A stretch of DNA of 64,000 bases. Source: Planctomycetota bacterium. Lineage in GTDB: Bacteria; Planctomycetota; Phycisphaerae; Sedimentisphaerales; Anaerohalosphaeraceae. Made by a program: the position numbers and the translations under genes. Positions 1 through 64,000 of the stretch are shown here, piece after piece. The notes under the pieces were generated by a model. That model searched no databases. It was not told the DNA's origin and was given only the letters and a program-made list of their open reading frames with translations. The stretch covers positions 1-64,000 of the forward strand of contig VGXU01000003.1 of NCBI GenBank assembly GCA_016873215.1, given 5' to 3'. The number at the start of each line of letters is the position of its first letter. Position 1 is the first letter of the stretch.

Positions 1-6
1 AAACAT
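1..6 (-). CDS. start of a gene that leaves the window
   Basis: Only two codons are inside the window: an ATG read on the minus strand at 6-4. It is called because a near-perfect Shine-Dalgarno sequence, AAGGAG, lies at 18-13 with a 6-base spacer, an ideal arrangement. Nothing can be said about the product. It follows the sugar-kinase-like gene in the same direction after about 60 bp, so the two may be co-transcribed. Confidence 0.5.
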
Positions 7-65
7 GTCTTTCTCCTTAAAAATGCGTATCATGTGTGCATATCAAAAAACGAAAATAACCTATA

Positions 66-1031
66 TTAGTCCGGCTGCTGCTGAAGCAAGGCGATAATGT
101 CTTCCTTTTTAGGTAACGCTTCCTGAGTGCCGAATCGGCTTCGCGCCAGCGCCTCCGCCGCCGCCGCAAAACGCACCGCCGTATCCGCCGAATCATTGGC
201 CCCGCAGCTGGCAGCCAGCGCACCGCAAAAAGCGTCCACTGTGCCCCCGTTATCCACCACCTCCAGACCCGGCCCCGGAATATGTCTTACCCCCTGTCGG
301 TCGCTGATCAGCGCCCCGCGCCACCCTAAGCTCATCACCACACACCCGGCGCCTCTGGCCACTAATTCCGTACCGATGAATTTCAAATCGGCCGTCCCGC
401 CGGCCCCAAGCTCGCTTGCACAGGTAAAATCCCCAAACCGAACCGCCAGCATATCAACATTATAATACTCCATCGGCCACTGAATTTGATGCAGGGCGTC
501 GCGGGCATGTGTCGGCAGACATACATCCAGCACCGTCCGGCGTTTGTGAATCCCCGCCGTGCGAAGCGCCGCCACAACCGCCTCCTGCGGCAGTTCCCCG
601 CAGACTAAGCAGGCGTCGCAGCTGCCAATAGCCTGCTCGGCCGCCGCATATTCAATCTCATTGCGGCCAAACGTGCGATTGGCACCCGCGCAAACACAAC
701 CGCTGTTTTCGCCCTGCGGGTCAACCAGGGTCACAATAATGCCCGTACTGATGGCGTTGGCGGTATAAACCAGGTCAGTGGGAATACGATATTGCTGAAG
801 ATTTTTTTGGATCATCCGTCCAAAACTGTCGTCTCCAACTCGCGCGATTAATAACACCTCGCAGCCGCACAGGGCCGCCTGAATCGCCCGGTTCACTCCC
901 GCCCCCGTCGGCACACTGGAAAACGACGTTCCCTCCACCATCTGCCCCGGCGACGGAAACGCCTGACACTTCACGGCCAAATCCACATACGCAGGCCCAA
1001 TCACTACAACCAAGGGTATCCGTCCCGCCAT
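66..1031 (-). CDS. PfkB/ribokinase-family protein with a degenerate active site
   Basis: The 321-residue product has the length and fold markers of the PfkB sugar-kinase family, which phosphorylates sugars or nucleosides in the cytoplasm. The N-terminal substrate-binding glycine motif appears as PTGAGVN (residues 41-47) in place of the usual GGKGAN. At the C-terminus the family signature DTxGAGD is altered to D-N-G-G-T-V-D (260-266). The catalytic-base aspartate (D266) is kept, but two of the anion-hole residues are replaced. The substrate cannot be named. It may be a weak kinase, a kinase with altered phosphate binding or a non-catalytic paralogue. It is divergent from leuS across a 312-bp gap. 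Confidence 0.8.
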   Translation of the reverse strand: MAGRIPLVVVIGPAYVDLAVKCQAFPSPGQMVEGTSFSSVPTGAGVNRAIQAALCGCEVLLIARVGDDSFGRMIQKNLQQYRIPTDLVYTANAISTGIIVTLVDPQGENSGCVCAGANRTFGRNEIEYAAAEQAIGSCDACLVCGELPQEAVVAALRTAGIHKRRTVLDVCLPTHARDALHQIQWPMEYYNVDMLAVRFGDFTCASELGAGGTADLKFIGTELVARGAGCVVMSLGWRGALISDRQGVRHIPGPGLEVVDNGGTVDAFCGALAASCGANDSADTAVRFAAAAEALARSRFGTQEALPKKEDIIALLQQQPD

Positions 1032-1172
1032 TGTTCACGTCCTTCCCATACATTTCGTTAGGTACCTATGAGTGGAAATATAGCACAAATTACGCAAAAG
1101 AAAAGAATATTTCAACCGCCCCCAAATCGGCAATTACCCCCGCAAAATCCTTTTCTTTAACCCAAAAACGAG

Positions 1173-1178
1173 TATAAT
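1173..1178 (+). promoter_or_regulatory. possible -10 box for leuS
   Basis: A perfect TATAAT sits about 165 bp before the leuS start, in an AT-rich stretch between the divergent genes. The matching -35 region (TTTTCT, 16-base spacer) is poor, so this is only a candidate. Transcription from here would place the repeat elements at 1191-1277 and the hairpin at 1305-1325 in the leuS leader RNA. Confidence 0.3.
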
Positions 1179-1190
1179 CTTGACCGTCTG

Positions 1191-1277
1191 TCATTCCGGC
1201 CTTGAGCCGGAATCCAGGCAAATTAGTGGGTCGTCATTCCGAATCCCCTGAGCCTGTCGAAGGGGTGAGGAATCTGA
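1191..1277. repeat. two adjacent intergenic palindromic repeat elements
   Basis: Two elements that both begin with GTCATTCC lie side by side. The first is an 8-bp inverted repeat, ATTCCGGC (1193-1200) and GCCGGAAT (1206-1213), around a 5-base loop. The second, at 1233-1276, has CCCCT and AGGGG arms around an 11-base loop. From memory, both motifs resemble short dispersed intergenic repeats seen in many unrelated bacterial genomes. They could be transcribed into the leuS leader. Confidence 0.55.
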
Positions 1278-1304
1278 TTAAATAGCAAATTCCAATTTTG
1301 TAGG

Positions 1305-1325
1305 GTGTGCAGCTTTGCTGCACAC
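1305..1325 (+). promoter_or_regulatory. perfect hairpin just before the leuS ribosome binding site
   Basis: GTGTGCAGC (1305-1313) and GCTGCACAC (1317-1325) form a perfect 9-bp inverted repeat with a TTT loop. It ends three bases before the GGAAGG (1328-1333) that serves as the leuS Shine-Dalgarno sequence. There is no T-run after it, so it is not a terminator. It could affect translation or RNA stability, or be one more dispersed repeat. Confidence 0.5.
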
Positions 1326-1343
1326 GCGGAAGGTATCAAGGCA

Positions 1344-3944
1344 ATGGACAAAGGCGCATACGACTTTACAAAAATTGAAGCCAAATGGCAGAAATACTGG
1401 CTGAACAATAAAACCTTCGGCACACCCGACGGCACAGATGCTACCAGAAATCGCAAGCCCGACCCCGCCCTGCCGCTGGCACAACGCCCCAAATACTATG
1501 TCCTCGATATGTTCCCGTATCCATCGGGAGCAGGGCTCCACGTCGGCCACCCCGAAGGCTACACCGCCTCCGACATCGTCGCACGCTACAAACGAATGGT
1601 CGGCTACAACGTCCTCCACCCCATCGGATGGGACGCCTTCGGCCTGCCCGCCGAACAATACGCCGTCCAGACCGGCACGCACCCGGCCGCAACCACACAA
1701 AAAAACATCGACAATATGCGCCGGCAAATTCAGTCCCTCGGCTTCTCTTACGACTGGGACAGGCAGGTGGACACCACAGACCCCAACTACTACAAATGGA
1801 CGCAGTGGATATTCCTGAAATTTTACAATTCGTGGTTCGACGAAAAACTCCAAAAAGCCCGGCCCATCGAAGAACTGCCCATCCCGGACGAAATTAAAGC
1901 TCAGGGCCAAAAAGCGATTCAGAAATACATCGGCGAAAACCGTCTCGCCTACGAATCCGAAGCCCCCGTCAATTGGTGCCCCGCTCTCGGAACCGTCTTA
2001 GCCAACGAAGAAGTCGTCGGAGGCGTCAGCGAACGCGGCGGACACCCCGTCGTCCGAAAACCCATGCGGCAGTGGATGCTCCGCATCACAAAATTCGCGC
2101 AGCGGCTTTTGGACGGCCTTGACAAACTCGACTGGTCCGAATCCATCAAAAAACTCCAATTAGACTGGATCGGCAAAAGCGTCGGCGCCGAAGTCGATTT
2201 CGAAGTCGCCGGCCATAATAGCAAACTCCGTGTCTTCACCACGCGCCCCGATACGCTCTTTGGCGCAACATATATGGTGATGTCGCCCGAACACGCCCTC
2301 GTCGATAAAATCACCACGCCCGAATACAAACAGGCCGTCAAAGACTATCAGGAAAAGGCCGCACGCAAAAGCGACCTCGACCGCACAGACCTGGCCAAAG
2401 ACAAGACCGGCCAGTTCACCGGCGCCTATGCAATCAATCCCGTCAACGACACAAATATCCCCATCTGGATCAGCGACTACGTCCTCATCAGCTACGGCAC
2501 CGGCGCCATCATGGCCGTACCCGCGCATGACGACCGCGACTTCGCATTCGCCACCAAATTCAATCTGCCGATTATTCAGGTCGTCCAGCCCGGCGACCCA
2601 AACGACGCTGAACTCGTCAAGCAAGGAAAACTCTGTTTTGCCGGCGACGGCATCGCCGTCAACTCCGGCCAATTTACCGGCCTGCCGACACCCGAATTCA
2701 AGAAAAAAATCTCCGCATGGCTCGAAGAAAAAAAACTCGGCAAAGAAACCGTGAATTTCAAACTCCGCGACTGGCTCTTCAGCCGGCAGCGCTATTGGGG
2801 CGAACCGTTCCCCATCCTCCACGCCGAAGACGGCCGAACGATTGCCCTCAAAGAAACTGACCTGCCGCTGGTTTTGCCGGCCGTGGAAGATTTCAAACCC
2901 ACCGGCACGGGTGAACCCCCGCTGGCCAAGGCCGCCGACTGGGTCAATGTAAAACTCCCCAACGGCACAAAAGCCAAACGCGAAACCAACACGATGCCGC
3001 AGTGGGCCGGGAGCTGTTGGTACTATCTGCGTTATATGGATGCCAAAAACCCCGGCGTTATCTTCGACCCCAAAAAAGAAAACTACTGGATGCCCGTGGA
3101 TTTATACATCGGCGGCGCCGAACACGCCGTTCTTCATCTGCTTTATTCACGCTTCTGGCACAAACTGCTTTATGACCTCGGCTATGTCTCCACCAAAGAG
3201 CCGTTCCAGAAATTGATTAATCAGGGAATGATTCTCGGCGAAGACAATCAGAAGATGAGCAAGTCTCGCGGCAACGTCATCAACCCCGACAAAGTCATCG
3301 CCGACTACGGCGCCGACTCGATGCGCCTCTATGAAATGTTTATGGGGCCCCTCGAAGCCACAAAACCGTGGAGCATGCAGGGCGTCGAAGGCGTATCTCG
3401 TTTCCTCGGCAAAGTCTGGCGAATGATGATTGACCTTGAAACCGGCGAATTGCTCAGGGCCGTGCAGGATGCGAAGCCCGATGAAGAAACGCTGCGGATT
3501 CTGCATCAGACGATTATGAAAGTCACCGGCGACATCGAATCGTTCGGCTTCAACACCGCCATCAGCCAGATGATGATTTGCGTCAATCACCTGTCCAAAT
3601 GCGATGTCCGCCCAAAATCCGTCCTCGAACAGTTTGTGCTGATTCTATCGGCGTTCGCTCCGCACATCTGCGAAGAGCTGTGGGAAAAACTGGGCCACAA
3701 CAAAACGCTCGCTTACGAGCCGTGGCCGAAATTTGATTCTGAACTGGCCAAAGAAAAGAAGGTCGAGATTGCCGTGCAGGTGCTGGGCAAGATAAAGGAT
3801 AAAATCGTCGTCTCCGCCGATGCAACGGAGGCCGAGATTGAAAAGATTGCACTGGCCAGCGAAAAAGTCCAGACAGCGCTGGCCGGCAAGACTCCCAAAA
3901 AGGTCATCGTCATCAAAGACCGTCTCGTCAACATCGTCGTGTGA
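1344..3944 (+). CDS. leuS: leucyl-tRNA synthetase
   Basis: Class I aminoacyl-tRNA synthetase that charges tRNA-Leu in the cytoplasm. The 866-residue length fits bacterial LeuRS. The HIGH signature appears as HVGH near residue 66, followed by EGYTASD. The KMSKS loop is intact as KMSKSRGN near 636. A CP1 editing-domain region lies between them and a tRNA-binding C-terminal domain ends in [13 protein letters not shown]. The reading frame is open 13 codons further upstream, but that extension is encoded by the hairpin element. The ATG at 1344 has GGAAGG upstream and begins with a normal LeuRS N-terminus (MDKGAYDF). Confidence 0.97.
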
Positions 3945-3973
3945 TGCAGGATTGAAATGTGGACATTATCCAC

Positions 3974-4165
3974 AGCAGCGGCAAGCGCAAGCGAGCCGAT
4001 TTTTTCTCAGCCCGTAAGGGCGACATAGTGTAGCCACGGGCGCCAGCCCGTGGAAATCGATAAGAAAATCCCCAGCCCCCACAGGGGGCGACATAAAATA
4101 GCCGGGCGTGTAAACGCCCGGAACCGATTCTCTCACTCCCCCCTTTAAGCCCCAGCGGGGCGACA
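3974..4165. repeat. dispersed planctomycete-type intergenic repeat, copy 1
   Basis: The 335-bp gap after leuS holds a chain of small palindromes and no gene. It starts with a GC-rich block containing GGCAAGCGCAAGCGAGCCGA (3980-3999). Then come CAGCCCGTAAGGGCGACATA, CCACGGGCGCCAGCCCGTGG (a near-perfect palindrome), a GCCGGGCG...CGCCCGG stem and GCCCCAGCGGGGC. The same order of blocks occurs again at 8128-8258, and the first block recurs inverted at 58801-58827. The role is unknown. The stems could act as mRNA 3' structures for leuS. Confidence 0.75.
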
Positions 4166-4279
4166 CATTTTCGCCCTTTTAGCAGGGATTTGCCTTATTT
4201 CTCCTTTGCTTATCTGAGCAGAAACCGATAATATTCTTCTAAATCAATCCCAGGCTTTGTTTGAAAGGGCAAACAAAAA

Positions 4280-4630
4280 ATGAATAAAAGTATATTAAGC
4301 AGTTTTCTCAATTCTTACCCATTCAAAAATCCTAATTTCTTTTCATTTGAAGGAAGGTTAAATAGGGCAAAATATATTTTGACTATATTTATACTCGCTT
4401 TAATTTTCTATCCTATAGAAATGGTGTGGCCTAACGTGGGAAGTACATTGGGACTCATAGGAGTTTTTTCCGCTGCCATAAAGCGTTGTCACGACAATAA
4501 TTGGTCTGGAGCAGCATTAATTATAATGTCGGTTCTTCCACCGAGCGCTCTCGTGCTGGTTTTCAAGAGAGGAACTATTGGCACCAATAAATATGGTGAT
4601 GACCCTTTGTCAAAAAACAAAGAAAAATAG
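4280..4630 (+). CDS. DUF805 family small membrane protein
   Basis: The 116-residue protein matches the DUF805 (YhaH-like) pattern. It has FEGRLNRAKY near residues 23-32, two to three hydrophobic membrane segments, a cytoplasmic KRCHDNNWSG motif between them and a C-terminal GTIGTNKYGDDP. The function of the family is unknown. The gene is far richer in A and T than leuS and uvrB on either side and sits alone between repeat-rich gaps, which suggests recent acquisition. The Shine-Dalgarno sequence is weak (GAAAGGG with a long spacer). Confidence 0.8.
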   Translation: MNKSILSSFLNSYPFKNPNFFSFEGRLNRAKYILTIFILALIFYPIEMVWPNVGSTLGLIGVFSAAIKRCHDNNWSGAALIIMSVLPPSALVLVFKRGTIGTNKYGDDPLSKNKEK

Positions 4631-4634
4631 GCGC

Positions 4635-4666
4635 AAAAAAAGCCAGACTCCATAGGAATCTGGCTT
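4635..4666 (-). terminator. intrinsic terminator on the minus strand
   Basis: AAGCCAGA (4640-4647) and TCTGGCTT (4659-4666) pair, extended inward by TCC/GGA around an ATA loop with one C-A mismatch. Read on the minus strand the stem is followed by seven T residues. Reading plus there is no T-run, so it serves a minus-strand transcript coming from 4670-5060, where no protein gene is evident. It could also reduce antisense transcription into the DUF805 gene. Confidence 0.65.
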
Positions 4667-5060
4667 CGGAGGAGGGTGATGAAAAGCCTTTGATAAGAGC
4701 CTCTTATTGTCTCGCTTTAATTCTTCTCACCGCCACCCTTACCTCTCGTGTATAACTATCGAAAATCCAAGCACAAAAACTTTAAAAATAATGCCCTAAA
4801 AATATTCCGGATGCCATATAACTTAAATCTACATCTGAAACCGCCAAACGCCGTGTTTCACTTCGCTCATTACCGGACCTTGCTTTCACACCAAAAACCT
4901 CAATATTTATACTGAAAACAGCGTTTTCGACCTCCACCTGAACACAAAACAAATAAATCCTGTATTAAACCGCCCAAAACGGTATAATTCGGAACTTTGG
5001 ATAGTAGTCAAAATCGACTATAGCTTTGGATTTTAATTTTTAACTTTTGAATTTTTAAAC
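4667..5060. other. gap before uvrB; possible minus-strand small RNA and uvrB promoter
   Basis: No convincing protein gene is seen in these 394 bp. ATAAGAG and CTCTTAT form a 7-bp inverted repeat around one base near 4693-4707. On the minus strand a GGGTGGCGGTGAGAAG block could pair loosely with CTTTTCATCACCC before the terminator at 4635-4666, as a small structured RNA would. On the plus strand TATAAT at 4983-4988 may be the uvrB -10 box, with no good -35. The end (5028-5060) is one copy of a T-rich low-complexity repeat. Confidence 0.35.
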
Positions 5061-7115
<2,055 letters not shown>

Positions 7116-7119
7116 CTCC

Positions 7120-8013
7120 ATGGGAGATCGAGTCACAAAACGCGCAATTAAACCGCTGGACATAGAAAAAATTACGCCCCTCATTCAAATGGCGGTCGAA
7201 GAGGATTTCGGCCAGGGGGACCCCACCAGCGAGATCACATTCGATGAAAACGAACAGGGCAAGGCATTTATCGTCACGCGCGAAGAAATTGTCGTCTGCG
7301 GCATGGAAGTGGTGCGGCAAATCTTAAAGTTATACGACGAACGGCTCAAGCTCCGCGTCCTCATCGAAGACGGCTGTCGCGCCAACGTCGCCAATCGACT
7401 CGGCGTCATCGAAGGCCCCATTCGAAAAATGCTCTCCGCCGAACGCGTCGTACTCAATTTCCTTCAGCACCTCTGCGGCATCAGCACCATGACGTGGAAA
7501 TTCGTCAATGCCATTCGCGGTACCAAAGCCAAAATCTACGACACACGCAAAACAACCCCCGGCTGGCGAGAACTCGAAAAATACGCCGTCCGCTGCGGCG
7601 GTGGGTTCAATCACCGGATGAATCTGGGCGAAGCCGTCATGTTCAAGGACAATCACTGGACGGAACTGGGCGGAAAATTCGAGCCGAAACTCAATAAAAT
7701 GATTTCCGAAGCCAAAAAGAAAGAAGGTGTCAAATTTATCGCCGTCGAAGTGGACCACGTGGACGATCAGCTCGACCGTGTCCTGACCATCCCCGGGATC
7801 GACGTCATCCTCCTCGACAATATGGGGCAGTGGCAGCTCAAACACGCCGTGGAAATGCGAAATCATATCAGCGGCCAAAAACCTCTCCTCGAGGCCAGCG
7901 GAGGCGTCACTCTCAATAATATCCTGGCTATCGCCGAATGCGGCGTTGACCGTATCGCCATTGGAGCCATTACCCATTCCGCCGTCGCCGTGGACATCGG
8001 ACTGGACAGATAA
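7120..8013 (+). CDS. nadC: nicotinate-nucleotide pyrophosphorylase, carboxylating
   Basis: Quinolinate phosphoribosyltransferase of de novo NAD synthesis. It makes nicotinate mononucleotide from quinolinate and PRPP with loss of CO2. The 297 residues include the type II PRTase active-site stretch DTRKTTPGWRELEKYAV near 141-157, then GGGFNHRM and KDNH. Further on are VEVD, DNM and an EASGG phosphate-binding loop with GVDRIAIGAITHS at the end. A GAGGTAAC Shine-Dalgarno sequence overlaps the uvrB stop. No nadA or nadB is nearby. Confidence 0.96.
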   Translation: MGDRVTKRAIKPLDIEKITPLIQMAVEEDFGQGDPTSEITFDENEQGKAFIVTREEIVVCGMEVVRQILKLYDERLKLRVLIEDGCRANVANRLGVIEGPIRKMLSAERVVLNFLQHLCGISTMTWKFVNAIRGTKAKIYDTRKTTPGWRELEKYAVRCGGGFNHRMNLGEAVMFKDNHWTELGGKFEPKLNKMISEAKKKEGVKFIAVEVDHVDDQLDRVLTIPGIDVILLDNMGQWQLKHAVEMRNHISGQKPLLEASGGVTLNNILAIAECGVDRIAIGAITHSAVAVDIGLDR

Positions 8014-8036
8014 CCCAAAAAATGATAGCTTTTAAG

Positions 8037-8258
8037 ACAAACAGTAGCGTGGAGCGCAAGCGACACGATAGTTTCAAGAAGCACGGAGCGTCAGCGACGG
8101 GACGTAATCAAGAGGCCCGAGATGAACAGCAGCGGCAAGCGGATGAGAGCCGATTTATTCTCAGCCCGTAATGGCGGCATAGTGTAGCCACGGGCGTTAG
8201 CCCGTGGTTAGCATAACGCGAAACGAAATTTAAGCCCCCGCGGGGGGCGGCATAAAAC
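8037..8258. repeat. dispersed intergenic repeat, copy 2, with a related GGAGCGCAAGCGAC block
   Basis: The 261-bp gap between nadC and birA has no gene. It opens with two short units (8040-8105) built on GGAGCGCAAGCGAC and GGAGCGTCAGCGACGGGA, relatives of the tandem unit at 58620-58774. From 8128 it repeats the order of blocks seen after leuS: AGCAGCGGCAAGCG, CTCAGCCCGTAA, CATAGTGTAGCCACGGGCG with AGCCCGTGG, then AAGCCCCCGCGGGGGGCGGC. Both copies stand just downstream of a gene on the same strand. Confidence 0.75.
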
Positions 8259-8274
8259 TTTTCGATAGAATAAT

Positions 8275-9078
8275 TTGAAATCTCAAACAGAGCAGCTCAG
8301 TATTGAAGCGGTCCAACAGGATCTCCAGACCCGCCATATTGGACGGCGGATTATCCTGCTGGATGAAACCCCCAGCACCAATGATGTCGCATGGTCGTAT
8401 GCCCAAACGCCGGACTGTCACGGCCTCTGCGTCCTGGCCGAACTGCAGACCGCCGGACGCGGACGACGCGGACGCAAATGGTACAGCCCGCCCGGACAGA
8501 GCGTTCTCTGCTCAATCCTGATTCAAAATGCCGAACCCTCCGCCGCCCTGCTCACGCTGGCTGCCCCAATCGCCGTCATCGACGCGATTGAGTCCTGCTG
8601 CAACCTCGACGCCGCCATCAAATGGCCAAACGACATCCTCCTCAAAAATAAAAAAGTCGCGGGCATCCTCGTCGAATCACGCAAAATCGGCCCTCAATCG
8701 GTTTCGGTCATCGGCATTGGCATCAACGTCCATCAGGACAAAGACTGCTTTGCCGAACTGTTGCTCGACGCCCCCGCCGTCAGCCTCGATATCGAATTAC
8801 GGCGACACGTCAACCGCAATGAACTGGTAAGTGAACTCCTTCAGCGTCTCGAAAAACGAATTCACATGGCCGTCGAAAAACCCGAAAAACTCCTGCGCGA
8901 CTGGAAACGCCGCAATCGGCAAATCGGCTCACGCGTTGAATTGGAATCCGATGGCAGACAATACGCCGGCACCTGTATTGGTATCGATCCCGTCGAAGGA
9001 CTCATCGTCCAAATCGACCGCGGCCCCGTCAAAATCTTCTCCGCCGCTCAAACCTCCGTTGTCAAAAACGGCAGCTAA
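8275..9078 (+). CDS. birA: biotin--[acetyl-CoA-carboxylase] ligase
   Basis: Attaches biotin to the carboxyl-carrier protein of acetyl-CoA carboxylase through biotinyl-AMP. The 267 residues have the ATP/biotin loop GRGRRGRKW near residues 62-70, the SPPGQS strand, the KWPND motif near 118 and a short C-terminal SH3-like domain. There is no N-terminal DNA-binding domain, so it should be a ligase only, not a repressor. The longest frame starts at TTG 8275, with no strong Shine-Dalgarno sequence. The next methionine is far downstream, so the TTG or a nearby non-ATG codon is used. Confidence 0.93.
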   Translation: MKSQTEQLSIEAVQQDLQTRHIGRRIILLDETPSTNDVAWSYAQTPDCHGLCVLAELQTAGRGRRGRKWYSPPGQSVLCSILIQNAEPSAALLTLAAPIAVIDAIESCCNLDAAIKWPNDILLKNKKVAGILVESRKIGPQSVSVIGIGINVHQDKDCFAELLLDAPAVSLDIELRRHVNRNELVSELLQRLEKRIHMAVEKPEKLLRDWKRRNRQIGSRVELESDGRQYAGTCIGIDPVEGLIVQIDRGPVKIFSAAQTSVVKNGS

Positions 9079-9082
9079 CTGT

Positions 9083-9406
9083 TCAGCGGCTATCCCCGTC
9101 GGCCTTTTTTGAAAAAGGCTTCCGCAGAAAATCCTTGATTGTCCTGGTTCCCCAAACCGTACCTTTGGCAATCGTCTGCTCCGTCGCCGCCGCGGCCTTG
9201 GCGGGAATACGGACATATTCGGTAATCGTCTGTGCCATATAGTCAAATGCCTGACCCACGGCATCCCGGACTTGGGCGGTCGCCTGCCCGGAACGCACTT
9301 TCACAAAGCCCCACACATCCGCAAATAAAATTCCCCTGCCGGCGGAAAGTAAAATTCGATGAATAATCTGCTCGTATTCTGGAAAAGGAATATTTTGACA
9401 GTTCAC
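9083..9406 (-). CDS. hypothetical protein
   Basis: The 107-residue product is not recognised. Its start would be GTG at 9406, without a visible Shine-Dalgarno sequence. The middle (LFADVWGFVKVRSGQATAQV) has a soluble, amphipathic character and is followed by an alanine-rich helix and a basic tail (RKPFSKKADGDSR). It converges on birA with a 4-bp gap and is divergent from the ABC transporter. Codon use looks like that of its neighbours, which is the main reason to accept it. Confidence 0.5.
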   Translation of the reverse strand: MNCQNIPFPEYEQIIHRILLSAGRGILFADVWGFVKVRSGQATAQVRDAVGQAFDYMAQTITEYVRIPAKAAAATEQTIAKGTVWGTRTIKDFLRKPFSKKADGDSR

Positions 9407-9483
9407 GTCAATTTTTGTAAAACGTTGGAATCGTCGGGAAAAATGGCTTCTTTAAAGCGTTTACACGGGATATATCAGTCAAC

Positions 9484-11214
9484 ATGAACTCAAACAGACA
9501 AACGGGGCTTGTGCAAAGCTACCTTACGCTGCTCAAAGGCAAGTGGGGGCAGTTATGGGGTATCTTTATTGTCTACTTAATCAAGCACTCGCCGGCCCTT
9601 GCACTGCCTATTGTAACCGCCGTGATGATCGATCTGGCGGTACAGACCCAGGACCCCCGCCGATTCTCGAAACTGCTGTTTTACTTTGCCCTGATGATGG
9701 TCCTTGTACTCCAGAATATCCCGACCCATATTCTTTATGCACGCATGCTCAGCAATGTGATGCGAGGAATCAGCCAGCAGTTAAGGCAGGACCTGTGCAG
9801 GCAACTGCAGCGGCTTTCGCTTCTGTATCATCATCGCTCAAATATCGGCAAGCTGCATTCCAAGGTGATTCGCGATATCGAAATTATCGAACAGACCCCA
9901 CGAATTTTCAGCGAACAGATTTTCAGCTTTGTCTGTCCCCTCGCCATCGCCGTCGGGGTCATTGCCATACGAAAACCACAGGCCCTTTGGTTTTTTCTGA
10001 TTGGCGTACCGATTGTCGTGCTGCTGCGAAATCAATTTGTCGAACCGGTCAACCGGAGCGCCCAAAATTACCGCCAATCAATCGAGTCAATGACGTCGTC
10101 GCTCAATGACATGCTCAATATGATTCCCATTACCCGCGCCCACGGGCTTGAAGATTTTCATGTCCACGAGGTGGATTCAAAAATTACCGACGTTTTTAAA
10201 AGAGGCAAAAATTTCGATACGATTTCCGCAATTTTCGGCTCATCCGCCTGGGTGGCAATGACGGCGGTTCATGTCATTTTTATCGCCGGTTCGGTCTATG
10301 CCAGCATGAAAGGGCTTATCAGCGTCGGCGACATTGTCCTGTTTAATTCCATGTTTCTGGTCCTGACCGGTCAGGTGATTATGATCCTCAATACTCTGCC
10401 TCAGTTAAGCCAGGCCCGCGAATCCATCGTCTCGGTACAAGAAGTCCTCAATTCTCCAGATCTGGAGGAAAACAGCGGCAAGAAACCTTTTGAAACTATC
10501 GAAGGCCGATTTGATTTTCTCGGCGTCCATTACCGCTATCCCGACACGGCCCAGCACGCTCTCGTGGATTTCAGCCTCGAAGTTCTCCCTGGCCAATCCA
10601 TCGCCTTTATCGGCCCCAGCGGCTCAGGAAAATCTACCGTACTGTCAATGGTGCTTGGTTTTATACGGCCCAACACCGGCACCATCCGCATCGACGGCAT
10701 GGATGTGATGGAAATGGATTTAAGAACCTACCGCAAACACGTGGGAGTTGTCACCCAGGACAGCATCTTCTTTTCCGGCACCGTCTTTGACAATGTGGCC
10801 TATGGACAGGATGACGATATTCAGGAGCAGGATATCCTCGATGCCCTCAAGGCCGCCGATGCCTATGATTTCGTACAGGCATTGCCCAACGGCCTGTATA
10901 CGCACATGGGTGCAGACGGCCTGAAGTTTTCCGGCGGCCAGATGCAGCGGCTGGCCATCGCAAGAGCCATTGTCCGAAACCCCAAAGTCCTGATTCTCGA
11001 TGAGGCCACCAGCTCGCTGGACACCGAATCGGAAAAGAAAATTCAGACAGCCATGGACAGACTGATGAAAAACCGCACCTCCTTCATCGTCGCCCACCGT
11101 ATTTCAACGATTCAGAATGTTGACCGCATTGTCATTTTGGATCAAGGCAGAATCGTAGCTCAGGGCACCCCAGCTCAGCTTCTCAAAAACAATAAAATCC
11201 CATCTTTGGGATAA
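9484..11214 (+). CDS. ABC transporter, fused membrane and ATPase domains
   Basis: Type IV (exporter-fold) ABC half-transporter of 576 residues that should work as a dimer in the inner membrane. Residues 1-320 hold about six membrane segments. The ATPase domain has Walker A GPSGSGKST near 376, Q-loop VVTQDSIFF, signature FSGGQMQRLAIARAI near 480, Walker B VLILDEATSSLD and H-loop AHR. The substrate is not predictable; relatives export lipids, peptides or drugs. lipB begins 2 bp after the stop, so it is the first gene of an operon with lipB and lipA, without an obvious functional link. Confidence 0.92.
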   Translation: MNSNRQTGLVQSYLTLLKGKWGQLWGIFIVYLIKHSPALALPIVTAVMIDLAVQTQDPRRFSKLLFYFALMMVLVLQNIPTHILYARMLSNVMRGISQQLRQDLCRQLQRLSLLYHHRSNIGKLHSKVIRDIEIIEQTPRIFSEQIFSFVCPLAIAVGVIAIRKPQALWFFLIGVPIVVLLRNQFVEPVNRSAQNYRQSIESMTSSLNDMLNMIPITRAHGLEDFHVHEVDSKITDVFKRGKNFDTISAIFGSSAWVAMTAVHVIFIAGSVYASMKGLISVGDIVLFNSMFLVLTGQVIMILNTLPQLSQARESIVSVQEVLNSPDLEENSGKKPFETIEGRFDFLGVHYRYPDTAQHALVDFSLEVLPGQSIAFIGPSGSGKSTVLSMVLGFIRPNTGTIRIDGMDVMEMDLRTYRKHVGVVTQDSIFFSGTVFDNVAYGQDDDIQEQDILDALKAADAYDFVQALPNGLYTHMGADGLKFSGGQMQRLAIARAIVRNPKVLILDEATSSLDTESEKKIQTAMDRLMKNRTSFIVAHRISTIQNVDRIVILDQGRIVAQGTPAQLLKNNKIPSLG

Positions 11215-11216
11215 AA

Positions 11217-11870
11217 ATGAAAACAATACAGCATAATTCCAACGAATTGATTATCCGCGACTGTGGCCTGACCGGATATGCGGAAATTCTGTCGCTTCAG
11301 CTTCAGCTTCTGGCCGACCGACAGGCCGACAAAATTCCCAACACCATCCTGCTGGTTGAACATCCGCCCGTCATCACGCTCGGCGCCCGCAAAAGCGAAA
11401 ACAAACTCCTTGCCGACGAAATTACACTGAAAAACAAAGGCATCGAAATCATTACCATCGGTCGGGGCGGCGGAACCACCGCCCACAACCCCGGCCAGCT
11501 CGTCATTTATCCCATCGTCAAACTCAAAACCCTCAAGTTGGACGTACCCCAATTCGTCCGCCTCGTCGAACAACTCGGCCTCGAATTGCTCGATAAGTCA
11601 GGCGTTATCGCTCACCGACAGAAAGGTCTCCCCGGCCTCTGGGTCGGCAAAGAAAAAATCGCCTCCGTCGGCATCCAGATAAAAAAATGGGTCACAATGC
11701 ACGGCATCGCCGTCAACATCTGCAATGATTTGACAATTTTTGATTATATCGTGCCCTGCGGACTGGAAAATGTTAAAATGACCTCCGCCGTCGAGCAAAC
11801 CGGCAAACAATATAATATGCAGGATATTAAAAAAACCGCCGCCCAACTATGCGGACAATTATTTAGATAA
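11217..11870 (+). CDS. lipB: octanoyl-[acyl-carrier-protein]:protein N-octanoyltransferase
   Basis: Transfers octanoyl groups from ACP to the lipoyl domains of 2-oxoacid dehydrogenases and the glycine cleavage H protein, the first step of lipoate synthesis. The 217 residues include EHPPVITLGAR, a variant of the RGGxxTxHxPGQ motif (RGGGTTAHNPGQLVIYPI near 82-99), the catalytic lysine in KEKIASVGIQIKKW and the catalytic cysteine in IVPCGL near 180. The pair with lipA, 4 bp downstream, supports the call. Confidence 0.95.
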   Translation: MKTIQHNSNELIIRDCGLTGYAEILSLQLQLLADRQADKIPNTILLVEHPPVITLGARKSENKLLADEITLKNKGIEIITIGRGGGTTAHNPGQLVIYPIVKLKTLKLDVPQFVRLVEQLGLELLDKSGVIAHRQKGLPGLWVGKEKIASVGIQIKKWVTMHGIAVNICNDLTIFDYIVPCGLENVKMTSAVEQTGKQYNMQDIKKTAAQLCGQLFR

Positions 11871-11874
11871 TAAA

Positions 11875-12735
11875 ATGACAGAATCAAAACGCAAATTCCC
11901 GGATTGGCTCAAACGCCGTATCGGCTCCGGCCAAACTTTCGCCCACACGCACCACACCCTCGACACACTGGGTCTCGAAACCATCTGCACCAACGCCAAC
12001 TGCCCCAACCGAGGCGACTGCTGGTCGCGCGGCACAGCCACCGTCCTCATCCTCGGCGCCATCTGCACCCGAAACTGCAAATTCTGTTCTGTCGCCCACG
12101 GCAAACCCCTGCCGCCGGATCCTACCGAGCCCGCGCGCGTTGCACAAATGGCCAAGGAAATGAAACTCAATTACTTAGTCATCACCAGTGTGGACCGCGA
12201 CGACCTCTCCGATGGCGGCGCTTCGCATTTCCGCGATGTCATTCTCGCCTGCCGCAAAGAACTGCCGCATCTCGAATTCGAGCTTCTCGTCCCCGACTTC
12301 CGCGATTGCCAGGACAAGGCCATCGAAATTCTCTCGCCCGCACGCCCCTTTGTCTTCGGCCACAATATCGAAACCGTCCCCGCCCTCTATCCCGTCGCCC
12401 GCCCTGGCGGCGATTACCGGCGATCGCTCAACCTCCTCCAAAAAGCAAAACAAGCCTGGCCCGACACACAAACCAAATCCGCCATAATGCTCGGTCTCGG
12501 CGAAACCGACTCACAAATCACAGCCGTCCTCAACGACCTGCGCAGCGTCGGCTGTGATCGCATCGCCATCGGCCAATACCTCCAGCCAGACAAAAATTCC
12601 CTCGATGTCGTTGAATTTATCCCTCCCGAGAAATTCGACGCTTGGGCCAATAACGCCAAAAAACTGGGCTTTACCTGGGTGCAATCCTCTCCCTTCACCC
12701 GCAGCTCCTACCACGCCGAAAAAAAAACTCTATAA
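11875..12735 (+). CDS. lipA: lipoyl synthase
   Basis: Radical-SAM enzyme that inserts two sulfurs into protein-bound octanoyl groups made by LipB. The 286 residues show the auxiliary cluster ligands in CTNANCPNRGDC near residue 37 and the radical-SAM cluster CxxxCxxC as CTRNCKFC near 64. The C-terminal RSSY (third auxiliary-cluster serine) is present in FTRSSYHAE. The ATG follows the lipB stop by 4 bp, so translation is probably coupled. Confidence 0.96.
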   Translation: MTESKRKFPDWLKRRIGSGQTFAHTHHTLDTLGLETICTNANCPNRGDCWSRGTATVLILGAICTRNCKFCSVAHGKPLPPDPTEPARVAQMAKEMKLNYLVITSVDRDDLSDGGASHFRDVILACRKELPHLEFELLVPDFRDCQDKAIEILSPARPFVFGHNIETVPALYPVARPGGDYRRSLNLLQKAKQAWPDTQTKSAIMLGLGETDSQITAVLNDLRSVGCDRIAIGQYLQPDKNSLDVVEFIPPEKFDAWANNAKKLGFTWVQSSPFTRSSYHAEKKTL

Positions 12736-13006
12736 AATCGACCATCTGAATTCTGACATTCCATATATATATCGCAATATGCCATTCCGAACCCTTTGCG
12801 GGTAAGAAATCTGTTTTTCCCAATCCCGCCGAAGGCGGCTCCTTAATTTTGCCTTTTGATTTTTGCATTTTGAATTTTCACTTGTATCCCTCCGTTCTTC
12901 TATCCCTGCATCCTTGTTTTATCAGACCTTCCGATTTTTCCCCCGCCAAGACGTTTAATTGTTATCCTTTACTTAGATGGATGCATTTTTCTGGGGGTAT
13001 AATGGA
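12736..13006. other. gap with T-rich low-complexity repeat, no gene seen
   Basis: No coding region is supported. The stretch has CCGCCGAAGGCGG (a small palindrome, 12826-12838) and, at 12842-12880, a run of degenerate words such as TTAATTTTGCCTTTTGATTT. The same run occurs before the queE stop at 15114-15148, with looser copies at 5028-5060, 16021-16051 and, inverted, 17157-17193. A CCCTGCATCC-like motif at about 12900 recurs in the 16-kb gap. Confidence 0.5.
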
Positions 13007-14710
13007 ATGAATACACAAAAGAAAAAAACTGCTCGTCAAGGTATTGCGCTGATTGCCGCAATGATTTTCATCATTGTTTTTGCGGCAATCTCCGTCGGCT
13101 TTCTGAGTCTCAGTTCGGCCAATACCCAAATCGCGGATAATCACCGCGCCGGCAATAGCGCCTTCAATGCCGCATTGTCCGGCCTGGACTGCGCACGCTA
13201 TTTGCTGGTCAAAGCGCATAATGCATACAAATCCTCTTCCGCTTATACCAGCAGTAAAACTATCGCCAATACCGTACTCGCAACCGAAGCCAATACAATG
13301 TGGAACAATATCTATACCCAGCTATGTGCCCAGTTGACCACAGTATCGAATCTCGGTTCAACAACGGTTAGCAAAGTTAATAATTCCTCTACGGGAGTCG
13401 GGCATATTATTGTTTCCGGCGTTCAGTACCAGGATTCCGGCAACACTTTCACAATTCAATATTCTCACACCGCCAATAGTCCCAATATGATCATTGCCTG
13501 TACCGGCACAGATGGAAATATCAGCCGGACGGCGGGAACATCCGTCGAAATCACCAAGCCAAAATTGAATTACGGCTTTGCGGGACGCGGACGGGTCTGG
13601 CTGGCCGGAAATACCACCATTCACGGCGACGTGTACAGCTCTTATGGATACAAATCCAACGGCTCCCTGCAATCCATGTCGCCCTTTAATACGACCTCCG
13701 ACTCCGTCGTCGAAGGCGCCCTCAACACCATTCTCACTAAGACAGCTATCGACAACGCCGGCTATTATCAATTCGAAACGCTCGACGCCGACGGCAAACC
13801 TACTTATGCCGCCAATGACCAGTTGCAGGGCCAATACGAAGGCGTCAATTACGGCGCTCCTGCCTCCGATTTCGCTGGCATGGATATCAGAGACTACGAT
13901 ACGACCAAATACTATAATGACACACGCACGACAAATGGCGGCGGCGGCGATATCCCCTCTCCTTCGTCCTCACAATACACAGGCTCCGATACGCAGCTTG
14001 CCGGCCTTGGCTCTATTGCCGGGACGAAGTGGCGCTATGAGCGTTTCCCTCATGATTCGGGCAACTATACCACAGGCTCCGGCATCCAGGTCAAGAGGTA
14101 CATCTACAAGAACCAGACCTTCAGCAATGTACGGTTGCCTGCCGACAAGAACGCCCTGTTTATCAATTGCACGTTCAATAACATCCTGTATGTGGATACA
14201 GGCAAGACGACAAGCAACTACAACAATGTCCGATTCGACAACTGCAACTTCAATGGCACGATTGTCAGCAATACGCCTCAAACCTTTAACTGGCAAAAGA
14301 ATACGCTCTATTTCACGGGCAGCGCCGCCTTCCAAAACAATTCCGGCATCCAGGAAGCCACTATTTTGGCGCCTCATTTCAATGTCAACCTCGGCAATAC
14401 CAACGCCGACAAAAGCAACAATAATACGCTGACCGGCGCCATTGTCGGCGGTATTGTTGATGTCCGTGGAAACGCCAATATCGAAGGCACAATTATTTCA
14501 ATGGCCGATACGTCGTCCTATACGTCAGGCTATGTCTCCAACATCGGCGCCACACTCGACGACGGCGGTTCCGAAACCACCCGCATTGATGATATCGGTA
14601 CAATTGACATCACCCCCCGTATCGACGGAACGCTGCCTTACGGCATCAAAACACCCGTCGTATTGAATATGAATACCTCGGCCTTCACTGCAAACTATAA
14701 CGAAAACTGA
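13007..14710 (+). CDS. PilX-like pilus-associated protein
   Basis: The 567-residue protein begins with a short basic leader (MNTQKKKTARQG) and one long hydrophobic helix (IALIAAMIFIIVFAAISVGF), as in type IV pilus PilX/minor-pilin proteins that insert in the inner membrane and join a pseudopilus. It lacks the usual Glu at +5 of mature pilins, as PilX proteins may. The rest is Ser/Thr/Asn-rich with phrases like GRVWLAGNTTIHGDVYS and repeated F(N/D)NC(N/T)FN motifs, which suggests a beta-helix exported domain. The frame is open 10 codons further upstream, but the ATG at 13007, preceded by GGGGG, gives the proper leader. Confidence 0.65.
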   Translation: MNTQKKKTARQGIALIAAMIFIIVFAAISVGFLSLSSANTQIADNHRAGNSAFNAALSGLDCARYLLVKAHNAYKSSSAYTSSKTIANTVLATEANTMWNNIYTQLCAQLTTVSNLGSTTVSKVNNSSTGVGHIIVSGVQYQDSGNTFTIQYSHTANSPNMIIACTGTDGNISRTAGTSVEITKPKLNYGFAGRGRVWLAGNTTIHGDVYSSYGYKSNGSLQSMSPFNTTSDSVVEGALNTILTKTAIDNAGYYQFETLDADGKPTYAANDQLQGQYEGVNYGAPASDFAGMDIRDYDTTKYYNDTRTTNGGGGDIPSPSSSQYTGSDTQLAGLGSIAGTKWRYERFPHDSGNYTTGSGIQVKRYIYKNQTFSNVRLPADKNALFINCTFNNILYVDTGKTTSNYNNVRFDNCNFNGTIVSNTPQTFNWQKNTLYFTGSAAFQNNSGIQEATILAPHFNVNLGNTNADKSNNNTLTGAIVGGIVDVRGNANIEGTIISMADTSSYTSGYVSNIGATLDDGGSETTRIDDIGTIDITPRIDGTLPYGIKTPVVLNMNTSAFTANYNEN

Positions 14711-14753
14711 AAAGGAAGCCAAACTGAATCTTTTTCTGGAAAGGAATAACAAA

Positions 14754-14942
14754 ATGAAACGACTTATGACAACAATGCTCATCCTGACACTTCTGCTGCT
14801 CGCAATTCAGATGCCTTTGATGGCACAAAGCTTCGCCGACTGGCAGACCGGCGCCGTATGTATGACCGACGGTGATGAAGGCGCCGCAGAACAGCCCGCC
14901 GACCCTAATGATGGCGGCGGAGGCGTAGAAACGCCCGAATAA
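14754..14942 (+). CDS. small secreted acidic protein
   Basis: A 62-residue protein with a clear signal peptide (MKRLMTTMLILTLLLLAIQ, cleavage likely after MAQ near residue 25). The mature part is short and acidic, with one cysteine and a Gly/Pro/Glu tail (DPNDGGGGVETPE). A good AAAGGA ribosome site precedes the ATG. It lies 43 bp after the PilX-like gene and ahead of a terminator, so the two form a two-gene unit. The family is not recognised. Confidence 0.7.
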   Translation: MKRLMTTMLILTLLLLAIQMPLMAQSFADWQTGAVCMTDGDEGAAEQPADPNDGGGGVETPE

Positions 14943-14965
14943 ATGCCGCCGTTTCACGCAAACAC

Positions 14966-15003
14966 AAAAGGCCGTTGCTCACGTGAGCCTCGGCCTTTTT
15001 ATT
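14966..15003 (+). terminator. intrinsic terminator of the PilX-like operon
   Basis: AAAAGGCCG (14966-14974) pairs with CGGCCTTTT (14991-14999), enclosing a second palindrome CTCACGTGAG, and is followed by a T-run. The A-rich 5' side makes it able to act on the minus strand as well, toward the convergent queE transcript. Confidence 0.85.
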
Positions 15004-15113
15004 TTATCCATCTGACGCCCTGCGCGTCACTCCGAACAAATGTGAGGAGCCTGTTAAACTGAGCCCGGCCCTTTGGGCCGCTTGCCCTGCCGTAGTTCTA
15101 ACGAAGACGGGTC

Positions 15114-15148
15114 CTCAATTTTGCATTTTGATTTTTGCCTTTTGATTT
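15114..15148. repeat. T-rich low-complexity repeat
   Basis: A run of TTTTG-based words (for example CAATTTTGCATTTTGATTTT) nearly identical to 12842-12880. It is preceded by GAAGACGGGTCC, which also occurs near 15887. The queE stop codon lies at its edge. Confidence 0.55.
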
Positions 15149-15820
15149 TTATTTCCCTCTCTGCCCAGGCCAAAGCATCACCTGCAAACGCGGCCCGAAC
15201 GAAAATCCCGTATTCAGACAGTAATCCGCTATCCACTGCGATTTATCAAGGTACGCCTTCCGCTCCGCCGCCTGCGGCATCAAAAACACCGACTCCGGCC
15301 GGACCTTCGGCAATTGCCCCACAAACCGCACGATTTCGTCGAGGTCGCCTCGGCTGTCCACAACAAACTTAAGCTGACAGGGATAGTGCTTGAGCAAGTC
15401 TTTTACCACGCTGACGTTAAGACGGATGGATTCATGCACCGTCGCATGGGCCGGCGTCGAATTCGACAGCTTCGGGCTGATACTCATCAGCTCGCACGGC
15501 AGCCCCCCCACAAACATAATCCCCGCCGTCTCAATGGTAATATGCACGCCCGGCCGACGAATCGCCTTAAGCAGCTCCGGCAGCTTCGGCTGCGTCATCG
15601 GCTCGCCCCCTGTAATCACAATATGACCGGCTGGGTACCGGTTGATTTGCTCACAAAGCCATGCTTTGGCGTATTTCGTCCCCGCCGATGGGCTTTGCGC
15701 GTCCGGCGTATCGCACCACCGGCAACGCAGCGGACAGCCCGCAAGACGAATAAACACGCTCGGCACCCCCGCCAATTGCCCCTCGCCCTGCAAACTATAG
15801 AATATCTCGTTTATGACCAT
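15149..15820 (-). CDS. queE: 7-carboxy-7-deazaguanine synthase
   Basis: Radical-SAM enzyme that makes the 7-deazaguanine core of queuosine from 6-carboxytetrahydropterin. The 223 residues have a family N-terminus INEIFYSLQGEG, the cluster motif CPLRCRWC near residues 29-36, a glycine-rich SAM loop VITGGEP near 69 and FGPRLQVMLWP at the C-terminus. The frame continues upstream to a TTG at 15844, but ATG 15820 gives the usual start. No other queuosine gene is adjacent. Confidence 0.92.
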   Translation of the reverse strand: MVINEIFYSLQGEGQLAGVPSVFIRLAGCPLRCRWCDTPDAQSPSAGTKYAKAWLCEQINRYPAGHIVITGGEPMTQPKLPELLKAIRRPGVHITIETAGIMFVGGLPCELMSISPKLSNSTPAHATVHESIRLNVSVVKDLLKHYPCQLKFVVDSRGDLDEIVRFVGQLPKVRPESVFLMPQAAERKAYLDKSQWIADYCLNTGFSFGPRLQVMLWPGQRGK

Positions 15821-16894
15821 ATACTCAATGTCGCCGATTTCCAAAAAAAATCAAGCTCCTTTTTCTTGCCGCGTCGAAACTTTTGCGAAGACGGGTCCAC
15901 TTCGTCCACGGTGTCCATTACGTCCATCCGCCCCGGCGGATTCCATAATTTTGCCTTTCTTGTCCGTCATAGCTGGTTTCTGCGTAGCTGGCCTCAGCGA
16001 AGCAGAATAGCGACGACGGATGATTTTTAACTTTTGCCCTTTGTCTTTGTTCCATCCCTGCATACCTGCATACCTGCATTCCTGCATACTTAGTCAAAAT
16101 TACGATTGCACTATCCTGCTGTCTTATAAAATTCCATAAATTTTTAACTCCATTCCCCATAAAGACTTGCCTCTTTTCCCCCCTCCAAAAATCACGACTT
16201 TTCGACACGGCTGTGCAAGTAGCGGGTAATTACAGTGGGCCGTTTTTCCGCCCTTGTGGTTCTTTGAAAAGTAAATGCGGCCAGCCTTCACAAAACTGCG
16301 GAAACTCCGTGTAAAAATAAAAAATCTGAGTCCTGTTTGTCCTGTAAATCCCGTCCAATAAGTTTTTTTGGAAAAACAAACCCATTTCAAAAATCGATAA
16401 CTTATTACAAAGAAAGGACTAATCTCAAAAACGCAAAATCAAAGCAAACCCAAACAAACCCAATCTCAACACGAGCTTAACAATTCGCGGATAACTTTGA
16501 ATGTATGCTGAATTCGGTCCGCTATTTAGACCGGCATGAGGGAACCGATATCAGAATCATAACCCCTAAATCCAGTTTCCACTCCTCCGTCTCCCCGGTA
16601 TCGCAGGACGGCCGGAGAGAGGGTGAATCCTCAAAATTTTCGAGAAACTCTTTGTCGTGTTCGCTGCTCATGTTGTTTCCCGTGGAATTTGGGTCTTCCA
16701 AAGCAAAAAAATGAGAGATAATCTACTTTTATTTATAATAATATTTTCAAACAAACGGGAAGCGAAATATGAGAAAATCCGGATAAAAATACTCCACCGC
16801 CATAACTCGACATATTATCACCCCTGCCGTCCTGAAAAAGCGGGCCGGCCGTATTAAAAATGAAGCATGGGGAGAGATTGCACGGGAAAACCCC
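15821..16894. other. long gap of degenerate repeats, no gene supported
   Basis: About 1.1 kb without a credible gene. It holds GAAGACGGGTCC (about 15887), a CAGCGAAGCAGAATAGCGAC block resembling dispersed repeats of other bacteria, a T-rich run at 16021-16051 and four imperfect copies of CTGCATAC (16062-16089). Short open frames here are low-complexity or repeat-encoded. The part from 16420 is AT-rich and featureless up to the tRNA promoter. Confidence 0.5.
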
Positions 16895-16923
16895 TTGCGA
16901 AACGTCAGAAAAGCGGGTACAAT
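16895..16923 (+). promoter_or_regulatory. promoter of the tRNA-Met/tRNA-Glu unit
   Basis: TTGCGA (16895-16900), a 17-base spacer and TACAAT (16918-16923) make a good housekeeping-sigma promoter. The expected start at about 16930 is some 18 bp before the tRNA-Met gene. Confidence 0.75.
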
Positions 16924-16947
16924 CCCGCCCTCGAAAGACCTTTAAAA

Positions 16948-17020
16948 GGCGGCATAGCTCAGTTGGTAGAGCGCGGGATTCATAAGCCCAAGGTCAGTGG
17001 TTCGACTCCACTTGCCGCCA
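16948..17020 (+). tRNA. tRNA-Met (CAT), elongator type
   Basis: A 73-nt cloverleaf with a GGCGGCA/TGCCGCC acceptor stem, GCTC/GAGC D-stem, anticodon CAT in loop TTCATAA, T-loop TTCGACT and A73. CCA is not encoded. Position 1 pairs with 72, so it is not the initiator. The anticodon stem CGGGA/GCCCA has only three Watson-Crick pairs, flanked by C27-A43 and A31-G39. A CAT anticodon could also mean a lysidine-modified tRNA-Ile. Confidence 0.85.
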
Positions 17021-17075
17021 GTGTCGCTGAAATCCGGGGGTTTTATGCCCGATGGATTCAGTTTTTTTGTTGTTT

Positions 17076-17148
17076 GCCCCCATCGTCTAGAGGCCCAGGA
17101 CATCGGGTTCTCATCCCGGAAACAGGGGTTCGAATCCCCTTGGGGGTA
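17076..17148 (+). tRNA. tRNA-Glu (CTC)
   Basis: A 73-nt cloverleaf with acceptor GCCCCCA/TGGGGGT (G1-U72 wobble), anticodon loop TTCTCAT with anticodon CTC, and T-arm GGGGTTCGAATCCCC. CCA is not encoded. It follows tRNA-Met by 55 bp and is followed by a T-run (17149-17154), which may end the shared transcript. Confidence 0.92.
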
Positions 17149-17241
17149 TTTTTTCAAGATTAAATATCAAAAGTCAAAACTTAAAATTAAGGACTGCCCG
17201 CGGGCTGAGCTTCTTTACCCCGGCCCGGCGGATCATCAACG

Positions 17242-17730
17242 ATGGACATTTCTGATCAAGCCACACTTGACCTGCGTTATATGCGAATGGCGCTGGGCCA
17301 GGCGGAGATTGCGGAGGCCAACGGCGACGTGCCCATCGGCGTGGTCATTGTGTACGGAAATCGCGTGGTCGCCAAGGCCTACAATCAGCGGCAGCAGTTA
17401 AATGACCCGACGGCACACGCGGAGATTGTCGCTCTGACACAGGCGGCCGAGGCGGTTGGCAACTGGCGGCTTGAGGGCTGCACCATTTACGTCACGCTTG
17501 AGCCTTGCCCGATGTGTGCCGGGGCGCTGGTGCTGGCACGGATTGACCGGCTGGTGTATGGAACCGACGACCCCAAGGCCGGGGCATGCGGAAGTTTATA
17601 CAACATCACGCAGGATGCTCGTTTGAATCATCGCGTGGAAATTACTTCGGGCGTTTTGATGGAGGAGTGTAAATCGCAATTGCAGGCGTTTTTTCAGCGG
17701 CGGCGCCAGGAAAATCGCAGTGAACAATAG
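17242..17730 (+). CDS. tadA: tRNA-specific adenosine-34 deaminase
   Basis: Deaminates A34 to inosine in the anticodon of tRNA-Arg(ACG). The 162 residues show the cytidine-deaminase-fold zinc site: HAE near residues 58-60 and PCPMC near 88-92. They also show the family N-terminus ([12 protein letters not shown]) and PIGVVIV. It stands just after the tRNA pair and converges with nspC with 21 bp between stops. Confidence 0.94.
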
Positions 17731-17751
17731 GTCTTCTCTGAGCCGGCGGAG

Positions 17752-18912
17752 CTACGACAACCGTCCCTTGAAATCCTCATAAGTAAAGTGCCGCTGAATA
17801 TGGTATTGGTCTTTGGCCGGGTCGTAAAGGATGATATCAGGCAGATTGATGCCGTTGAACATGGTATTTTTGACCATGGTGTAATGGGCCATATCGCGGA
17901 AGATGAGTTTGTCGCCGACCGCCAGCGGCTTATCGAAAGAATAATCGCCGATGACGTCGCCCGCAAGACACGTCGGGCCTGCCAGGCGATAGGTGTGAGT
18001 TTTTTTGCCGGGCAGGTCGCCAGTGGTGATGTCGGGCCGATACGGCATTTCCAATACATCGGGCATGTGGGCGGAGGCGGAGGTGTCGAGAATGGCGATA
18101 TCCATCGCGTTGTGAACGATGTCCAGTACTGAGGCGATAAGTACGCCGGTGTTGAGAGCGATAGCTTCGCCGGGTTCGAGATAAATAGTCTTAATATTGG
18201 GGTATCGCGTATAAAAATCGGTAATCAGGCTGCATAACAGGTCGATGTCGTAGTCCGGCCGAGTGATATGATGGCCGCCGCCGAAATTGACCCATTGCAT
18301 TTTTCGGATAACATTGCCGAATTGCTTTTCGACGGCGGGCAGCGTTCTTTGCAATGAATCGGCGTTGAGTTCGCAGAGTGTGTGAAAATGCAGGCCCGTG
18401 ATGCCATCGAGCCGGTCGGGCCTGAAAAATTCGAGTGTTGTACCGAGTCGTGAGCCGGGGGCGCAGGGGTCGTAGATTTTTGTTTTGACCTCCGAATGCA
18501 TCGGATTGATGCGGATGCCGCATTGGATTTTGCGCGGGGCATTGAGGATTTTATTCTTGAAATGCGTCCACTGGGTGAAGGAATTGAAAACGATATCGTC
18601 AACAATTTGGATGTATTGATCCATTTCGTCGTCGCGGTAGGCCGGGGCGCAAAGATGGACTTCGCCGCCGAAATACTCGCGGGCGAGTTTAGCCTCGTGC
18701 AGACTGCTGGCCGCGGCACCGGCTAAATACTGCTTACACAGACCGAAGGTACTCCATGCGGCGAAGCCTTTGAGAGCAAGGAGGATTTTGCAGTTCGTCC
18801 GCGCCTGCACAGACTTCAATATTTCCAGGTTCTTGCGTAACAGACCTAAATCAATCACATAGCACGGTGTCTGCACTTTATTCACATCGTAAGTCAATTT
18901 TATACTCTCCAT
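17752..18912 (-). CDS. nspC: carboxynorspermidine decarboxylase
   Basis: PLP-dependent decarboxylase of the alanine-racemase fold that makes spermidine or norspermidine from the carboxy-precursor. The 386 residues begin with QTPCYVID, the PLP lysine is in ALKGFAAW, HFHTLCE and NFGGGHH follow, and LEPGEA binds phosphate. The C-terminal domain carries the GPTCLAGDVIGDY catalytic-cysteine motif. The ATG at 18912 gives the family N-terminus; an upstream TTG start would add ten odd residues. The usual partner, carboxynorspermidine dehydrogenase, is not in the window. Confidence 0.9.
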   Translation of the reverse strand: MESIKLTYDVNKVQTPCYVIDLGLLRKNLEILKSVQARTNCKILLALKGFAAWSTFGLCKQYLAGAAASSLHEAKLAREYFGGEVHLCAPAYRDDEMDQYIQIVDDIVFNSFTQWTHFKNKILNAPRKIQCGIRINPMHSEVKTKIYDPCAPGSRLGTTLEFFRPDRLDGITGLHFHTLCELNADSLQRTLPAVEKQFGNVIRKMQWVNFGGGHHITRPDYDIDLLCSLITDFYTRYPNIKTIYLEPGEAIALNTGVLIASVLDIVHNAMDIAILDTSASAHMPDVLEMPYRPDITTGDLPGKKTHTYRLAGPTCLAGDVIGDYSFDKPLAVGDKLIFRDMAHYTMVKNTMFNGINLPDIILYDPAKDQYHIQRHFTYEDFKGRLS

Positions 18913-18990
18913 TACAAATCCAGATTGAAACCAGCTATTCAACTCAATGTCTGTGGAGGTATTATAGCAGTTGTCTTTGTCTGCCTAAAC

Positions 18991-19026
18991 AAAAAAAGGG
19001 ACAGGCCGTTAGAGCCAGTCCCTTTT
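18991..19026 (-). terminator. terminator after the initiator tRNA
   Basis: On the minus strand AAAAGGGACTGGC pairs with GGCCTGTCCCTTTT (GTCCC/GGGAC plus a GGC/GCC inner stem) and ends in seven T residues. It lies 6 bp after the tRNA. Confidence 0.9.
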
Positions 19027-19032
19027 CAAAAA

Positions 19033-19106
<74 letters not shown>

Positions 19107-19121
19107 TTCAATAGATTATTC

Positions 19122-19150
19122 AGTGTATCACAAACCCAAAGTATTAGCAA
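19122..19150 (-). promoter_or_regulatory. promoter of the initiator tRNA
   Basis: On the minus strand TTGCTA (19150-19145), a 17-base spacer and TACACT (19127-19122) precede the tRNA by 15 bp. It lies in the short gap after the HIT gene. Confidence 0.75.
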
Positions 19151-19164
19151 TCTCTTTGAGAAAG

Positions 19165-19593
19165 TTAAATATTCATTTTTTCTTTGATTTTTTGCAGGAT
19201 CTCCTCGGCCCTGCCGGGCGCATACTTCGACGCAGGCCACTGTGTGAACAGGCCGTCATTATCTTTACGCGGAACGATATGAAAATGCAGATGCTTAACG
19301 ACCTGACCGGCCTGGGAGCCATTATTGCACAGGATATTATACGCCGGGGCGCTGACGGCCGCGGTAATCGCCTTTGCAACAGGCCCCAGTGCAGCTATAA
19401 CTTCAGCCAAAATCGCCGGGGGACACTGGTCCAGCCGTTCATAATGCGCTTTGGGCACAAGGACCGTATGGCCTTCGCTGACAGGGCCGATATCCAGAAA
19501 CGCCAAAACCGCTGGATTTTCGAACACTTTATAACAGGGAATCTGGCCGGCAACGATTTTACAAAAGATGCAATTTGTTTGTTCTGTGGGCAT
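19165..19593 (-). CDS. HIT family nucleotide-binding protein
   Basis: Histidine-triad hydrolase of the Hint/HinT type that cleaves nucleoside phosphoramidates such as AMP-lysine. The 142 residues have CIFCKIVAGQIP at the start, GHTVLVPK and the triad HLHFHIVPR near residue 105. The start is ATG 19593 because GGAAAGG lies just upstream; an in-frame ATG six codons earlier overlaps that site. The paired cysteines CIFC may bind zinc together with a histidine. It follows the rplQ terminator. Confidence 0.9.
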   Translation of the reverse strand: MPTEQTNCIFCKIVAGQIPCYKVFENPAVLAFLDIGPVSEGHTVLVPKAHYERLDQCPPAILAEVIAALGPVAKAITAAVSAPAYNILCNNGSQAGQVVKHLHFHIVPRKDNDGLFTQWPASKYAPGRAEEILQKIKEKMNI

Positions 19594-19663
19594 TGCTGAA
19601 AACCTTTCCATTCTGCTTTGCTGTTTCTTTTATCATACAGCAAAATGCATCCCTGTCAAGGGA

Positions 19664-19702
19664 TAAAAAAAGCCCGATGAACTTGCAATCCACCGGGCTT
19701 TT
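19664..19702 (-). terminator. terminator of the alpha operon
   Basis: On the minus strand AAAAGCCCG (19702-19694) pairs with CGGGCTTTT (19676-19668), followed by more T residues. It begins 11 bp after the rplQ stop and ends the long ribosomal-protein block. Confidence 0.9.
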
Positions 19703-19712
19703 GGATTCTGTT

Positions 19713-20180
19713 TTATTCAGTCTTCTTGGCCTTCTTTTTCTTTTTGTCGGTGGTCTTTTTTCCCTTCTTTTCTTTCTTTTCATGCCCGACCAACTGCAGC
19801 AGCACCACTTTGCTATTATCACCCATGCGGGGTTTTGCCAGTTTGACGATACGGGTATATCCGCCCGGCCTGTCCAAAAACTGCGGAGCGATATCGCTGA
19901 ACAGTTTACCGACCACGGTGCCCTTGCGGACATTCTGGCTATTCTCTTCGACATAAATCGCCCGGTTATTCAACGTGGAAATCACCTGGCGACGGGCGTG
20001 AAGCGTTCCCATCTTGGCCTTGGTAATCAGTTTCTCAGCGAATCGCTGAACTTCTTTTGCTTTTTGAATCGTGGTGGAAATTGTCCCGTATTCAAACAGC
20101 GAAGATGCCATATTCCGCAACATCGCTCTGCGGTGTTCGCTGGTCCGATTCAAACGTCTTCCGGCTCGTAAATGATGCAT
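19713..20180 (-). CDS. rplQ: 50S ribosomal protein L17 (bL17)
   Basis: Large-subunit protein near the peptide exit tunnel. The 155 residues start with the family motif MHHLRAGRRLNRTSEHRRAMLRN (first 18 residues are near-universal). The core ends near residue 132 and is followed by a lysine-rich tail of about 20 residues not found in E. coli L17. It is the last gene of the alpha operon, 45 bp after rpoA. Confidence 0.96.
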   Translation of the reverse strand: MHHLRAGRRLNRTSEHRRAMLRNMASSLFEYGTISTTIQKAKEVQRFAEKLITKAKMGTLHARRQVISTLNNRAIYVEENSQNVRKGTVVGKLFSDIAPQFLDRPGGYTRIVKLAKPRMGDNSKVVLLQLVGHEKKEKKGKKTTDKKKKKAKKTE

Positions 20181-20225
20181 ATCAACTCACCCTTTTCTTG
20201 CGGTTATTTCGACTTTATATTCGAC

Positions 20226-21227
20226 TTACGACACATCCGTCATTCCCAGCGACAGGCCGAGGTCCGCCAATTTCTGGCGTACTTCCCGAAGGCTGGTTTT
20301 ACCGAAACTGCGAATTTTCAGCAGGTCCGCCTCGGTCATCGCGACCAACTGGCCGACCGTCTGGACATTGTTCGATTCCAAACAGTTGCTGGAACGCACC
20401 GTCAGATTGAGCTGCTCAATCGACATCGCCAGTTTCTCCGCCATCTCTACGCCGGTCTGAACGGTTTCCGTTTCCGCCGTCGAAATTTCCTGATCCACGG
20501 CCTCGTCGCCGATTTCGGTATACTGAACAAACGGATTAATATATTTTCTCAGGATTTTTGCCGATTCGACCATTGCCATCTGCGGGGTTACCGTCCCGTC
20601 GGTCCAGATTTCGAGAATCAGCTTATCATAATTAGTCCGCTGGCCGACACGTGTATCTTCAATTTTATATCGTACCCGCACCACCGGCGAATAAATGGCA
20701 TCCACATCAATCAGACCCATTTCCTGGTCGAACCGATCTTTCTGGGCGATGCGTTCGGAAGCGGGCGAATAACCGCGTCCCACACCGATACCCAACTCCA
20801 TTTCAAACTTGACGTCTTCGGTCAATGTGGCCAGCACAAGGTCTTTGTTGATAACCTCGACGGAAGCATCGCACTCAATCATCGCCGCGGTCACTTTGCC
20901 CGCCTTTTTGACGGAAACTTTCATTGTCTTCGGCTGGTCTCCCTGCATCCGCACAACCAACTGTTTGACGTTGAGCACGATGTCGGTAATATCTTCCATC
21001 ACCCCTTTAATCATGGTGAACTCATGATCCACGCCGGCGATCCGTATCCATTCCACGGCACAGCCTTCCAGCGACGACAACAGCACACGACGCAGACTGT
21101 TTCCAATGGTGGTTCCGAAACCACGTTCAAACGGTTCAATCATGAACCGACCATACCGGTCATCGGAAACCTGCTCATCGCGAAGCACCCGTGTCGGTAA
21201 TTCCAGACCTCTCCACGTTATTCTCAT
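20226..21227 (-). CDS. rpoA: DNA-directed RNA polymerase subunit alpha
   Basis: Scaffold subunit for RNA polymerase assembly. The 333 residues have an N-terminal dimerisation domain (ERGFGTTIGNSLRRVLLSSL near 33-52) and a complete C-terminal domain (NLTVRSSNCLESNNVQTVGQL, then LLKIRSFGKTSLREV) that binds UP elements and activators. It lies between rpsD and rplQ as in most bacteria. Confidence 0.97.
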   Translation of the reverse strand: MRITWRGLELPTRVLRDEQVSDDRYGRFMIEPFERGFGTTIGNSLRRVLLSSLEGCAVEWIRIAGVDHEFTMIKGVMEDITDIVLNVKQLVVRMQGDQPKTMKVSVKKAGKVTAAMIECDASVEVINKDLVLATLTEDVKFEMELGIGVGRGYSPASERIAQKDRFDQEMGLIDVDAIYSPVVRVRYKIEDTRVGQRTNYDKLILEIWTDGTVTPQMAMVESAKILRKYINPFVQYTEIGDEAVDQEISTAETETVQTGVEMAEKLAMSIEQLNLTVRSSNCLESNNVQTVGQLVAMTEADLLKIRSFGKTSLREVRQKLADLGLSLGMTDVS

Positions 21228-21333
21228 ATCAAGCCTCTCAATTGGGGCGGATGTTCTCAGTGTCTAAAACAGAAGGCACGTCCTTCGACACTCTCCGGTA
21301 TCCACCCTGTCAATAAAATCATTTTCCGTTTAT

Positions 21334-21966
21334 TTATCTTGAGCAGAATTCCACGACCAGTTGTTCTTCGACCGCCAATTGAACATCATCGCGTGTCGGC
21401 AGCGCCACCACCGTCGCCATCGGCTTGGAAACGTCCAATTGCAGCCAACCCTGTACAGCGAAATTCGGGTTGCTTTCCAACTGCGCTTTGACTTTTTTGC
21501 GGGTCTTTTCGGAATTCTTCAGCGTAATCTTGTCACCTATTTTAACCTGCGTGCTCGGAATATCCACACGACGTCCATTCAGACAGATATGGCCGTGTGA
21601 AATAAGCAGTCGGGCGGCCTTCCTGGACGGCGCGAAATTGAGCTTATAGACCACGTTGTCCAGGCGCCGTTCCAGAAACTCCAGCAGCCGTTTCCCGGTG
21701 TCCCCTTTTCCTTTATTGGCCAGCTCGTAAGTCCGCATAAACTGCGTATCCATCAGGCCGTAGTAACGTTTCATCTTCTGCTTTTCGCGAAGACGAACCG
21801 CATAGTTGCTGCCACGACCTTTTCGCCAGCCGTGCTGGCCGGGAGCCTGACTCCGCTGACGTTTTTCAATGGCGCACTTGCCGGTTTCGCACCGCGTGCC
21901 TTTTAACATCAGCTTCATTCCCTCTCGACGGCAAAGCCTGCATGACGCTTCAAGATAACGTCCCAT
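21334..21966 (-). CDS. rpsD: 30S ribosomal protein S4 (uS4)
   Basis: Primary 16S rRNA binder of the small-subunit body. The 210 residues keep the N-terminal zinc site: C9, C12, C26 and C31 (CRLC...CETGKC), the zinc-containing form. The S4 RNA-binding domain follows (RLDNVVYKLNFAPSRKAARLL near 93-113). The ATG gives the standard MGRY start. The gene sits between rpsK and rpoA. No S4-binding pseudoknot leader was identified. Confidence 0.97.
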   Translation of the reverse strand: MGRYLEASCRLCRREGMKLMLKGTRCETGKCAIEKRQRSQAPGQHGWRKGRGSNYAVRLREKQKMKRYYGLMDTQFMRTYELANKGKGDTGKRLLEFLERRLDNVVYKLNFAPSRKAARLLISHGHICLNGRRVDIPSTQVKIGDKITLKNSEKTRKKVKAQLESNPNFAVQGWLQLDVSKPMATVVALPTRDDVQLAVEEQLVVEFCSR

Positions 21967-22013
21967 ATCACTTGTTTCCTTAGTTTATCATTTCATTCAC
22001 TGGTTCTGTTTTT

Positions 22014-22394
22014 TTATACACGCCGGCGTTTAGGCGGACGGCAACCGTTGTGCGGAATCGGCGTGACGTCTTCAATCGACGAAATACGCAGGCCGGCCTG
22101 CTGAATCGCTGAAATCGCCGATTCCCGACCGGAACCCGGACCTTTGACGCGGATTTCCACTTCGCGAAGACCATACCGCATGGCGGTGCGGGCGCATTTT
22201 TCCGCTGCTTTTTGTGCCGCGAAAGGTGTACTCTTTCGCGAACCTTTAAAGCCCACCGAACCGCCCGAATCCTGACAAATGGCGGCGCCCTCGGTATCCG
22301 TAATTGAAATCAAGGTATTATTGAAAGTGGCCTTGATATACACAACGCCCCGAACAACGCTTTTTCTGACTTTCTTTTTGGTACTTTTTGCCAT
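22014..22394 (-). CDS. rpsK: 30S ribosomal protein S11 (uS11)
   Basis: Platform protein next to the E-site. The 126 residues match the family from [17 protein letters not shown] to the conserved end [18 protein letters not shown]. The gene lies between rpsM and rpsD in the usual alpha-operon order. Confidence 0.97.
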
Positions 22395-22455
22395 GTTCCC
22401 TACAATCCCAAATCACTTGTGGTTTTCATTTTTTATGAAACCCGGTTATGTCTTC

Positions 22456-22839
22456 TTACCGCATTTCTTTAACGCTCTTCTTGCCGGCCACGGTCTTGCG
22501 TTTGCCTTTGCGTGTGCGTGCATTACTCTGCGTCTGCTGACCGCGAACGGGAAGACCCCGCTTATGACGAATACCGCGATAGCAGCCGATTTCCCGCAAT
22601 CGCGAGATATCCTGCGAGACCTGACGGCGAAGCTGTCCTTCAACCACGAGGTCGCGGTCGATAATCTGGCTGATCCGGCTGACTTCGTCTTCGGTCAGCT
22701 TGCCCGCCCGAACCTGTGCATCGACTTGCGCTTCTTTAAGTATTTTCCGAGCCAGATGTTTTCCCACACCGTGGATATATGCCAGCGAAATCCACGCCGG
22801 CTTATCATTCGGAATATCAACACCTACAATACGCGGCAT
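22456..22839 (-). CDS. rpsM: 30S ribosomal protein S13 (uS13)
   Basis: Head protein forming bridges to the large subunit. The 127 residues start [13 protein letters not shown], carry YIHGVG and end in the basic [18 protein letters not shown] tail that reaches the P-site tRNA. It is 35 bp after rpmJ. Confidence 0.97.
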
Positions 22840-22874
22840 ATAGTCTCCTGTAATTCTTTACGTTTTCGAATACC

Positions 22875-22991
22875 TTAACCCTGGCGCTGCTTATGCCGGG
22901 GATTGGCCGGGCAGATGACCCGCAAAACCCCTTTGCGCCGAATCAACTTACAACTTTCACAAATCCGCTTGACTGAACTGCGTACTTTCAT
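22875..22991 (-). CDS. rpmJ: 50S ribosomal protein L36 (bL36)
   Basis: A 38-residue gene found by translating the gap between infA and rpsM. It begins [15 protein letters not shown] and ends [12 protein letters not shown]. The zinc ligands C11, C14, C27 and H33 are present, so it is the zinc-binding form. Position after infA and before rpsM is standard. Confidence 0.96.
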
Positions 22992-23011
22992 AATTACACC
23001 TTATTGAACCG

Positions 23012-23227
23012 CTAACCTCGTAAAATAATTCTGCCCTTGCTTAAATCGTAAGGGCTCATTTCAACAATCACTTTATCCCCGGGCAGTATCCGGATGAAAT
23101 GCATACGCATTTTCCCGGACACATGAGCCATAATACGATGGCCATTTTCCAGCTCCACCCGAAACATCGCGTTGGGCAGGGCGTCAATGACTTTCGCATC
23201 AACCCGGATTGCATCTTGTTTAGGCAT
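23012..23227 (-). CDS. infA: translation initiation factor IF-1
   Basis: Small OB-fold protein that blocks the A-site during initiation. The 71 residues include [39 protein letters not shown] and [10 protein letters not shown], all family hallmarks. The gene follows map by 15 bp and precedes rpmJ. Confidence 0.97.
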
Positions 23228-23242
23228 ACTCTTTTTCTGTTC

Positions 23243-24031
23243 TCAGCTTTCTTTGCCGTCCGTCAAAACCTCGCAGCCGCTCGGCGTAATCGCGAGGGTA
23301 TGTTCAAAATGCGCTGAACATTTGCCATCCCGCGTGACCACCGTCCAGCCATCCGACAAAGTTCGAACCGCATACTTTCCCGCATTGACCATCGGTTCCA
23401 CCGCCAAGACCATGCCTTCCCGCAAAAGAATATCGTTTCGCAGGAGGTCCCGACTCACGAAATTGGGTACTTTCGGGTCTTCGTGCATTTCCGTGCCGAT
23501 GCCGTGGCCCACAAAATCCCGAACAACGGAAAACCCGGCCTGTTTGGCACAGTCTTCCATTTTGCCCGCGATGGAACTCCACAGGATTCCGGGGGCCGCG
23601 TTTTCAATCGCGATATCCAGCAGTCTGCGGGTGATATCCATCAGTTTCTGCTTTTGGGGCGAAACCGAACCAATTCCAAAGGTCGCCGCCGCGTCGCCGC
23701 AGTAGCCGTCCAGCTTCACGCCGAAATCGACACTGAGAATATCCCCCTGCCGCAAAATCACTGCGGGAGACGGAATCCCATGAACCAATTGTTCATTGAG
23801 CGAGGCACAAATCGCTCCGGGAAACGGCATTCCTCCGCCGGGGCAAGGCACACCACGAAACAGAGCAATGGCTCCCGCCGCAACAGTCATTTGCACCGCC
23901 AAGTCATCCAACTGAGCCGTATTGACCCCTGGTTTGGCACATTCCTGAAGTTTTGAAAGAACCTTCGCAACGACCGCTCCGGCCCTGCGAATCATCTGTA
24001 TTTCCCGTCGGCTCCGCAGCGTAATCGCCAT
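23243..24031 (-). CDS. map: methionine aminopeptidase, type I
   Basis: Removes N-terminal methionine from nascent proteins. The metal ligands are all visible: D in SVDFGV, D in CGDAAATF, H in GHGIG, E in VEPM and E in FEHTLAI. The 262-residue form from ATG 24031 is chosen; a TTG two codons upstream would add two residues. It lies 14 bp after the adk stop. Confidence 0.95.
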   Translation of the reverse strand: MAITLRSRREIQMIRRAGAVVAKVLSKLQECAKPGVNTAQLDDLAVQMTVAAGAIALFRGVPCPGGGMPFPGAICASLNEQLVHGIPSPAVILRQGDILSVDFGVKLDGYCGDAAATFGIGSVSPQKQKLMDITRRLLDIAIENAAPGILWSSIAGKMEDCAKQAGFSVVRDFVGHGIGTEMHEDPKVPNFVSRDLLRNDILLREGMVLAVEPMVNAGKYAVRTLSDGWTVVTRDGKCSAHFEHTLAITPSGCEVLTDGKES

Positions 24032-24045
24032 GGCCAACCAATCTG

Positions 24046-24696
24046 CTATTTCAAGCTATCGAGCTTTTGAAAAATCGCCTCGGAAACCCGATCAATTTCC
24101 CGAGAGGCGTCAACGTTCAAAATCACAGCGTTTTTCTTCTGATAATATCCCACCACCGCCGACGTCTGCTCGTGATAAGTCTTCAGCCGGTTGGATACTA
24201 CTTCGGGCTTGTCATCCGCCCGCTGCACCAGGCTTCCACAGCCTTTATCACACTGCCCTTCCACTTTGGGCTTCAGCGTCTGAACGTGATACACCGCTCC
24301 GCATTTAGGAAAACTGCGACGCCCCGTCATCCGCGGCAGAATCAATGAATCATCCACCACAAGATTGACAATGGCATCGACTTTTTCGCCAGCATTGGCC
24401 AGCGCTTTATCCAATCCCTTGGCCTGAACGGTGGTACGCGGAAAACCGTCCAGCACATATCCTTTCGGCGTTTTTTTCATCGCCGCAATCATCATATCAA
24501 TAATCAAATCGTCCGGCACCAGCGCCCCTGAATCCATATAGCTCTGGGCTTTTTTGCCCAAGGCGCTGCCGGCGGTTCGTTCAGCCCGCAGGATATCCCC
24601 GCTGGACAGATGCGCAGCACCGTATTTATCAATAATTCGCTTACATTGGGTGCCTTTGCCGGCGCCGGGCGGTCCAAGTAATATCAGTCTCACCAC
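24046..24696 (-). CDS. adk: adenylate kinase
   Basis: Interconverts ATP plus AMP with two ADP. The 216 residues have P-loop GPPGAGKGT near 8-16, DGFPRT near 83 and a LID domain. The LID has three of the four usual zinc-site cysteines in altered spacing (KCGAVYH, then QCDKGCG); the first cysteine is replaced by Phe/Pro in RRSFPKC. It overlaps the end of secY by 7 bp. Confidence 0.96.
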   Translation of the reverse strand: MVRLILLGPPGAGKGTQCKRIIDKYGAAHLSSGDILRAERTAGSALGKKAQSYMDSGALVPDDLIIDMMIAAMKKTPKGYVLDGFPRTTVQAKGLDKALANAGEKVDAIVNLVVDDSLILPRMTGRRSFPKCGAVYHVQTLKPKVEGQCDKGCGSLVQRADDKPEVVSNRLKTYHEQTSAVVGYYQKKNAVILNVDASREIDRVSEAIFQKLDSLK

Positions 24697-26045
24697 CGGG
24701 ACGCTCCTTTTATTTTACCCGCTTCGGAGAATCCCTCATAATTGCGCATCAGCAGGTTGGCTTCAATCCGCTGGACCAAATCCAAAGAAACGCTGACAAC
24801 AATCAGTAAGCCCGTACCGCCAAGATAAGACGAAACGATATAACTGACACCCACTAGTCCTGTCACCAGACTGGGTACGACGGCGATAAAAGCCAAAAAC
24901 GCCGCACCGAAAAACGTGATGCGAACCATCACGGTTTCAAGGTACTCGGCGGTTCGCTGTCCCGGACGAAGACCCGGAATAAAACTGCCGCGGTCGCGCA
25001 GATTTTTGGCCATATCTTTAGGTTGAAACTGCACCGTCGTCCAGAAGAACGCAAAGACAAAAATCATAAGAATATAAATCACATTGTAGGTATAGGCGGT
25101 AGGCTGAAACGCCCCGTCAATTACATCCAGAATCCGGTTCGGAAAAGCGTTTTTGAACCAGCCTGTAACCACCGACGGGAAAACCATCAAACTGGACGCG
25201 AAAATAATGGGCATCACGCCGCCGTGATTGACCCGCAGAGGCAAATAATGCCGCTGCCCGCCATAAGACCGCATACCCCGCATCTGTTTGGCCTGCTGAA
25301 TTGGAATTCTCCGCTGTCCCTGCGTAATGAGAATCGCGCCGGCGACGACAAAAATAAACGCCGCCACCAAAAAGATCAACGTCCCCGGTCCATATTTTCC
25401 GGGTGAAACGCCAACCTGAAATTCCATATTCTGATAAACCTGACTCATTGCCGCAGGCATCCGAGATAAAATACCCGCCATAATTAAGAGGCTGATACCG
25501 TTGCCGATACCGTATTCGTCAATCTGTTCGCCCAGCCACATTAAAAACATTGTCCCGGCCGTCATCCCGACGACACCCATCAAAATCGCCTGGACTTTCA
25601 TCCCTGGATAGATACACCCGCTCAGTGCCGTCATTCGCATATACATCATTGCATTTAAAACGCAAAGGGGGACGGTCAGATAACGTGTGTATTCCTGAAT
25701 TTTTTTATACCCGGTCGCACCTTCCTGACGCAGCTTTTTCAGCGAAGGAAGCACCTCACCGAGCAGCATTAAAATAATAGACGCGGAAATATAGGGCATA
25801 ATGCCCAGCCCGAACAGACTGCTTCGGCTCAGCGTTCCGCCGCTGAACATTTCCAGAGTCTCGCTGGCCCGACTTAACGGACTGCTGGTGTCCTTCGTCT
25901 GGCTTTGCGCCGCGATGGCTTCCTGGTTAAATCCGGGCACTGGAATATAAAACCCAATTCTGTAGATGCACAACAGTGCGGCCGTGAACAGAATCTTGTT
26001 CCTTAAGTCCGGTATTTTGAAGATATTGACAAATGTTCCGAGCAT
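24690..26045 (-). CDS. secY: protein translocase subunit SecY
   Basis: Channel protein of the Sec translocon in the inner membrane. The 451 residues start MLGTFVNIFKIPDLRNKILF and contain ten predicted membrane segments. Seen motifs are GIMPYISASIILMLL, the cytoplasmic loop RRIPIQQAKQM and the C-terminal RPGQRTAEYL region. It stands between rplO and adk as in many spc operons. Confidence 0.97.
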   Translation of the reverse strand: MLGTFVNIFKIPDLRNKILFTAALLCIYRIGFYIPVPGFNQEAIAAQSQTKDTSSPLSRASETLEMFSGGTLSRSSLFGLGIMPYISASIILMLLGEVLPSLKKLRQEGATGYKKIQEYTRYLTVPLCVLNAMMYMRMTALSGCIYPGMKVQAILMGVVGMTAGTMFLMWLGEQIDEYGIGNGISLLIMAGILSRMPAAMSQVYQNMEFQVGVSPGKYGPGTLIFLVAAFIFVVAGAILITQGQRRIPIQQAKQMRGMRSYGGQRHYLPLRVNHGGVMPIIFASSLMVFPSVVTGWFKNAFPNRILDVIDGAFQPTAYTYNVIYILMIFVFAFFWTTVQFQPKDMAKNLRDRGSFIPGLRPGQRTAEYLETVMVRITFFGAAFLAFIAVVPSLVTGLVGVSYIVSSYLGGTGLLIVVSVSLDLVQRIEANLLMRNYEGFSEAGKIKGASRW

Positions 26046-26071
26046 CTGAAAATCCTTTTTGGCGGTGACAC

Positions 26072-26521
26072 TCAGGCCACGATTTTAACAGTTCCGCCGC
26101 AACCGGCGATTTTCTGTTCGGCGCTTTTACTGAATTTATGGGCACAGACTATCAGTTTCTTGGTCATATCGCCATCGCCTAAAATTTTAACCCTGCTGTT
26201 GAGGCTGCCCACCAGACCGGCCCCGACCAGTTCAGTCAATCCAACCTGATCCCCATCGGCGAAAATCCGATCCAGCTGCGATACATTGACCACCTCATAG
26301 CGGACGGTAAAATTCACATTACTGAACCCCCGTTTCGGCAAACGCCGAAACAGCGGCATCTGGCCGCCTTCAAATACCAAAGGAAGAGAGAAACCAGAAC
26401 GACTGCGGTCGCCTTTATGACCCCGACCGCTGGTCTTTCCGTGACCGCTTCCTTTGCCGCGCCCTACTCGTTTGCGCTTCTGATATGCTCCGGCAATAGA
26501 GGTAATTTCATGAATATACAT
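26072..26521 (-). CDS. rplO: 50S ribosomal protein L15 (uL15)
   Basis: Late-assembling large-subunit protein. The product has the RKRVGRGKGSGHGKTSGRGHKG motif (first 20 residues of it shown in part) and the FEGGQMPLFRRLPKRGF region. ATG 26521 is taken because AAGGA lies at a proper distance; a GTG three codons upstream is too close to it. It follows rpsE after only 17 bp, so no rpmD lies between them. Confidence 0.96.
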   Translation of the reverse strand: MYIHEITSIAGAYQKRKRVGRGKGSGHGKTSGRGHKGDRSRSGFSLPLVFEGGQMPLFRRLPKRGFSNVNFTVRYEVVNVSQLDRIFADGDQVGLTELVGAGLVGSLNSRVKILGDGDMTKKLIVCAHKFSKSAEQKIAGCGGTVKIVA

Positions 26522-26538
26522 CGCACTCACGTCCTTTT

Positions 26539-27039
26539 TTAAGCTTCAATCTGTACGCCGCGAAGAGTTTCTACCGTTTCTTTGTTGCGTAATTTCAGCA
26601 ACCCGTTCATCACGGCTTTAACCACATTCTTGGGCGAACGGCTGCCATAGACTTTGGTCAGCACATTTCGCACCCCAGCCAGTTCCAACACCGCTCTGGC
26701 GCTGGAGCCTGCGATGACGCCGGTTCCGGGACCGGCCGGAAGCATAATCACATCCGTCGCCCGGCACTTGCCATGTACCTCATGCGGCAGAGAATCATTG
26801 ACAACCGTGATTTTTTTGAGGTTCTTTTTAGCATCCTTGATCGCTTTTTCTACGGCCGGGGGCACTTCATTGGCTTTGCCATACCCTATGCCCACCGTTC
26901 CGTTACGATCGCCGACCGCCACCAATGCCGCGAAGCTGAACCGTCTTCCGCCTTTAACCACTTTGGCATTGCGAAAGACTTTCACCACCGCATCTTCCAG
27001 CGTCCCTTCGCCATGCATTTCTGTTCTGTCTTCAGCCAA
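26539..27039 (-). CDS. rpsE: 30S ribosomal protein S5 (uS5)
   Basis: Accuracy-related protein of the small subunit. The 166 residues include FRNAKVVKGGRRFSFAALV, VGIGYGKANEVPPAVEKA and PAGPGTGVIAGSSARAVLEL. The N-terminus is a short acidic extension. Order rplR-rpsE is standard. Confidence 0.97.
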   Translation of the reverse strand: MAEDRTEMHGEGTLEDAVVKVFRNAKVVKGGRRFSFAALVAVGDRNGTVGIGYGKANEVPPAVEKAIKDAKKNLKKITVVNDSLPHEVHGKCRATDVIMLPAGPGTGVIAGSSARAVLELAGVRNVLTKVYGSRSPKNVVKAVMNGLLKLRNKETVETLRGVQIEA

Positions 27040-27096
27040 CTTTGTTCTCCGTTTTCAAAAACCTGTTTACGGTTTTTCCGCAGTTTGTGCCGTCCC

Positions 27097-27462
27097 TTAG
27101 AACGTCAGTCCGCCTTTGCGGGCCGCATCGGCCAGCGATTTAATCCGCCCGTGATACTTGCCGCCATTGCGATCAAAACACACGGCCTTAATGCCAACTT
27201 CCATTGCCCGTTTGGCCAGGACCGTTCCCACCGCCTCAGCCGCTTCTTTGTTGCCCGTTTTTTTAAGTGTTTCCCTGAGTCCTTTGACCATGGTGCTGGC
27301 CGAAACCAGCGTGACCCCGGACACATCATCAATAATCTGAGCATAAATATGCCGAGTGGAGCGAAATACCACCAGTCTTGGCCGCTCGGAAGTTCCGAAA
27401 ACTTTTCGCCGCGAACGCCAGTTCCGATGTTCTCTGGCCTTTTGTATTTTTTCTTTCAACAT
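27097..27462 (-). CDS. rplR: 50S ribosomal protein L18 (uL18)
   Basis: 5S rRNA-binding protein. The 121 residues show [19 protein letters not shown] and end [20 protein letters not shown], typical of the family. It lies between rplF and rpsE. Confidence 0.97.
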
Positions 27463-27524
27463 AGTCGTACGTATCCTGATTTATCTGTTCGGGCAGCCGT
27501 TACGCTGCGATTTTATTTGTCTCT

Positions 27525-28100
27525 TTATGCTCCGCCGGAAGCCAGGGCTTTACCTTCCTTGCGAACGACGTGCTCATCCGCAAAACGAATCCCTTTGCCT
27601 TGGTACGGTTCCGGGGGACGAACACGGCGAACGTTGGCGGCAAACTGCCCCAGCATGTGCTTATCCGCGCTGGTAAGCGAGAAAAGCGCGGGAACTTCGT
27701 TGCCCTTGGTGGCGGGAATCTTGATTTCCACTTTCACCACTTTTGGAATAGGTAAAACCACCGGATTGCAGTAACCGACCGTCAGAACCAGCTTCCCGCC
27801 CTGTTCCTTAACGTTATAGCCGGTACCGAAAATCTGTATGTCCTGCTGAAACCCTTTGCTGACACCGAGAATCAGATTATTCAGCAGCGCCCGCGTCGTG
27901 CCGTGCATGGCATTCTTCGCGCGGTCTTCGGGGGCCGGATTATCCACCCTGATCTGGCCGCCTTCCACTTTTACCGTAATCCCCGGGTGGCATTTCATTT
28001 CCAGAGTGCCTTTAGGCCCGCTGGCTTTAATAACCCCGCCCTGCAGTTCCACTTTGACGCCAGACGGAATAACGATTGGTTTTTTTCCTATACGACTCAT
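27525..28100 (-). CDS. rplF: 50S ribosomal protein L6 (uL6)
   Basis: Protein near the factor-binding site. The 191 residues start MSRIGKKPIVIPSGVKVE and contain the C-terminal signature PEPYQGKGIRFADEHV. A short tail (EGKALASGGA) follows. It abuts rpsH with no gap: its ATG begins on the base after the rpsH stop. Confidence 0.97.
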   Translation of the reverse strand: MSRIGKKPIVIPSGVKVELQGGVIKASGPKGTLEMKCHPGITVKVEGGQIRVDNPAPEDRAKNAMHGTTRALLNNLILGVSKGFQQDIQIFGTGYNVKEQGGKLVLTVGYCNPVVLPIPKVVKVEIKIPATKGNEVPALFSLTSADKHMLGQFAANVRRVRPPEPYQGKGIRFADEHVVRKEGKALASGGA

Positions 28101-28499
28101 TTAGCTCACCGTACAAATTAATTCGCCGCCGATATTTTCCTTGCGGCATTGCCTGTCACTTAATATTCCTTTGCTGGTGGAAAGAATCGAGATTCCCATT
28201 CCGCCCAGAACTTTGGGCAAATCGTCCACGCCGCAATACATCCGCCGACCGGGCGTGCTGGACCGCTGAATTTCGTTGATGATATGGTCGCCGGCCGGCG
28301 TGTACTTCAACCGGATTTTCAGCAGACCCTGCTTATCATCTTCGATGCAGTCGAAATCGGAGATAAACCCTTCTTCTTTGAGCACCGCAGCCACGCCACG
28401 ACATGCTTTGGAAGAAGCAATTGTCACTTCCGGCTTGCCGACACGACCGGCATTCCGAACTCGGGTCAGCATATCCGCAATGGGATCACTTAAACTCAT
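28101..28499 (-). CDS. rpsH: 30S ribosomal protein S8 (uS8)
   Basis: Central-domain 16S rRNA binder and, in E. coli, the spc-operon translational repressor. The 132 residues start MSLSDPIADMLTRVRNAG and carry the C-terminal STSKGILSDRQCRKENIGGE. No S8-like operator hairpin was identified near rplE, so autoregulation is not shown. Confidence 0.97.
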   Translation of the reverse strand: MSLSDPIADMLTRVRNAGRVGKPEVTIASSKACRGVAAVLKEEGFISDFDCIEDDKQGLLKIRLKYTPAGDHIINEIQRSSTPGRRMYCGVDDLPKVLGGMGISILSTSKGILSDRQCRKENIGGELICTVS

Positions 28500-28542
28500 T
28501 CATTCCACTCCAAAACGATTTTTCATTTTTGATTCTTCTGAA

Positions 28543-28728
28543 TTACCAACTGGCTTTCTTGACGCCCGGAAGCTTGCCTTCATTGGCCATTCTCCGGAAG
28601 CAAATTCGGCAAATCTTGAATTTACGATATACCGCTCTTGCCCGCCCGCAAATCTGGCAGCGGGTATAGGCCCGGCTGCGGTATTTAGGTTTTCCGCTTG
28701 CCTTGTTTTCCAGCGCCTTGGTTGACAT
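28543..28728 (-). CDS. rpsN: 30S ribosomal protein S14, zinc-binding type (uS14)
   Basis: The short 61-residue form of S14, with the zinc site CxxC...CxxC visible as CQIC and CRIC and the family ending GVKKASW. It stands between rplE and rpsH as usual. Confidence 0.96.
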
Positions 28729-28765
28729 AATCTGCTCCGAACTCCTGATTTACCGTTTTTGCCGT

Positions 28766-29305
28766 TTATGATTTAAAAGGCATCCCGAACATCCGCAGCA
28801 GCTCCCGACTTTCTCCGTCGGTTTGCGCGTTGGTCACAAACGTGATATTCATTCCCTGCTGATGTTCAATTTTAGCCGGATCGATTTCCGGGAATACGCT
28901 TTGTTCATCCAGTCCCATGGAGAAATTGCCGCGGCCGTCAAATCCATTGGGGCTCAGGCCGCGGAAGTCTTTGACGCGGGGAATCACCAGGTTAATCAGG
29001 CGATCCAGAAACTCGTACATTCTTTCCCGACGCAGCGTCACTTTCAAACCCGTCTTGTCGCCCTGGCGAACCTTAAAATTCGACACGCTCTTGCGGGACT
29101 TGCAAACCAATGGCTTTTGCGCGGTGATGGTGGTTATGTCCTTGGTCGCCAGTTCCATAAATTTCTTGTCAGCAACGGCCTTGCCCAGTCCCATCGACAC
29201 CACGATTTTTTGCAGCCGCGGCACGGCCATCACAGTGCTATAGCCGAACTTTTCTTTCATCGCGGGAGCGATTTTACTTTTGTATATCTCTTTTAGACGA
29301 GCCAT
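28766..29305 (-). CDS. rplE: 50S ribosomal protein L5 (uL5)
   Basis: 5S rRNA-binding protein contacting P-site tRNA. The 179 residues include VPRLQKIVVSMGLG, TAQKPLVCKSRKSVSNFKVR and GLDEQSVFPEID, all family hallmarks. Confidence 0.97.
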   Translation of the reverse strand: MARLKEIYKSKIAPAMKEKFGYSTVMAVPRLQKIVVSMGLGKAVADKKFMELATKDITTITAQKPLVCKSRKSVSNFKVRQGDKTGLKVTLRRERMYEFLDRLINLVIPRVKDFRGLSPNGFDGRGNFSMGLDEQSVFPEIDPAKIEHQQGMNITFVTNAQTDGESRELLRMFGMPFKS

Positions 29306-29321
29306 GAATCAATTCCTCATG

Positions 29322-29663
29322 CTACTTTTTTTTCATTGCCCTGGTGACGACGCCGATTTCACCGCCGTCTATACCGAGGCGTTTCTTATTGCCTTTGCCA
29401 TCCATCTCAAACCGTACACGCATCCCTTTTCCGCTTTTTGGACTGACCGGCAAAACATTGCTCATGTGAATCGGTTTTTCAATCCGAATCCGTCCGCCCT
29501 GCGGATTTTTCTGGGAAGGGCGCACATGTTTGTACGCCAGGTTGACGCCTTCCACGACGATGCGATCTTTGTCCGGTATGACCCGCAACACCTTGGCGGT
29601 CACGCCTTTGCTGTCGCCGGAAATAACTTGAACCGTATCGCCTTTTTTTACATGCATTGCCAT
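29322..29663 (-). CDS. rplX: 50S ribosomal protein L24 (uL24)
   Basis: Assembly initiator near the tunnel exit. The 113 residues begin with a KOW motif ([21 protein letters not shown]) and continue with [18 protein letters not shown]. Two in-frame ATG codons (29663 and two codons later) are possible; the first is at a better distance from GGG upstream. Confidence 0.96.
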
Positions 29664-29690
29664 ATCAAGATACCCTGCCTGCGGCCTGCG

Positions 29691-30080
29691 TTATACCACT
29701 TCGCTGGCCAGCGAAATAATTTTCATGAAATTTTTATCCCGTAATTCGCGTGGAACCGCGCCGAAAATACGCGTTCCGATCGGATTTTTTTCGGCATCGA
29801 TAATCACCGCGGCATTGCTGTCAAACCGAACATAACTGCCGTCGGGCCGGCGAACCGGGAATTTAGTCCGCACCACAACGCACTTATACACTTTTTTGCG
29901 GTCCAACTGGCAACTGGGCAGATACTTCTTGATCGCGACGCAGATGATATCACCCACCGTAGCCGTCACACGGGTGTACTTGCCTAACCGAGCGCTGCTC
30001 TTGCCCAGCACACGAATACACTGTGCTTCCTTGACGCCGCTGTTGTCGGCAATTTCTACCATGGTTTCCTGTTGTATCAC
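29691..30080 (-). CDS. rplN: 50S ribosomal protein L14 (uL14)
   Basis: Subunit-interface protein. The frame is open eight codons further upstream, but GTG 30080 has AAAGGA six bases ahead and gives the standard start ([19 protein letters not shown]), without overlapping rpsQ. The 129 residues continue with [25 protein letters not shown] and end IISLASEVV. Confidence 0.95.
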
Positions 30081-30090
30081 GGCTGTTCCT

Positions 30091-30354
30091 TTACTCTTCA
30101 ACAACTGCTTTTTGAACTATACTGACCAGACGCCAGTTTTTCGTCTTGCTGATGGGTCTGCATTCGGCGATTTCCACGGTATCGCCTTTGGCGGCAATAT
30201 TTTTCGGGTCATGCACCGAAAGCCGCGTTCGCCGACGCATATACTTTCCATATTTCGGGTGACGCATCAGATAGTCTATTTGAACCTTTACGGTCTGATC
30301 GCCGCTTTTTCCGATCACCACGGCACGCTGTGTTTTTTCTGCTTGTTTTTCCAT
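30091..30354 (-). CDS. rpsQ: 30S ribosomal protein S17 (uS17)
   Basis: OB-fold 16S rRNA-binding protein. The 87 residues include VVIGKSGDQTVKVQIDYL, the HPKYGKYMRRRTRLSVHDP loop and GDTVEIAECRPISKTKNWRL. The gene lies between rpmC and rplN. Confidence 0.97.
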   Translation of the reverse strand: MEKQAEKTQRAVVIGKSGDQTVKVQIDYLMRHPKYGKYMRRRTRLSVHDPKNIAAKGDTVEIAECRPISKTKNWRLVSIVQKAVVEE

Positions 30355-30360
30355 ATTTGC

Positions 30361-30558
30361 CTATTGACCCTTGATTTCGTCCTGACGCATAATGGTCTTA
30401 ATGCGAGCGATATCTTTGCGAACATTCCGGAGGGCGTGCCGATTGGGAAGGTTCTCGGTCACAGCCTGGCAGCGTAACTCATACAGTTTTTTATTCATCT
30501 CCTGGAGCTTTTCCATGCGTTCATCGCCGCGCAGATCTCGAATTTGCGAAGATTTCAT
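30361..30558 (-). CDS. rpmC: 50S ribosomal protein L29 (uL29)
   Basis: Small two-helix protein at the tunnel exit, part of the SRP and trigger-factor dock. The 65 residues have LRGDERMEKLQEMNKKLYEL and end in VRKDIARIKTIMRQ. It is 6 bp before rpsQ. Confidence 0.96.
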   Translation of the reverse strand: MKSSQIRDLRGDERMEKLQEMNKKLYELRCQAVTENLPNRHALRNVRKDIARIKTIMRQDEIKGQ

Positions 30559-30573
30559 TGCCGCTATCCTTTC

Positions 30574-30996
30574 TTATCCTATCGCATGCCGACGGGTAAT
30601 CAGCCGGCAATGAATCGGCATCTTATGCGCCACTCGCGACAGCGCCAATCTGGCTACATGTTCATCCACACCGCCGATTTCAAACATCACCGTGCCGGGC
30701 TTGACGCGAGCCACCCAGCCTTCTATTTCCGCTTTACCTTTGCCCATACGGGTTTCCAGCGGTTTTGCCGAATACGAATGATTCGGGAAAATCCGGATAT
30801 AAACTTTTCCTTCACGATGCAGAAAATGTGTCGCCGCCACACGTCCGGCCTCGATTTGTTTACCTGTAATCCAGCTTCCCTCGAGAGCCTGCAGGCCGTA
30901 TTCTCCAAAGGCCACATAATTGCATCGACAGGCGTTGCCGCGCATCCGGCCTCGCTGCTGCTTGCGGTATTTAACTCGTTTTGGCATTAACGCCAT
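30574..30996 (-). CDS. rplP: 50S ribosomal protein L16 (uL16)
   Basis: A-site protein of the large subunit. The 140 residues show [36 protein letters not shown] and the end [16 protein letters not shown] 30996 has GGAA eight bases upstream; a second ATG three codons in would also give a normal L16. Confidence 0.97.
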
Positions 30997-31026
30997 AATT
31001 CACGTTCCTTATTCGAACACATCCGT

Positions 31027-31905
31027 TTAGTTGTTTTCCGCCGGGCCGGTTTCATTACGAGGCTCAGCCGTTTCTTCCACTGCCGGTGCTGAAGCCGGAG
31101 CAACGCGGGCATGCGACGTATCCTGACGGGACCGTCGACCTCTTGCCGCACCACCACCTCTTGCCGTACCGCCACCATCCCTGCCGCCACCGCTGCCATC
31201 CCTGCCTCCACCACTGCGTCCCTGACGACGAGGTCTGCCGCCACCGCCAGTCGGAACTATGACTTCCTCGCCGAATTTACCTTTGTAAATCCACACCTTG
31301 ATGCCGATGCACCCGTATGTTGTCACCGCAGTGGCGGTGGCGTAATCCACGTTGGCATCGAGCATCTGCAGCGGAATTGAACCCTTTTTCTGGCATTCGC
31401 TGCGGGCGATTTCCGCACCGCCGAGACGACCGCCGATAATAATCTTGACTCCTTTGGCCCCGGCATTCAGCGCGTTTTCGCAGGCCATTTTCATCACGCG
31501 GCGAAACGCCGCGCGTTTTTTCAGTTGCTCGGAAATACCCTCCGCCACCAATTTGCTGTCCAGCGAAGGCTCTTTAATCTCTATCACATTGATGTTAACC
31601 TTACGGTCAATGAGGCTTTCGACCTCTTCCCGCAGCTTATCGACTTCGGCGCCGCGCGGGCCGATGACCATCCCCGGCCGGGCGGTATGCAGGGTTATTT
31701 TCACTTCATTGCGGGTACGGGCGATTTCCGTCTTGGCCACCGCAGCATAAGGGGGCTGACGATTAAACTTCCTGTCAACAAATTCACGGATACGATCGTC
31801 TTCGACAAGAAACTCGCCATAGTTGGCCTTGGGAGCAAACCATTTACTCTGCCAGTCCAGCGTAATTCCCGTTCTGAACCCGATTGGTGATGTTTTCTGA
31901 CCCAT
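31027..31905 (-). CDS. rpsC: 30S ribosomal protein S3 (uS3) with a long Gly/Arg tail
   Basis: mRNA-entry protein with helicase activity. Residues 1-210 are a normal S3: MGQKTSPIGFRTGIT, KH domain with VIGPRGAEVDKL and the C-domain up to IKVWIYKGKFGEE. Beyond that about 75 residues form a low-complexity RGG-like tail (GRSGGGRDGSGGGRDGGG), then an acidic end. Similar basic S3 tails occur in some bacteria, but this one is long and resembles RNA-binding RGG boxes. Confidence 0.96.
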   Translation of the reverse strand: MGQKTSPIGFRTGITLDWQSKWFAPKANYGEFLVEDDRIREFVDRKFNRQPPYAAVAKTEIARTRNEVKITLHTARPGMVIGPRGAEVDKLREEVESLIDRKVNINVIEIKEPSLDSKLVAEGISEQLKKRAAFRRVMKMACENALNAGAKGVKIIIGGRLGGAEIARSECQKKGSIPLQMLDANVDYATATAVTTYGCIGIKVWIYKGKFGEEVIVPTGGGGRPRRQGRSGGGRDGSGGGRDGGGTARGGGAARGRRSRQDTSHARVAPASAPAVEETAEPRNETGPAENN

Positions 31906-31923
31906 ATTAACCCTGTTTCGTTA

Positions 31924-32472
31924 TTAAAATTCCGTTACGGTCACATGAATATGGCTGGCCTGCTTGCAGATGGGATGCGCCCGTCCGCGGTCTTTGGCTC
32001 GCCAGCTTTTTGTTCCAATGCGTCTGCCTGCGCCATCGGCGTGAATCTCAGACACATACAAATTCTCCACATCCGCTTCCTGCTCATCCGCATTGGCAAT
32101 GGCAGCCTTGAGCGTCTTACAGACCGCCTCGGCGGCCCGCTTGGGAGTAAACTTCAAAATATCCAGCGCGTCCTGCACATCGCGGCCGGCAATTAACTGC
32201 GTCACCAGACGGACTTTGCTGGGCGACATCGGCGCGTAACGATAACTTGACTTCCATTCGGATATCGCGGAAACTTCCACCCCCAAGACGTCAGCGAGAC
32301 GTTTTATGTCTTCTTTGCCCGGAAGCGGATTAAACAGGCCTTTTTGCCAGTTCTTCACCGCCGTCAGGGCCGCGTCGCGATCCATTCCTCCGTGAACGAG
32401 ATGTTCCGCCAGAGCCTGAATGGTTACGCCCTTTTGTTTTGCCGCCTTAAAAAACTTTTTTGAATTCAACAT
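31924..32472 (-). CDS. rplV: 50S ribosomal protein L22 (uL22) with an N-terminal HTH-like domain
   Basis: Residues about 76-182 are an ordinary L22, whose loop lines the exit tunnel: YAPMSPSKVRLVTQLIAGR, FTPKRAAEAVCKTLKAAIANA, then GRAHPICKQASHIHV. Before that lie about 75 extra residues resembling an XRE-like helix-turn-helix (VTIQALAEHLV, then DIKRLADVLGVEVSAISEW). The long start is supported by AAAGG eight bases before ATG 32472, while no ribosome site precedes the internal ATG at MSPSK. From memory, L22 proteins with an extra N-terminal domain are annotated in other planctomycetes. Confidence 0.95.
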   Translation of the reverse strand: MLNSKKFFKAAKQKGVTIQALAEHLVHGGMDRDAALTAVKNWQKGLFNPLPGKEDIKRLADVLGVEVSAISEWKSSYRYAPMSPSKVRLVTQLIAGRDVQDALDILKFTPKRAAEAVCKTLKAAIANADEQEADVENLYVSEIHADGAGRRIGTKSWRAKDRGRAHPICKQASHIHVTVTEF

Positions 32473-32545
32473 CGTTTTAACCTTTGAAACACGCCGGTTT
32501 TGCCGGCTGAAAAATCTTTACTTACATCCGGTTGCGCCGCGGCCG

Positions 32546-32830
32546 TTAAGCGGGCGCCGCCGCTTCCGCCTTGTTGCCGGAATGTCCGCGGAAGGTACGG
32601 GTGATGGAAAATTCACCCAGCTTATGGCCTACCATATCTTCGGTCACAAATACCTTGTGAAACATTTTTCCGTTATGCACCATAAAAGTGTAGCCGACAA
32701 ACTCCGGTATAATCGTGCAGGCACGAGTCCACGTCTTAATCGGTTCTTTTCTGCCGGACTGAATCTGCTTCTGTACTTTAATAAACAGCTTCTGGTCCAC
32801 ATAAGGCCCTTTTTTTTGCGAACGTCCCAT
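32546..32830 (-). CDS. rpsS: 30S ribosomal protein S19 (uS19)
   Basis: Head protein contacting S13 and tRNA. The 94 residues start [15 protein letters not shown] and include [18 protein letters not shown] and [17 protein letters not shown] short alanine-rich tail ends it. Confidence 0.97.
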
Positions 32831-32869
32831 TTACAATCCTCAACCTGATTCCGGAATTTTTTCGATTGT

Positions 32870-33724
32870 TTATATCATCAACTGAATGCCGCGACTATTT
32901 TTTCGTCGGCGGATAATTTTTGAATTACTGACGCTTCTGGGATTTCGGGTTTTCCCACCCTTGGCCAGCACACCGGTCGGCGAACAGGGATGACGACCGC
33001 CATTGGATCGGCCTTCACCGCCGCCCATTGGATGCGCTACCGGGTTCTGAGCTTTACCTCGCACATGCGGACGATGCCCCATGTGTCGGCTGCGGCCGGC
33101 TTTGCCGATGCTGACGTTTTGATAATCCGAGTTGCTCAACTGACCAACCGTCGCCCGACATTCACGACGAATGATTCGTGTTTCGCCGCTGGGCAAAATA
33201 AGGGTGGCCCAGTCGCCTTTTTTGGCCATCAGTCTCGCCGTGCCGCCGGCGGTACGAACCAGTTTTCCGCCCTGACCGGCATTCATCTCAATATTATGCA
33301 CTTCCACACCTACGGGAATGGCATACAGCGGAAGTGTGTTGCCGACTTTGGGTTCCACGGCCGGTCCGCTTTCCACAACCTGACCGACATTCAGGCCTTC
33401 CGGCGCCAGAATATACCGCTTCTCGCCGTCGGCGTACTGCAGCAACGAAATAAAACAGTTTCGGTTCGGGTCGTATTCTATCGTCGCCACTTTGGCCTGG
33501 ACGCCGTCTTTATCCCGCTTAAAATCGATAAAGCGATAAATCTTCCGGGCGCCGCCGCCGCGGAACCGCACGGTGGTTGTACCATGATGATTCCGGCCGC
33601 CGCTCTTCTTAATCCGTTTGCACAAACTCTTCTGCGGCGTCGTGGTTGTCAACACCGTTTTATAGTCAATCACCGAGGCGTTTCTTCGTCCCGCGCTGGT
33701 CGGTTTGTAAATTTTAATTGCCAT
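32870..33724 (-). CDS. rplB: 50S ribosomal protein L2 (uL2)
   Basis: Peptidyl-transferase-centre assembly protein. The 284 residues start MAIKIYKPTSAGRRNAS and show GGRNHHGTTTVRFRGGG. The conserved C-terminal loop with the essential histidine is present as NPVAHPMGGGEGRSNGGRHP. Confidence 0.97.
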   Translation of the reverse strand: MAIKIYKPTSAGRRNASVIDYKTVLTTTTPQKSLCKRIKKSGGRNHHGTTTVRFRGGGARKIYRFIDFKRDKDGVQAKVATIEYDPNRNCFISLLQYADGEKRYILAPEGLNVGQVVESGPAVEPKVGNTLPLYAIPVGVEVHNIEMNAGQGGKLVRTAGGTARLMAKKGDWATLILPSGETRIIRRECRATVGQLSNSDYQNVSIGKAGRSRHMGHRPHVRGKAQNPVAHPMGGGEGRSNGGRHPCSPTGVLAKGGKTRNPRSVSNSKIIRRRKNSRGIQLMI

Positions 33725-33760
33725 GATTTCCGAATCCTTTTTGGATTTCTCGCTTAATCT

Positions 33761-34039
33761 TTAGAACAGGTCAATATGATTATCTTTGTGCAGCACGACC
33801 ACCGCTTTTTTCCAGCTTCGGGTCCTTCCAAAGGACCGACCGCGCCGGCGAACTTTGCCTTTTACGTTGGCGGTGCGAACATCCAGCACTTTCACGTTGT
33901 ACAGTTTTTCCACCGCATGACGAACCTGAATCTTATTGGCCTGTGAATGCACTTCAAAAGAATAGGCATTCTTCGTGTTGGCCATGTGCATGCCCTGTTC
34001 AGTCACTATCGGTCGAACTATTATGTTATGCTCGTTCAT
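33761..34039 (-). CDS. rplW: 50S ribosomal protein L23 (uL23)
   Basis: Tunnel-exit docking site for trigger factor and SRP. The 92 residues include IIVRPIVTEQGMHMANTKNAYSF (core shown in part) and VKVLDVRTANVKGKVRRRGR. Usual position between rplD and rplB. Confidence 0.96.
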   Translation of the reverse strand: MNEHNIIVRPIVTEQGMHMANTKNAYSFEVHSQANKIQVRHAVEKLYNVKVLDVRTANVKGKVRRRGRSFGRTRSWKKAVVVLHKDNHIDLF

Positions 34040-34060
34040 TCTCGTTAATCCCTGTGGAGT

Positions 34061-34690
34061 TTAATTTTCCACTTCCCGATTCAGCAGCGCCAGAAACGCT
34101 TCTTTGGTAAATAACATTTTCTGTCGATTGCAGATGTCGCCGGCGTTCAGTTCGGCCACCTGCATCAGGCCGATTTTCGGAACGTTTCGCACGGACTTAT
34201 ACAGATTTTCATCGCACTGTTTGACCGCCACCAGACAACTGCGTTCAATCTTAAGATTCTTCAGCACCTCGGCGAATGTCTTGGTCTTTGGCGCCGTGAA
34301 ATTCAACTCATCCACCACCACCACGCAACCGCTCTGAAGTTTGGCTAAGATAGCTGAATCACAGGCCAAGCGACGCTGTTTTTTCGGCATCTCGCGGGAA
34401 AAATCACGGAGTGATTTGGCGAATGTTACGCCGCCGCCGACGCGCGACGGAGTGCGAACCTGTCCCATACGGGCATTCCCGGTTCCTTTTTGCTTGTAAA
34501 GCTTGCGGGTGGAACCTTCGACGAGACTCTTGTTTTTCGTTGCGGCCGTGCCGGTTCGCTTATTGGCCTGATACATCACTACGGCCTGCTTAATCAGGGC
34601 ATGACGAATCACACCGCCGAAAATGTTTTCATCCACTTTCAGGCTTTCGACTTCTTTGCCTTGTCTATTATATACTGCGACATCAATCAT
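34061..34690 (-). CDS. rplD: 50S ribosomal protein L4 (uL4)
   Basis: Tunnel protein; in E. coli it represses the S10 operon through the leader RNA. The 209 residues include IRHALIKQAVVMYQANKRTG, KLYKQKGTGNARMGQVRTPS and the C-terminal domain up to ALLNREVEN. Its presence three genes after the structured leader at 35767-36158 makes it an obvious candidate ligand, which is inference only. Confidence 0.96.
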   Translation of the reverse strand: MIDVAVYNRQGKEVESLKVDENIFGGVIRHALIKQAVVMYQANKRTGTAATKNKSLVEGSTRKLYKQKGTGNARMGQVRTPSRVGGGVTFAKSLRDFSREMPKKQRRLACDSAILAKLQSGCVVVVDELNFTAPKTKTFAEVLKNLKIERSCLVAVKQCDENLYKSVRNVPKIGLMQVAELNAGDICNRQKMLFTKEAFLALLNREVEN

Positions 34691-34720
34691 ATTTTATTCC
34701 CGTCGTGATGAGCCGTGCAA

Positions 34721-35368
34721 TTACGACTTGGTTTTGGCTGTATGAATTTCCACATATCCGCCGTTAGGGCCTGGCACACTGCCTTTGACCACCAACAAAT
34801 GATTTTCCGGATCAATCGAAACCAGCTTATGATTACGGCTGGTGACCCGATCCATTCCCATGTGACCGGACATGCGTTTTCCTTTTTTGATTTTACCGCT
34901 GTTACCGCGGTTGGTGGCATGACTGGCAATGGAGCCGCCGGCACGATGCTTGCGTTCGGTGCCGTGCGAAGCGGGGAAACCGCCGAAATGATGGCGTTTC
35001 ATCACGCCCTGATATCCTTTTCCCTTGCTGATGCCGGCAACGTCCACATAATTGACATTCTCGAAAAGATTCACATCCATCGTGTCGCCGGCGTTATATT
35101 TGGCTTCTTCTTTACCGTTGATCCGCCATTCACGAACAAAACGTTTGGCGGCGGTGTTGGCTTTCTTGGCATGTCCTTCTTCAGGCTTGAGTACGCGACA
35201 GGCTTTTTTGTCATCAAAGCCCAGTTGCAACGCGGTATAACCGTCTTTTTGAGGGGATTTGACTTGCATCACGGTACAAGGGCCTGCCAAAAGCACGGTG
35301 ACGGTGGTCATCTGACCAGCCTCATTGTACACCTGCGTCATTCCTATTTTTTTACCCAGCAGCATCAT
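34721..35368 (-). CDS. rplC: 50S ribosomal protein L3 (uL3)
   Basis: Early-assembly protein reaching the peptidyl-transferase centre. The 215 residues start MMLLGKKIGMTQVYNEAG and show KGYQGVMKRHHFGGFPASHG and MSGHMGMDRVTSRN. It lies between rpsJ and rplD. Confidence 0.97.
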   Translation of the reverse strand: MMLLGKKIGMTQVYNEAGQMTTVTVLLAGPCTVMQVKSPQKDGYTALQLGFDDKKACRVLKPEEGHAKKANTAAKRFVREWRINGKEEAKYNAGDTMDVNLFENVNYVDVAGISKGKGYQGVMKRHHFGGFPASHGTERKHRAGGSIASHATNRGNSGKIKKGKRMSGHMGMDRVTSRNHKLVSIDPENHLLVVKGSVPGPNGGYVEIHTAKTKS

Positions 35369-35454
35369 AATTTCTGTATATCCTTTGAATCTTTCCGGCG
35401 ATTAAATCGACGTTTATCGCATCGTGCAGTATCGTCCGCATTGACATTATCGGC

Positions 35455-35766
35455 CTATGCCTTGATTTTAACAAAAACGCCTGCAGGAACGACCAGCTTG
35501 TTGAGGGCTTCGACCGTGCGGGCATTGGCATCGTAAATATCAATCAGACGCTTATGCGTACGCATTTCAAACTGTTCACGTGACTTTTTGTCAATATGGG
35601 GACTGCGCAAAACCGTATAGCGCTCAATGCGCGTCGGCAGCGGAATCGGTCCACTAACGCGAGCGTTTGTACGTCGAGCCTGCTCTACGATTTCCTTGGC
35701 GGAACTATCCAGAGCTCGATGGTCGTATGCTTCCATTCTGATTCTGATTCGTTCGGTTTCCGTCAT
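35455..35766 (-). CDS. rpsJ: 30S ribosomal protein S10 (uS10)
   Basis: Head protein that also acts as the NusE partner of NusB in antitermination. The 103 residues include [40 protein letters not shown] and [12 protein letters not shown] 35766 is chosen because AAGGG lies six bases upstream; the frame runs on to a TTG two codons earlier. It is the first gene of the S10 operon. Confidence 0.97.
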
Positions 35767-36158
35767 GGTCAACCCTTATTCTATACCTTCGGTATCTACA
35801 TACCAAAACAAGAGAGCTACAAATGTATTCGCTCTACCCTTCAAAAACAAGAAAAAACAAAAATATCCCTTCCTCCGGACAAAAAAACTTTCCCGGCGGA
35901 ATACATTTTATTCGTTTGCAATCAAGGCAGGAAAGGCATCAAGTTTGCCTTACCTTACTATGGATGACCCGTTATTCGGGTATCCAACCATTCCAAAGCC
36001 ATTGTGCGGACTCAAATTAAACATAACTCTTTATTTCACAAGGCTTTGGCACGGCCCAAAAAGGCCTTTTTCTGCCGTCCATGAAATCTCTTTTGAGATG
36101 AACAGCCCAACTCGATACGCACGTAATCCTTTTTCGGCCGTGCTCGCTCGGCTGGAAA
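35767..36158 (-). ncRNA. structured leader RNA of the S10 operon with alternative pairings
   Basis: About 390 nt lie between the promoter and rpsJ with no reading frame, yet many stems. In transcript order, segment A GCACGGCCGAAAAAGG (36143-36128), an ATCTC/GAGAT hairpin, B GGACGGCAGAAAAAGG (36080-36065) and C CCTTTTTGGGCCGTGC (36064-36049). C can pair with A (15 of 16) or with B (13 of 16). Then D (36049-36037) pairs with 36006-35993 (13 bp, one bulge), ACCCG/CGGGT forms a hairpin at 35985-35962, and a 10-bp inverted repeat joins 35908-35899 to 35830-35821. An ATACC/GGTAT hairpin sits just before the rpsJ ribosome site. Confidence 0.7.
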
Positions 36159-36164
36159 AGCAAG

Positions 36165-36194
36165 ACTATACTACACTTTGGTTTTCTTTGTCAA
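36165..36194 (-). promoter_or_regulatory. strong promoter of the S10 operon
   Basis: On the minus strand a consensus TTGACA (36194-36189), an 18-base spacer and TATAGT (36170-36165). The -35 box contains the fusA stop codon TGA (36193-36191). Transcription should begin near 36158, before the structured leader. Confidence 0.8.
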
Positions 36195-38275
36195 TAACTT
36201 CCTGAAAGAATTTTCTCAGAAATCTGCCCCGGCACTTTTTCGTAGCTGAGCGGCTCCATTGTAAAGGTTCCCCGGCCCGCCGTGGCACCGCGTATCTGGC
36301 TGGAATAGCCGAACATTTCAGCCAGAGGCACCTTGGCATCAATGACGCGTACCCCGCCATGAACGTGAGAATCCGTAATTTCTCCGCGGCGGGCAACCAG
36401 ATTGCCCTGCACAACACCAAAATAATTCTCCGGCACAATGACCTGAATCCGCATCACCGGCTCCAGAAGTATCGGCCCGGCTTTAGACAGTAAATCTCTG
36501 ACTGCAATCATCCCCGCCTGTTCGAATGCCAATTCCGACGAATCCACTGTATGGAAAGAGCCATCTGTCAGCGTCACTTTGGCCCCGATGACGGGATACC
36601 CCGCCAATGCACCGCTGGCTAACCCTTCCTTCACGCCGTGTTCCACCGCCGGGATATATTCCTTCGGAACCGCTCCACCGATAACCGCGTTGACAAATTC
36701 GTTTTCTCTGGCGTAATGTCCGTCTTCCGTGAACAACGGTTCTATCTGAATCTCGACATGGCCATACTGACCGTGCCCGCCTGTCTGACGAATGAATTTA
36801 CCCGCCCCTTCGGCGACCTGACTGATTGCTTCTTTATACGCGACGCGCGGTTTGCCGACACGCACATTGACGCCGAGGTCACGAATCAGTTTATTCTGTA
36901 AAATTTCCAAATGCAGTTCGCCCATCCCGCTGATAATCGTCTGTCCTGTTTCCGCATCGTATTGGGATTTGAACGTCGGGTCTTCTTTCCGCAGCATTGC
37001 CATCGCTTCACCGAGTTTGTTGCGTTCTGCCGCCGAAACCGGCTCAATCGACATACTGATCACCGTATCCGGAAACGTAATGCTCTCGAGCATCACCGGA
37101 TGCCGTGTATCACACAATGTATCGCCGGTCAGCGTATCCTTCGGCCCCAGCACCGCGACGATATCGCCGGCCGAAGCCGAATCGATAATCTGCCGGGCGT
37201 TGGCGTGCATCTGAAAAAGACGTGTAATATTCTCTTTGACGTTGCGGTTGGGATTAAATACGCGTGTTCCCTTGGCCAGCATTCCCTGGTAAATCCGCAA
37301 AAAATACAAGTCGCCGTGTTTATCGCTGGTAATCTTAAAAGCCAGCGCCACCAGCGGCTTGTTCGGATCGCAAGCCACTTCCATTTTCTTGCCGTGGACG
37401 CCCTGCGTGAACCCCACCACCGGCGGCTTGTCTAAAGGCGATGGCAGATATGCCGTGACCGCATCCAGCAGCCGGCGTACGCCGATATTATGCAGCGCTG
37501 AACCCGTCAGCACCGGATTGATTTTATTGGCGACAGTCCCCTTGCGAAGTCCGCGACGAATCACGTCTTTCGGAATCGGTCGGTCGTGGATATACAAATC
37601 CATCAACTCATCATCAAATTCAGCAGCGGCTTCGACCATATCATGCCGCCATTGCCGGGCCGTCGCCGTCAGTTCCGCCGGGATTTCCTCCTCCGAAAAA
37701 CTGGCTCCGGTATCTTCCGCATGAAAATAAACCGCTTTCATAGTAACCAGGTCGATGAGTCCCTTGAAGCCGGATTCGGCACCGATGGGAATCTGTACCG
37801 CAACTGGATGCGCCAGCAGTTTATCGCGAATACTTTTTACGCACATCTCGAAGTCGGCGCCGACTTTATCCATTTTGTTGATAAAACAAAGACAGGACAA
37901 ATGATACTTTTGTCCCTGCCGCCAGACCGTTTCGGACTGCGCCTGGACGCCTTCGGAAGCGTCGAATACCGCCACCGCCCCATCGAGAACCCGCAGCGAG
38001 CGTTCCACTTCCGCGGTAAAATCCACGTGGCCGGGCGTATCAATCAGGTTGATGGTGTATTCGTTCCAGGGACACTTGGTCGCCGCTGAAGTAATCGTAA
38101 TACCCCGCTGCTGTTCTTCTTCAAGAAAATCCATCACGGCAGTGCCGTCATGGACTTCGCCGATTTTGTAGGTCTTGCCGCTGAAAAAGAGGATGCGTTC
38201 CGACACGGTGGTTTTGCCCGCGTCGATGTGAGCCATGATGCCGATGTTGCGTACTAACGTTAGATCATCCGCCAT
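36191..38275 (-). CDS. fusA: elongation factor G
   Basis: GTPase that drives translocation on the ribosome. The 694 residues have P-loop AHIDAGKTT near 16, a normal switch I ([15 protein letters not shown]), [12 protein letters not shown], and domains II to V through to the tail [16 protein letters not shown]. The canonical switch I contrasts with that of EF-Tu in this window. It follows a terminator placed after rpsG and has no room for a full promoter of its own. Confidence 0.97.
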
Positions 38276-38291
38276 ATTTTATCCATCATGG

Positions 38292-38335
38292 AAAAAAAAC
38301 TGCCACGGTCTTGCTTCAACAATCCGTGGCAGTTT
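38292..38335 (-). terminator. intrinsic terminator between rpsG and fusA
   Basis: On the minus strand AAACTGCCACGG (38335-38324) pairs perfectly over 12 bp with CCGTGGCAGTTT (38308-38297), then a run of eight T residues. It ends 17 bp before the fusA ATG, 16 bp after the rpsG stop. It should cut transcription of fusA unless it is read through, so it may be an attenuator. Confidence 0.88.
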
Positions 38336-38350
38336 GTAAAAAACAAATTC

Positions 38351-38830
38351 TTACCAGGCGAAATGGGCGAACGCCTTATTGGCCTCGGCCATACGATGGA
38401 CGTTCTCCCGCGTAGTCATCGCAGCGCCTTCCTTTTTGAAGGCATCCAGCACTTCCGAAGCAAGTCGCTGTGCCATGGGCTTGCCTTTCTTGCCGCGAGC
38501 GGCGGCCAGAAGCCATCGAAACGCAAGAGACTGCTGCCGTCGGGGCCGTACCTGCATCGGAACCTGATAACTGGCGCCGCCGACGCGTTTGCTTCGGACT
38601 TCCAGAACCGGCTTGACGTTTTCAATAGCCGCTTCAAACACCTGAATCGGACTGTTGTCGGTCACTTGTTTGGCGATCATGTCCATCGCGTCATAAAATA
38701 CTTTCTGCGCCCGGCTTTTCTTGCCGTCCCACATCATACAGTTGATGAACTTGGCCACCAGTTTGCTCTGGTACCTGTGGTCCGGCGTCAAAAACCTGCT
38801 ATCCGCTTCGACAAATCTTTTTCTTCCCAT
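38351..38830 (-). CDS. rpsG: 30S ribosomal protein S7 (uS7)
   Basis: Head-nucleating protein at the mRNA exit. The 159 residues start [20 protein letters not shown], include [20 protein letters not shown] and [18 protein letters not shown], and end [10 protein letters not shown]. The second gene of the str operon, 89 bp after rpsL. Confidence 0.97.
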
Positions 38831-38919
38831 TCAAACACCTTGTCTTGTTTTTTTCTTTTTGATTGCATTATCCGGGACAAACCCATTGGTCGTCCCGGTT
38901 AAAAACGGTCGCCCGCGGG

Positions 38920-39285
38920 TCAGGCTTTTTTGGCTCCGTACTTGCTGCGTCCCTGCTTGCGTCCCGTCACCCCGGCGGTATCCAGCGTGCCGCGGATAAT
39001 GTGATATCGAACGCCCGGCAGGTCGCGAACACGACCGCCGCGAATCGTCACAGTACTGTGTTCCTGCAGGTTGTGGTCGATGCCGGGAATATAGGCGGTC
39101 ACTTCCGTCCCATTCGTCAGACGTACACGGGCGATTTTTCGCAAAGCCGAGTTGGGCTTTTTCGGCGTCTGGGTACGAACAATCAGACATACGCCCCGCT
39201 TCTGCGGGGAACCGGTAATATCCGAAATTCGCTTTTTGCTTTTGCTCTTGCGGCTGTTACGTACTAACTGATTAATCGTCGGCAT
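38920..39285 (-). CDS. rpsL: 30S ribosomal protein S12 (uS12)
   Basis: Decoding-centre protein and streptomycin-resistance determinant. The 121 residues include [20 protein letters not shown], with the decoding lysine present, and [21 protein letters not shown]. The stretch before it (DITGSPQKR) is a little divergent. It starts 62 bp after rpoC. Confidence 0.97.
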
Positions 39286-39347
39286 AAATTCTCCAAACCT
39301 CTCGTAAGCATTTCTTTATCCGAAAGTTATGTTTATTTCGTTCGGTT

Positions 39348-42300
39348 CTATTCCAGACCCAGCGCCGCCTTGACAGCCTTGTCTTTGGCTGCCTCGACCT
39401 CTTTGGCTTCTCGCAGTTCCTCAAGCTGTTTGGGAACGGGCGGTTCGCCCATATGCTTGATTTTGGCATCGAGATACCGTTTATACGCCGTACCCGCCGG
39501 GATCAGGTGTCCCAGAATCACGTTTTCCTTCAAACCAAGTAAGTCGTCAATTTTACCCGCCAGGGAGGCTTCCGTCAAGACTTTTGTGGTCTCTTGGAAA
39601 CTGGCCGCGGAAATGAAGCTGTCCGACTGCAGCGACGCCTTGGTAATACCCAACAGGAGCGTTGCCGCGGTCGCCGATCGCGGTTTTTTACCTTTAGCGG
39701 GAGTCCCGGCCAAAGCCTCGACTTTTTCGTTAGCCGCTTCGAGTTGTTCCTTGGTCACTAACTGGCCGACCTTCAAATCCGTATCGCCAGGCTCGGCAAC
39801 ACGCAGGCTGCCGGCAAGGTCCGTGCAGGCCTTGCGGAAGTCCGCCTTATCAATTACTTCGCCAGGCAGGAACTGACTGTCGCCGACGGATTCAATCTCA
39901 ACCCTATTCATCATCTGCGACAGGATCATTTCAACGTGCTTATCATTGATGGTCACGCTTTGAGCGCGATACACATTTTGAATTTCACGCAGCAGATATC
40001 GCTGCAGAGCTTCCTCGCCCTTAATCCGCAAAATATCATGCGGAACCAGCGGCCCATCCGTCAGCGCATCACCCGCTTCAACCCGGTCACCGGTATGAAA
40101 GGTAAGATGTCTGTCGCGCGGTACGTGGTGCTCTTTTTCCATACCGCTTTCATTGCGAATAATAATTGTCATTTTACCGCGACGTTTATCGCTTTTGAGT
40201 TCGACTATGCCTGAAATCTCGGCCATTGCGGCGGGGTCTTTGGGTTTTCGGGCCTCGAAAATTTCCGTCACACGAGGCAAGCCGCCCGTAATGTCCTGCG
40301 TACCGCCGCCGCCGCGAGGCAGACGTGCCATTAGCGTACCGGCGTTAACCTGCTGGCCTTCATCGACTTCAATACGGGCCTTGGCCGGCAGATAGTGCAC
40401 GTCCAGAATTTTGCCTTCGCCGTCTTCAATAATGACCTGAGGATGTTTATCGCCTTTATGTTCAATAATCACAGGTCTGCCCTTCTGGCCCTTGCGCTCC
40501 TCTTCGACGCGCATGGTTTCGCCATCAATGACATCGACCAGACGGACAAATCCGGGCACCTCCGCCAAAATCGAAACACGATGCGGGTCCCAGGCAAAGA
40601 GGCGTTCCCCCTTCTTAACCTTCTGTTCATCCTGGGCCATAATAATACCGCCGTATGGAACCTTAAACCGTTCCAGTTCACGGCCTTTCTCGTCCACGAG
40701 GGCCATTTCGCCGCTGCGGCGCAGGGCGATTTTCAACTTTGCACCATCCACTTCCGTTTCCACGGCATTGAGGTCAACATATTTGACGATACCATCGCGC
40801 GGGGCTTTTTGATCTGTTTCGATCAGCGAAACTGCAGCGATACCGCCGGTATGGAAGGTTCTCATGGTCAACTGCGTACCAGGCTCGCCGATGGATTGGG
40901 CCGCGATAATACCGACCGCCAGGCCCTCCTCGGCAAGATGACTAGTACTCAGGTCCCAGCCGTAACATTTGGCGCAGATGCCCACCTTGTTCTCACAGGT
41001 CAGCGGACTGCGAACACGAATGGCGTCCAGACCGAGCTGTTCGATTTTCTCCGCCGCTTCAGGAGTAATGACTTCATTTTCCCGAACAATCATTTCATCG
41101 GTGATCGGATTGCGGATATTGTCGCGGGCCGTGCGCCCGATGATTAATTGCTTCAGCGGTACGTCAACGGTTTCGCCTTTATATACCGTACTCTTGGTAA
41201 TCCCCTGCGGTGTATTGCAGTCCTGTTCGCTGATCATCATGTTCTGGGCCACGTCGGCCAGCTTTCGCGTCAGATAACCTGAATCCGCGGTTTTCAAGGC
41301 GGTGTCGGCCAGTCCCTTGCGGGCGCCGTGGGTGGAACTGAAGTATTCCAGCACGTTCAACCCTTCACGGAAGTTCGCCTTAATCGGCGTTTCAATAATC
41401 TCGCCGCTGGGCTTGGCCATCAGGGCTCGCATGCCGGCCAACTGCTGAATCTGGTCGATACTGCCGCGGGCGCCGGAATGACGCATCACCCAGATGGGGT
41501 TCAGATACGGGATGCCGTCACGGGTATCATTTCTCATCGCGTTCATCATCGCAGTGGTCACCGCCACGCGGGCATGCGTCCATACGTCGATAATCTGATT
41601 ATACCGTTCGCCTTCGGTCAGGATACCTGACTGGAAATTCTTCGCAATTTTATCGACCTTTTTCTGGGTCGCATCGATAATGGCAGGCTTTTCCGGCGGA
41701 ATCCGCAGGTCCAGAAGACCAAAGCTCATTCCCGACAGCGTCGCCCGTTTGAAGCCCAGTTCCTTCATATTATCCAGCAAATCCAGCGTCGCTTTGGCGC
41801 CGGCGTATTCATAACAATCCTGCACCACGACGCCCAGACGTTTTTTGTCGAGCGTCATATTATAGAACGGCATCCGCGAATCAAGAATGTCATTGAACAG
41901 GCACCGACCGGGCGTCGTCCAGATAACATGCCCCGTTTCCGGTCCGTTCTCGCCGACGACCTTTTTGCCTTCCGGCAGCCGGACTTTCACACGGGCATGA
42001 ACGCCGACTTTGCGCATATCCAGCGCGGTGATTGCCTCGGCCATATTGCGGAACATCATTCCCTCGCCCTTTTGTTTTCCGGCGATATGCGTGATATAGA
42101 AGTTACCAAGCACCATATCCTGGGAAGGTCCCAGCATCGGCTGACCGCTGGCCGGCGAGAAAATATTATTCGTCGATAAAATCAGCGTATGCGTTTCCAC
42201 CTGCGCTTCGATACTTAACGGCAGGTGTACCGCCATCTGGTCACCGTCAAAGTCGGCGTTGAAACCGTGACAAACCAGCGGGTGCAGCATAATCGCGTTG

Positions 42301-43616
42301 CCTTCCACCAGCACCGGTTCAAACGCCTGAATACCCATTCGGTGCAGCGTCGGGGCACGGTTCAGCATTACGGGATGCTGATGAATGACTTCTTCCAGAA
42401 TATCCCAGACATACTCTTCACGCCGTTCCAGCATGCGTTTCGCGCTTTTGATGGTATCGGCGTAACCGCGGTCTTTGAGCTTGCGGATAATAAACGGCTG
42501 GAATAGTTCCAGCGCGATGCGTTTGGGTAATCCGCACTGATTCAATTTCAGATGCGGCCCGACCACAATGACCGAACGCGCGGAATAGTCCACACGTTTG
42601 CCCAGCAGGTTTTCACGGAACCGGCCCTGTTTGCCCTTAATCATATCCGTCAGGCTCTTGAGCGGACGGTTGTTGCTGCCCAGCACGGGCCGACGGCAGC
42701 GGCCATTGTCAAACAGCGAATCCACCGCCTGCTGCAGCATGCGTTTTTCGTTGCGGATAATCACTTCCGGCGCGTTGAGGTCGATGAGTTTTTTCAGACG
42801 ATTATTACGGTTGATGATGCGACGATACAGGTCGTTGAGGTCGCTGGTGGCAAAATTGCCGCTTTCCAGCATAACCAGAGGCCGCAAATCCGGGGGAATT
42901 ACCGGAACGACGTCGAGAATCATCCATTCCGCCTTGTTTTCGCTGCCGCGCAGACTGTTGATCAGCTTCAGGCGCTTGCTCAGGTCCTTGATTTTCTGTT
43001 TGCTGGATGTCTCCGTAATCTGGGTTTTCAGTTCCACCGACAGCGATGCCAGGTCGAGTTTGCCCAGCAGATACTTGACGGCCTCGGCGCCCATGGAGGC
43101 TTTGAAACACGGGCCGTACTTCTCGATGGATTCGCGGAACTCGTCCTCGGTCAGAAGCTGACGCACTTTCAGCGGACTGACGCCGGGGTCGGTCACAACG
43201 TAATCCTGGAAATAGACGATTTTTTCGATATCCGTCGTTTTCATTCCAAGAAGGGTGCTTAACCGGCTGGGCATCGCCTTGAAAAACCAAATGTGCGCCA
43301 CCGGCGCCGCCAGGTTGATATGTCCCATGCGTTTTCGGCGGACGCGGCTGTGAGTTACTTTGACGCCGCAGCGATCGCAGATAATCCCCTTGAATTTGGT
43401 CCCCTTGTATTTTCCGCAGGCGCATTCCCAGTCGCGTTCCGGACCGAAAATCCGCTCGCAGAACAGACCGTCTTTTTCCGGCCGATAGGTTCGATAGTTA
43501 ATCGTTTCCGGCTTTTTGACTTCGCCAAACGACCAACTGCGAATATCATTGGGGCTGGCCAGCGAAATTCTTACCGAACCATAATCATTTACCCGATCAT
43601 AAATCGATTCTGCCAT
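39348..43616 (-). CDS. rpoC: DNA-directed RNA polymerase subunit beta'
   Basis: Catalytic subunit of RNA polymerase. The 1422 residues have the N-terminal zinc finger (CACGKYKG, then CDRCGVKVT), the active-site [16 protein letters not shown] and the second zinc site ([16 protein letters not shown]). The trigger-loop region is present as [19 protein letters not shown] 43616 is chosen over a GTG four codons earlier that overlaps the ribosome-binding GGGAG. It follows rpoB by 81 bp. Confidence 0.98.
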
Positions 43617-43697
43617 ATCAGGACCCACTCCCTTTGAATGTTCCCGGTTTTCCGCTCTTTCGGCGGTTATTCATCATAAAATCCCGTCGCCGCCATT

Positions 43698-46600
43698 TTA
43701 CAACTGCGGCATTCCAATCCGTTTCTTTTCCAGTTGAATATTCAGGCCCAGCCCGCGGATTTCGTTGCACAGCACATCAAACGAAATCGGCGTACCGGCC
43801 TCCAGCACATTGGTCCCCTTGACCATCGATTCGTAAATTTTGGTACGACCTTCGATGTCATCGCTTTTAACCGTCAGCAGTTCCTGCAGGGTATAAGCCG
43901 CGCCATAGGCTTCCAGCGCCCAGACTTCCATTTCGCCGAACCGCTGACCGCCCGTGCGGGCCTTGCCGCCCAGCGGCTGCTGCGTAATCAGGCTGTACGG
44001 CCCCGTCGAACGCGCATGAATCTTGTCGTCCACCAGGTGATGCAGCTTCATCATATAGATTTGGCCGATGGTCACATTCTGGTCGAATGGCTCGCCCGTG
44101 CGCCCGTCGTAAATGCGGGCTTTCATGCTGTCCGTAGGCACCCGCGAAAACAGTTCATCCGCCGGCGGAACCTGTTTTTTCTCTTCCAGTTCCTGCATAC
44201 GTTTGCACACATGCTGATTGGCTTCTTCGGTGACGGCAATAATATCTTCTTCCGTGGCTCCGTCAAAAACCGGCGTGACCGCATGGAAGCCCAATACTTT
44301 GGCAGCCCAGCCCAGATGAGTTTCCAGAATTTGCCCGACGTTCATACGGCTCGGTACGCCCAGCGGGTTAAGACAGATATCCACCGGAGTGCCGTCTTCA
44401 AGGAACGGCATATCTTCCTCGGGCATGATTTTTGCGATAACGCCCTTGTTTCCGTGCCGCCCGGCTATTTTGTCTCCCACCGACAGTGTACGCTTGGTCG
44501 CAATATAAATTTTGACCATTTCCAATACGCCGCTGGGTAATTCGTCGCCGTGCTTCATTCGCTCCAGCTCGCGATTCTTTTCGTCCTGGATCTGCTCCAG
44601 TTTCGGCCAGTATCGCGATACAATTTTTTGTACCGTCTCGCGCTGCGAGGCGGGTTTAACCCAACTGATGTCAAATGTTTCGATCTGTTCGTAGATAACG
44701 TCCATATCTTCGCTGGCGCCGACTTTCTGGCGTGTGTTGGGGTCCACCACTTCAACGCCGGCGTCTTCATGAATCTTGGCCATCATTTCCCTGAACAGCG
44801 TACATTCCTTGTTGACCATGCCCCGCTCAAAGCGGCGGATTTGGTCTTTGTAGGCCTTGCGCTGTTCTTCAGTCCCGGCGCCTTTACGCATAAACCGGCG
44901 GGCCTTAATAACGACGCCTTCATAACCGCTGGGCACTTCCAGCGAATCATTTTTGACGTCCTCGCCGGCCCGGCCGAAAATCGCATGCAGCAGTTTTTCT
45001 TCCGGTGTCAGTTCGGTTTTGCTCTTGGGCGAGACTTTACCCACCAGAATATCGCCCGGCGCAATGCGAGTACCTTCGCGGACCACGCCATTTTCGTCGA
45101 GATTGCGAAGCGCTTTTTCGCTGACGTTGGGAATATCACGGGTGAATTCTTCGCGGCCCAGCTTGGTTTCGCGGACTTCCACGCTGAACTCGTCAATATG
45201 AATACTGGTGAAGACGTCTTCTTTGACCAGCCGCTCACTGATTAAAATCGCGTCCTCAAAGTTATAGCCGTCAAACGACACAAACGCCACTAACGCATTG
45301 CGCCCCAAAGCCAGAACGCCGTCACAGGTAGCCCCGCCGTCGGCGATAATTTGCCCCTTCTTGACTTTCTGCCCCAGTTCCACAATCGGCTTCTGGTTCA
45401 GACACGTCCGCTCGTTAAGCCCCTGAAACTTCAACAGCAAGTGCTCCTCCGTACCGTTTATCACGATTCGTGTGGCATCCACGGCAGTTACTATCCCGGA
45501 GGAGGAAGCACGAACCACCATGCTGGAATTGCGAGCCACCGGCTCTTCCATCCCCGTTGCGACCAGCGGAATTTCCGTCCTCAGCAGCGGCACCGACTGA
45601 CGCTGCATATTCGAACCCATTAATGCGCGGTTGGCGTCGTCGTGTTCGAGGAACGGAATCAGCGCCGCCGAAACACCCACCATTTGCTTGGGTGAAACGT
45701 CCGCATATTGCACTTCGGCGCTGTCCACCTGTGTAAGCTCGCCATTTTTACGCGCCAACACCAGCCCTTCGTGCAGTGTATTGTTTTTCGGATTGACCAT
45801 GCTCGGCGGAGCGAAAACGGCCTTCATTTCCTCATCCGCACGCAGGTATTGGATTTCTTCCGTCACTTTCTTGTTTTTCACCTTGCGGTACGGCGTTACC
45901 AGAAAGCCATATTCATCCACTTTGGCGAAAATTCCCAGCGATACTATCAAACCGATGTTCGTGCCTTCGGGCGTTTCAATCGGGCAGACCCGACCGTAGT
46001 GGCTGATGTGCACGTCGCGTACCTCAAAGCCCGCACGTTTTCGGTTCAGACCGCCCGGCCCTAATGCGCTTAATCGGCGTTCATGGGTTAATTGGCTCAG
46101 CGAATTGGTCTGGTCCACCACCTGGCTCAGTTCGCCGCGACCAAAGAAAAATTCGACGCTCGACGAAACGCTTTTGCTGTTGACCAGATCAGCGATACGG
46201 GCGATTTCCTCTATCGTTTTGGAACTCATCCGCTCCTGCACCGTCCGCCGCAGTTTCAGCAGACCCTTGCGGATTTCGCCGGCGGCCAGCTCGTCGATGG
46301 TTCGCAGGCGGCGGTTGCCCAGATGGTCGATATCATCCAGTTCGCCTTCGTTGTTGCGAAGCTGGAGAATATATTTCATCGTATTTAGAAAATCTTCCGG
46401 CCGAAGCGACATTATATCTTCTTTGACGCTCAGACCAAACTTGCGATTGAGACGGAACCGTCCCACCGCTCCCAGACGATACCGGTTGATATCGTAAAAC
46501 TTTTCATTAAACAGCAGTTTGGCCTTGTCTAAGTTGGCAGGGTTTCCGGGACGCAGACGGGCGTAAATTTTCATCAGCGCCTCTTCATGCCCCTCGCAAC

Positions 46601-47456
46601 TGTCTTCGGCGATGGTATTAATCATCAGCGGGTCCGGGACGGCAGTAATGACTTCCACGCTATCCAGACCGCTGGCCTGAATCCTCGTCACCGCATCGCC
46701 TAATTGTGCCCCGGCCTCAACCAGCACTTCGCCGGTCTCCGTATCCACAATCGGCCCGACCGCCCACATCGTAGGTTCCAGTTTCTTGGTCTTAACCGTC
46801 TGAGTCGGATAAAACAGCCGAAGCAGTGTGTCCGTCCGCCCGTAATCGGGAGACATCGCCCGCAGAAACGTCGTTGCCGGGATCTTGCTGGACTGGTCGA
46901 TGCGAATGACCAGCACGTCCTTGCGCGTCACGGACATTTCAATCCAGCTTCCGCGCTCGGGAATAATCCGGGCGCCGTGCAAAATCCGGTCGCCGTCTTT
47001 GCTGTCCACAACAAAATCCACGCCGGGACTGCGGTGGAGCTGATTGACGATAACGCGTTCGGCTCCATTGATGATAAATTCACCGCCGCCGATCATCACC
47101 GGGATTTCGCCCAGATAAATCGCCTGCTCGGCGATATCTTCCATATCCTTGCGTTTGAGCCGGCAATGCACTTTCAGAGGATACCCGTAGGTCAGACGAA
47201 GCTCCCGGCACTGTTCAATCGAATAGCGGGGAGGCTCCAGTTCATAGCCGAGATACTCCAGTTCCATCGTCTTGTCATAACTGACAATCGGAAATACCTC
47301 CCGGAACAGCGCCTCCAGCCCATCATTGGCGCGACGCTCCCAGGGTTTGTCCTGCTGCAGAAACCGGATGTAGCTTTTGATCTGAACTTCGATCAGGTCC
47401 GGTACCTCAACAGCATCTCCGACTTTGCCGAAATTCCGGATGTTCAGTGATGTCAT
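43698..47456 (-). CDS. rpoB: DNA-directed RNA polymerase subunit beta
   Basis: The 1252 residues include the rifampicin region ([20 protein letters not shown], then LGPGGL), [22 protein letters not shown] and the C-terminal [20 protein letters not shown]. The start ATG at 47456 gives a normal N-terminus. A 346-bp gap precedes it, unlike the tight spacing of the genes before. Confidence 0.98.
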
Positions 47457-47802
47457 TCGACAATTCTCCGTTTGGCTATATGCCTTTTTTGTATTCTTCC
47501 GCTTTGCGCAGAAGTGCTCTTATCAATAATCCTAAACAAAATGAAACTGTCCACCGGCTGCGCGAAAGTTTTTCTGCCCTGTTGTTCGCCTGTTTTATTC
47601 TTTCGCAAAAGCCGGTTTTGCCGGGAATATCCGAAAACAAAAACTGCATTGACAAGACAAACTCTCTTTCGGAGGCCGTTTGTCCGCCGCAGAATTTCCC
47701 CGGATTTCGATCGTGTCGCTTTTCTTCGGTTCCAAAAAACCATTCCAAAGGAAAAACTCCATTAAGCCTTGTGGGCCTTTCGAACCGCAAAAACCGCTGA
47801 AA
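47457..47802. other. rplL-rpoB gap, possible processing or promoter region
   Basis: No gene is supported, although three minus-strand frames are open for about 90 codons each. Seen structures are GCAAAA/TTTTGC hairpin arms (47605-47621) inside a GCGAAAG/CTTTCGC pair (about 47563-47606). On the minus strand TTGTCA (47655-47650), an 18-base spacer and GATATT (47631-47626) could be a weak internal promoter for rpoBC. No T-run terminator is present. In E. coli the same gap holds an attenuator and an RNase III site. Confidence 0.35.
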
Positions 47803-48198
47803 TTATTGAAGTTCCACTGTCGCGCCGGCCTCTTCGAGCTGTTTCTTGGCCGCTTCGGCTTCATCCTTGCTCACATTTTCTTTTACCGGTTTCGGAGCGC
47901 CATCGACAAGGTCTTTGGCTTCCTTGAGACCCAGGTTGGTTAAGGAACGAACTTCCTTGATGACCTGAATCTTTTTGTCGCCGACACTCTTGAGAACCAC
48001 CGTAAAGCTGGTCTTTTCCACCTTGGCAGCTTCGCCGCCGCCGACCGCAGCCGCAGCTACCATCATCGCGCCGCCTGCTGCCGGTTCAATCCCATACGTT
48101 TCCTTCAGATAGTCCGCCAGCTCTTTGGCCTGCAGCAGGGTCAAACCAACAATTTTATCCCCCAGTTCCTTGGTCGTTGCACTGAATTCTGTTGCCAT
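47803..48198 (-). CDS. rplL: 50S ribosomal protein L7/L12 (bL12)
   Basis: Stalk protein that recruits translation GTPases. The 131 residues have an N-terminal dimer domain ([19 protein letters not shown]), an Ala/Gly hinge and the C-terminal domain ([20 protein letters not shown], then [14 protein letters not shown]). Confidence 0.97.
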
Positions 48199-48320
48199 TC
48201 TTTATGACTCCTCATTGGGTCTGGATTTCAAGGTAGTCGAAACTCCACCGTTTCTTTTAACCCGCTCGCAGGCGGGACAACCTCGTAAATCTCGGTAATT
48301 TTTTCTATCCTTTAATCCGC

Positions 48321-48854
48321 TTATGCGGCTTCTTTTTCTTTTTTCTCGATTAGACTCTTCACGCAGCCCGCAATCACCCGGCTCGGCGCCAGCACGGCAC
48401 CCACAACCCTGGCACCCGGAGCCATCGCGGCACCCGCAATCTGCCCCTGCAGTTCGGCTCGCGTGGGCATCTTCGAAAGCAACGCGGCGGCTTTCTCGTC
48501 CAGAACTTCGCCCTCTACATACGCCCCGCGAACCACCAGGATGTCTTTTTTCTTGTGAACCCAGATGTCCATTTCCTTGGCGACATCAACCACACTGTCG
48601 CCGCCAAAGACTACCGTACACGGTCCGGCTTCGAACAGACGAGCGGCGGCGGGATGGCCGAGACTTTCCATCGTTTTACGTATCAGACTGTTCTTGACCA
48701 CCATCATGCGGATGCCCTTGTGTTTCAGCTCGCCGCGAATAATGTTGTTGTCAATTCCACTGATACCAATGGTCTGCATCACCAGAAACGAGTCAACACC
48801 TGCAAAGCGTTTTTCGTATTCCTTCTGAACCAATCCTTTTACGTAATAACTCAT
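48321..48854 (-). CDS. rplJ: 50S ribosomal protein L10 (uL10)
   Basis: Stalk base that binds L12 dimers. The 177 residues show MRMMVVKNSLIRKTMESL-like core (IRMMVVKNSL), GPCTVVFGGDS and the helical L12-binding tail. The gap from rplA is only 42 bp, with no room for an E. coli-type L10 leader. Confidence 0.95.
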   Translation of the reverse strand: MSYYVKGLVQKEYEKRFAGVDSFLVMQTIGISGIDNNIIRGELKHKGIRMMVVKNSLIRKTMESLGHPAAARLFEAGPCTVVFGGDSVVDVAKEMDIWVHKKKDILVVRGAYVEGEVLDEKAAALLSKMPTRAELQGQIAGAAMAPGARVVGAVLAPSRVIAGCVKSLIEKKEKEAA

Positions 48855-48896
48855 AATGACCTCGTTATCAAAAAAGGCCCGCTGGGCCGTTGTTGT

Positions 48897-49577
48897 TTAT
48901 ATTCCCGACAATTCCAACTGCACACCCGGACTCATGGTCGCCGCCAGGCTGATTTTCTTAATGTAGGTTCCCTTGACCGACGACGGTTTCATTCTTTTAA
49001 TATGGTCGATAAAGGCTCCGATATTTTCGGCCAGCTTATTTTCATCAAAACTGAGCTTTCCGACCACCGCGTGAACATTTCCGCCGGTGTCATTGCGGAA
49101 TTCCACCTTGCCTGCCGCAAATTCCTTCACCGCCGTCACCACATCCGCCGTCACGGTACCGTTTTTGGGAGAAGGCATTTTCCCCTGCGGACCCAAAACT
49201 TTGCCAAGCTTGCCGACTTTGCCCATGATTTTCGGCGACGCGACAGCCACATCAAAATCAAACCAGCCATCGTTTATTTTTTTGATCAGGTCGTCAACCC
49301 CGGCTTCGACGGCTCCGGCCGCTTTGGCGGCGTCGGCGTCTTCGCAAAACGCGATAACCCGGCGGGCCTTTCCAATCCCGTGCGGAAGACTCAGTGCGCC
49401 GCGAATCGCCTGGTCCGCCAGTTTGGTGTCGATACCCATAAATATCGCGATATTGACACTCTGATCAAATTTCGTCGATGCGAAAGATTTCAGTTTCTTG
49501 ACCGCCAGTTCGAGCGACAGTGGTTCCACGACCGCCTTTTTGGCGTCGTTGTTATATCGTTTACTTCGTTTTTTCAT
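48897..49577 (-). CDS. rplA: 50S ribosomal protein L1 (uL1)
   Basis: L1-stalk protein that moves the E-site tRNA. The 226 residues include KFDQSVNIAIFMGIDTKLAD, LPHGIGK and the signature GKVGKLGKVLGPQGKMPSPK. In E. coli L1 represses rplKA translation; no binding site was identified here. Confidence 0.97.
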   Translation of the reverse strand: MKKRSKRYNNDAKKAVVEPLSLELAVKKLKSFASTKFDQSVNIAIFMGIDTKLADQAIRGALSLPHGIGKARRVIAFCEDADAAKAAGAVEAGVDDLIKKINDGWFDFDVAVASPKIMGKVGKLGKVLGPQGKMPSPKNGTVTADVVTAVKEFAAGKVEFRNDTGGNVHAVVGKLSFDENKLAENIGAFIDHIKRMKPSSVKGTYIKKISLAATMSPGVQLELSGI

Positions 49578-49669
49578 TTTTTTCCTCGCGAAATAACGTC
49601 TTTTTTTTCGCTCCCACTGTTCCGCCGTGGTTAGCGTTTTTGTATTCTCAACGACAAACTGCGATTGTT

Positions 49670-50095
49670 CTAATCAACTACTTCAATGCCCATACTTCGC
49701 GCCGTACCCATGATAATCCGATCGGCGTTTTCCATGTCGTAGGCGTTCAGGTCCTTAATTTTGGTCTGCGCGATTTTGCGAATCTGGGCCTTGGTCACCT
49801 TTCCGACTTTTTCTTTGTTCGGAGTGCCGCTGCCTTGCGCGATACCGGCTTCCATTTTCAGAAGCACAGACGCCGGAGGGCTTTTAATAATAAAGGTGAA
49901 GCTGCGGTCGCTATAGACCGAGATTTCAACCGGCACAATGGTGCCATTAAACTCCTTTGTGCGTTCGTTAAATTGCGTGACGAACTGGCCGATATTGACG
50001 CCATGCTGGCCCAGTGCCGGACCAATCGGCGGCGCAGGCGTGGCTTTTCCGCCCGGAGCCTGCAGTTTAATGACTTTTGTAAGTTCTTTTGCCAT
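49670..50095 (-). CDS. rplK: 50S ribosomal protein L11 (uL11)
   Basis: GTPase-centre protein. The 141 residues show [38 protein letters not shown] and the C-terminal [14 protein letters not shown]. Confidence 0.97.
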
Positions 50096-50128
50096 AATGA
50101 CCCAGCCTCAGTTATTCAGTTATTACGA

Positions 50129-50668
50129 TTATACCTTTTCAATCTGCCAGTATTCAATATCCAGCGGCGTGCTGCGGCCGAAAATCGTTACAATGACACG
50201 AACGACGCCGCGCTGCTCATCGATGGAATCCACCACGCCTTCAAAATTCTCAAACGCCCCTTCCCGAATCTTGACCACATCGCCCTTGACAAATTCCACG
50301 CGAATATTCGGCGTATCCTCGGGCTTTTCCGCTTCCTTGAGCATCTTGGCCACGTCGGTGTCCCGCATGGGAGTCGGCACGCCTTCCGTACCGATGAAGT
50401 CGCCAACGCCCATCGTTTCCTTGATGATAAACCACACCTCATCCGGGATTCGCCCGTCTTCCTTGGACTGCATTTCCATGAATACATAGCCGGGATACAG
50501 CTTGCGTTTAAGCACTCGCTGCTTTCCCGCTCGAATCCGTTTAATCTGCTCCGTCGGAACAATAATCCGGCCTACGCTTTTGACCCCTTCCACTTCCATT
50601 TTGTGGGCCAGCGTGTCCCGAACCTGCTCTTCTTTATTGGATGCCACTCGCAAGACATACCATTGCAT
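50129..50668 (-). CDS. nusG: transcription termination/antitermination protein NusG
   Basis: Elongation factor that links RNA polymerase to the ribosome or Rho. The 179 residues have the NGN domain (MQWYVLRVASNKEEQV, RKLYPGYVFMEM) and a C-terminal KOW (FVKGDVVKIREGAFENFEGV). Order secE-nusG-rplK is standard. Confidence 0.97.
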   Translation of the reverse strand: MQWYVLRVASNKEEQVRDTLAHKMEVEGVKSVGRIIVPTEQIKRIRAGKQRVLKRKLYPGYVFMEMQSKEDGRIPDEVWFIIKETMGVGDFIGTEGVPTPMRDTDVAKMLKEAEKPEDTPNIRVEFVKGDVVKIREGAFENFEGVVDSIDEQRGVVRVIVTIFGRSTPLDIEYWQIEKV

Positions 50669-50707
50669 ATCTATGAATCCTCAGGTGTTCCGAAAGGACT
50701 TTCTATT

Positions 50708-51094
50708 TTAATAAAGACCGATCTTCTGGAAAAACAAAACGAACAACCAGTCCACCACCGCCAGCATAATCGCCATAGCCAGCATCACAAAAATAACAAC
50801 GGTGGTTGAGGCCGTCAGTTCTTTGCGCGTGGACCAACTGACTTTCTTGATTTCACCTTCCGAGGCAATCAGAAAATCCGCGACGGACGGTTTATTCATC
50901 ACCCACGCAATCAGCCCTCCAATGACCACACACAGGCCGAACGGCACCAGCGTCTCCACCCAGAGATTGCCCAGCGGCTGCAGTTTTTGATTCAGTACAA
51001 AGCAACCATACGCCGCAATCACAAACACCCCGATCGCCACGCCCAGCCGCGTGTTTTTAGCCTGTCCTTGTTTATAAATCCTGCTTAGATTCAT
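50708..51094 (-). CDS. secE: protein translocase subunit SecE
   Basis: Clamp subunit of the Sec channel. The 128-residue product is the longer three-helix form: two extra N-terminal membrane segments, then the conserved amphipathic helix and last helix (IKKVSWSTRKELTASTTVVI). Position before nusG supports the call. Confidence 0.93.
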   Translation of the reverse strand: MNLSRIYKQGQAKNTRLGVAIGVFVIAAYGCFVLNQKLQPLGNLWVETLVPFGLCVVIGGLIAWVMNKPSVADFLIASEGEIKKVSWSTRKELTASTTVVIFVMLAMAIMLAVVDWLFVLFFQKIGLY

Positions 51095-51211
51095 AGTCGT
51101 TCTTTTCGTGACTTCCTGTTTTTTTACTTGTCTGTGATTTCGGCGCTTCCGGGAGACACTTCATCCCTCGCGTTTTTTATGCGGGATAAGTTCCCTCGGT
51201 CGGCCCCACAC

Positions 51212-51285
51212 CAGGCCAGGAGGGAATCGAACCCCCAACCTGCGGTTTTGGAGACCGCCGCTCTACCAAATTAAGCTACTGGCCT
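51212..51285 (-). tRNA. tRNA-Trp (CCA)
   Basis: A 74-nt cloverleaf: acceptor AGGCCAG/CTGGCCT, anticodon arm GCGGT-CTCCAAA-ACCGC with anticodon CCA, T-loop TTCGATT, discriminator G73. It lies 7 bp after the rpmG stop and before secE, the widespread arrangement, and is probably cut from the shared transcript. Confidence 0.96.
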
Positions 51286-51292
51286 AAACGGG

Positions 51293-51460
51293 TCACTTCC
51301 TGCGTATTTTGTGAATAGTACGTTTACGTTCACGCTTACAGAACTTTTTCAGTTCAATCTTGGGGGTACCACCCTGCACATTGACTTCGGTACGGTAATT
51401 CCTATCACCGCAGTCTTTGCATTCCAGCCATACCCATTCTCGTTTTTGTGCTTTCGCCAT
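51293..51460 (-). CDS. rpmG: 50S ribosomal protein L33 (bL33)
   Basis: Small E-site protein of 55 residues starting MAKAQKREWVWLECKDCGDR. One CxxC pair (CKDC) is kept but the second has only a single cysteine (KKFCKRERK), so full zinc binding is doubtful. The ATG at 51460 is preferred to an upstream one that adds eight residues. It follows tuf and precedes tRNA-Trp. Confidence 0.93.
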   Translation of the reverse strand: MAKAQKREWVWLECKDCGDRNYRTEVNVQGGTPKIELKKFCKRERKRTIHKIRRK

Positions 51461-51520
51461 ACAGCCTAACCCTTGTACAAACAATCCCTTTATCGGCAGT
51501 CCAACCGAAAAGGATAGAAT

Positions 51521-51542
51521 GGGGCGCCGCAGGCGGCGCCCC
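51521..51542 (-). terminator. strong hairpin between tuf and rpmG, possible attenuator
   Basis: GGGGCGCCGC (51521-51530) and GCGGCGCCCC (51533-51542) form a perfect 10-bp stem. On the minus strand it is followed by ATTCTATCCTTTTC, only partly T-rich, so termination should be incomplete. It could set a high tuf to rpmG-secE ratio or protect the tuf mRNA end. Confidence 0.55.
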
Positions 51543-51571
51543 GCTTTATTTCACTTTAAAAGTTGCTGTCC

Positions 51572-52798
51572 TTAGCCGAGAATCTTGGTCACAACACCGG
51601 CACCAACGGTTCTGCCGCCTTCGCGGATGGCGAAGCGAACACCTTCTTCCATCGCGATCTTTGAGATAATTTCGGCTTCCATTTCGATGTTGTCGCCCGG
51701 CATACACATCTCAACCGGTTTGCCTTCACGGCTGCGAATCGCAGTAATGGCGCCGGTCACGTCGGTCGTGCGGAAGAAGAACTGGGGACGATACCCCGGG
51801 AAGAACGGCGTATGGCGACCGCCTTCCTCTTTCGTCAACACGTACACTTCCGCGTTGAATTTGGTGTGCGGAGTTATCGAACCGGTCTTGGCCAGAACCA
51901 TACCGCGTTCCAGGTCTTTCTTTTCCACGCCGCGGAGCAGCAGGCCGACATTATCGCCCGCCTGACCCTGGTCGAGGGTCTTATTGAACATTTCCACGCC
52001 GGTCACGACCGTCTTGCGAGTTTGATCCATCAAACCAACGATTTCCACTTCATCGCCGACTTTCACGATACCGCGTTCGATACGGCCGGTGCCGACCGTA
52101 CCGCGGCCCTTAATACTGAACACATCTTCTACCGGCATCAGGAATGGCTTGTCAACTTCACGCTGCGGAATCGGAATATACGCATCCATCGCCTTGAGCA
52201 GGTCTTTAATCGGCTGGCAGGCCGGGTCGTCGGCTTTTTCCGTTTTCATTGCGGTAACCGCAACGCCGCGAATGATCGGCGTATCGTCGCCCGGGAAATC
52301 GTACTTGTTCAACAGGTCACGGACTTCCATTTCTACCAGGTCGATCAATTCCGGATCGTCAACCAAATCGACTTTATTGAGGAACACCACAATTTTGGGT
52401 ACATTGACCTGACGGGCCAGAAGGATATGCTCGCGGGTCTGGGGCATGGGACCGTCGTATGCACTGATGACTAATATCGCACCATCCATCTGAGCGGCGC
52501 CGGTAATCATGTTCTTAACATAGTCGGCGTGACCGGGACAGTCCACGTGAGCATAGTGCCGGGCTTCCGATTCATATTCGACGTGTGCCGTTGCAATGGT
52601 CAGAATTTTCGTATCATCACGACGGCCCTGTGATTCGGATGCCTTGGCGATATCATCATACGATTTGAATTTGGACAGACCCATCAACTCCGCCACTTTG
52701 GTAATCGCTGCTGTCAGCGTAGTCTTGCCATGGTCCACGTGCCCAATCGTCCCAACGTTGACATGGGGTTTTTTTCTTACAAATGTTTCTTTCGCCAT
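51572..52798 (-). CDS. tuf: elongation factor Tu with an unusual switch I
   Basis: GTPase that brings aminoacyl-tRNA to the ribosome. The 408 residues have P-loop GHVDHGKT (19-26), DCPGH (87-91), NKVD near 142 and all three domains to VVTKILG. Switch I differs: the EEKxRGITI effector loop of most bacteria is replaced by [20 protein letters not shown] (56-75) with a five-residue insertion, keeping the magnesium-binding threonine (T67). From memory a similar loop occurs in Rhodopirellula EF-Tu. The gene lies between tRNA-Thr and rpmG. Confidence 0.97.
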
Positions 52799-52941
52799 GT
52801 GTCCATAACCTCCTGATATTCCTGAATTTTCGTTCTTTACCGTTTTTTCCGTTTATAATTCTGTATCGTTTCCGCCAACGCAGCCGGCGATTTCCTTTTA
52901 TACCGCTACCGTCAGTCCCGTCGGCTACGCTGATGCGCCTC

Positions 52942-53014
<73 letters not shown>

Positions 53015-53175
53015 GAAGAATTTCCTATTCGCTCTGGCCTGTTCCACCGTGACTTCCTGTGTCTCAACGTTGAAAAGGCTTTATTTACCACATTCAAATA
53101 GGAATCACTTTTTTTCCACTCTACCACAAAAAATGGAAACAGGGACTCCCTGCCGATGCCTCTATAGAAAGAGGG

Positions 53176-53204
53176 AGTATATATCCCTCACTATAAGACT
53201 GCAA
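53176..53204 (-). promoter_or_regulatory. promoter of the tRNA-Thr-tuf operon with an overlapping palindrome
   Basis: On the minus strand TTGCAG (53204-53199), a 17-base spacer and TATACT (53181-53176). GAGGGA and TCCCTC arms flank the -10 box symmetrically (about 53171-53189), which could be an operator or a start-site hairpin. The leader to the tRNA is about 155 nt and holds a short CAGGG/CCCTG hairpin. Confidence 0.7.
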
Positions 53205-53264
53205 ACAGAAAAATGGAAAAAATAAAAATTTTTCTATAGAAGACATGCTTTTATTGTGGACATT

Positions 53265-53282
53265 AAGTGTATTACTACACTT
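53265..53282. repeat. perfect inverted repeat after the HEAT gene
   Basis: AAGTGTA and TACACTT flank TTAC, 20 bp after the HEAT-repeat gene stop. No T-run follows on either strand. It may be an operator for the tuf promoter 60 bp away or a 3' stabilising hairpin. Confidence 0.45.
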
Positions 53283-53302
53283 GATATACGAAATATACGT
53301 TT

Positions 53303-55552
53303 CTATCCTTCTTTAACTGGTTTTGGAACGGTACTCAACGTCAACAGCCCTCGCCATTGTTCCAGTTTTTCCTGCCACCAGCTCTGTTCTGAATTGATCG
53401 GCACTTCTGCCAATGCCTCCAGAAGAGTTTTCTTGTCTTCCATGGAAGTTTTCTCGGAAACGAAATACGCTTCTATCATTTCCAGCATATCCGAGGTTTG
53501 GGTAAGCAGATTCCGTTTTAGTCGCTCACTGATCACGGCTGCCGTTTGTGTAAATTGTCGGAGCTGCAAATAGGCCTCTATGGCGTAATTGTCGGTTTGA
53601 CGCAGTGCGTTTTGAGCATATTCTTTGCCGCCGTCTTTACGTGCCAATTTATCGCGATAGACAACAACCTGCTCATACTGCCCTTTATTCCAATACCCTT
53701 TTAACAACCGAACCTGCAAGTCACACAATAAAGACTCCTCTTTTTGCGCCGCCGCTTTCTGCTCCGCCAGCTCCAGTAATTCCACGGCTTGACCGGCTAT
53801 GGCGGGGTTTTGTTCCATTCGACCCGCCCAGTTGGCAATCACACCGGCATCCTGGCGCTGCAAAATAGCCACGATGGACCGCCAGGCGGATTCGCTTTGA
53901 CCATTTGAGCCAAGCAGGGCACTAAGCCACTCGAGGTCATCGGCTGTCCCCACTTGCCCCGCCAGTTCAATTACGATCAGTCGTACTGCCGGACTGCCGT
54001 CAGACTGAAGTTTCAACTCCCGAAATAACGGCATTGCCGCCGTTTTGTCGGCGTTGACCACCCCTGTCGCCGCGGCCTGTCGAACCAGATTATTCTCATC
54101 GTAAGTACGCAGTGTTTCGACAAATACGTTATTGTACAGTTTGCCGGCCTCTAATTTCAGGCCGCCTTGTCCGCAAAGCCGCGCCATAGCGGTCAGCAGT
54201 TCCCCGCGAATGGGACCTTTTCTTTGCGTCTCCGCGGTATAACGCTCCAGGATAACCCGCAGGTAATGCTCATTCTCTTTGGGCGTCAGTCCATCCAGTT
54301 CCAGCAGTTTTCGCAGGACTTCCACGCCTTTCCTGGCTGTTTCGGAATCTTCTTTTGAAGTATAGCTTTCCGCAATTTGCATGGTCTGCGTTTTGATTTC
54401 CGCCGGCAATGTGATTTTGGAGCCGGGTGAGAACGCGAAAAAGCACGCCTCCCCCAGCGCTTCAAAAATCGCTACGGCCACCTGGGGGTCCGTTTCTTCT
54501 TTATATCGGCTGATCAGTTTTTCCGCCGGGTTCAGAGCGCTCATTGTGCTGAGAACTCCCGCGGTAGCCATCCGAACCCGTCGATTTTCATCGGACAGCA
54601 GCATCAGCAGTTTGTCACGCAAACCCGCGGCCGATTCCGCGGGGTATCGCTGTAATTTATCCAGTGCCCACAACCGAATCGCCGGCATATCCGTCCCCAG
54701 CCGTTCCAGCAGATACGCAGTTTTTGCCGTCGTATCAAGAGGCTCAAATTCTTTGTCGAGAGCGCCGAGATATAGTTTTTGCCAGCGATCCCGTTCCGCC
54801 TGAATTTCACGCAGGCGGGTTTCCTGACGCAAAAGCCTTTCCCTGCGAATTTCCGTCGGGTCTTTTTGTTCGAGGTCTTTGAGGATTTTGTTCCAGACCT
54901 CTTTGCTCGTCCCCATCGGTACGCCAAACGATTCCTGCAGGGCCAACTCCGCCGCCCGGACAATTTCCGCATCCGGGTCATTCAGCAGCTCAATCAAATT
55001 TCGCAGCGCCTCCGGTTCTGGACGAATCTGAAAGACATAAATCACATTCAGACGTACTTGTTTTTCCGTCGCGGAGGATTGGACTAATTCCGAAAGCGGC
55101 CCGGCAATCTGATCGAACCGGAACACCAGCAGTGATTCAGCCGCCACGCGTGCCAGCAGCGCATCCGGATTTTTGACCGTTTCAATCAGGGGCATCAAAA
55201 AAACATCTAATGAGCCTGCCGCAGTACCCAGACTTCTGCCTCGAATCAGTGCCCGGCAGACGGCCATCCGCGCCATCGGGTTATCCTGAGCCGAAAGCGA
55301 CTGCAGCAGAATATCGACTGCCGCCGGGTCTTTGCGAATCAAAAGCCCCATCGCCGCGTCCAAACGAATCGCATCCGTCACCCCATGCAGCAGCGAGTCG
55401 CCATAAATGCGAAGCTGCCGGCTGCCTTCATCCTCTACGGCGGCTTTCTCCGCGTCCAACACCGGCGCATTGACATCCGCTCCCGCCGACCAAACCACAG
55501 ACGACAGAAATAACCCCATTAACAGAGTTATCAGACCCTGACCCGCTCGCAA
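53303..55552 (-). CDS. secreted HEAT-repeat protein
   Basis: A 749-residue protein with an N-terminal signal peptide (LITLLMGLFLSSVVWSAGAD) and a body of alpha-helical repeats of 35-40 residues. Examples are DAAMGLLIRKDPAAVDILLQ, IRLWALDKLQRYPAESAAGL and VRMATAGVLSTMSALNPAEK, as in HEAT/PBS-lyase repeats. A coiled stretch (EIRRERLLRQETRLREIQAERDRW, first 20 shown) lies near 225-245. Such proteins are protein-binding scaffolds; the partner is unknown. It is upstream of, and on the same strand as, the tuf operon, which has its own promoter. Confidence 0.75.
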   Translation of the reverse strand: MRAGQGLITLLMGLFLSSVVWSAGADVNAPVLDAEKAAVEDEGSRQLRIYGDSLLHGVTDAIRLDAAMGLLIRKDPAAVDILLQSLSAQDNPMARMAVCRALIRGRSLGTAAGSLDVFLMPLIETVKNPDALLARVAAESLLVFRFDQIAGPLSELVQSSATEKQVRLNVIYVFQIRPEPEALRNLIELLNDPDAEIVRAAELALQESFGVPMGTSKEVWNKILKDLEQKDPTEIRRERLLRQETRLREIQAERDRWQKLYLGALDKEFEPLDTTAKTAYLLERLGTDMPAIRLWALDKLQRYPAESAAGLRDKLLMLLSDENRRVRMATAGVLSTMSALNPAEKLISRYKEETDPQVAVAIFEALGEACFFAFSPGSKITLPAEIKTQTMQIAESYTSKEDSETARKGVEVLRKLLELDGLTPKENEHYLRVILERYTAETQRKGPIRGELLTAMARLCGQGGLKLEAGKLYNNVFVETLRTYDENNLVRQAAATGVVNADKTAAMPLFRELKLQSDGSPAVRLIVIELAGQVGTADDLEWLSALLGSNGQSESAWRSIVAILQRQDAGVIANWAGRMEQNPAIAGQAVELLELAEQKAAAQKEESLLCDLQVRLLKGYWNKGQYEQVVVYRDKLARKDGGKEYAQNALRQTDNYAIEAYLQLRQFTQTAAVISERLKRNLLTQTSDMLEMIEAYFVSEKTSMEDKKTLLEALAEVPINSEQSWWQEKLEQWRGLLTLSTVPKPVKEG

Positions 55553-56130
55553 AACTGTCTCCTTAATTTCGGCTCACTTGCCCTTTATAAGTACTTTTCG
55601 TCAATTCCAAACACATATCTTATTATAAAAAGTCAACCCGTCAAACTTTTCCATAGGTAAAGACGCTTTTTTCAACAAAAAAATTGCCCCTTTCTTTTTT
55701 CTACAGCCTCGTGGTGATTTTGTTCGGTAGTGAATTGTGAATTTGATTTGTTTAAAACAAAGTCAACTCCGCCGTGACGGGAAAAGGCTCCAAGGCGTAT
55801 CGGCCGTCAAACTTCCGCCGAGCAGCTCAAACAGATCGAGCCGGCCCCCGAATAGCCGCCGACAAACCCATAATAACGCACATTTAAGTTCAACCAAGCC
55901 GTGATTGGAAGCCAAAATCACGGCCTTTTTGATTTTTCGTCACATTTTTGACCCCTATCCAGTCTAAAATATGGATTAAATAATCCAAACAGAAATTTGT
56001 ACGGTTCAAGATAGCTATACGAGACACAGGACTTCATCTTAGTCATAAAAGATGAACATGGAAATATCTCCAAAAAAATATGATACCGGTGCTCTTCGCG
56101 CCTCTCATTCGAAAATAGCAACTTAACCTT
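55553..56130. other. gap with a possible gene remnant, no gene called
   Basis: No intact gene is supported in these 578 bp. On the minus strand a 52-codon frame from GTG (about 55926) to TGA near 55768 reads like protein (for example RRLFGGRLDLFELLGGSL). It has no good start and overlaps the terminator hairpin, so it may be a remnant. The region next to the HEAT gene (55560-55740) is AT-rich and should contain its promoter. 55935-56130 is AT-rich with no convincing frame. Confidence 0.35.
55898..55930 (+). terminator. intrinsic terminator on the plus strand without an obvious gene
   Basis: GCCGTGATT (55898-55906) pairs with AATCACGGC (55916-55924), then C and five T residues followed by GATTTTT. 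It would end a plus-strand transcript that starts somewhere in the 340 bp after the divergent HEAT gene. Confidence 0.7.
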
Positions 56131-56871
56131 TCATCGCCCGGCGGCCCATTGGATCGCCTGATGGAGCAGTTTGCTGTAGGCCGGGTGATTGTAAGCTTCG
56201 GAGCCGTGGCCAAGCTGGATGGTGCAGATCCGGGATTTTCGATAGAGCCTGGTCCAGCCGATTTCCTTCTGGCTTGCGGGCTGGTCGGTCGTCAGGAGAA
56301 GATGATTATCCGGTTCCAAGGAAAATCCCTTGTAGGCCTCATCCAGAATCGTAAAGTCATGCAAACCAGCCGTAATCGGATGATGTGTATCTGTGATATG
56401 CACCGGTATTTGTACATTTTCTTGATAGGTACTGCGCGGCCAAACTTTACCGTCTTCCTGCGTTTTGGCCAGGTAATACTTGACCCCGATGGTCTTTTTA
56501 TACTCCGGCCAATCCGAAAAGTTGGCCATGCTGTGGTGCAGGGCAACGACTCCGACCCCGCGGTCCAGTAAAGTTAGAAAATTTGCCCTGCGTTTGGCAG
56601 AAATATTCTGCGTCATATTGTAAAACACAATGACATCATAATCCCAGTTGGAAATATCCTCAAACACCTCGCTGTCATCCTTTAGTTCGAAAAGACGCCA
56701 TTGCGCCCCCAACATTTCATCAAACATGCCGACAAAGGACTGTTTATTAAAAGCATGGCCGCCGGTTACGACCAGGACTGAAACCGGTTTTTGTTTATGT
56801 TTGTTCATTGTGCACCCCCCTGCCAATACAAGAATCGCAATGACACATAAAACCAGCATTTTTCTTATCAT
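56131..56871 (-). CDS. ThuA-like domain lipoprotein
   Basis: A 246-residue protein with a lipoprotein signal (lipobox LAGGC, acylated C20). The ThuA/glutamine-amidotransferase-like fold follows: VSVLVVTGGHAFN, YDVIVFYNMTQNIS, GVGVVALHHSMANFSDWPEY and a C-terminal GHGSEAYNHPAYSKLLHQAI. ThuA-like proteins are abundant in planctomycetes and linked to sugar metabolism, but their reaction is not settled. The ATG overlaps the maf stop (ATGA), so the two are translationally coupled. Confidence 0.82.
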   Translation of the reverse strand: MIRKMLVLCVIAILVLAGGCTMNKHKQKPVSVLVVTGGHAFNKQSFVGMFDEMLGAQWRLFELKDDSEVFEDISNWDYDVIVFYNMTQNISAKRRANFLTLLDRGVGVVALHHSMANFSDWPEYKKTIGVKYYLAKTQEDGKVWPRSTYQENVQIPVHITDTHHPITAGLHDFTILDEAYKGFSLEPDNHLLLTTDQPASQKEIGWTRLYRKSRICTIQLGHGSEAYNHPAYSKLLHQAIQWAAGR

Positions 56872-57509
56872 AGGATATCTCCTGGTTTATTCAGTAATCC
56901 TGTTTGCCTCATTAAACTGTTATTGGCTCTAACGCCGTGTGACAGCAGAAGCTTTTCCACCAGTTCCATCGGCAGACCCATCACGTTGGTGAACGACCCT
57001 TCAATGCGCTCGACAAATTCATCCCCCGTTTCCTGAATGCCGTAAGCCCCCGCCTTGCCTTCCCATAACCCTCCGGCAATATGTTCGGCAATCTGCTGTT
57101 CGGTCAATTTCTTTGGATACACAATCGTCGTATCCGCCTGGACAATTTCAACTCCCTTCTTTTTCCAGACCAGCGCAATACCTGTAATCACCTTATGCGG
57201 CTTGCTGAACAGCATCCGCGTAATCCGCTCGGCGTCTTCGGCATCGGCGGGCTTGCCGATAATGTGCCCATCAAAATCCACCACCGTATCGGCCCCCAGC
57301 ACAGGCATATTCGCAAATCGCCCGGCCACATCCTTCGCCTTGGCCAAAGCGAGAATTCTACAATGTTCCTCAGAACTGACGCCGGCTCTTTCGAACGCCT
57401 CTTCGTCCACCTCCGACGGCTCGACGCGAAACATATAGCCCGCTTTCTCAAGCAATTCTTTTCGTCGCGGTGAGGCTGAAGCCAGGATAAATTGAATTTG
57501 ACTTTTCAT
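56868..57509 (-). CDS. maf: Maf-like nucleoside triphosphate pyrophosphatase
   Basis: Hydrolyses non-standard or modified nucleotides such as dTTP/UTP or m7GTP. The 213 residues show LASASPRRKELL, GADTVVDFDGHIIGKP and GKAGAYGIQETGDEFV, with the catalytic Asp in GADTVV. ATG 57509 overlaps the stop of the preceding gene (ATGA); upstream extension of the frame has no family residues. Confidence 0.93.
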   Translation of the reverse strand: MKSQIQFILASASPRRKELLEKAGYMFRVEPSEVDEEAFERAGVSSEEHCRILALAKAKDVAGRFANMPVLGADTVVDFDGHIIGKPADAEDAERITRMLFSKPHKVITGIALVWKKKGVEIVQADTTIVYPKKLTEQQIAEHIAGGLWEGKAGAYGIQETGDEFVERIEGSFTNVMGLPMELVEKLLLSHGVRANNSLMRQTGLLNKPGDIL

Positions 57510-58588
57510 TTGTTTTTGCCGTTCGGCTGCATTTCCTCTTTGAGCCGGACATGATAGACGATATCGCTGCAAAATCGCTGATACTGCGCCTCAATCACCT
57601 CCGTATCTGTACCGATGTACATCGAAAACAACTGCGGCGACACCCGGCTGTTCCACGCAACCGTCAGCGGAACTTGCCGGTCCGCCGCCATTTCAGCCAG
57701 ATACAACTCTATCGGCCAGTTGCCGCGAAGCCCGCCCAGCAGCAGGTTATGATAATTCGTCAGCCGTCGGCCGTAATCATATTCCCGCAGAAAACGCACC
57801 AGCGCATAATTCTGGGCGTAAAATGCCATCGCCGCGTCACCGTCGCTGCCGTAGCCATCAAGCACCTGCCCCGGATTGAGCGTAATCAGTTCAGTCAGCG
57901 GGATCATTCGCCCCTGCTGCATAATTTGACGCAGAGTTCCAAGCCGCATCAAGTTATCCTGCGGGCGAAACTCAAACACGTCCTGTTTATATTGACACGT
58001 CTCAAACAGCGTCGCCACGCCCTCATCCAGCCAGCTTGGCAGCCGGTACTTGAAATACCGCTGATTAAACTGATGCCAGCCTTCGTGCCCCAGCACGGAA
58101 AAAGTCTGTTTTCGGCCGATATTGTACGCCACACAAGCACCGTTCAGAGCGTATGCGCCTCGCTGAATTTTCAAATACGTCGAAGACATCGGCCCCGCGA
58201 ATTCCCGGGTGAATTGCTCCCACCCTTTGCGGTCACCGAAAAGATAAACTTTGAATCTCTCCGTACCGTTGGCCAAATCGGGCACCTGGCTTTGATAGGC
58301 CTGATACGCCGACTCAACAAAACTCGGGACCTGGCGCAGCATCAGCGGGTCTATCAGCGTCGTAAAAACCTGATAATGCTGTGTTTCAATGCAAATGCCC
58401 TGTCCGTGCGGGTTGTCCCAGGGTTTCATCCCGCGAATCCCCGGCACATTCGCCAGATACCCGGAGATGCGCCCATAATCCCATTGGGCTGTTTCAGCGC
58501 TTTGATTTTGTTTGACAGCGGTGGACTGATCACAACTGGAACAACAAATTAATAACGATAAGATGATAACACAAGATGCGATCTTCAT
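57506..58588 (-). CDS. metalloprotease-like lipoprotein (gluzincin, DUF1570-type)
   Basis: A 360-residue protein with a lipoprotein-like signal (SLLICCSSCDQ). The zinc motif HExxH is present as HEGWH (168-172) and a WLDEG motif follows 16 residues later, with E189 as the likely third ligand, the gluzincin arrangement. The rest has aromatic-rich helices. It is probably an envelope peptidase, or a related binding protein, with unknown substrate. It forms an overlapping three-gene unit with maf and the ThuA-like gene. Confidence 0.7.
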   Translation of the reverse strand: MKIASCVIILSLLICCSSCDQSTAVKQNQSAETAQWDYGRISGYLANVPGIRGMKPWDNPHGQGICIETQHYQVFTTLIDPLMLRQVPSFVESAYQAYQSQVPDLANGTERFKVYLFGDRKGWEQFTREFAGPMSSTYLKIQRGAYALNGACVAYNIGRKQTFSVLGHEGWHQFNQRYFKYRLPSWLDEGVATLFETCQYKQDVFEFRPQDNLMRLGTLRQIMQQGRMIPLTELITLNPGQVLDGYGSDGDAAMAFYAQNYALVRFLREYDYGRRLTNYHNLLLGGLRGNWPIELYLAEMAADRQVPLTVAWNSRVSPQLFSMYIGTDTEVIEAQYQRFCSDIVYHVRLKEEMQPNGKNK

Positions 58589-58619
58589 TTTTTCCTTTCA
58601 CGTTTATCGGCTTTATAGA

Positions 58620-58774
58620 CAGCAGCCCGGAGCGCAAACAACGGGATTCCCAACAAAAACGCAGCAGCCCGGAGCGCAAGCGACGGGATTTCCAACAAAA
58701 ACGCAGTAGCACGGAGCGCAAGCGACGGGATTCCCAACAAAAACGCAGCAGCCCAGAGCGCAAGCGACGGGATT
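58620..58774. repeat. 42-bp tandem repeat, 3.7 copies
   Basis: Units begin at 58620, 58662, 58704 and 58746 (the last 29 bp long). Each has the core GGAGCGCAAGCGACGGGAT followed by a T/C-rich step and CCAACAAAAACG; copies differ at few positions. The unit is a multiple of three, so several frames stay open across it, coding 14-residue repeats. It fills most of the 300-bp gap between two minus-strand genes. Related single units occur at 8040-8105. Confidence 0.85.
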
Positions 58775-58800
58775 TTCTGTGTCATCGCCAATGGATATAA

Positions 58801-58827
58801 ATCGGCTCGCTTGCGCTTGCCGCTGCT
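58801..58827. repeat. dispersed repeat, copy 3, inverted
   Basis: The 27-bp block is the reverse complement of the AGCAGCGGCAAGCGCAAGCG-type start of the repeat at 3974. It lies 60 bp before the end of the pseudopilin-like gene. The later blocks of copies 1 and 2 are absent. Confidence 0.7.
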
Positions 58828-58888
58828 GAGTAACACATTCCAACAGGAATCCATTGACACTTGGCCGGCCTTTTTTAAAACTGACAAA

Positions 58889-60160
58889 TTATCGATAAAC
58901 ACGAAACACCCAGTCCTGCGTCTTCGTTGTTTTGTCCCATCCCTGACCCCCATTATCAACGCCGTCTTCGCCGATCGTGTAAATCATATAGCCGGAATTA
59001 GTCCGCTTATATCGTAGCGACTTGCCGTCAAATGGATCCAAATAAACTTGCGGCAAATACCCCGGCACCAGCGCATCCACCGTCTCCGGCAGCTTCCCTT
59101 CTTTCAATCGATACCGTTCCAACGCCAGCGCCGTAATCGCGCAATCCATATTCGCCCGCATCCGCAGATGAATTCCATACACTTTCTCTATCCCAGGCAA
59201 AGTTATCCGGGATAGAGAAAAAAGGATTTTCACATCACAGGCCTCTTTGACTTTGGCCGATTGCTTCTCAATCGGCAGCTTGTCAATCTCAATCATTCGC
59301 TGATAGGCTTCGATTAACTTTGTCGGGTTTAGAGGTGTAAGGCACATTGCATAGAACATCAATTCATTTACATCTCGAACATCGCGGTTCAGTTTCCTGT
59401 ATTCCAGGCAAACGCATATTTCTCCGACCAGGGCAGGGCCGATTGTTGTAGATTGATTAACCTGTTGAAGATAGCCCTGCAGTTGCTGTAATTGAGTTTC
59501 GTCAAGCGATGTCCGATTTATAATTTCCTGCACCCCCAAAACTCCCATTGCGAGTATTGCCGTCCTTACAAGATGGCTGAATAGACAATGAGACCGGGAC
59601 AATGATTGCCCCAGACGCAGTTGGTCCATCGCCGCATCATACGCTTTTTGAGGCTGGTTGGTCTGCGAATAATAGATTTCGGTTATCACCAGACATTGAC
59701 AGGCCCGTTTAATATTTAGCAGGAGATCTTTTATTAGGGAAGGCCCTTGTGAATAATCGATTGGATAATAACAATCCTCCACCTTCCCGCCCTCGTGCAG
59801 CAGCGAAAACATCTCCTGATTCAACTCAATAAATTCCTTCGCCGCAGCCATCTGTTCCGCTGAATAAGGCTCATTATCATTAGGTTCGGACTGATTGCCC
59901 AGCACCGGCAGCAGCTTTTGCTTTTCTTCCGCCAGCGGCTTATACGCCGCAAACGCCTTCATATAAATATCCGCCGCGTTGGGCGTCCCCTCCGGCAGCT
60001 TATACTTTGCCTCCAGTTCCGCAAAAGTTGTCGGCATACCCTGCGCCTTCAGCTCCGCAATTTCCCTTTTCAGTTGAGTCTTGTCATGCAAATGAAAGAC
60101 CGTCACCACTGCAGCGATACACAGCAGTACTGCCCCAACGCCGATAAGCCACTTCTTCAT
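58889..60160 (-). CDS. membrane-anchored protein with pseudopilin-like C-terminus
   Basis: A 423-residue protein with a single N-terminal membrane anchor (WLIGVGAVLLCIAAVVTVF), a helical middle of TPR-like character and a C-terminal segment resembling GspG-type pseudopilins: ALERYRLKEGKLPETVDALV, then YLDPFDGKSLRYK and GYMIYTIGEDGVDNGG. Proteins of this layout are common in planctomycetes and have no known function. It is followed by the repeat-filled gap. Confidence 0.65.
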   Translation of the reverse strand: MKKWLIGVGAVLLCIAAVVTVFHLHDKTQLKREIAELKAQGMPTTFAELEAKYKLPEGTPNAADIYMKAFAAYKPLAEEKQKLLPVLGNQSEPNDNEPYSAEQMAAAKEFIELNQEMFSLLHEGGKVEDCYYPIDYSQGPSLIKDLLLNIKRACQCLVITEIYYSQTNQPQKAYDAAMDQLRLGQSLSRSHCLFSHLVRTAILAMGVLGVQEIINRTSLDETQLQQLQGYLQQVNQSTTIGPALVGEICVCLEYRKLNRDVRDVNELMFYAMCLTPLNPTKLIEAYQRMIEIDKLPIEKQSAKVKEACDVKILFSLSRITLPGIEKVYGIHLRMRANMDCAITALALERYRLKEGKLPETVDALVPGYLPQVYLDPFDGKSLRYKRTNSGYMIYTIGEDGVDNGGQGWDKTTKTQDWVFRVYR

Positions 60161-60180
60161 AATTTTCGCCTTTTACCTTT

Positions 60181-60750
60181 TTACTTTATCTGACCCCACC
60201 CCGCCCCGAACACTTCCGCGGTAAACAAATACACCTCCACCTCCGGGTCTTCCCACGCATACTCCCGCAGTCCCGCCTTGTGCGTACAGCAATAGTTGAG
60301 AAATTCCTCCGTCGTCCAGCCTGTTTCCGTCGCCACCTGCGGCAGGAAACATCCGCTGCGCCGGCCATCGGTGATAAAAATCCCATGTTTGCCCAGTTCC
60401 AGCCCCATCGGGTTATCCGTCTTTTCCATTGGCGATAAAACAGAAATCTCAATTTCCAGCAATGGCAGTTCCGCCGGACGGATGGGATTATGCGTAAATC
60501 GCGGGTCGCGCCTCGCCGACGACATCGCCATCTCCCGCACCATCTCAATCAGCGGTTTATCCGCCGTAAAATTCCCAATGCACCCCCGCAAATCTTCGTT
60601 ATTTTTCAGCGTCACAAAACATCCGCACTCCGCCAGCAGCGCCGGGTCATCCGTCTTCTCGGCCATCGGAGCGGGCAGACGGTTCACCGCCGCATCGACC
60701 GTCTGCTTGGCCGTCCGCAGCAAAATCTGTTTTTGCGACTCGTTCATCAT
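60181..60750 (-). CDS. AMMECR1 domain protein (AmmeMemoRadiSam system protein A-like)
   Basis: The 189 residues match the AMMECR1 family, with CGCFVTLKNNEDLRGCIGNF near 43-62, SARRDPRF and LEIEISVLSPME. In many genomes this protein is encoded with a MEMO protein and a radical-SAM enzyme; neither is adjacent here. The biochemical role is not established. The ATG overlaps the stop of the YqaA-like gene (ATGA), so the two are coupled. Confidence 0.9.
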   Translation of the reverse strand: MMNESQKQILLRTAKQTVDAAVNRLPAPMAEKTDDPALLAECGCFVTLKNNEDLRGCIGNFTADKPLIEMVREMAMSSARRDPRFTHNPIRPAELPLLEIEISVLSPMEKTDNPMGLELGKHGIFITDGRRSGCFLPQVATETGWTTEEFLNYCCTHKAGLREYAWEDPEVEVYLFTAEVFGAGWGQIK

Positions 60751-61376
60751 TTTATCAGCTTAATCGCCATAAACCCGCCGATCAGCAGAATCATAAACAA
60801 CAGGCTCAGCCAATTGAAATACTTTTCAATAAACGGCCTTACCTTCTCGCCCTTCCATCCAAATAATCCCGCCACCATAAAAAACCTTGCCGACCGGCTC
60901 AGCACCGAAGCAATAATAAATCCGAGAAAATTAATTTTTGCCACTCCGGCCGAAATCGTGCATACCTTATACGGCAGCGGCGTGAACCCGCACGTAAAAA
61001 CAATCCAGAAATCATACTTGTCATACCAGTTCCGGAATAACTCAAAATTAGCCTCCGTTAATCCAATTCCGCCCAGATGCGCGTAAACCCAAGGTCCAAT
61101 TTCCTGCCATAGAAACATCCCGATTCCGTAACCGAAAATTCCACCCAGCACCGACGCAACGGAACACATTATCGCAAATCGAAACCATTTTTTCGGCGCT
61201 CCCAATGCCAGCGGAGCCAGCAGAACATCCGGCGGAACAGGAAAAAAACTCGACTCCGCAAAGCTCAGCAGAAATAACGCCCGCTCGCCGTGCGGCGTGT
61301 TGGCAAAATGAATCACCCAGTTGTAAAGTCTGCGATGTAAGTGCCACCAGGCAACCTGTTCTGTCTCTGTTTTCAT
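60747..61376 (-). CDS. YqaA/DedA-like membrane protein (VTT domain)
   Basis: A 209-residue inner-membrane protein with four to five hydrophobic segments and the family motifs FAESSFFPVPPDVLL, GYGIGMFLW and FTPLPYKVCTISAGV. Relatives in the DedA/VTT superfamily act in lipid-carrier flipping or membrane homeostasis. ATG 61376 has GGGAG five bases upstream and is preferred to a GTG 11 codons earlier. It is divergent from ispE. Confidence 0.85.
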   Translation of the reverse strand: MKTETEQVAWWHLHRRLYNWVIHFANTPHGERALFLLSFAESSFFPVPPDVLLAPLALGAPKKWFRFAIMCSVASVLGGIFGYGIGMFLWQEIGPWVYAHLGGIGLTEANFELFRNWYDKYDFWIVFTCGFTPLPYKVCTISAGVAKINFLGFIIASVLSRSARFFMVAGLFGWKGEKVRPFIEKYFNWLSLLFMILLIGGFMAIKLIK

Positions 61377-61486
61377 ACGGTCTCCCAAAAGCCGATTTTT
61401 CTTGTTCACTATTTCCCTGAATCATATATATAATAGGCACCGAAGTCAATCCGCAGAAAAATAGGAATCAAGGGATAATAAACATA

Positions 61487-62383
61487 ATGGAACAATTTCG
61501 CCAAACAGAAACCGGCCTTTATGTGCTGGCCCCAGCCAAAATCAATCTGAGCTTATTGGTGGCCGGCAAAAGGCTCGACGGCTATCACGAACTTGAAACC
61601 ATCATGGCCAAAGTGGATTATTATGACGAGCTGCTGGTCGAATGGGGAACAAAACCGGGCATCGAACTGATTTGCAACGGCCCATATTGGGCTCCGGACG
61701 GTCAGGACAACCTCGTCTGGAAAGCATGCCGCCTCCTGCTCGAAAAAGCCGACAAAAATCCGCCCATTAAGGTCACCCTGAATAAAAATATCCCCGCCGG
61801 CACAGGACTTGGAAGCGGCAGCTCTGACGCCGCCGCCGCTCTGATGGCATTGAATCGCTTTGCAAATCTTGGCATTTCCAACACTGATATTCACTCCATT
61901 GCCGCGATTTTGGGCAGCGACGTAAACTTTTTTCTCGAAGGACCGCTGGCATTTTGCTCCGGCAGAGGCGAAAAAATCAACCCTCTGAATGTTGTTTTCC
62001 CGTTTCAGGCTATTTTGATTATTCCCGATATAAGTACTTCTACAAAAAAAGTTTACGAGAATTATACTCACAATCCAGATATATATGGTCAGCTTTCCGC
62101 GAAAATAAATGCGTTTCTCGACCAAAATAAAGTTGATTTCGCAGCCAAAATGTGCGCAAATATGCTTGAGCAAAGCTGTTTCCAGCTATATCCGGAACTG
62201 GCGGACATCAAAAAAAGGGTAGAAGAATCAGTCCGCCGAAGTGTTTGTCTCAGCGGCAGCGGCAGTACATTATACTGCCTGATTGACGGAAATGATAAGA
62301 TTCAAATAAGGGACCGTTGCCGCGACACAGTGAAGAGAGACACCAACTGCTTATGCAAGCTTGTCAGCAGCAATGGATGGTAA
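61487..62383 (+). CDS. ispE: 4-diphosphocytidyl-2-C-methyl-D-erythritol kinase
   Basis: GHMP kinase of the non-mevalonate isoprenoid pathway. The 298 residues have APAKINLSLLVAGKRLDGYH near 15-34, the ATP loop PAGTGLGSGSSDAAAAL near 103-119, GSDVNFFLEGPLAFCSGRGE and a C-terminal CLSGSGSTLY. The DNA upstream has a TATAAT (61429-61434) in a TATATATAAT run as a likely -10 box. spoVG follows after 18 bp. Confidence 0.95.
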   Translation: MEQFRQTETGLYVLAPAKINLSLLVAGKRLDGYHELETIMAKVDYYDELLVEWGTKPGIELICNGPYWAPDGQDNLVWKACRLLLEKADKNPPIKVTLNKNIPAGTGLGSGSSDAAAALMALNRFANLGISNTDIHSIAAILGSDVNFFLEGPLAFCSGRGEKINPLNVVFPFQAILIIPDISTSTKKVYENYTHNPDIYGQLSAKINAFLDQNKVDFAAKMCANMLEQSCFQLYPELADIKKRVEESVRRSVCLSGSGSTLYCLIDGNDKIQIRDRCRDTVKRDTNCLCKLVSSNGW

Positions 62384-62401
62384 GTTTATGCGAGGCAGAC
62401 T

Positions 62402-62821
62402 ATGGAAATCAGCGAAGTCAGGGTTAGACTTGTAGCCAATCAGGATGATCGGCTCAAGGCTTTTTGCTCGATGACACTTGACAATGAATTCGTTGTCCGC
62501 GACATCAAAATCATCGAGGGCACAGGAGGGCTTTTCGTTGCCATGCCTTCCCGCAAAATGAGCGACCATTGCGGCAAATGCGGCGGGAAAAATCATCTCC
62601 GGGCCAAGTTTTGTAATCACTGCGGAGCCAAACTGCCGGAAAATCGCGCCAGGCAGGACCACGACGGCCGGATGAAATTGCACGCCGACATTGCCCATCC
62701 CATCAATGCTCAGTGCCGAAAGAGCATTCAGGAAAACATCTTAAGGGCTTTCCACAAAGAGTTTGAAAAATCCAAAGAGCCCGTCTACAAACCGGTGGAT
62801 ATGGACACCCCGGACGATTAG
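62402..62821 (+). CDS. spoVG: SpoVG family protein with a zinc-ribbon insert
   Basis: A 139-residue SpoVG, a small nucleic-acid-binding regulator in Firmicutes. The normal halves are VRVRLVANQDDRLKAFCSMT, FVVRDIKIIEG and GLFVAMPSRK, and then DIAHPINAQCRKSIQENIL. Between them a four-cysteine ribbon is inserted: C57, C60, C71 and C74 (CGKC, CNHC). GAGG lies eight bases before the ATG. Its position after ispE recalls the ispE-purR-yabJ-spoVG order of Bacillus. Confidence 0.9.
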   Translation: MEISEVRVRLVANQDDRLKAFCSMTLDNEFVVRDIKIIEGTGGLFVAMPSRKMSDHCGKCGGKNHLRAKFCNHCGAKLPENRARQDHDGRMKLHADIAHPINAQCRKSIQENILRAFHKEFEKSKEPVYKPVDMDTPDD

Positions 62822-62851
62822 AAAAATTCCTGCGGTACCCGTTCAAATCGT

Positions 62852-63160
62852 TTATTGAGCGCTTTCGTGCAGCAATTCTTCCATGACGCGGTCCATTGCC
62901 TCATCCAGCGGTCCATCCAGATCGGATTCTGCACGATGCAGCAGCCGTCTGCCTTGTTCCACCTTTTCCGGCCGAATTTCGGGCAGCGAGGCTATAATTC
63001 CCAGCAACTTCCCCAGCGGAGTATTTTGGATATTCTCCATTATCTCTTTGGCAAGAACGTCATCCGACGATTTCCTGAACTGGGCTAATCGATCCTGGTG
63101 TTCGTGCTTGGCCTGTAAAAACCGCATCCGAAGTTCCTTGTTTGTATCGTTTTTGTTCAT
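62852..63160 (-). CDS. small helical protein, possibly FlgM-like
   Basis: A 102-residue charged, helical protein with no signal. The C-terminal part, LPEIRPEKVEQGRRLLHRAE then DEAMDRVMEELL, resembles the sigma-binding half of FlgM anti-sigma factors (RxxKVxxxRxxI...A..L). The match is by eye and weak, and no flagellar gene is in the window. It converges with spoVG over a 30-bp gap. Confidence 0.5.
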   Translation of the reverse strand: MNKNDTNKELRMRFLQAKHEHQDRLAQFRKSSDDVLAKEIMENIQNTPLGKLLGIIASLPEIRPEKVEQGRRLLHRAESDLDGPLDEAMDRVMEELLHESAQ

Positions 63161-63804
63161 AAAGATATAACCTTGTGCACCTTCGGGTCTTCTCGACAGG
63201 TATCCGTCCCATCTTGTGACCCGCTGAAGCCAAAATGGACTTCATGTTTTCCTGAAATTTCCCCGGTTTCCTGCCGGGGGTGCCTCATACTACCATTATC
63301 GGCGTTTTTATCGCCCCTCGCCTATAAGGATTTCCCTTATTTTTATTTTTTCACCAATTCCCCCTGAAAACCGACTACAATATGTTGTATGCCTTGTTTT
63401 TCTGTTCCAAGCATTCTCGTTGCTGGCAGTACTGGTATCGACGTTTGGGATACGGAAACTTTAATCATACCTCTTGTTTTTGATTGCGATGTAACTCATT
63501 AAAAATGCTTGACTTAAATCTTTTTTATTGAAATCCATTATTTTCTGCTCTGAAATTTTTTTATTGCGCCCCCTATTTTCACACCTGACAATGGCGGTTT
63601 TGTAGAAATAGAAAAAATAGGCAATAACACAATATATAGTCTTTCCTATCTTCCGGAAATTCACACGTCTATTTCACACAAAAAGCCCGTTTTCTTCGGT
63701 GGAAAACATTTCCATTTTGACAGCCCGGCAGTTAGGATTAAATGCAAAAGTTACTTTTATCATAAAAACTACGCATAAGGCTCTGGAAAAGCTCAATAAT
63801 AATT
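63161..63804. other. AT-rich gap, no gene seen
   Basis: These 644 bp separate two divergent genes. A CCCCGG/CCGGGG hairpin lies near 63264-63283. TTGACA at 63717-63722 could be a -35 box for the downstream plus-strand gene, but no good -10 is at the right distance. A minus-strand frame at 63461-63664 is AT-rich and lysine-rich, has no ribosome site and is not called. Confidence 0.4.
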
Positions 63805-64000
63805 ATGAAACAGGTCATATTTTCAAATCCGTGGCGGGCATTCTTCGAAGAACAGGGACTTCGCGGCTTTGAGGATTTTTTCGATGCGTTCGAAGGGACG
63901 CAAATCAACAAAAATACAAAACGCAGTGTCCTGACACGCACCTTCGAAAACGGCGGGCAAAGCCGGACGTTCTTTTTGAAACGGTTTTTTAACCCGCACT
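63805..64000 (+). CDS. lipopolysaccharide kinase-like protein, 5' part
   Basis: The first 65 codons of a gene cut by the window end. The product begins MKQVIFSNPWRAFFEEQGLR, then GFEDFFDAFEG, INKNTKRSVLTRTF and TFFLKRFFNPH. The sequence recalls the N-terminus of Kdo/WaaP-type kinases (InaA family), where a lysine in FLKRF would bind ATP. The ATG is chosen on frame continuity; the ribosome site (GGAAAAG) is weak. The rest of the gene is needed to confirm it. Confidence 0.6.
   Translation, partial: MKQVIFSNPWRAFFEEQGLRGFEDFFDAFEGTQINKNTKRSVLTRTFENGGQSRTFFLKRFFNPH

Follow-up and report, generated by a model that had tools for sequence, protein, structure and literature searches.

Ribosomal protein uL22 carries an N-terminal Cro/C1-like helix-turn-helix head in Sedimentisphaerales and two further families of Phycisphaerae

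Introduction

Few proteins of the bacterial ribosome are as constrained as uL22. A uL22 gene that opens with a repressor-like domain raises two questions: is the added part made as part of the protein, and what would it do on the ribosome? Such a gene lies in the window, the stretch of 64,000 nucleotides of planctomycete DNA analysed here. An original prediction, made from the letters of this DNA, proposed that an XRE-type DNA-binding fold precedes a normal L22. We confirm that the protein is a uL22 with an N-terminal helix-turn-helix (HTH)-like head. The uL22 and Cro/C1 folds are each known; no literature on an L22–HTH fusion was found in a search restricted to open-licence papers, which also yielded no relevant proteomics literature and no ribosome structure or binding data for these bacteria.

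Results

The fused uL22 gene (rplV; 31924..32472, minus strand) has an ATG start and encodes 182 aa. It is flanked by S19 (32546-32830) and S3 (31027-31905) within an ordinary S10-spc-alpha operon, and it is the sole L22 gene of the genome. The Pfam family Ribosomal_L22 (PF00237) matched residues 77-179 (the uL22 core; 31936..32244, minus strand) with an E-value of 2e-29 and 102.2 bits against a cut-off of 28, placing the protein within uL22, and TIGR01044 scored 89.2 bits against a cut-off of 73.65. Structures of E. coli-type uL22 superposed on the model only from residue 71 onward; since the E. coli-type chains begin there, approximately 70-73 N-terminal residues are extra. The predicted length of about 75 additional residues was thus borne out, residues 1-73 being extra and the Pfam match beginning at residue 77.

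Elsewhere in the window, uS3 (31027-31905, minus strand; 292 aa) has a long Gly/Arg-rich C-terminal tail, no space is left for uL30 in its usual place between S5 (26539-27039) and L15 (26072-26530; the junction is 26530-26539), and an Acido-Lenti-1 RNA match was detected at 4074-4121 on the minus strand (46.8 bits against a gathering threshold of 37).

A Shine–Dalgarno-like AAAGG (32481..32485, minus strand) lies 8 nt 5′ of the uL22 ATG, and this ATG is the first codon in all 80 rows of an alignment of relatives (A6), in agreement with the ribosome site originally proposed. Under a loose motif rule, an AAGGTT-like motif was found upstream of the gene in 41/80 relatives. Head and core share one reading frame and an identical junction throughout the 80 rows. 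It could be argued that the real start is internal, such that the head is untranslated or cut off and an ordinary uL22 reaches the ribosome, and the protein from the window does contain a methionine at position 82, where the short form beginning with MSPSK would start. However, just 45 of the 80 relatives have Met at residue 82, and codons 66-80 hold no ATG, GTG or TTG in 50 of the rows, the gene in the window among them. Moreover, starting at residue 82 would delete the first uL22 strand (residues 71-80; 32233..32262, minus strand), which follows helix 5 without a linker and is retained in relatives without the head, and codon use in the head shows protein-level selection (see below). An internal start is accordingly hardly credible, and these sequence patterns indicate that the fusion is translated as a whole.

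The head (residues 1-73; 32254..32472, minus strand) was modelled using AlphaFold2 with a pLDDT of 94.8 when folded alone and 89.3 within the full protein. The head model shows helices at residues 4-14, 18-27, 32-43 and 53-63; the full model shows helix 5 at residues 67-70. According to DSSP of the model, the HTH proper (32344..32421, minus strand) is formed by helix 2 (18-27), a long turn and helix 3 (32-43). The original prediction was therefore correct in part regarding the motif: its LAEHLV falls within helix 2, while LADVLGVEVSAISEW, taken to be the remainder of the HTH, corresponds to helix 4 (residues 53-63) and helix 5 (residues 67-70), at 32263..32316 on the minus strand.

The top structural match of the head model was C.Csp231I (4jqd_E; VIA Z 10.2, 70 residues aligned, rmsd 3.2), and CylR2 (2xiu_B) gave a VIA Z of 9.7 with an rmsd of 1.8; SinR and P22 c2 were also among the matches. 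Foldseek returned an E-value of 0.07 at best, with a probability of 1.00. Among 43 head members, Pfam matches at E ≤0.1 were obtained to HTH_31 (25/43), HTH_3 (24/43) and HTH_19 (16/43), with best member E-values of 5.7e-7, 9.2e-7 and 8.4e-8, respectively. The head encoded in the window itself scored below the Pfam gathering thresholds (HTH_3, 12.2-14.6 bits against 23; HTH_31, 12.7-14.5 against 27), and for this reason we call it a divergent member of the Cro/C1 (XRE) group by fold only. A profile search of solved chains with the head also retrieved TniQ (E 3e-4). Together, the matches of the relatives and of the model support a five-helix Cro/C1 (XRE) fold for the head, as had been proposed.

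The window belongs to the order Sedimentisphaerales, within the class Phycisphaerae, and the full fused protein matched 112 of the 118 Sedimentisphaerales genomes. In 107 of these 112 the alignment ran from residue ≤7 to ≥179; three genomes (G063, G069 and G209) aligned only from residue 30-35, the head there being seen by eye, and two were interrupted by contig ends. Inspection of 141 uL22 loci, two of which (L001 and L032) are one gene so that the order counts 50 genomes, found the head in all 50 genomes of the order, in 8/8 loci of family f9 and in 2/2 loci of family f24. Sixteen other Phycisphaerae families, represented by 80 loci, all lack it. A head profile (A2, 43 rows) used to scan 392 genomes of the phylum, with at most 14 candidates scored per genome, matched 24: 11 from the order, nine from f9, two from f24 and two weakly. 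The 22 firm matches are uL22 fusions and the two weak ones (E 6.7e-5 and 7e-4) lie in other frames, so that no firm match to a stand-alone head was obtained among the candidates scored. In a scan of named genomes with at least 436 relatives, the 80 top-ranking ones all carry the whole head, or the head from residue 2 onward (L207). Their labels include Phycisphaerae, Sedimentisphaerales and other planctomycete metagenome-assembled genomes, with one Candidatus Kuenenia, and these labels point to Sedimentisphaerales as the order of the window. L22 fusions in other planctomycetes, which the original prediction had mentioned, do therefore exist, but the locus inspection and the profile scan place them within the class Phycisphaerae only.

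Conservation within the head is uneven. Besides M1, the residues N41, W42, P51 and W73 are invariant in 80 rows, and the most conserved stretch is KNWQKGLFNPLP (residues 40-51; 32320..32355, minus strand), which contains three of them. Entropy per position is 0 bits at N41, W42 and P51 and 0.2 at P49 and L46, and A35 and A38 are likewise nearly unvarying; residues 31-34, 36 and 37 reach 1.9-3.0 bits, with A35 lower. Thus the end of helix 3 and the loop that follows (KNWQKGLFKPxP) are conserved, whereas the start of helix 3 is variable. Because this variable start is the predicted DNA-reading part, the head looks unlike a sequence-reading transcription factor. The helix 2–turn–helix 3 unit is also longer than standard, the added residues lying between LA (21-22) and NW (41-42) in comparison with CapH (7t5u), and in the full model helix 5 is directly continuous with the first uL22 strand, so that there is no room for a dimerization segment. 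The head consequently departs from canonical XRE regulators both in helix 2–turn–helix 3 spacing and in the conservation of DNA-reading residues. Taken together, the long helix 2–3 unit, the variability of residues 31-34, 36 and 37 and the lack of a dimerization segment would favour a contact or scaffold role over operator reading.

Mean pairwise identity across the 80 rows is 50% for the head and 73% for the core. Between close pairs, dN in the head was well below dS, for example 0.024 versus 0.231, 0.03 versus 0.37 and 0.028 versus 0.44, and by this measure of codon change the head is under purifying selection. Its net charge averages +3.4 and ranges from -2 to +10.

To trace the fusion, a tree of 47 taxa was built from 16 ribosomal proteins, with FastTree supports. 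The head-bearing groups do not form one clade on this tree: f24 is sister to the head-less family f23 (support 0.86), and f9 joins f23 and f24 (support 1.0). Over the same 47 taxa, Fitch parsimony required three changes and Dollo parsimony one gain and five losses. A tree of the heads, rooted at its midpoint, separates f9 and f24 from the order (supports 0.86-0.92) in agreement with the ribosomal-protein tree, and the uL22 core of f24 is closest to that of f23 (62.5%); these data do not favour the idea that the fused gene spread horizontally in recent times. A single ancient fusion within Phycisphaerae, followed by about five losses and kept in the order and the two families, fits these data best, and the head may alternatively have been gained three times independently.

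Two further ribosomal features were compared with the distribution of the head. The tip of the uL22 tunnel hairpin (residues 146-160; 31993..32037, minus strand) has three extra residues specific to the order, reading VDGAGRRIGTKxW in all order members examined and VDEGPTMKRF in the rest of the class. A link between this insertion and the head was rejected, as the head-bearing f9 and f24 are without it. A three-residue L22 insertion is present in a Deinococcus 50S structure (PDB 4u67), and on this basis the response of the order to antibiotics may be altered. For 23S rRNA, 13 head-bearing and 28 head-less sequences were aligned with that of E. coli and lengths were compared per 20-nt window. 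The best separation was found at E. coli positions 1401-1420 and 1481-1500 in domain III (AUC 0.12-0.13). However, the shortening is common to head-less families (f23, f8, f18 and others) and a head-bearing member of f4 (G081) is long, so that this candidate link too was rejected. As an observation in its own right, E. coli 23S positions 1467-1525 of domain III, which we take to be H58, are much shortened in many Phycisphaerae with or without the head (L246 and others).

Discussion

What might a Cro/C1-like head do on uL22? The reading that we prefer, and to which we give about an even chance, is that the head is an added contact module steadying the exit region of the 50S subunit. Because the only uL22 of the cell is fused, every 50S should carry the head. 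From the structure of uL22 and its single copy, the head would be placed on the solvent-side globular end of the protein, where it could touch nearby rRNA backbone and/or bL32, bL17 and uL29, and such contacts might steady the assembly or stability of the exit-side 50S. uL22 is described as contacting bL32 and bL17 (PMC4881015). In a study of E. coli pre-50S particles, uL22 joins early on the solvent side, adjoining bL32, and lies near the exit pore together with uL23, uL29 and bL32; in its absence domain III is hindered and domain IV misfolded (PMC11723945). A further study places the HTH of EDF1/Mbf1 between h16 and h33 of 18S rRNA (PMC7486125). It was this position and early binding of uL22, together with a Cro/C1 domain held by rRNA in EDF1/Mbf1, that led us to a contact module. 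Counting against it are the modest and variable charge of the head and the lack of any 23S rRNA length change that tracks the head among the 13 head-bearing and 28 head-less sequences. The usual job of the Cro/C1 fold, DNA binding, also counts against it. The head evolves faster than the core and, by parsimony, was lost about five times, which indicates that it is not essential in general.

Feedback of ribosomal proteins on the S10 operon is established for E. coli L4, and the head has a fold known from repressors of phages and plasmids; among the chains it matched, several were solved with operator DNA. Free uL22 might therefore use the head to bind DNA or mRNA and repress its own operon outside the ribosome. 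We consider this quite unlikely, given that the N-terminal part of helix 3, normally the DNA reader, is the least conserved part of the head, that the helix 2–turn–helix 3 unit exceeds the canonical length, and that helix 5 enters uL22 directly with no separate dimerization segment. Alternatively, the head might act at the tunnel exit as a docking site for a lineage-specific partner such as a chaperone, a targeting factor or an enzyme acting on nascent chains. Cro/C1 domains do act as protein-binding modules in some proteins, and the proximity of uL22 to the exit pore noted above would suit this role; against it, no partner was found and the sister families lost the head without a known loss of partner, which leaves docking unlikely, if reasonable. 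More broadly, it is doubtful that the head is truly regulatory, whether by sensing or binding nucleic acid or nascent-chain factors at the exit tunnel or by repressing the S10 operon as free uL22; were it so, a repressor domain would have become a permanent part of the ribosome.

The faster evolution and the repeated inferred losses could also be expected of a nearly neutral surface accretion with no role of its own. Purifying selection, the four residues N41, W42, P51 and W73 fixed in 80 rows and retention of the head over an entire order speak against neutrality, making it very unlikely. A repressor-derived domain kept order-wide on uL22 illustrates how ribosomes gain protein modules, and its retention in some sister families and loss in others offers a natural case for studying additions to the ribosome surface near the exit tunnel. 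It also cautions that an HTH match on a ribosomal protein does not necessarily imply transcription control.

The fusion can be set against several known systems. With bacterial uL22 (PF00237/TIGR01044) it shares the core at residues 77-179, the operon position, the single copy and the fold (VIA Z 19.3 to 9h91_S), to which it adds the folded head of 73 residues and the three tunnel-hairpin residues. PRK12279 (NF008917), a fusion of L22 with an unknown domain described by a 311-position model, is likewise an L22 with an added part, but our protein scored 45.5 bits against its cut-off of 526, matching through the L22 part alone, and falls outside that family. The head has the fold and core motif (LA...NW.kG...P...D...LA..L.V) of C.Csp231I, SinR, P22 c2 and lambda CI; it differs from these Cro/C1 repressors in its longer turn and helix 3, its variable reading positions, its fusion to a ribosomal protein and its lack of a dimerization part of its own. 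Eukaryotic and archaeal MBF1/EDF1 resembles the head in having a Cro/C1 HTH that acts on the ribosome, where rRNA holds it in place (PMC7486125). Unlike the head, MBF1/EDF1 is a separate small-subunit factor that acts near collided ribosomes and is reported to be absent from bacteria, and the fused uL22, with its HTH–uL22 architecture, contains no MBF1 or zinc-ribbon part according to Pfam and so does not belong to this group. Finally, residues 7-76 of HppE, an otherwise unrelated enzyme, are Cro/C1-like and superpose on the head (Z 9.0), showing that this fold has been put to use outside repressors.

Follow-up and report, generated by a model that had tools for sequence, protein, structure and literature searches.

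A structured, covarying RNA element upstream of rpsJ in Sedimentisphaerales as a candidate ribosomal-protein leader of the S10 operon

Escherichia coli provides the textbook example of S10-operon control; to our knowledge, the S10 leader RNA is not conserved across phyla. In E. coli the control exerted by L4 includes premature termination within the leader (PMC7186457, PMC10931766). S10/rpsJ leaders have also been predicted in Firmicutes (PMC7247131, PMC11109978), and for the rplJL operon of Bacillus subtilis the work as cited in PMC10931766 describes a leader with a kink-turn that responds to L10(L12)4 by transcription attenuation. A search of the open full-text literature revealed no S10 or rpsJ leader for Planctomycetota, and no family in Rfam 15 scored above its gathering threshold at the locus described here. 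Judged from its sequence, the locus is best read as a new ribosomal-protein leader RNA that has previously not been catalogued.

The locus is situated in a stretch of 64,000 nucleotides of planctomycete DNA (referred to as the window), in the gap between fusA and rpsJ (Table 1). The nearest relatives, judged by organism titles, are Sedimentisphaerales and Phycisphaerae. In 58 out of 59 related genomes rpsJ was found, its upstream DNA was taken and the fusA-rpsJ gaps, mostly ~290-500 nt long, were compared. The leader in the window is more stable than all of 100 dinucleotide shuffles (z = -4.28). Elsewhere in the window, rplV (L22; 31924-32472, minus strand) encodes an N-terminal extension of ~75 residues with a sub-threshold resemblance to the phage CII/Cro helix-turn-helix, and S3 (31027-31905, minus strand) has a long Gly/Arg-rich C-terminal tail (GGGGRPRRQGRSGGGRDGSGGG...). 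Positions 4074-4121 (minus strand) gave an Rfam match to the Acido-Lenti-1 RNA (RF01687), 46.8 bits against a gathering score of 37, in this planctomycete genome.

Table 1. Features of the fusA-rpsJ region, in positions of the window
Feature	Position	Strand	Remarks
fusA (EF-G)	36191..38275	-	neighbour upstream; stop codon overlapping the distal promoter
Distal promoter	36165..36194	-	TTGACA, 18-base spacer, TATAGT; 11/12 consensus
Conserved 5' domain	36103..36154	-	covariance model R1; covariation; 137/161 genomes of the order
P1	36154-36150 with 36107-36103	-	CAGCC with GGCTG
Internal loop	36149-36144 and 36118-36108	-	GAGCGA and GTATCGAGTTG
P2	36143-36139 with 36123-36119	-	GCACG with CGTGC
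Conserved block	36072..36083	-	CATGGACGGCAG (consensus CANGGAYGGYAG); overlaps segment B; accompanies H3
Variable middle domain, D stem	35993..36049	-	CCAAAGCC..GGCTTTGG; same-genus counterpart GCCAAAGTA..TATTTTGGC
3' hairpin H3	35926..35956	-	AAGGTAAGGC (35956-35947) with GCCTTTCCT (35937-35929), then GCC (35928-35926)
Intrinsic-terminator-like hairpin	35852..35901	-	TTCCGCCGG..TCCGGAGGAA (35901-35870); U-rich tract 35863-35852
Proximal promoter-like sequence	35822..35850	-	TTGTTT, 17-base spacer, TACATT; sigma70-like, just after the terminator-like hairpin
rpsJ (S10)	35455..35766	-	heads the operon rpsJ-rplC-rplD-rplW-rplB-...

The 5' domain was captured in a covariance model, R1, built from 35 sequences. 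Its internal loop is invariant and of the AGCGA / AGUU type, with GCGAGC in the 5' strand and GCG...A-G-T-T in the 3' strand. P2 is free to vary in both sequence and length. In an R1 alignment of 59 sequences 89.8% of the paired cells were kept, with 137 changes on both sides of a pair compared to 39 in shuffles, and in a second set of 69 distinct sequences absent from the model building, three of them weak and probably false matches, the same measures beat 500 of 500 shuffles, both alignments being fitted to R1. When substitutions replayed on a tree were used as the null, the five most variable pairs of P2 outranked all other column pairs, and for four of these five E was <= 0.02. Covariation is thus strong in P2 and weaker in P1, where the signal is less clear because the register slips by one base between lineages. 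P1 has changed on both sides in several lineages (CAGCC:GGCTG, GCGGCT:AGCCGC, ACAGT:ACTGT and TGGTC:GACCA), and when the tails were exchanged between genomes they paired significantly worse, Watson-Crick pairs falling from 4.68 to 4.08 out of 5 (0/300).

Transcription is predicted to start near 36158. Upstream of the motif, 56 of the 58 leaders carry the sequence TTGAC, whose distance to GCGAGC is 46-48 nt in most leaders. Lying only a few bases from the predicted start, and with a constant spacing to the promoter, the hairpin could serve as a 5'-terminal stabiliser, or as a processing or RNA-polymerase escape element, of a highly expressed mRNA without any feedback from a ribosomal protein. 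We regard this as very unlikely; the invariant internal loop together with the conserved blocks that follow the start at ~85 and ~210 nt suggests recognition beyond protection of the end, and the motif search revealed no other strongly expressed operon preceded by the motif.

At the other end, most leaders in the window's family carry a hairpin with a U-rich tail 80-100 nt ahead of rpsJ. The one in the window reaches -13.3 kcal/mol in its longer form and is not listed by a simple terminator scan. Among the 58 leaders, 19 contain a terminator-like hairpin of -9 kcal/mol or below, compared to a mean of 4.5 and a maximum of 9 in shuffles, and a recognisable terminator is missing from some; no antiterminator was identified in the leader. 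The number of genomes with a TTGNNN-n-TANNNT sequence rises sharply to 23 and 20 at n = 16-17, compared to 3-11 for any other spacing; a proximal promoter was identified in 42 of the 58 leaders and is missing in the remaining 16, some lineages having neither terminator nor second promoter. A 10-bp long-range complement pointed out in the preliminary description (AAATGTATTC/GAATACATTT, window 35821-35830 and 35899-35908) is present. It covers part of the proximal promoter around the -10 box, so that its pairing would engage promoter sequence, and this may be due to chance.

When searching for the motif itself, R1 was found to match 137 of the 161 genomes of Sedimentisphaerales (61 of the 66 of good quality) with essentially a single strong match per genome. 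Among 392 genomes drawn from Planctomycetota all strong matches belonged to this order, and outside it the draw gave weak matches only, the examined loci being without rpsJ; among 80 named loci the strong matches are the seven closest. L199 has rpsJ and no recognisable motif. Two Phycisphaerae outside the order, L060 and L061, have long fusA-rpsJ gaps (362-370 nt) in which a TTGAC promoter precedes, by a similar distance, a shared TCTGCGTC..; these gaps possibly contain a separate, different S10 leader.

The single copy per genome, the near-consensus distal promoter, the terminator-like hairpin and the separate rpsJ promoter in most leaders could all fit a free-standing, trans-acting small RNA of ~270-300 nt that is transcribed from a promoter to a terminator of its own, rpsJ being transcribed from the proximal promoter. 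However, the motif was never found away from rpsJ: flanking sequence was retrieved for 68 strong motif-first matches, every one of which is placed immediately before this gene on the same strand, and the three weak matches examined (<= 23.3 bits) do not lie upstream of rpsJ. The motif also stays at rpsJ when a gene other than fusA lies upstream, as in L136 and L142, which according to inspection of translated ORFs have a glycosidase-like and a rhodanese-like gene in its place, and in L139, which has a leader of the same type as L136 and no fusA match upstream. In L136 and L139 there is furthermore no terminator in the only ~210 nt between motif and rpsJ. The window's genome encodes its 6S RNA and its SRP RNA at other loci, and a missing housekeeping RNA of either kind was rejected as a candidate, the locus giving no match to the family models. 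Equipped as it is with a promoter and a terminator, the element might still be a separate small RNA, a reading that we consider unlikely. A dual output, in which termination before rpsJ would yield an order-specific trans-acting small RNA and read-through the S10 leader, while the second promoter would decouple basal synthesis from feedback, is in our judgement quite improbable.

Further into the leader, the CANGGAYGGYAG block sits ~85 nt after the start and H3 (TTAAGGAAGGC...GCCTTTCCTGCC) ~210 nt after it, the latter in most leaders at a distance of ~135-150 nt from rpsJ. Conservation of both extends over the window's family and a sister family. Double changes in H3, from GGC:GCC to GAC:GTC, were seen in L012, L024, L028 and L052, and in lineages without H3 the CANGGAYGG block is degenerate or missing, a largely joint loss in a comparison uncontrolled for relatedness. 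The GGYAG of the block may pair with CTGCC, a contact which is predicted by RNAfold in L003 and which shows no covariation and has exceptions. The Y at every third position of the GAY GGY block had hinted at an upstream ORF, a candidate that was rejected when 12 of 35 leaders were found to be without an in-frame start and the lengths and peptides to be unrelated. The middle domain is unalignable beyond the same-genus leaders. Its D stem (36049-36037 with 36006-35993) and the hairpin that comes next are both present, as first described, and comparing the stem with its same-genus counterpart reveals compensated changes (CCAAAGCC/GGCTTTGG vs GCCAAAGTA/TATTTTGGC).

The preliminary description had pointed to three segments on the minus strand, A (36143-36128, GCACGGCCGAAAAAGG), B (36080-36065, GGACGGCAGAAAAAGG) and C (36064-36049), with a model in which A and B compete for C and the choice sets expression. 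As a reading of the window its positions and pairings are accurate: A and B are identical at 14 of 16 positions, A and C form a duplex with 15 of 16 positions paired, and B and C are complementary at 13 of 16 by direct reading. The B:C duplex would need a loop of zero bases and is unable to close fully within one molecule, because the two segments adjoin with no bases between them. Of the shuffled leaders 3% contain an A/B repeat, and none of 150 dinucleotide shuffles reproduced the complete A/B/C pattern, which is therefore a fair observation on the window sequence.

As a conserved switch, on the other hand, the pairings did not survive the comparison of gaps across relatives. An A:C-type duplex of at least 14 pairs was found in the window only, 1 of 58 leaders, and is absent from all 57 others tested, those of the same genus included. 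Segment C is missing from both same-genus leaders (L002 and L003), a 16-base duplex between the A-equivalent and downstream sequence has a mean of 10.9 pairs over the 58 leaders compared to 10.8 in shuffles, and A in the window carries a 4-base insert that is present in no other aligned leader; the A:C duplex is thus private to the window genome. The 5' part of A, whose first five bases are the 5' strand of P2, pairs instead with CGTGC ~20 bases downstream, a pairing which covaries, and B holds the conserved CANGGAYGGYAG block, the first part of B being covered by it, which accompanies the downstream hairpin rather than C. In a full-length equilibrium fold of the window genome's leader A:C is favoured over P1 and P2 by ~6 kcal/mol, so that a species-specific competition between A:C and P1/P2 is possible in this genome; during transcription P1 and P2 would be complete before C has been made. 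A competition of A and B for C that sets expression is given next to no credence, and the A/B/C arrangement appears as a striking fold of a single genome that masks the conserved element beneath it. The wider proposal, that the gap holds an undescribed structured S10-operon leader, is upheld by the missing Rfam match, the covarying 5' domain and the position before rpsJ across the order.

The region is read as a ribosomal-protein leader because the element is tightly linked to rpsJ, has the sense orientation and covaries. More fully, it is proposed to be a cis-acting leader of the S10 operon, specific to Sedimentisphaerales, with a putative L4-responsive premature termination, and to this reading we assign a probability of roughly 0.65. 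Control by premature termination is suggested by the presence of the terminator-like hairpin. The leader would probably sense surplus ribosomal protein and lower its production. The comparison shows a strong distal promoter and a predicted transcript whose first bases form P1, the invariant internal loop and P2; in most lineages the second block and the 3' hairpin come next, and then the terminator-like hairpin and, shortly ahead of rpsJ, the second promoter. In the proposed mechanism an operon-encoded protein in excess over rRNA, most likely L4 by analogy with E. coli, would bind the invariant internal loop and stabilise a fold that allows RNA polymerase to terminate ahead of rpsJ, at the terminator-like hairpin. 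The distal promoter would then yield full-length mRNA solely when ribosomal protein is needed, and a basal level, independent of the leader, would come from the proximal promoter. Where no terminator is visible (lineages L136 and L139) the same domain would act on translation or RNA stability. Being compact, found throughout the order and provided with an invariant loop, the leader is a target for finding the protein that senses a ribosome surplus.

Among described systems, the S10 leader of Firmicutes (PMC7247131) and the Peptostreptococcaceae rpsJ motif RLC-47-1 (PMC11109978) are, like the present element, ribosomal leaders predicted before rpsJ by comparative genomics; both are reported from Firmicutes, and the present element matched no Rfam family. 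The rplJL leader of B. subtilis belongs to a different operon but resembles the mechanism proposed here in that a protein-stabilised structure promotes an intrinsic terminator. Its kink-turn also has a conceivable counterpart, since the GA / NA arrangement of the internal loop in Sedimentisphaerales could be kink-turn-like, although not a standard kink-turn because of the bulge of 5-7 nt and the variable G of the 3' GA. In 23S rRNA, helix H20 of domain I, which is part of the L4 site, has a general layout like that of the leader, a hairpin GCACGGA..UCCGUG(U/C)G on the short closing helix CCAG/CUGG with an internal loop. The loops differ, AGUA/GAAG in the rRNA and GNAGCGA/GNNNNNAGUU in the leader, and P2 of the leader varies freely whereas H20 does not; no convincing mimicry of 23S rRNA was found by sequence, the species' own L4 site being without a shared conserved loop. 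With the L4-controlled S10 leader of E. coli (172 nt) the element shares no covariance model in Rfam 15 and differs in having another promoter-proximal domain, a greater length and a second promoter before rpsJ, but the two are alike in their position before rpsJ, in being long, structured 5' UTRs and, as proposed here, in using premature termination within the leader for part of the control, and the leader described here could show whether L4 control arose repeatedly.
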